From Spirochaetaceae bacterium (GTDB lineage: Bacteria; Spirochaetota; Spirochaetia; Treponematales; Breznakiellaceae), in assembly GCA_031255395.1 (NCBI GenBank), contig JAIRSQ010000171.1, positions 1-10,586 on the forward strand: DNA of 10,586 bases, in the 5' to 3' direction. How positions within the stretch are numbered: the first letter of the stretch is position 1; the number at the start of each line of letters is the position of its first letter. The notes beneath the pieces are model-generated. The model saw only the letters and a program-made list of their open reading frames with translations, was not told the origin of the DNA and searched no databases. This document shows, piece by piece, positions 1 through 10,586 of this stretch. A program made the position numbers and the translations under genes.

Positions 1-2
1 CC

Positions 3-575
3 AAGACGATACCGCTCGTGAATCAGTCAAAAAGCTGGATCCACGGCGTTTTCATGGGTTCGATAGTCGGCTCCGAAGTAACGGCGGCGGTCATTTCAGA
101 CCAGGTTGGGCAGGTGCGCCGCGACCCGTTTGCCATGCTGCCATTCTGCGGTTACAACATGGGCGACTACTTTAACCACTGGATAAAGATTGGCAAGACC
201 GCCGAAGAAAAAGGCTTTGCTGACAAGTTGCCTAAGATATTTTTTGTAAACTGGTTCCGCAAAAACAGCGACGACAAGTTCATCTGGCCGGGCTATGGCG
301 AAAATTCCCGCGTGCTCGCATGGATATTCGACCGTTGTGACGGCAAGGGCAAGGCTGTGGATACGCCCATCGGCGCATTGCCGACTGCGGACGCGATCGA
401 ACGCCCCGCCGGTGTGAGCGAATCGGATATGTCCGAACTGCTGACCGTTGACATTGACGGTTGGAAGAAAGAGATTGACGATGTTCGCAAGAACCACTAC
501 CCGAAATTCGGCGACAGGTTGCCTGCGGAACTGAAAAACGAACTGGAAGCGATAGAAAAGCGGCTGAACGGCTAA
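3..575 (+). CDS. pckG: Phosphoenolpyruvate carboxykinase (GTP), C-terminal part
   Basis: The gene runs in from the left edge; the frame is open from base 3 and ends at TAA 573-575, so about the last 190 residues are present. GTP-type PEPCK interconverts oxaloacetate + GTP with phosphoenolpyruvate + GDP + CO2 in the cytoplasm, linking the C4-acid pool to glycolysis or gluconeogenesis. Family blocks are visible in order: SWIHGVFMGS, the DPFAMLPFCGYNMGDYF block, KIFFVNWFR, KFIWPGYGENSRVLAWIF and TPIG. In animal enzymes the NWF, KF and PGF phenylalanines stack on the guanine of GTP; here the third is tyrosine (PGY), a conservative change. The GTG at 18 is internal, not a start, because the conserved IPLV residues upstream are in frame. 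The gene is followed 80 nt later by a strong hairpin, so it probably ends its transcript. Confidence 0.95.
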   Translation, partial: KTIPLVNQSKSWIHGVFMGSIVGSEVTAAVISDQVGQVRRDPFAMLPFCGYNMGDYFNHWIKIGKTAEEKGFADKLPKIFFVNWFRKNSDDKFIWPGYGENSRVLAWIFDRCDGKGKAVDTPIGALPTADAIERPAGVSESDMSELLTVDIDGWKKEIDDVRKNHYPKFGDRLPAELKNELEAIEKRLNG

Positions 576-654
576 TGCCGTGAACGGCGATGCCGTTCGC
601 TGTGGCTACCCGCAAACGGTTTGCCAAACAAGAATGCAACGCGCAAACGATGAA

Positions 655-692
655 GGGGAGGGGGATTAGTTAACGCCCCCTCCCCAGCCTTG
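655..692 (+). terminator. Probable intrinsic terminator of pckG
   Basis: There is a perfect 10-bp inverted repeat, GGGGAGGGGG (655-664) and CCCCCTCCCC (676-685), with an 11-nt loop. It is followed by a short, imperfect T-rich stretch (TTGTTT). It lies about 80 nt past the pckG stop. The T tract is weak, so termination may be partial. Confidence 0.6.
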
Positions 693-706
693 TTTGAATA
701 GCTGTC

Positions 707-899
707 TTAAAAGTGATAATCAATCCCGGCCTGTTTCATAATGCCGTTGGCCACATGCCGGATTCGTATCTCCCCGTCTACCGTGATATTTCTATTGGTA
801 ACAGGGCTGTGCCATATCATGGTCTCCCCTGCCGTGCCGCACAAAATAGCAGCCATGGTCCAGTGAAATTTGCCGGACATTCTTTTCGTATCCAGCCAT
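707..899 (-). pseudogene. HicA-like mRNA interferase toxin, frameshifted
   Basis: Reading the minus strand from ATG 899-897 gives MAGYEKNVRQISLDHGCYFV and then RHGRGDHD. The frame then breaks, and the other phase continues as WHSPVTNRNITVDGEIRIRH and VANGIMKQAGIDYHF to TAA 709-707. The joined product of about 64 residues matches small HicA-type toxins: a double-stranded-RNA-binding-like fold with a GxHDIW block containing the catalytic histidine, and a C-terminal KQAGI helix. The break lies at about 812-818, where GAT-AT-GGCAC needs two more bases to encode the family's D-I-W-H (equivalently, there is one extra base). Read without correction the protein stops shortly after, at TAG, as ...DHDMAQPCYQ. 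The gene follows the hicB-like gene by 45 nt in the same direction. It is either a real inactivating mutation or a sequence error. Confidence 0.7.
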
Positions 900-944
900 C
901 AGGATTCATCCTACTGATTAAATAGGGGAAAAAATCAAGACCTT

Positions 945-1160
945 TCACGCAAGGACAGCCTTGGCTTTCATCCTGAAAAACAGGCGAACTCCTGAACCGG
1001 CCATGCCGTTTAGTTCAAGCGTTTCGGGGGATGCCAGCTTGACTTGGCTAATAAGATTATCGAGGGAAGCGTCCTCAAGGGCTATGGGGATATCATCGTT
1101 GATGGCATACCGCTTCCGGGCCTCGTCATACCAGCCAAGGGAAACAGCGTATTCGTTCAT
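945..1160 (-). CDS. HicB-like antitoxin (DUF1902 family)
   Basis: This encodes a 71-residue protein, MNEYAVSLGWYDEARKRYAI followed by NDDIPIALEDASLDNLI. It has the short beta-beta-alpha HicB/DUF1902 pattern: an aromatic strand, a D(D)IP motif, then the ASLDNLISQVKLASPETLELN helix. Such proteins are encoded directly before a HicA-like toxin and neutralise it, often also binding their own promoter; here the frameshifted hicA-like gene lies 45 nt downstream. The second ATG (1160-1158) was chosen because the AAAGGG sequence at 1174-1169 is 8 nt from it but only 2 nt from the in-frame ATG at 1166. Antitoxin function is inferred from family and position. There is no added DNA-binding domain, so autoregulation is not evident. 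Confidence 0.75.
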   Translation of the reverse strand: MNEYAVSLGWYDEARKRYAINDDIPIALEDASLDNLISQVKLASPETLELNGMAGSGVRLFFRMKAKAVLA

Positions 1161-1263
1161 AGTCATATCCCTTTACCGGTAAAAAACGCTTAGGGAACTA
1201 TGCCTGTATTTTCTCCGTCCCATGATGGAACGCCGCGCGTAAGGGGCAAAACAAGAAGCATCA

Positions 1264-1336
1264 TGAGCCGTGAAGGGATCGAACCTTCGACCCGCAGATT
1301 AAGAGTCTGCTGCTCTACCAGCTGAGCTAACGGCCC
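1264..1336 (-). tRNA. tRNA-Lys (anticodon CTT)
   Basis: The 73-nt minus-strand cloverleaf has acceptor GGGCCGT/ACGGCTC (one G-U pair), D arm GCTC...GAGC, anticodon stem GCAGA/TCTGC with loop CTCTTAA giving CUU, and T arm GAAGG-TTCGATC-CCTTC with discriminator A. CCA is not encoded. It reads AAG codons for lysine. Confidence 0.97.
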
Positions 1337-1348
1337 GACAGCATATTC

Positions 1349-1378
1349 ATGCTAAAGCAAACGTTTCGATAATGTCAA
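1349..1378 (-). promoter_or_regulatory. Promoter of tRNA-Lys
   Basis: On the minus strand, TTGACA (1378-1373) is followed by an 18-nt spacer and TAGCAT (1354-1349). The -35 is consensus and the -10 weaker. Transcription would start a few bases before the mature tRNA 5' end at 1336. Confidence 0.6.
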
Positions 1379-1454
1379 GCGTCCGGCAGTCTTAGCGTTT
1401 TGCATTGGGGAAATAAGGCCCTCTTCCGACCCTGCCTGTAACCGCCCGTCGCTG

Positions 1455-1796
1455 TCATGCCGCCATGCGCTTGAGCAGCATGAAGAAGGCCGTTCCGCCC
1501 ATTATGCTAAGCAGGGAGTTGCGTTTCCATACATGGAGCAACGCGGTAAGGAGCGCGGCCGACAGCACGGGCAGGGCGGAATCGGGATTTTCTTTGACGG
1601 GCGCGGCTAGAGCGTTGAAGCATAGAACCGTCATAGCCGCCGGCGGAGCGGTTTTTTCGATGAATTGCAGGAATCTTGTCGCCGGTTTGACGTCCGCTTT
1701 GACGCCGCGGAAGAATATGAACGGGAAGGCGCGGCAGATGAATATGGCGGCGGCCATGACAAAAACAAGAATTATGGTTTTAGGCTGTACGTTCAC
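1455..1796 (-). CDS. azlD: Branched-chain amino-acid transport protein AzlD
   Basis: This is a small integral membrane protein of about 113 residues with several hydrophobic segments (IILVFVMAAAIFICRAFPF, AAMTVLCFNAL, ALPVLSAALLTALL, SIMGGTAFFMLL). The CRAFPF motif early in the protein is typical of AzlD. AzlD is the small partner of AzlC in an inner-membrane exporter of branched-chain amino acids and some of their analogues. The frame can be opened from TTG 1802, but GTG 1796-1794 is preferred. GAGGA (1807-1803) lies 6 nt before that GTG and would abut the TTG, and GTG overlaps the azlC stop as GTGA. That gives tight translational coupling with azlC. No clear terminator is seen between its stop and the tRNA. 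Confidence 0.88.
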   Translation of the reverse strand: MNVQPKTIILVFVMAAAIFICRAFPFIFFRGVKADVKPATRFLQFIEKTAPPAAMTVLCFNALAAPVKENPDSALPVLSAALLTALLHVWKRNSLLSIMGGTAFFMLLKRMAA

Positions 1797-2491
1797 TGGC
1801 AATCCTCACGCCGCGGTTCATGCGGGGAAAAAATACGGGCAACCGCAAGAGCCGCCGCCAGAGCCGAAAGCAGCGATGTCAGCGCGGGCAACACCGCTAC
1901 AGCCAGTATCGCGGCAAGCGCCGGAATCACGAAGGGCAACGCTTTTTTTACGCGCATGATCTGCTCGATCATCAGCACGATGAATAGCGCCGTTAGAGCG
2001 AACGACACGCCTTCAAAGCTGAAGGGCAGCCACGCTCCGGCAAAAACGCCTATCAGACTGCCCGCTATCCAGTAAAACTGGTTCAAAGCGGAGACATACA
2101 GCATAAACAGGCTGTCAGGCGGCTCTCGCGAGGACAGCAACGCAAAGGTTTCGTCCGTCATCGCGAATATCAGGTAGGGTTTGAACGCTCCGGCCGCGTT
2201 AAACTTCTTGAACATCGTTATGCCGTAGGCGATATGGCGGGCGTTTACGACAAGCTGCACAAAGAAGGCTTCGGCAAGATTCGCTCCTGAGGCAAGAAGG
2301 CCTACCGCTATGTACTGGCCCGCGCCGGCGTACATTACGACGCTCATCAGCAGGGCAAGCGTCCAAGAATAGCCCGCGTCAGCCATCATCAGACCGAAAG
2401 CCGTCCCTATCGCAAGGTAGCCTAGCATCACCGGAATAGAACATCTAAAAGCGTCAAAAAAACGGCTTGTATCGACAAGGCTTATTTTCAT
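1793..2491 (-). CDS. azlC: Branched-chain amino-acid exporter permease AzlC
   Basis: This is a 232-residue polytopic membrane protein, slightly shorter than Bacillus AzlC. The family's opening region is present (FRCSIPVMLGYLAIGTAFGL), followed by AGYSWTLALLMSVVMYAGAGQY, LVVNARHIAYG, FAMTDETFALL and then long hydrophobic stretches. The ARH and DE(T/S)FAL motifs are characteristic. With AzlD it forms the exporter; AzlD follows with a 4-nt overlap. It lies 66 nt downstream of the 694-residue gene on the same strand. That gap holds a small hairpin (GTCGG/CCGAC) but no convincing promoter, so read-through from the upstream gene is possible. The ATG at 2491 is preceded only by a weak purine stretch (GAAAGA). 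Confidence 0.92.
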   Translation of the reverse strand: MKISLVDTSRFFDAFRCSIPVMLGYLAIGTAFGLMMADAGYSWTLALLMSVVMYAGAGQYIAVGLLASGANLAEAFFVQLVVNARHIAYGITMFKKFNAAGAFKPYLIFAMTDETFALLSSREPPDSLFMLYVSALNQFYWIAGSLIGVFAGAWLPFSFEGVSFALTALFIVLMIEQIMRVKKALPFVIPALAAILAVAVLPALTSLLSALAAALAVARIFSPHEPRREDCQ

Positions 2492-2557
2492 GCAAATCTT
2501 TCGGTATATGGAATTTCCGGCAGTTCCGCGGATGAGCCAGTGTCGGCGTCCGACGGC

Positions 2558-4642
2558 TTAAATTACCGTTTTTTCCAGTCTCCTGTTACATTCGTCCATG
2601 TCGAAAGAGTCCGGCTCAAAGCCTTCGCCCAGTTCGCCAAGCGCTATTTCTTTTTCGCGCGCGTCGTCCGCTTCGAGGGCGGAGATAAAACGCCGAAAAC
2701 GCAACGGCCCTTCGATACTTTCCGGCGGAGGGGCGTTTTCGCCCGCTACGCAGACGGGTTTTTTAATATTCGCGTCGCCGCACGGCGAAAAAATAATTTT
2801 TACGTTCCAGCGTTCGCCGTACTCGTAATTTATCTCGTTAAGGTAGTGCGCCGCCAGATCGCCGATGGTAACGGTTTCTTTTAGGCCGTTTTCGCTGTCG
2901 AACATTTCATCGTCAGTCATGTAATCTAGCGTAAATTTATGCGGCAAAAGTCCGCTCCACGAAAAAATCCTGAGTATGACGCTGTGTACGGACGTAAGAT
3001 CGAAGGAGCGGGGAAGAAGCAGCCGCCGCCAGACATCTGTGCCGCCTATGCTTATCTGAACGGCGCGCCATGCCTGCGAATCGTCATCATCCTTTACCAG
3101 CGTAAGATTGGTTTGCCGAAACGCGTCCCGCGATCTGTCTATCAGTTCCCGAATTTCTTCAAAAATTTCAAGCATATCCTCAGCGGAATTGTCGATAGAA
3201 GCAAGTTCCGATTCGGACGGCTCCTCTTCGACATCAAGATCTTCCAGAATGCCGGACGTGTATATCTGTATCTGCGAGAGGACGACAAACGTGTGCTTGG
3301 GCAGTATCGAATAATCGATGCTTTCGCGACGCAGGCGACCTGCAAGTTCGATTGCCGCGGTATGAAGTTCGCACACTCCCTGCCTGACCGGGCCGGCTTT
3401 TTGGTCGGTGAACAAGGAGTATGTCTGCCGCAACTCTTTCAGCGTGTCGGTTATGTACGCAATCAGATATTCGCTGTCCCAGTTGTTTATACCGCAAGAC
3501 GGCGGCGCTATGCGCTCCAGAATTCGCGCCGCGTCCGTTTCGTCGCGGTACAGCGCGTCGCGCAGATACGACTGCACGACATATTCAGAAACCGGAATAT
3601 TGTGTTTAAGAAGTATCCGCTCGACCGGCGTTTCGTCTGTCTGCGTCTTTACCCCGCGCAACGTTCGGTAATCGGGTATCTCTTTCCCGGCGTACCATAA
3701 CCGCGACTCAATCCCAAAATACGTTACGGAAATTTTATCGGTTTTTTCGTACAAAAAATCTTCCAGCGAATATGCCGGAACGTCCATCATGCGTTTGCCG
3801 CCGTAAAAATACGCCCAGGCGATCTGTTCGTCAATCGTGGAGCCGGGCCCTAAATTTTTGAACGATTCGAAGAAAGCCTTTTCTGCCGCGCTCATCCATT
3901 CCTTGAGGCTGTCGTCGTTCCACGCATCGGCGGGGACGCGTTCAAGTTCAAAAACGCATAACTTCCAGTCTAATATCGTTACGAGGAAACGGTCTCCGGG
4001 AACAAAGGCTTCCTCGCGGTAGACGCCGCGCATATCGAGCGCTTTGATTGACACTTCGGCTGGTTCGTCAAACGGGTCAGCGTCGTAATAAGCAAGCTCG
4101 CTGCCCAAATTCTCCTGCGCTATGTACTGGGGCGCGTACTCCTCGCCATAAACCGAAAAAAACGGGTAAAACTCTTCCGGCGAGCCCTCCACTTCCGATA
4201 CGGCCACAGGCTTGCCTTTCCAGCAGAAATTGTAATCATACGGCGGGACGCAGGGATTCGCAAACGGAACGCAACGGTGTCCGGGTATCAGGAGGCCGTT
4301 CAGCAGTTCCGTCCGCGTCGGGCTTATGACAAACCGCGCTCCCTCGAACAATCCTCGCCGGGACAGCCATTTGGTTTCATCAATGGGAAAGGCTATGCGG
4401 CGGTTGTTAAAAAGATTGGCAATTTCAGCCTGCAACCGCCCCAAACGTCTCGAATCTTTGGAATTTATTTTCCATGTTACCAGCGCCGCCTCCCTAAGGG
4501 TAAACGCCGTGCCCGCCTCGTCAAGAAAAGTGTACAGGGCGTCTTCCTGATCGGGTGTCATACCCTGACTATAAGCCGAAACGCCGTTTTTTACAACCGA
4601 CGCGCGTCCCCTCGTGCCGGAGTGAAACAACATTCCGGCCAT
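2558..4642 (-). CDS. Large protein with C-terminal pRiA4b ORF-3-like domain; N-terminal part unrecognised
   Basis: This encodes 694 residues with no signal peptide or membrane segment, so it is probably cytoplasmic. About residues 528-694 match the plasmid pRiA4b ORF-3-like family (the IS1096 passenger 'TnpR' type). Its blocks are VWRRLLLPRSFDLTSVHSVI, HKFTLDY, YGERWNVKIIF, the CVAGENAPPPESIEGP segment and a C-terminal GEGFEPDSFDMDECNRRL. That family is usually a stand-alone protein of under about 200 residues and its biochemical role is unknown. The first ~525 residues match nothing I recognise. Residues ~28-90 (TPDQEDALYTFLDEAGTAFT onward) could be a winged-helix-like fold, and there is an acidic stretch (LDVEEEPSESELASID) near the middle. 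ATG 4642 has an AGGA four bases upstream, which is a weak site, and the true start may be a little downstream. The gene is divergent from ppaC across 54 bp. Confidence 0.8.
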   Translation of the reverse strand: MAGMLFHSGTRGRASVVKNGVSAYSQGMTPDQEDALYTFLDEAGTAFTLREAALVTWKINSKDSRRLGRLQAEIANLFNNRRIAFPIDETKWLSRRGLFEGARFVISPTRTELLNGLLIPGHRCVPFANPCVPPYDYNFCWKGKPVAVSEVEGSPEEFYPFFSVYGEEYAPQYIAQENLGSELAYYDADPFDEPAEVSIKALDMRGVYREEAFVPGDRFLVTILDWKLCVFELERVPADAWNDDSLKEWMSAAEKAFFESFKNLGPGSTIDEQIAWAYFYGGKRMMDVPAYSLEDFLYEKTDKISVTYFGIESRLWYAGKEIPDYRTLRGVKTQTDETPVERILLKHNIPVSEYVVQSYLRDALYRDETDAARILERIAPPSCGINNWDSEYLIAYITDTLKELRQTYSLFTDQKAGPVRQGVCELHTAAIELAGRLRRESIDYSILPKHTFVVLSQIQIYTSGILEDLDVEEEPSESELASIDNSAEDMLEIFEEIRELIDRSRDAFRQTNLTLVKDDDDSQAWRAVQISIGGTDVWRRLLLPRSFDLTSVHSVILRIFSWSGLLPHKFTLDYMTDDEMFDSENGLKETVTIGDLAAHYLNEINYEYGERWNVKIIFSPCGDANIKKPVCVAGENAPPPESIEGPLRFRRFISALEADDAREKEIALGELGEGFEPDSFDMDECNRRLEKTVI

Positions 4643-4662
4643 TAAATCCTAAAACAGGCGGG

Positions 4663-4690
4663 TTAATAACGGGCAAAAATATGTTATGCT
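4663..4690 (+). promoter_or_regulatory. Candidate ppaC promoter, leaderless geometry
   Basis: TTAATA (4663-4668), a 16-nt spacer and TATGCT (4685-4690) form a sigma-70-like promoter in the 54-bp divergent gap. A start site 6-7 nt past the -10 falls on or next to the A of ATG 4697. No Shine-Dalgarno sequence precedes that ATG. Confidence 0.45.
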
Positions 4691-4696
4691 ATAGTT

Positions 4697-6364
4697 ATGA
4701 ATGAAAAAAGCAAAAAAAAGACCCCTGTTTTTGTCATGGGTCACAGAAATCCCGACACCGACTCCGTTGTGGCTGCCGCTGCCTACGCCCAGTTAAAAAA
4801 ACTGCTTGGGAAAGACGAATGCGTCGCTATCAGGGGCGGTAAGCTATCGCCCCAAACCGAATATATATTTGAGCGTTTTAGCGTTCCGGTGCCTCATTAT
4901 ATACCGGATATGATACCCAAAGTATCGTACTACATGAAGGACGATGTTAATCCCGTGAACGGGGATACCTCGTTGTGGAACGCCGTTACCCAAATGGAGG
5001 CGGCAAACGTCAAGGCGATACCGGTCGTAAACTCTGACGGCGAGTACAGCGCCCTATTGAACTACAACGCCTTCGCTCACAACATCCTGCAAGTGCTCAA
5101 CCCCGAAACGGAGACGCTCTTTTCGACCAATATAAGGCTTATCGCCGAGACGCTTTCCGCGCAGCAAGTGCTGGCTTTTAATCCGGAAGAGCTTTTTAAG
5201 TGCGTTACAATTGTCGTTGCCGACTGCATTGAAACTTTTCGCAAAACGCTCGCGCTCCATATGCCCGAAAACGCCGTGATTATAACCGGCGACAGAAAAG
5301 ACGTGCAGGAGTACAGCATAGAAAACAGAGTGCGCGCGCTGGTGCTTTCTTCGGGGACGCAGATGGAAAAAGCGATGCGCGAAAAGGCCGAGAATAACGG
5401 AGTTTCAGTGCTGATAAGCCCGTACCGCTCTGCGGAGACGGCGATGCTCGTGATGTACTCAGCGCCCGTCTCCGAGATGGCGGATACCAAGATACTGCCG
5501 GTTCATGCAAACGACACGATAAATTATATACGGGAATTCCTGCGCGAATCGACTAGCCGCACCCTGCCGGTCGTCGATGATAAAAACAAACTGCTTGGGA
5601 CCATTTCCGAAACGAATCTGCTGGTCGACCCAAATGTCGAGATCATTTTGGTCGATCATAACGAACTTTCGCAGGCGCTAGAAGGCGTCGAAAACTATAC
5701 TATACAGGAAGTCATCGATCATCACAGACTGGGCAATCTTAGCACAAAGGCGCCTATCACCTTCATCAACCGGCCCGTTGGCGCGACTTGCACTATTATC
5801 GTGTCGCTGTACCGGCAGTCCCGCGTGCCTATCCCCAAACCCATAGCGTCCATCCTGCTTGCCGGCATCCTCGCGGATACCCTCGTGCTGAAATCCACCA
5901 CCGCTACCGATGAAGACCGCGACACGGCGGAGTACCTTTCAAACATTACAAACCTCGATATTGAAACGCTGGGACGGGACATCATAGCGGCGGGCAACCG
6001 GCTTGGCAACCGGACGGCGGATGAAATCATCAATCAGGACATGAAGGAGTATCAGGAAGGAAAGTTCAAATACACGGTGAGCCAGATTGAGGTCGATTCT
6101 ACAAACGAACTGTTGGAACGCCGGAAAGAAATTCTTGACGACCTGGAAATATGCCGGCGGTCGCGGGAAGCGCTGTTCTGCGCGCTGATGGTAACGGACG
6201 TGGTAAAGCTAACCAGCGTCATGATAATAGCCAGCAAACCGGAATTCCTTCAGGCGCTTGAATTCCCGCGCAGAAACAACGGCGTATTCTTTTTGCGCGA
6301 CATCGTGTCCCGCAAGAAACAACTCATACCGCTGCTATCCGAGCAGGTCCAGTCCATGTCTTAG
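4697..6364 (+). CDS. ppaC: Manganese-dependent inorganic pyrophosphatase, family II, with CBS and DRTGG-type insert
   Basis: It hydrolyses pyrophosphate to two phosphates in the cytoplasm. The 555-residue length is that of the regulated, insert-bearing class (simple family II enzymes are about 310 residues). Catalytic DHH-fold motifs are visible: GHRNPDTDS (residues 15-23, metal ligands H16, D20, D22), IILVDHNE, then VIDHHR, then PVGATCTII and LLAGILADTLVLKSTTAT. The C-terminal DHHA2 domain ends with the substrate-binding SRKKQLIPLL. Between about residues 70 and 310 lies the insert: a CBS half (VNGDTSLWNAVTQMEAANVK AIPVV), a DRTGG-like region (VIITGDRKDVQEYSIEN) and a second CBS half (HANDTINYIREFLRE, TLPVVDD). 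CBS pairs in this class bind adenine nucleotides and tune activity. The GHRNP motif begins 14 residues in, so the start cannot be far from ATG 4697, although no ribosome binding site precedes it. Confidence 0.96.
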   Translation: MNEKSKKKTPVFVMGHRNPDTDSVVAAAAYAQLKKLLGKDECVAIRGGKLSPQTEYIFERFSVPVPHYIPDMIPKVSYYMKDDVNPVNGDTSLWNAVTQMEAANVKAIPVVNSDGEYSALLNYNAFAHNILQVLNPETETLFSTNIRLIAETLSAQQVLAFNPEELFKCVTIVVADCIETFRKTLALHMPENAVIITGDRKDVQEYSIENRVRALVLSSGTQMEKAMREKAENNGVSVLISPYRSAETAMLVMYSAPVSEMADTKILPVHANDTINYIREFLRESTSRTLPVVDDKNKLLGTISETNLLVDPNVEIILVDHNELSQALEGVENYTIQEVIDHHRLGNLSTKAPITFINRPVGATCTIIVSLYRQSRVPIPKPIASILLAGILADTLVLKSTTATDEDRDTAEYLSNITNLDIETLGRDIIAAGNRLGNRTADEIINQDMKEYQEGKFKYTVSQIEVDSTNELLERRKEILDDLEICRRSREALFCALMVTDVVKLTSVMIIASKPEFLQALEFPRRNNGVFFLRDIVSRKKQLIPLLSEQVQSMS

Positions 6365-6411
6365 CCCGTTAGCGAATTTTATGCTTCGCCGTCGCGTCCT
6401 GCCGTCCCGAC

Positions 6412-6462
6412 AGCCCTGGAAGCCGGAACATAGCCGCACTTCCAAAGGCTCGCGAATTTTTT
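6412..6462 (+). terminator. Probable terminator of ppaC
   Basis: A nested stem, AGCC(6412-6415)..GGAAG(6418-6422) paired with CTTCC(6439-6443)..GGCT(6447-6450), is followed within 12 nt by T6 (CGCGAATTTTTT). It lies in the 108-bp gap between convergent ppaC and the outer-membrane gene. The internal mismatches make it moderate. Confidence 0.5.
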
Positions 6463-6472
6463 GCGGGAACGC

Positions 6473-7939
6473 TTAATCAAATGTTTTTTGCAACCGCCAC
6501 GAGAGGCTGTACGACCATTCGCCGGTCTTGACGTTGTTGTTTAGTTTAAGTCCTATACGGCCAAATTTTCCGGCTACTGACGCGCCGACGGAGCTTGCGA
6601 ACGAAGCCTCTTTTCCTTCGGTCACCGTATAGGCTATCGAGCCGTTTAGCGACACAAAAGAAACCTTGCAGTACAGCGCGCTAGAAAACTTTACCGAGTC
6701 AAACTTGCGCGCCGGGTCGTAGGCAGGAAACGGGTTAATATAATCGCCCGCCTTCGCGACAGAATGCTGTTTGACGGTTATGCCGGCGGACGGACGAAAA
6801 GACCCAGTAATAAACGCCGCTTCCAATTTTACGCCGTCCGTAATTTTTTCCCGCTCATGGGCGTCCCGCTCAAGCTCCAGCGACACGCGGTTTGCCCTTA
6901 CGGGTTTGCGCTTGTCTTGCGGAAACCGGAAATAAAAGTTTAGCGAGCCTCGATCAAACGGCTCCTGCCACGCGGCGGCTCGCAGAACGGAATATGCCCG
7001 TAGCAACATTCCGCGTCTTCCTTCCCATTCAAATTTTGCGGCGGTTCTAAAACCGCTGTCTGTGGCGGAGCCGTCCGAGCCGGAAAAACGCTGTCCCGCG
7101 CCGTCCGCCGCTATTGAAACCCGCCAAGGCAGAGACCCCACGCGCAACGCGGCGTTAACGTAAATGTCAGTGCCCTGCGCAAAAATTTCAGAGCGCGCAA
7201 AGTCGGCGGCAAAGCCGACAAAAGGATGCGTAAACACAACGCTTATTGCGTAAAACCTGAATTTGCGTTCCGGCAGGTACGGCTTGTCCGAAAACCATTG
7301 AGACATGTGCCGCTCGCCTAACGTCCGCTCCGTGATCAAGCCTTCCAGCCTTGCCGACGAGCCGCGAGGCAGGCGCGCTCCGGCCATTCCTGTAAAAACT
7401 GCGGCGGCGTCACGGTCAAGCCGCACCGAAAAACTTCCGTTTAGCGGTCGGGATGACGGGCTTAAAAGTTCAAGATACGCGGCATAGTCCGAAGCGTCGC
7501 CGGTCGCGTTCTTAAGATCGGCGGTCGAAAGACTGTGCGTCTCGAACCACGGCACTGAATGCGCCCACACGTTGCGGGTACGGTTAGAAAGCCCCTTCGT
7601 CTCAATGAGGCCGTAAAGCAGCCTTGAACCTGTGCCTTTGTGGTAAACCCCTGTTCCGACAGCGGTAATCGCGGAATCGGGACGCTTCCACGGCGGCGCA
7701 AGCCGCTTGTCAGCGGCTTGCGCCCGCAACGACAGTCCGAACGGGGCATACAGCCTTAGGTCCAGCCGGTTTGTCAAATGGCCGCCGTCAACCCACGAGC
7801 CGCTTTCGACAAGGCTGAACGCAAAGAGTTTTTTGCCGGCACTTGAAGCCTCGTCCCGCTCATCCGCTCCCAAACCGGCGCATACAGCGGCCAAAAAAAG
7901 AACGGCAAATGTTTTTCCGCCCGCGAACAACATTTTCAT
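6473..7939 (-). CDS. Secreted protein, probable outer-membrane beta-barrel; family not recognised
   Basis: This encodes 488 residues. The N-terminus is a signal peptide: basic start MKMLFAGGK, hydrophobic core TFAVLFLAAVCAGLG, and a likely cleavage after GLGA before DERDE. The rest is rich in alternating polar/hydrophobic stretches that read as beta strands, for example NRLDLRLYAPFGLSLRA, KFRFYAISVVFTHPFVGFAA and SLNFYFRFP. The last strand is WSYSLSWRLQKTF, ending in an aromatic next to the final D. This pattern suggests an outer-membrane barrel. I recognise no family; it may be spirochaete-restricted. The start is ATG 7939, with another ATG two codons later; neither has a clear Shine-Dalgarno sequence. 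A TATAAT box lies about 60 nt upstream with an inverted repeat behind it. The gene is convergent with ppaC. Confidence 0.7.
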   Translation of the reverse strand: MKMLFAGGKTFAVLFLAAVCAGLGADERDEASSAGKKLFAFSLVESGSWVDGGHLTNRLDLRLYAPFGLSLRAQAADKRLAPPWKRPDSAITAVGTGVYHKGTGSRLLYGLIETKGLSNRTRNVWAHSVPWFETHSLSTADLKNATGDASDYAAYLELLSPSSRPLNGSFSVRLDRDAAAVFTGMAGARLPRGSSARLEGLITERTLGERHMSQWFSDKPYLPERKFRFYAISVVFTHPFVGFAADFARSEIFAQGTDIYVNAALRVGSLPWRVSIAADGAGQRFSGSDGSATDSGFRTAAKFEWEGRRGMLLRAYSVLRAAAWQEPFDRGSLNFYFRFPQDKRKPVRANRVSLELERDAHEREKITDGVKLEAAFITGSFRPSAGITVKQHSVAKAGDYINPFPAYDPARKFDSVKFSSALYCKVSFVSLNGSIAYTVTEGKEASFASSVGASVAGKFGRIGLKLNNNVKTGEWSYSLSWRLQKTFD

Positions 7940-7997
7940 ACCATACTATTTGCGAAAACGACGCGCCCGCTTCGATAATTATTTCAAAAAGCCAAAA

Positions 7998-8038
7998 ATT
8001 ATACATTTATCACAAAAAAGTTTTCTTTTTGTGACAAA
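7998..8038 (-). promoter_or_regulatory. TATAAT box with upstream 33-bp inverted repeat (candidate promoter and operator)
   Basis: On the minus strand, consensus TATAAT occupies 8003-7998, giving a leader of about 55 nt to ATG 7939. No -35 hexamer is present at 16-18 nt. Instead, arms TTTATCACAAAAA (8006-8018) and TTTTTGTGACAAA (8026-8038), complementary at 12 of 13 positions with a 7-nt centre, cover that area. This layout fits an activator-assisted or repressed promoter. The binding protein is unknown. Confidence 0.45.
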
Positions 8039-8040
8039 CG

Positions 8041-8078
8041 CGCTAAGAGAGAGCGCCTACCGGCAGGCGCTTTTAGCG
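8041..8078. repeat. Intergenic nested hairpin
   Basis: The outer arms CGCTAA (8041-8046) and TTAGCG (8073-8078) enclose AGCGCCT (8052-8058) and AGGCGCT (8065-8071) around a 6-nt loop. Neither side has a T tract, so it is not a clear terminator. It opens the non-coding block between 7940 and 8381. Confidence 0.5.
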
Positions 8079-8090
8079 TCGCCCCCATCA

Positions 8091-8240
8091 TTGCGAGGGA
8101 ATGGCCGCTCCGGGGTTTACGGTGCAACCCCCGGCATGGAAGGAGCGGGCTTCACGGGAGTCAAAACTTCCATCCATCCCGAAGCAATCCACTGCCGAAA
8201 ATTCCTCGCCACCGGATTGCTTCGCTAAGCTTGCAATAAT
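8091..8240. repeat. Intergenic palindromic repeat-like block, non-coding
   Basis: Three nested inverted repeats are present. They are GCGAGGGAAT (8093-8102) against ATTCCTCGC (8201-8209); CCGCTCC (8105-8111) against GGAGCGG (8142-8148), enclosing CCGGGG/CCCCGG; and CGAAGCAATCC (8180-8190) against GGATTGCTTCG (8214-8224). The 'ATTGCGAGG ... GAAGCAATCC' words resemble intergenic repeats known in several bacterial groups. Open frames across it are not credible genes: no start signals, and composition driven by the palindromes. With the hairpin at 8041 and repeat copy A it accounts for most of the gene-free stretch 7940-8381. Confidence 0.5.
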
Positions 8241-8314
8241 GCCCCCGGACGCTCCGGAAACGCCGACGGCTTGACAATTGGCGAAGAAAGGGGCGAGTAT
8301 AGGGCGTTATGCGC
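8240..8314 (+). repeat. Cassette-boundary repeat, copy A (right half only)
   Basis: It shares with copy B the block CCCCCGGA...CCGGAAACGCCGACGG, then TTGACA (8271-8276), then GGCGAAGAAAGG (8280-8291), then TATAGGG and the terminal GTTATGCGC (8306-8314) followed by CAAT-type sequence. Relative to copy B it lacks about 38 bp between TTGACA and GGCGAAG, the segment that holds B's -10 box. The left half (GCRCATAACGAGG...) is absent. It lies just upstream of the flavoprotein gene. Confidence 0.6.
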
Positions 8315-8334
8315 AATGTTTTTTGAAAATTATG

Positions 8335-8377
8335 TTGCGTAAAAATAAAAAGTATGATATAAATAAAAATCGGAGGG
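8335..8377 (+). promoter_or_regulatory. Promoter and ribosome binding site of the flavoprotein gene
   Basis: TTGCGT (8335-8340), a 17-nt spacer and TATAAA (8358-8363) lie in a very AT-rich stretch. GGAGGG (8372-8377) follows, 4 nt before ATG 8382. The strong Shine-Dalgarno fixes the start. Confidence 0.6.
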
Positions 8378-8381
8378 AAAG

Positions 8382-8747
8382 ATGAAAATTATCGGATTTA
8401 TTGCAAGTTCTCGGAAAGAAGGCAATACTGCCTGGATAGTGAATAAAATACTGGAAGGCGCAAAAGAGCAGGGGGCCGAAACTCAATCTTGGAGTTTTAG
8501 CGACCTTGACATCAAACCTTGCCATGGTTGTTCGGCTTGCAAAAAGGGCGACAAGGGTTGCGTTATAAATGACGATATGCAAAAACTATACACAGTTTTT
8601 ATAGATACCGACGCTGTAGTTCTAGGATCGCCAGTTTATATGGGGCAAATGAGCGCGCAGGCAAAGATATTTACCGATAGATTGTATGCGTGCACTTCTC
8701 CACGATTTTCTCCGTATTTTAAAGAAAGTGCCAAGAAAAAAAGATGA
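8382..8747 (+). CDS. NADPH-dependent FMN reductase / iron-sulfur flavoprotein family, N-terminal part (gene split by frameshift)
   Basis: This is 121 residues of flavodoxin fold. MKIIGFIASSRKEGNT holds the FMN-phosphate loop (SSRKEGNT, residues 9-16), and GSPVYMGQMSAQAKIFTDR (residues 82-100) is the second flavin-contact block. Cysteines 47, 50, 53 and 60 form CHGCSACKKGDKGC (C-x2-C-x2-C-x6-C). This is the compact motif that binds a [4Fe-4S] cluster in some iron-sulfur flavoproteins; many relatives with the same motif are only known as FMN reductases. The frame ends ...ESAKKKR-TGA, well short of the usual ~180-190 residues, and the missing C-terminus continues at once in the -1 frame. The break is at an A7 run (8736-8742). 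The gene has its own promoter and a strong ribosome binding site, and is AT-richer than the left-hand genes. Confidence 0.8.
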   Translation: MKIIGFIASSRKEGNTAWIVNKILEGAKEQGAETQSWSFSDLDIKPCHGCSACKKGDKGCVINDDMQKLYTVFIDTDAVVLGSPVYMGQMSAQAKIFTDRLYACTSPRFSPYFKESAKKKR

Positions 8748-8947
8748 TACTTGTTTTTACTCAGGGCAATCCCGATCCCAATCTATTTCAATCATATTTT
8801 GATTATACGAAAAATATGTTTAAAGCGCTTGAATTTGATGTTAGAAGCGTACAGGTCATTGCCGGTATGCGGAATGGATCGGCGCATGAAAGAAATGATC
8901 TGCATACTACAATGAAAGATATTGGTTCATCATTGGTTTTGGAATAA
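8744..8947 (+). CDS. C-terminal part of the same flavoprotein, in the -1 frame
   Basis: The 67 residues begin MILVFTQGNPDPNLFQSYFD. The VFTQGNPDP block is the usual strand and loop found in the C-terminal third of this reductase family, directly after a KKK-type stretch, so this is not an independent gene. Its ATG overlaps the upstream TGA (ATGA, 8744-8747), and it has no Shine-Dalgarno sequence of its own. It could be made by -1 slippage on the A7 run, by stop-restart at ATGA, or not at all if the gene is decayed. A single-base sequencing error in the A run would also give this picture. Joined, the two parts reach about 187 residues, full length for the family. Confidence 0.7.
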   Translation: MILVFTQGNPDPNLFQSYFDYTKNMFKALEFDVRSVQVIAGMRNGSAHERNDLHTTMKDIGSSLVLE

Positions 8948-8970
8948 AAATTGTAAAATGAAATAATAGA

Positions 8971-9075
8971 GTTGTTTAGAAACTTCAGTTTATAAACAAC
9001 AACCGCTAAAAAACAGCAAAATGCAAAGCATTTTGCAAGACTTGGACGACAACCAACCGGGTTGTTGAACAAGTC
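8971..9075. repeat. Cluster of three hairpins downstream of the flavoprotein gene
   Basis: Hairpin 1 (8971-9000) is GTTGTTTA-G-AAACT and AGTTT-A-TAAACAAC around TC. Hairpin 2 (9016-9036) is a perfect 9-bp stem, GCAAAATGC/GCATTTTGC, with an AAA loop. Hairpin 3 (9039-9075) is GACTTG/CAAGTC enclosing ACAACC/GGTTGT. None has a good T tract on either strand. Hairpin 1, 23 nt past the stop, may still act as an RNA 3' end. The gene-free stretch 8948-9390 consists of this cluster, repeat copy B and the methyltransferase leader. Confidence 0.6.
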
Positions 9076-9095
9076 CAATGGAGTACGGACAAACG

Positions 9096-9276
9096 GCACA
9101 TAACGAGGCTGTCGAATTAGTCGTTTTCGGGGGGCATGGGTATTTCCGGGACTAGCGTTCGAAGTACTCCCGGACACCCGGAGACACCGCCGGCTTGACA
9201 AAACGCGGCGGCTTCACATATACTGCCAAACAGGTGGTATAGGCGAAGAAAGGTTCGCCTATAGGGAGTTATGTGC
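9096..9276 (+). repeat. Cassette-boundary repeat, copy B (complete, 181 bp)
   Basis: It is bounded by the perfect 9-bp inverted ends GCACATAAC (9096-9104) and GTTATGTGC (9268-9276). The first 70 bases match copy C almost exactly, and the right part matches copy A. Internal structure includes TCGAA-T-TAGTC paired with GACTA-GCG-TTCGA (also conserved in copy C), CCGCCG/CGGCGG around the -35 box, and a perfect 10-bp hairpin TATAGGCGAA/TTCGCCTATA (9238-9263). The inverted ends resemble the GCATAAC...GTTATGC pair of Vibrio-type attC sites. However, the whole element does not fold into one long attC hairpin and is longer than most attC. Confidence 0.65.
9195..9224 (+). promoter_or_regulatory. Promoter inside repeat copy B, driving the FkbM gene
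   Basis: Consensus TTGACA (9195-9200), an 18-nt spacer and TATACT (9219-9224) make this the best sigma-70-type promoter in the window. Transcription would start near 9231, giving a leader of about 160 nt that contains the 9238-9263 hairpin and the hairpin at 9312-9329. Confidence 0.65.
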
Positions 9277-9390
9277 AATAGAACGGCAAAATGGTCTAAA
9301 CGATGATAAGCGGCGGCATCCGTGCCGCCACAAAAAGCAAAAAATACCTTTTGTTGGATATTGCGCAAATCATTTTGGAGGTTTGTGGCA
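9277..9390 (+). promoter_or_regulatory. Leader of the FkbM gene with hairpin and ribosome binding site
   Basis: GGCGGCA (9312-9318) and TGCCGCC (9323-9329) form a GC-rich hairpin with a 4-nt loop and no T tract after it. GGAGG (9377-9381), 9 nt before ATG 9391, fixes the start of the methyltransferase. It excludes the in-frame GTG at 9322, which lies inside the hairpin. Confidence 0.55.
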
Positions 9391-10134
9391 ATGGGTCTTA
9401 AAACGTTAATAAAAAATACTATAAAAATGTGTATACCTTACGGTATTCTTGTTTTTTATCATCGTATAAAAAAAACAGGAAAGTATCAGGAAGAAAGCCG
9501 TTTATATTTCAGCGAACAAGGGGAAGACATCTTATTGGAACAATATTTAGAAAAAAAGCAAGGATTTTATGTCGATATTGGAGCGTATAATCCTGATCGC
9601 GTGTCTGTAACAAAAAAGTTTTATTTGCAAGGATGGTCTGGAATTAATATTGAACCAAATCCTGTTGCAATAAAACAATTTATAAGAAAACGAACAAGGG
9701 ATATAAACATTAACATGGGGGTCGCGGATGTGGTTTCTGAACTTGATTTTTATTTTTTGGGGGAAACATCAACTTGTAACACTTTTGATAAAGAACGTTA
9801 TGAAACGGAATATAAATCGAGGGGGGGGGGTATTATAAAAATTAAAGTTATGCCGATAAATAATATACTTGAAAAATATCTGCCAAGAAAACAGCATATC
9901 GATTTTATAAATATCGATGTTGAAAACTATGAAATGAAAATACTGAAATCATTTGATTTTAAAAAATATGGTCCTGATTATTTTTTGATTGAAGATTTAA
10001 CATTTACAAACAATGATATTGATTTTATGGGTTTTAGTTCATCGAAATTATATAAACTAATGAATAAAAACGGGTATATTGTTGTTGCAAAGACACATTA
10101 CACAATTTTATTCAAACGAATAAGAGATTATTGA
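9391..10134 (+). CDS. FkbM family SAM-dependent methyltransferase
   Basis: This is 247 residues from ATG 9391 (GGAGG nine bases upstream). FkbM-fold motifs are clear: SEQGEDILLEQYL, motif I YVDIGAYNP (SAM loop), INIEPNP (acidic residue for the SAM ribose), CNTF, and IDFINIDVENYEMKILKSF, matching the family's IDVEGxE block. Members O-methylate sugars or polyketides, and in bacteria many sit in surface-glycan loci. No glycan genes are nearby here, so the substrate is open. The gene is strikingly AT-rich compared with pckG, ppaC or the azl genes, which indicates horizontal acquisition. Codons for SRGGGI contain ten consecutive G (9821-9830) just before the KIKVMPINNILEKY segment, so a one-base slip would truncate the protein before the IDVENYE block. 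It has a promoter within repeat B upstream and a GC-rich hairpin downstream. Confidence 0.9.
   Translation: MGLKTLIKNTIKMCIPYGILVFYHRIKKTGKYQEESRLYFSEQGEDILLEQYLEKKQGFYVDIGAYNPDRVSVTKKFYLQGWSGINIEPNPVAIKQFIRKRTRDININMGVADVVSELDFYFLGETSTCNTFDKERYETEYKSRGGGIIKIKVMPINNILEKYLPRKQHIDFINIDVENYEMKILKSFDFKKYGPDYFLIEDLTFTNNDIDFMGFSSSKLYKLMNKNGYIVVAKTHYTILFKRIRDY
9821..9830 (+). repeat. Intragenic poly(G)10 tract
   Basis: Ten uninterrupted G residues lie inside the AT-rich FkbM reading frame (AGG GGG GGG GGT, in frame as written). Tracts of this length slip readily in replication and switch genes on and off in other bacteria. With ten G the frame is open. Confidence 0.9.
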
Positions 10135-10156
10135 ATAAATTAGAGGTAAAAATAAG

Positions 10157-10182
10157 CCGCCGCCATCCATGGCGGCGGTTTC
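10157..10182 (+). terminator. Probable terminator of the FkbM gene
   Basis: A perfect 9-bp stem, CCGCCGCCA (10157-10165) and TGGCGGCGG (10170-10178), with a TCCA loop lies 22 nt after the stop and is followed by TTTC. The T tract is short, but the stem is strong and stands out in this AT-rich setting. Confidence 0.6.
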
Positions 10183-10197
10183 GTAGGCCGTTCTACT

Positions 10198-10283
10198 GCG
10201 CATAACGAGGCTGTCGAATTAGTCGTTTTCGGGGGCATGGGTATTTCCGGGACTAACGTTCGAAGTTCCCCCGGAAACGCCGC
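10198..10283 (+). repeat. Cassette-boundary repeat, copy C (left half only)
   Basis: It starts GCGCATAAC (10198-10206) and follows copy B through GAGGCTGTCGAATTAGTC...GACTAACGTTCGAAGT. Over about 66 bp it has one single-G length difference and one substitution, then CCCCCGG-AAACGCCGCCGG. It loses similarity before the TTGACA and lacks the GTTATGYGC end. The remainder, to 10384, is non-coding and shows only a small imperfect hairpin (CGCCG...CGGCG). Confidence 0.65.
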
Positions 10284-10384
10284 CGGCCATCTCCCCCGTC
10301 AAACTCGCTAGCCACCAAATCGACGCCATTCCTCACTGCTCATTTCTCATTCGTACTCAACGCCGCCAGCCTGACGGCGAAGGG

Positions 10385-10413
10385 TATACAAAGTTATCGA
10401 TAAGCGCTATACT
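10385..10413 (+). promoter_or_regulatory. Candidate promoter of the DEAD-box helicase gene
   Basis: TATACA (10385-10390, four of six matches to TTGACA), a 17-nt spacer and TATACT (10408-10413) form a candidate promoter. The predicted start at about 10420 is only a few bases before GTG 10423, leaving no room for a ribosome binding site. Confidence 0.4.
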
Positions 10414-10422
10414 CCTAGTAAC

Positions 10423-10586
10423 GTGAATACGATAAAAGAAGAATCCACCGTATCGACATTTAGTGACATGAGTTTAAATCCAAATCTGCTGAGTGTTCTT
10501 ACCATCAACAAATGGCTTTGTCCTACGCCCATTCAGGCGCGGGCTATCCCTTTGATTTTGCAGGGCCGGGATATTCTGGGCATTGC
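10423..10586 (+). CDS. DEAD-box RNA helicase, N-terminal part
   Basis: The first 54 codons are present and the gene runs off the right edge. The Q-motif region is clear: an upstream aromatic in STFSDMSLNPNLLSVL, then PTPIQARAIPLILQGRDILG. PTPIQ carries the adenine-reading glutamine, and the sequence leads towards the Walker A motif just outside the window. This is the RhlE-like arrangement of DEAD-box helicases, ATP-dependent RNA unwinders used in RNA decay and ribosome assembly. GTG 10423 was chosen because the ATG at 10468 would cut off the conserved upstream aromatic residue (Phe in TFSDM). No Shine-Dalgarno sequence precedes either codon. Further subfamily assignment needs the missing part. 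Confidence 0.88.
   Translation, partial: MNTIKEESTVSTFSDMSLNPNLLSVLTINKWLCPTPIQARAIPLILQGRDILGI

What the first reader, a model, noticed from the sequence alone, without database searches (positions are those of the whole stretch)
8240..10283. Two accessory genes framed by attC-like repeats: a possible gene-cassette array
Seen: the order is copy A ending GTTATGCGC, flavoprotein gene, copy B from GCACATAAC to GTTATGTGC, FkbM gene, copy C beginning GCGCATAAC. Ends are perfect complements within B and between A and C. B and C share about 66 nearly identical bases. Each unit is one promoter, one plus-strand gene, then hairpins. Known: integron cassettes are single genes with an attC whose outer ends are RYYYAAC-type and GTTRRRY-type, in Vibrio repeats GCATAAC/GTTATGC; Treponema denticola has a large chromosomal integron. 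Inference: this may be a short cassette array or a relic of one, or an undescribed cassette-like element whose ends differ from standard attC.
Basis: partly seen in the sequence, partly recalled or inferred. Interest (0 to 1): 0.7.

Follow-up and report, generated by a model that had tools for sequence, protein, structure and literature searches.

The report
Relic of an unusual integron array
Two accessory genes in a termite-gut-type spirochaete sit in the remains of a gene-capture array, and relatives suggest that this array belongs to a widespread integron kind whose integrase lacks the part thought essential for capturing genes.

Summary
The repeats are real. The FkbM unit (9269-10206) is a genuine integron-type cassette by an end test: its two ends are complementary over 20 bases, with the A/G mismatch at base 11 seen in 22 of 25 cassettes from related arrays. 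The flavoprotein unit fails this test (3 of 11), is frameshifted, and looks like a fusion of ends. The window holds no attC: A and B carry promoter-plus-attI-type right halves; B and C keep only the attC R'' box, then the end of a small transposon-like element that elsewhere inserts into attCs. The draft genome has no cognate integrase. Relatives explain it: 70 of 195 family genomes encode a tyrosine recombinase; a core site follows it in 17 of 30 loci, then cassette arrays whose attCs fold as branched hairpins (model matched in 163 of 190 genomes). This recombinase lacks the ~40-residue stretch where IntI carries its specific domain (I2), held necessary for cassette capture, and lies outside the IntI clade. 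Termite-gut treponemes were reported to lack integrons (PMC3607928). I read the window as a decayed two-unit remnant of an I2-less integron. Recombination itself is untested.

The parts
8241..8314 (+). Copy A: attI-type right half (degenerate promoter region, TATAGGGCG + cassette start TTATGCGC); crossover expected between G8306 and T8307
   Evidence: same type of site lies next to integrase genes in G089, G137, G042
8307..9104 (+). Unit 1 (flavoprotein unit): cassette-type start and cassette-type R'' end, but the two ends match each other in only 3 of 11 extra positions; probably a fusion of ends of two cassettes
8382..8747 (+). NADPH-dependent FMN reductase-like gene, 5' frame (PF03358); frame broken at an A tract
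8744..8947 (+). Second frame, probably the 3' part of the same flavoprotein (no Pfam match by itself)
   Evidence: a 73% DNA relative in G001 covers both frames and its own frame is open there, L132 1488-2018
8961..9080 (.). Dispersed ~118-bp intergenic repeat (MITE-like) inside unit 1
   Evidence: query 650-769
9096..9104 (+). R'' box GCACATAAC of unit 1's lost attC
9105..9177 (+). End of a TIR element (GAGGCTGTCGAATTAGTCG...), placed right after the AAC of R''
9178..9276 (+). Copy B right half: promoter-attI module ending GTTATGTGC
9195..9224 (+). Promoter-like TTGACA - 18 bp - TATACT (Pc-like)
   Evidence: sequence match; activity not tested
9240..9261 (+). Perfect hairpin TAGGCGAA-GAAAGG-TTCGCCTA just upstream of the crossover
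9269..10206 (+). Cassette 2: integron-type cassette; start and end complementary over 20 nt (10 of 11 beyond the core), with the conserved A/G mismatch
   Evidence: (pair I2)
9391..10134 (+). FkbM-type methyltransferase gene (PF05050); cassette DNA not found in the other 189 family genomes searched at DNA level
10198..10206 (+). R'' box GCGCATAAC of cassette 2's attC (copy C start)
10207..10288 (+). Second copy of the TIR element end plus start of the promoter module, then unrelated DNA: the rest of cassette 2's attC is lost

Best explanation
The region is a decayed two-unit remnant of a chromosomal integron of a kind widespread in the family of this spirochaete. In intact relatives an integrase gene is read towards an attI site; cassettes are expected to enter at G|TT, and each ends in a ~150-185 bp attC whose bottom strand folds into an R stem, an unpaired spacer, an L stem and side branches. 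The integrase is a tyrosine recombinase without the IntI-specific stretch that holds I2; I infer that it recombines these folded attCs, perhaps reading the side branches instead of extrahelical bases. In the window cassette 2 (FkbM) is one intact cassette body; unit 1 (flavoprotein) is a fused and frameshifted one. Both lost their attC just after the R'' box, where the end of a small TIR element now lies, and each stands behind a promoter-attI-type half site (degenerate in A), which could now express it as a fixed gene. Shown: repeats, cassette-end matching, integrase-attI-array linkage in relatives, attC folding with covariation, absence of the insertion. Inferred: recombination by this enzyme, expression, order of decay.
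For: Own-end complementarity of cassette 2: 10 of 11 beyond the core; in arrays own pairs average 7.0 of 11 against 3.6-3.9 for other pairs, 0 of 10,000 permutations as high, and 1 of 600 other pairs reaches 10. Integrase profile in 70 of 195 family genomes; core site within 400 bp downstream, same strand, in 17 of 30 integrase loci, opposite strand 1 of 30, upstream 0 of 30. G058 (single contig): integrase followed by 16 attC model hits in 20 kb, all in one orientation; G063: 10 hits (one partial) over 33 kb, also one orientation. attC: 22 of 22 selected sites fold better on the bottom strand; RNAalifold 34 pairs, 20 with changes on both sides. Model R1 matches 163 of 190 family genomes, and 0 of the 5 genomes that carry canonical IntI over the cut-off; 62 of the 70 integrase genomes are among the 163. 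Insertion absent: box I-box II distance 93 aa in 108 of 120 homologues (7 at 91-99, 5 not measured), against 131-134 in 101 of 120 IntI (14 larger, 5 not measured), seen directly in the alignment. TIR element with AAC on both sides in L075, L084, L085, L088 of 15 loci (L087 AAT on one side), with attC L'' following in L085, L087 and L088.
Against: No integrase of this family in the own draft genome (56% complete) or in the 10 other same-genus drafts at E 1e-70; only short partial matches there. The attC model finds nothing in G000 or in the window. Unit 1's ends do not match, and a related flavoprotein gene in G001 lies outside any att context. The attI-type pattern with one mismatch gives 35 sites in 145 genomes, but the reversed control gives 13, so some listed sites are chance; only 5 of 35 sites had integrase sequence within 700 bp upstream. 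13 of 30 integrase loci show no core site within 400 bp. 101 of the 163 attC-matched genomes have no integrase match at E 1e-70 (draft gaps or loss), and 3 integrase genomes are shown without an attC match, 5 more not listed. No recombination was observed anywhere.
Confidence: 0.82

Rival explanations
1. The repeats are only dispersed MITE-like elements and promoter repeats that happen to flank two genes; no cassette system is involved.
For: The TIR element and the 118-bp repeat are dispersed. Part of B occurs without an att core (L015). No attC fold in the window beyond the R boxes and a 4-base CTGT/ACAG pairing; no model hit.
Against: The 20-nt matched ends of cassette 2 with the A/G mismatch follow the rule of array cassettes. 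The R''/R' boxes are those of arrays led by an integrase. Different genes lie behind the same site type in G000 (A, B, C184, C210).
Confidence: 0.1
2. Canonical integron of the Treponema denticola type, whose ordinary IntI is simply missing from this draft genome.
For: Same gene orientation, integrase read towards attI (described in PMC3607928). Canonical IntI exists in 5 of 145 family genomes.
Against: The 5 genomes with canonical IntI have no match to the branched attC model, and none is among the 70 with the I2-less enzyme. In relatives the enzyme beside these arrays lacks the insertion.
Confidence: 0.05
3. The sites are used by host XerC/XerD or by a phage- or ICE-type recombinase, and the IntI-like gene is a passenger.
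For: G000 has XerC, XerD and two further Phage_integrase genes. 101 of 163 attC-matched genomes have no match to the integrase profile at E 1e-70.
Against: 17 of 30 integrase genes sit directly before a core site, 0 of 30 behind one. The enzyme's best solved relative by sequence is IntI4, and it keeps the IntI-type SPLD tail.
Confidence: 0.1
4. The promoter-attI halves between cassettes are a mobile promoter module of their own, so that the window shows two separate insertions of attI-cassette units rather than a decayed array.
For: The module, or part of it, is matched 4 times in G000 and in 6 other genomes of 195. A 756-bp module-plus-cassette block is 95.8% identical in G000:C210 and G117:C273, with no further match around it.
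Against: In L163, L168 and window B the module follows the 5' part of an attC, as in the attI-type cassettes of class 1/2 integrons (PMC12901181, passages). Binning mixtures could mimic the shared block.
Confidence: 0.3

Closest known systems
Chromosomal integron of Treponema denticola and relatives (canonical IntI, PMC3607928)
   Same: Integrase read towards attI and in the direction of the cassettes; single-gene cassettes; GTT/AAC core; hairpin attC.
   Different: The integrase here lacks the IntI insertion and lies outside the IntI clade; attCs are ~150-185 bp and branched; that paper found no trace of integrons in T. primitia and T. azotonutricium, yet a protein named T. primitia belongs to this integrase family (P0101).
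attI-type (delta-attI) gene cassettes of class 1 and 2 integrons (PMC12901181, passages read)
   Same: A cassette whose attC is replaced by a partial attI, giving attI-ORF-attI-like layouts as at window B.
   Different: Here in a chromosomal relic, with a promoter-like sequence inside the half site and a TIR element end between R'' and the attI half.
IS91-associated tyrosine recombinases
   Same: ~37-40% identity to the array integrase, no IntI insertion, SPLD/SPLE-type tail; 4 of 6 fetched plasmid relatives lie directly upstream of an IS91-family transposase.
   Different: The Treponema-type enzyme has an N-terminal extension of ~100 residues and is followed by att core sites and cassettes.
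Vibrio cholerae IntI4 (2a3v) and XerA (5hxy, 4a8e)
   Same: Best solved relatives by sequence and among the best by fold. NCBIfam NF040815, a XerA-type model described as site-specific tyrosine recombinase/integron integrase, scores highest (208-222 bits, cut-off 220; one of three proteins passes).
   Different: IntI4's residues 179-240 have no counterpart in the query.

Membership tests
Canonical integron | Integrase with the IntI-specific I2 domain | tested here: not met
   Array-associated enzyme has 93 aa between box I and box II in 108 of 120 homologues against 131-134 in 101 of 120 IntI; insertion absent in the alignment; TIGR02249 score 202-214 bits against cut-off 265 in the 3 proteins scanned.
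Canonical integron | attI next to the integrase gene | tested here: met
   In relatives only: core site within 400 bp downstream in 17 of 30 loci, upstream 0 of 30. In the own genome: no such integrase.
Canonical integron | attC sites that fold on the bottom strand with R and L stems | tested here: met
   In relatives: 22 of 22 selected sites, covariation in 20 of 34 pairs. In the window: not met, no model hit, and B folds with the R boxes and only a 4-base L-like pairing.
Canonical integron | Array of single-gene cassettes in one orientation | tested here: met
   In relatives: G058, 16 attC model hits in 20 kb, one orientation. Window: two plus-strand units, one of which passes the end test.
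Canonical integron | Integrase-driven excision and insertion of cassettes | not testable with these tools
   Needs a recombination assay.
attI-type (delta-attI) gene cassette | attC replaced by part of attI at the cassette's 3' end | tested here: inconclusive
   Window B joins an attC R'' box, a TIR end and an attI-type half; L163 and L168 join R''-L'' to the same half. The module was not traced to an attI beside an integrase.
IS91-associated recombinase | Adjacent IS91-family transposase gene | not tested
   Seen in 4 of 6 plasmid relatives; neighbours of the Treponema genes were examined for att cores, not for IS91.

The most novel reading that the evidence does not exclude
A second class of integron, spread through most genera of this spirochaete family and possibly on a Bacteroidota plasmid, captures cassettes with a tyrosine recombinase that never acquired I2, using branched attCs whose side hairpins do the job of the extrahelical bases. 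It would be a natural comparison point for how integrons arose.
Probability: 0.5. Interest if true: 0.93.

Novelty: new variant of a known kind. Interest (0 to 1): 0.82.

Why it matters
I2 is described as necessary for cassette capture and as not found in any other protein, and no ancestral integrase sequence had been inferred (PMC7790495, passages read). IntegronFinder needs a match to the IntI-specific domain to call an integrase (PMC9668308, passages read), so I expect arrays like these to be filed as integrase-less clusters. A family of array-leading integrases without that domain, with its own attC architecture, makes the question whether I2 is needed for folded-strand recombination directly testable. 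It also bears on the statement that termite-gut treponemes lack integrons (PMC3607928).

Tried and rejected
Considered: GAGGCTGTCGAATTAGTCG as the attC L'' box; rejected because complete copies with both terminal repeats and AAC on both sides sit inside attCs and B offers only a 4-base CTGT/ACAG partner instead of 8-9. Considered: window B as an attC; rejected. Considered: XerC/XerD or the two other recombinases of G000 as the cognate enzyme; XerC and XerD lie beside hslV- and ftsZ-like frames, recognised by eye; the other two were not followed. Expected the flavoprotein gene to be a cassette elsewhere; the one relative seen is not. Looked for a transposase of the TIR element in L076, L077, L080, L086, L089; none recognised by eye among the frames (no family search run). 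Canonical-IntI contigs as a control for branched attC: no model hits in L221-L225; a crude attC scan of the same contigs found one place (both strands) in L222 and none in the others, so it was no useful positive control. The integrase model has low overall confidence (pLDDT 79, pTM 0.46), so its fold search is used only as support. A first tree without the IS91 group did not show the new integrases as one side of a branch, although IntI was; with that group they are, at 91/96. The A/G mismatch in Rufibacter cassette ends was seen by eye only.
Full report
What is in the window. The window is contig C94 of a 1.3-Mb draft genome (213 contigs, 56% complete). Repeat copies lie at 8241-8314 (A, right half only), 9096-9276 (B, both halves) and 10198-10288 (C, left half only). 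B and C share 82 bp at 92.7%; A and B share 39 bp at 82% and 34 bp at 85%. Between A and B lies an FMN-reductase-like gene split over two frames (8382-8747, 8744-8947); between B and C an FkbM methyltransferase gene (9391-10134). The right half of B carries TTGACA-18-TATACT (9195-9224) and a hairpin (9240-9261) right before GTTATGTGC. In the same genome further copies lie on contigs C184 and C210 (right half) and C213 (left half) beside other sequence.

Where the boxes come from. In relatives the right-half core lies directly downstream of a recombinase gene, for example in G089, G137 and G042. Of 30 loci of this recombinase, 17 have a core site within 400 bp downstream on the same strand, 1 on the opposite strand and 0 upstream. 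Behind it follow genes separated by sites of the form GCACATAAC-AGGA-CTGTATGCG ... CGCATACAG-CCGGAAC-GTTATGTGC, that is R'', L'', L', R' of an attC. G058, a single-contig genome, shows the integrase and then 16 attC model hits in 20 kb, all in one orientation; G063 shows 10, one of them partial, over the 33 kb searched, in two groups and one orientation. The permissive 17-base attI-type pattern gave 35 sites in 25 of 145 genomes against 13 for the reversed pattern, so some of those sites are chance; in G000 itself it gave 4 exact sites against 0. Of 35 distinct sites looked at upstream, 5 had integrase sequence within 700 bp.

The attC sites. Of 134 core sites in the loci held, 39 had an R'' candidate and 22 of these had at least 7 of 8 complementary L bases; the 22 were used further, so R and L pairing is partly by selection. 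All 22 fold more stably on the bottom than on the top strand. Nineteen were aligned (three long ones left out); the consensus has an R stem, an L stem, a long first branch stacked on the L stem and a second branch, 34 pairs, 20 of them with changes on both sides; the ten single-sequence folds printed add a third branch. A covariance model of this structure matches 163 of 190 family genomes in 47 of 56 genera, with at most 14 candidates scored per genome. It matches none of the five genomes with canonical IntI over the cut-off (G046, G052, G062, G092, G120). Of the 70 genomes with the recombinase, 62 are matched, 3 are shown unmatched (G011, G050, G146) and 5 are not listed; 101 of the 163 have no recombinase match at E 1e-70. 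The own genome and the window have no match.

Cassette ends. In 25 cassettes of these arrays the start and the end of the same cassette agree in 7.0 of 11 positions beyond the 9-base core, against 3.9 for other cassettes of the same locus (214 pairs) and 3.6 overall (600 pairs); none of 10,000 permutations was as high. At base 11 the start has A and the end strand G in 22 of 25. Fifteen of the 25 come from one genome. The FkbM unit agrees in 10 of 11 with the same A/G at base 11; 1 of 600 mismatched pairs is as good. The flavoprotein unit agrees in 3 of 11. The FkbM DNA was found in none of the other 189 family genomes by DNA search at E 1e-10, which misses distant relatives; a 73% relative of the flavoprotein gene in G001 has no att core around it.

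How it decayed. GAGGCTGTCGAATTA directly follows the AAC of R'' in B and C. Of 15 loci with that junction, L075, L084, L085 and L088 hold a complete short element with terminal inverted repeats and AAC on both sides (L087 has AAT on the far side), and in L085, L087 and L088 the attC L'' sequence resumes after it; in the other ten no far end was recognised. In B and C only one end remains. In B it runs into the promoter-attI half, as it also does in L164; in L163 and L168 the same half follows R''-L'' of an attC. The predicted bottom-strand fold of B has the R stem, the hairpin and only a 4-base CTGT/ACAG pairing in the L position, and is hardly more stable than the top strand (-30.3 against -29.5). 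The layout resembles the attI-type cassettes of class 1 and 2 integrons, in which attC is replaced by partial attI and which were reported to be excisable (PMC12901181, passages read).

The integrase. The recombinase (mostly ~380-450 aa) has domains PF13495 and PF00589 and an N-terminal extension without a Pfam match. Its best solved relative by sequence is IntI4, aligned in two pieces that leave out IntI4's residues 179-240. Of three proteins scanned none reaches the integron-integrase model's cut-off (TIGR02249, 202-214 of 265 bits), and one reaches that of NF040815, a XerA-type model described as recombinase/integron integrase (222 of 220 bits). The box I-box II distance is 93 residues in 108 of 120 best homologues, 131-134 in 101 of 120 canonical IntI, and 97-98 in the seven XerC/XerD-type proteins measured; the alignment shows the IntI insertion absent while the catalytic residues and an SPLD tail are kept. 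That this insertion contains I2 follows from the descriptions in PMC9668308 and PMC7790495 and was not mapped residue by residue. In the tree with IS91-associated recombinases canonical IntI is one clade (100/100), this group another (91/96), the IS91-associated ones a third (100/99); their order is unresolved. In the first tree, without the IS91 group, the new group was not one side of a branch. Where sources name organisms among the 120 best homologues they are Treponema, Hollandina, Spirochaetaceae or Spirochaetia, one being Treponema primitia; most are unnamed. A Bacteroidota plasmid (Rufibacter tibetensis) has a related enzyme with a 91-residue distance, followed by small genes with GTTAG-type sites; its sites do not match the model, and I did not analyse it further.

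Own genome. The draft has XerC, XerD and two other Phage_integrase genes but no member of this family. The 10 other same-genus drafts have Xer-type matches and short partial matches (G004:C65 with one stop, G001:C114 beside an attI-type site, G007:C249), yet attC-type right halves are common there: 43 in G004 and 26 in G002, in 9 of 11 genomes counting the own one, which has none; the reversed control gives 0 in all 11.

Literature. PMC3607928 (parts 1 and 2 of 4 of the full text read, plus passages) states that no trace of integrons was found in T. primitia and T. azotonutricium. PMC7790495 (passages) states that I2 is necessary for cassette capture, that its deletion abolishes IntI1 function and that no ancestor sequence had been inferred. 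PMC9668308 (passages) states that IntegronFinder uses the IntI-specific domain to call integrases. PMC4792948: outline and abstract. PMC8352920: passages. Searches for earlier reports of integrons in termite-gut spirochaetes or of integrases lacking the domain listed none that by title and abstract describes this system; only 20 of 95 papers were listed and 10 of 496, and most subscription papers and all bioRxiv preprints are outside the library. That the MAG isolates come from termite guts is recalled from the isolate naming, not stated in the record titles; that G063 and G053 are T. primitia and T. azotonutricium is a guess from genome size.

Verdict. The window by itself is a relic of modest interest; the system that it leads to is a new variant of integron with an integrase that lacks the defining domain.

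Noticed in passing
window 8961-9080: A ~118-bp dispersed repeat (GTTGTTT...AACAAC ends) inside unit 1; nearly all rows listed for the 90 of 145 family genomes with a hit match this stretch (list cut).
   Followed up: no
L075, L084, L085, L087, L088: A short TIR element that sits right after the AAC of attC R'' boxes with AAC (once AAT) on its far side: an attC-targeting MITE-like element whose end resembles the attC spacer and L'' box.
   Followed up: partly
L205 1862-5672; L209: Rufibacter tibetensis plasmid: recombinase without the IntI insertion followed by small genes separated by GTTAG-type attC-like sites.
   Followed up: partly
L108 and L098: A 756-bp block with promoter-attI half and a cassette gene is 95.8% identical between G000:C210 and G117:C273, with no further match around it: cassette transfer, or a binning mixture.
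   Followed up: no
P0001 residues 1-110: The integrase family has an N-terminal extension of about 100 residues without a Pfam match.
   Followed up: no
L204, L206, L207, L208: Plasmid relatives of the integrase lie directly upstream of IS91-family transposase genes.
   Followed up: partly
window 10154-10181 and 9311-9328: GC-rich hairpins near both ends of cassette 2; a similar hairpin lies near the cassette end in L089 and near the cassette start in L007.
   Followed up: no
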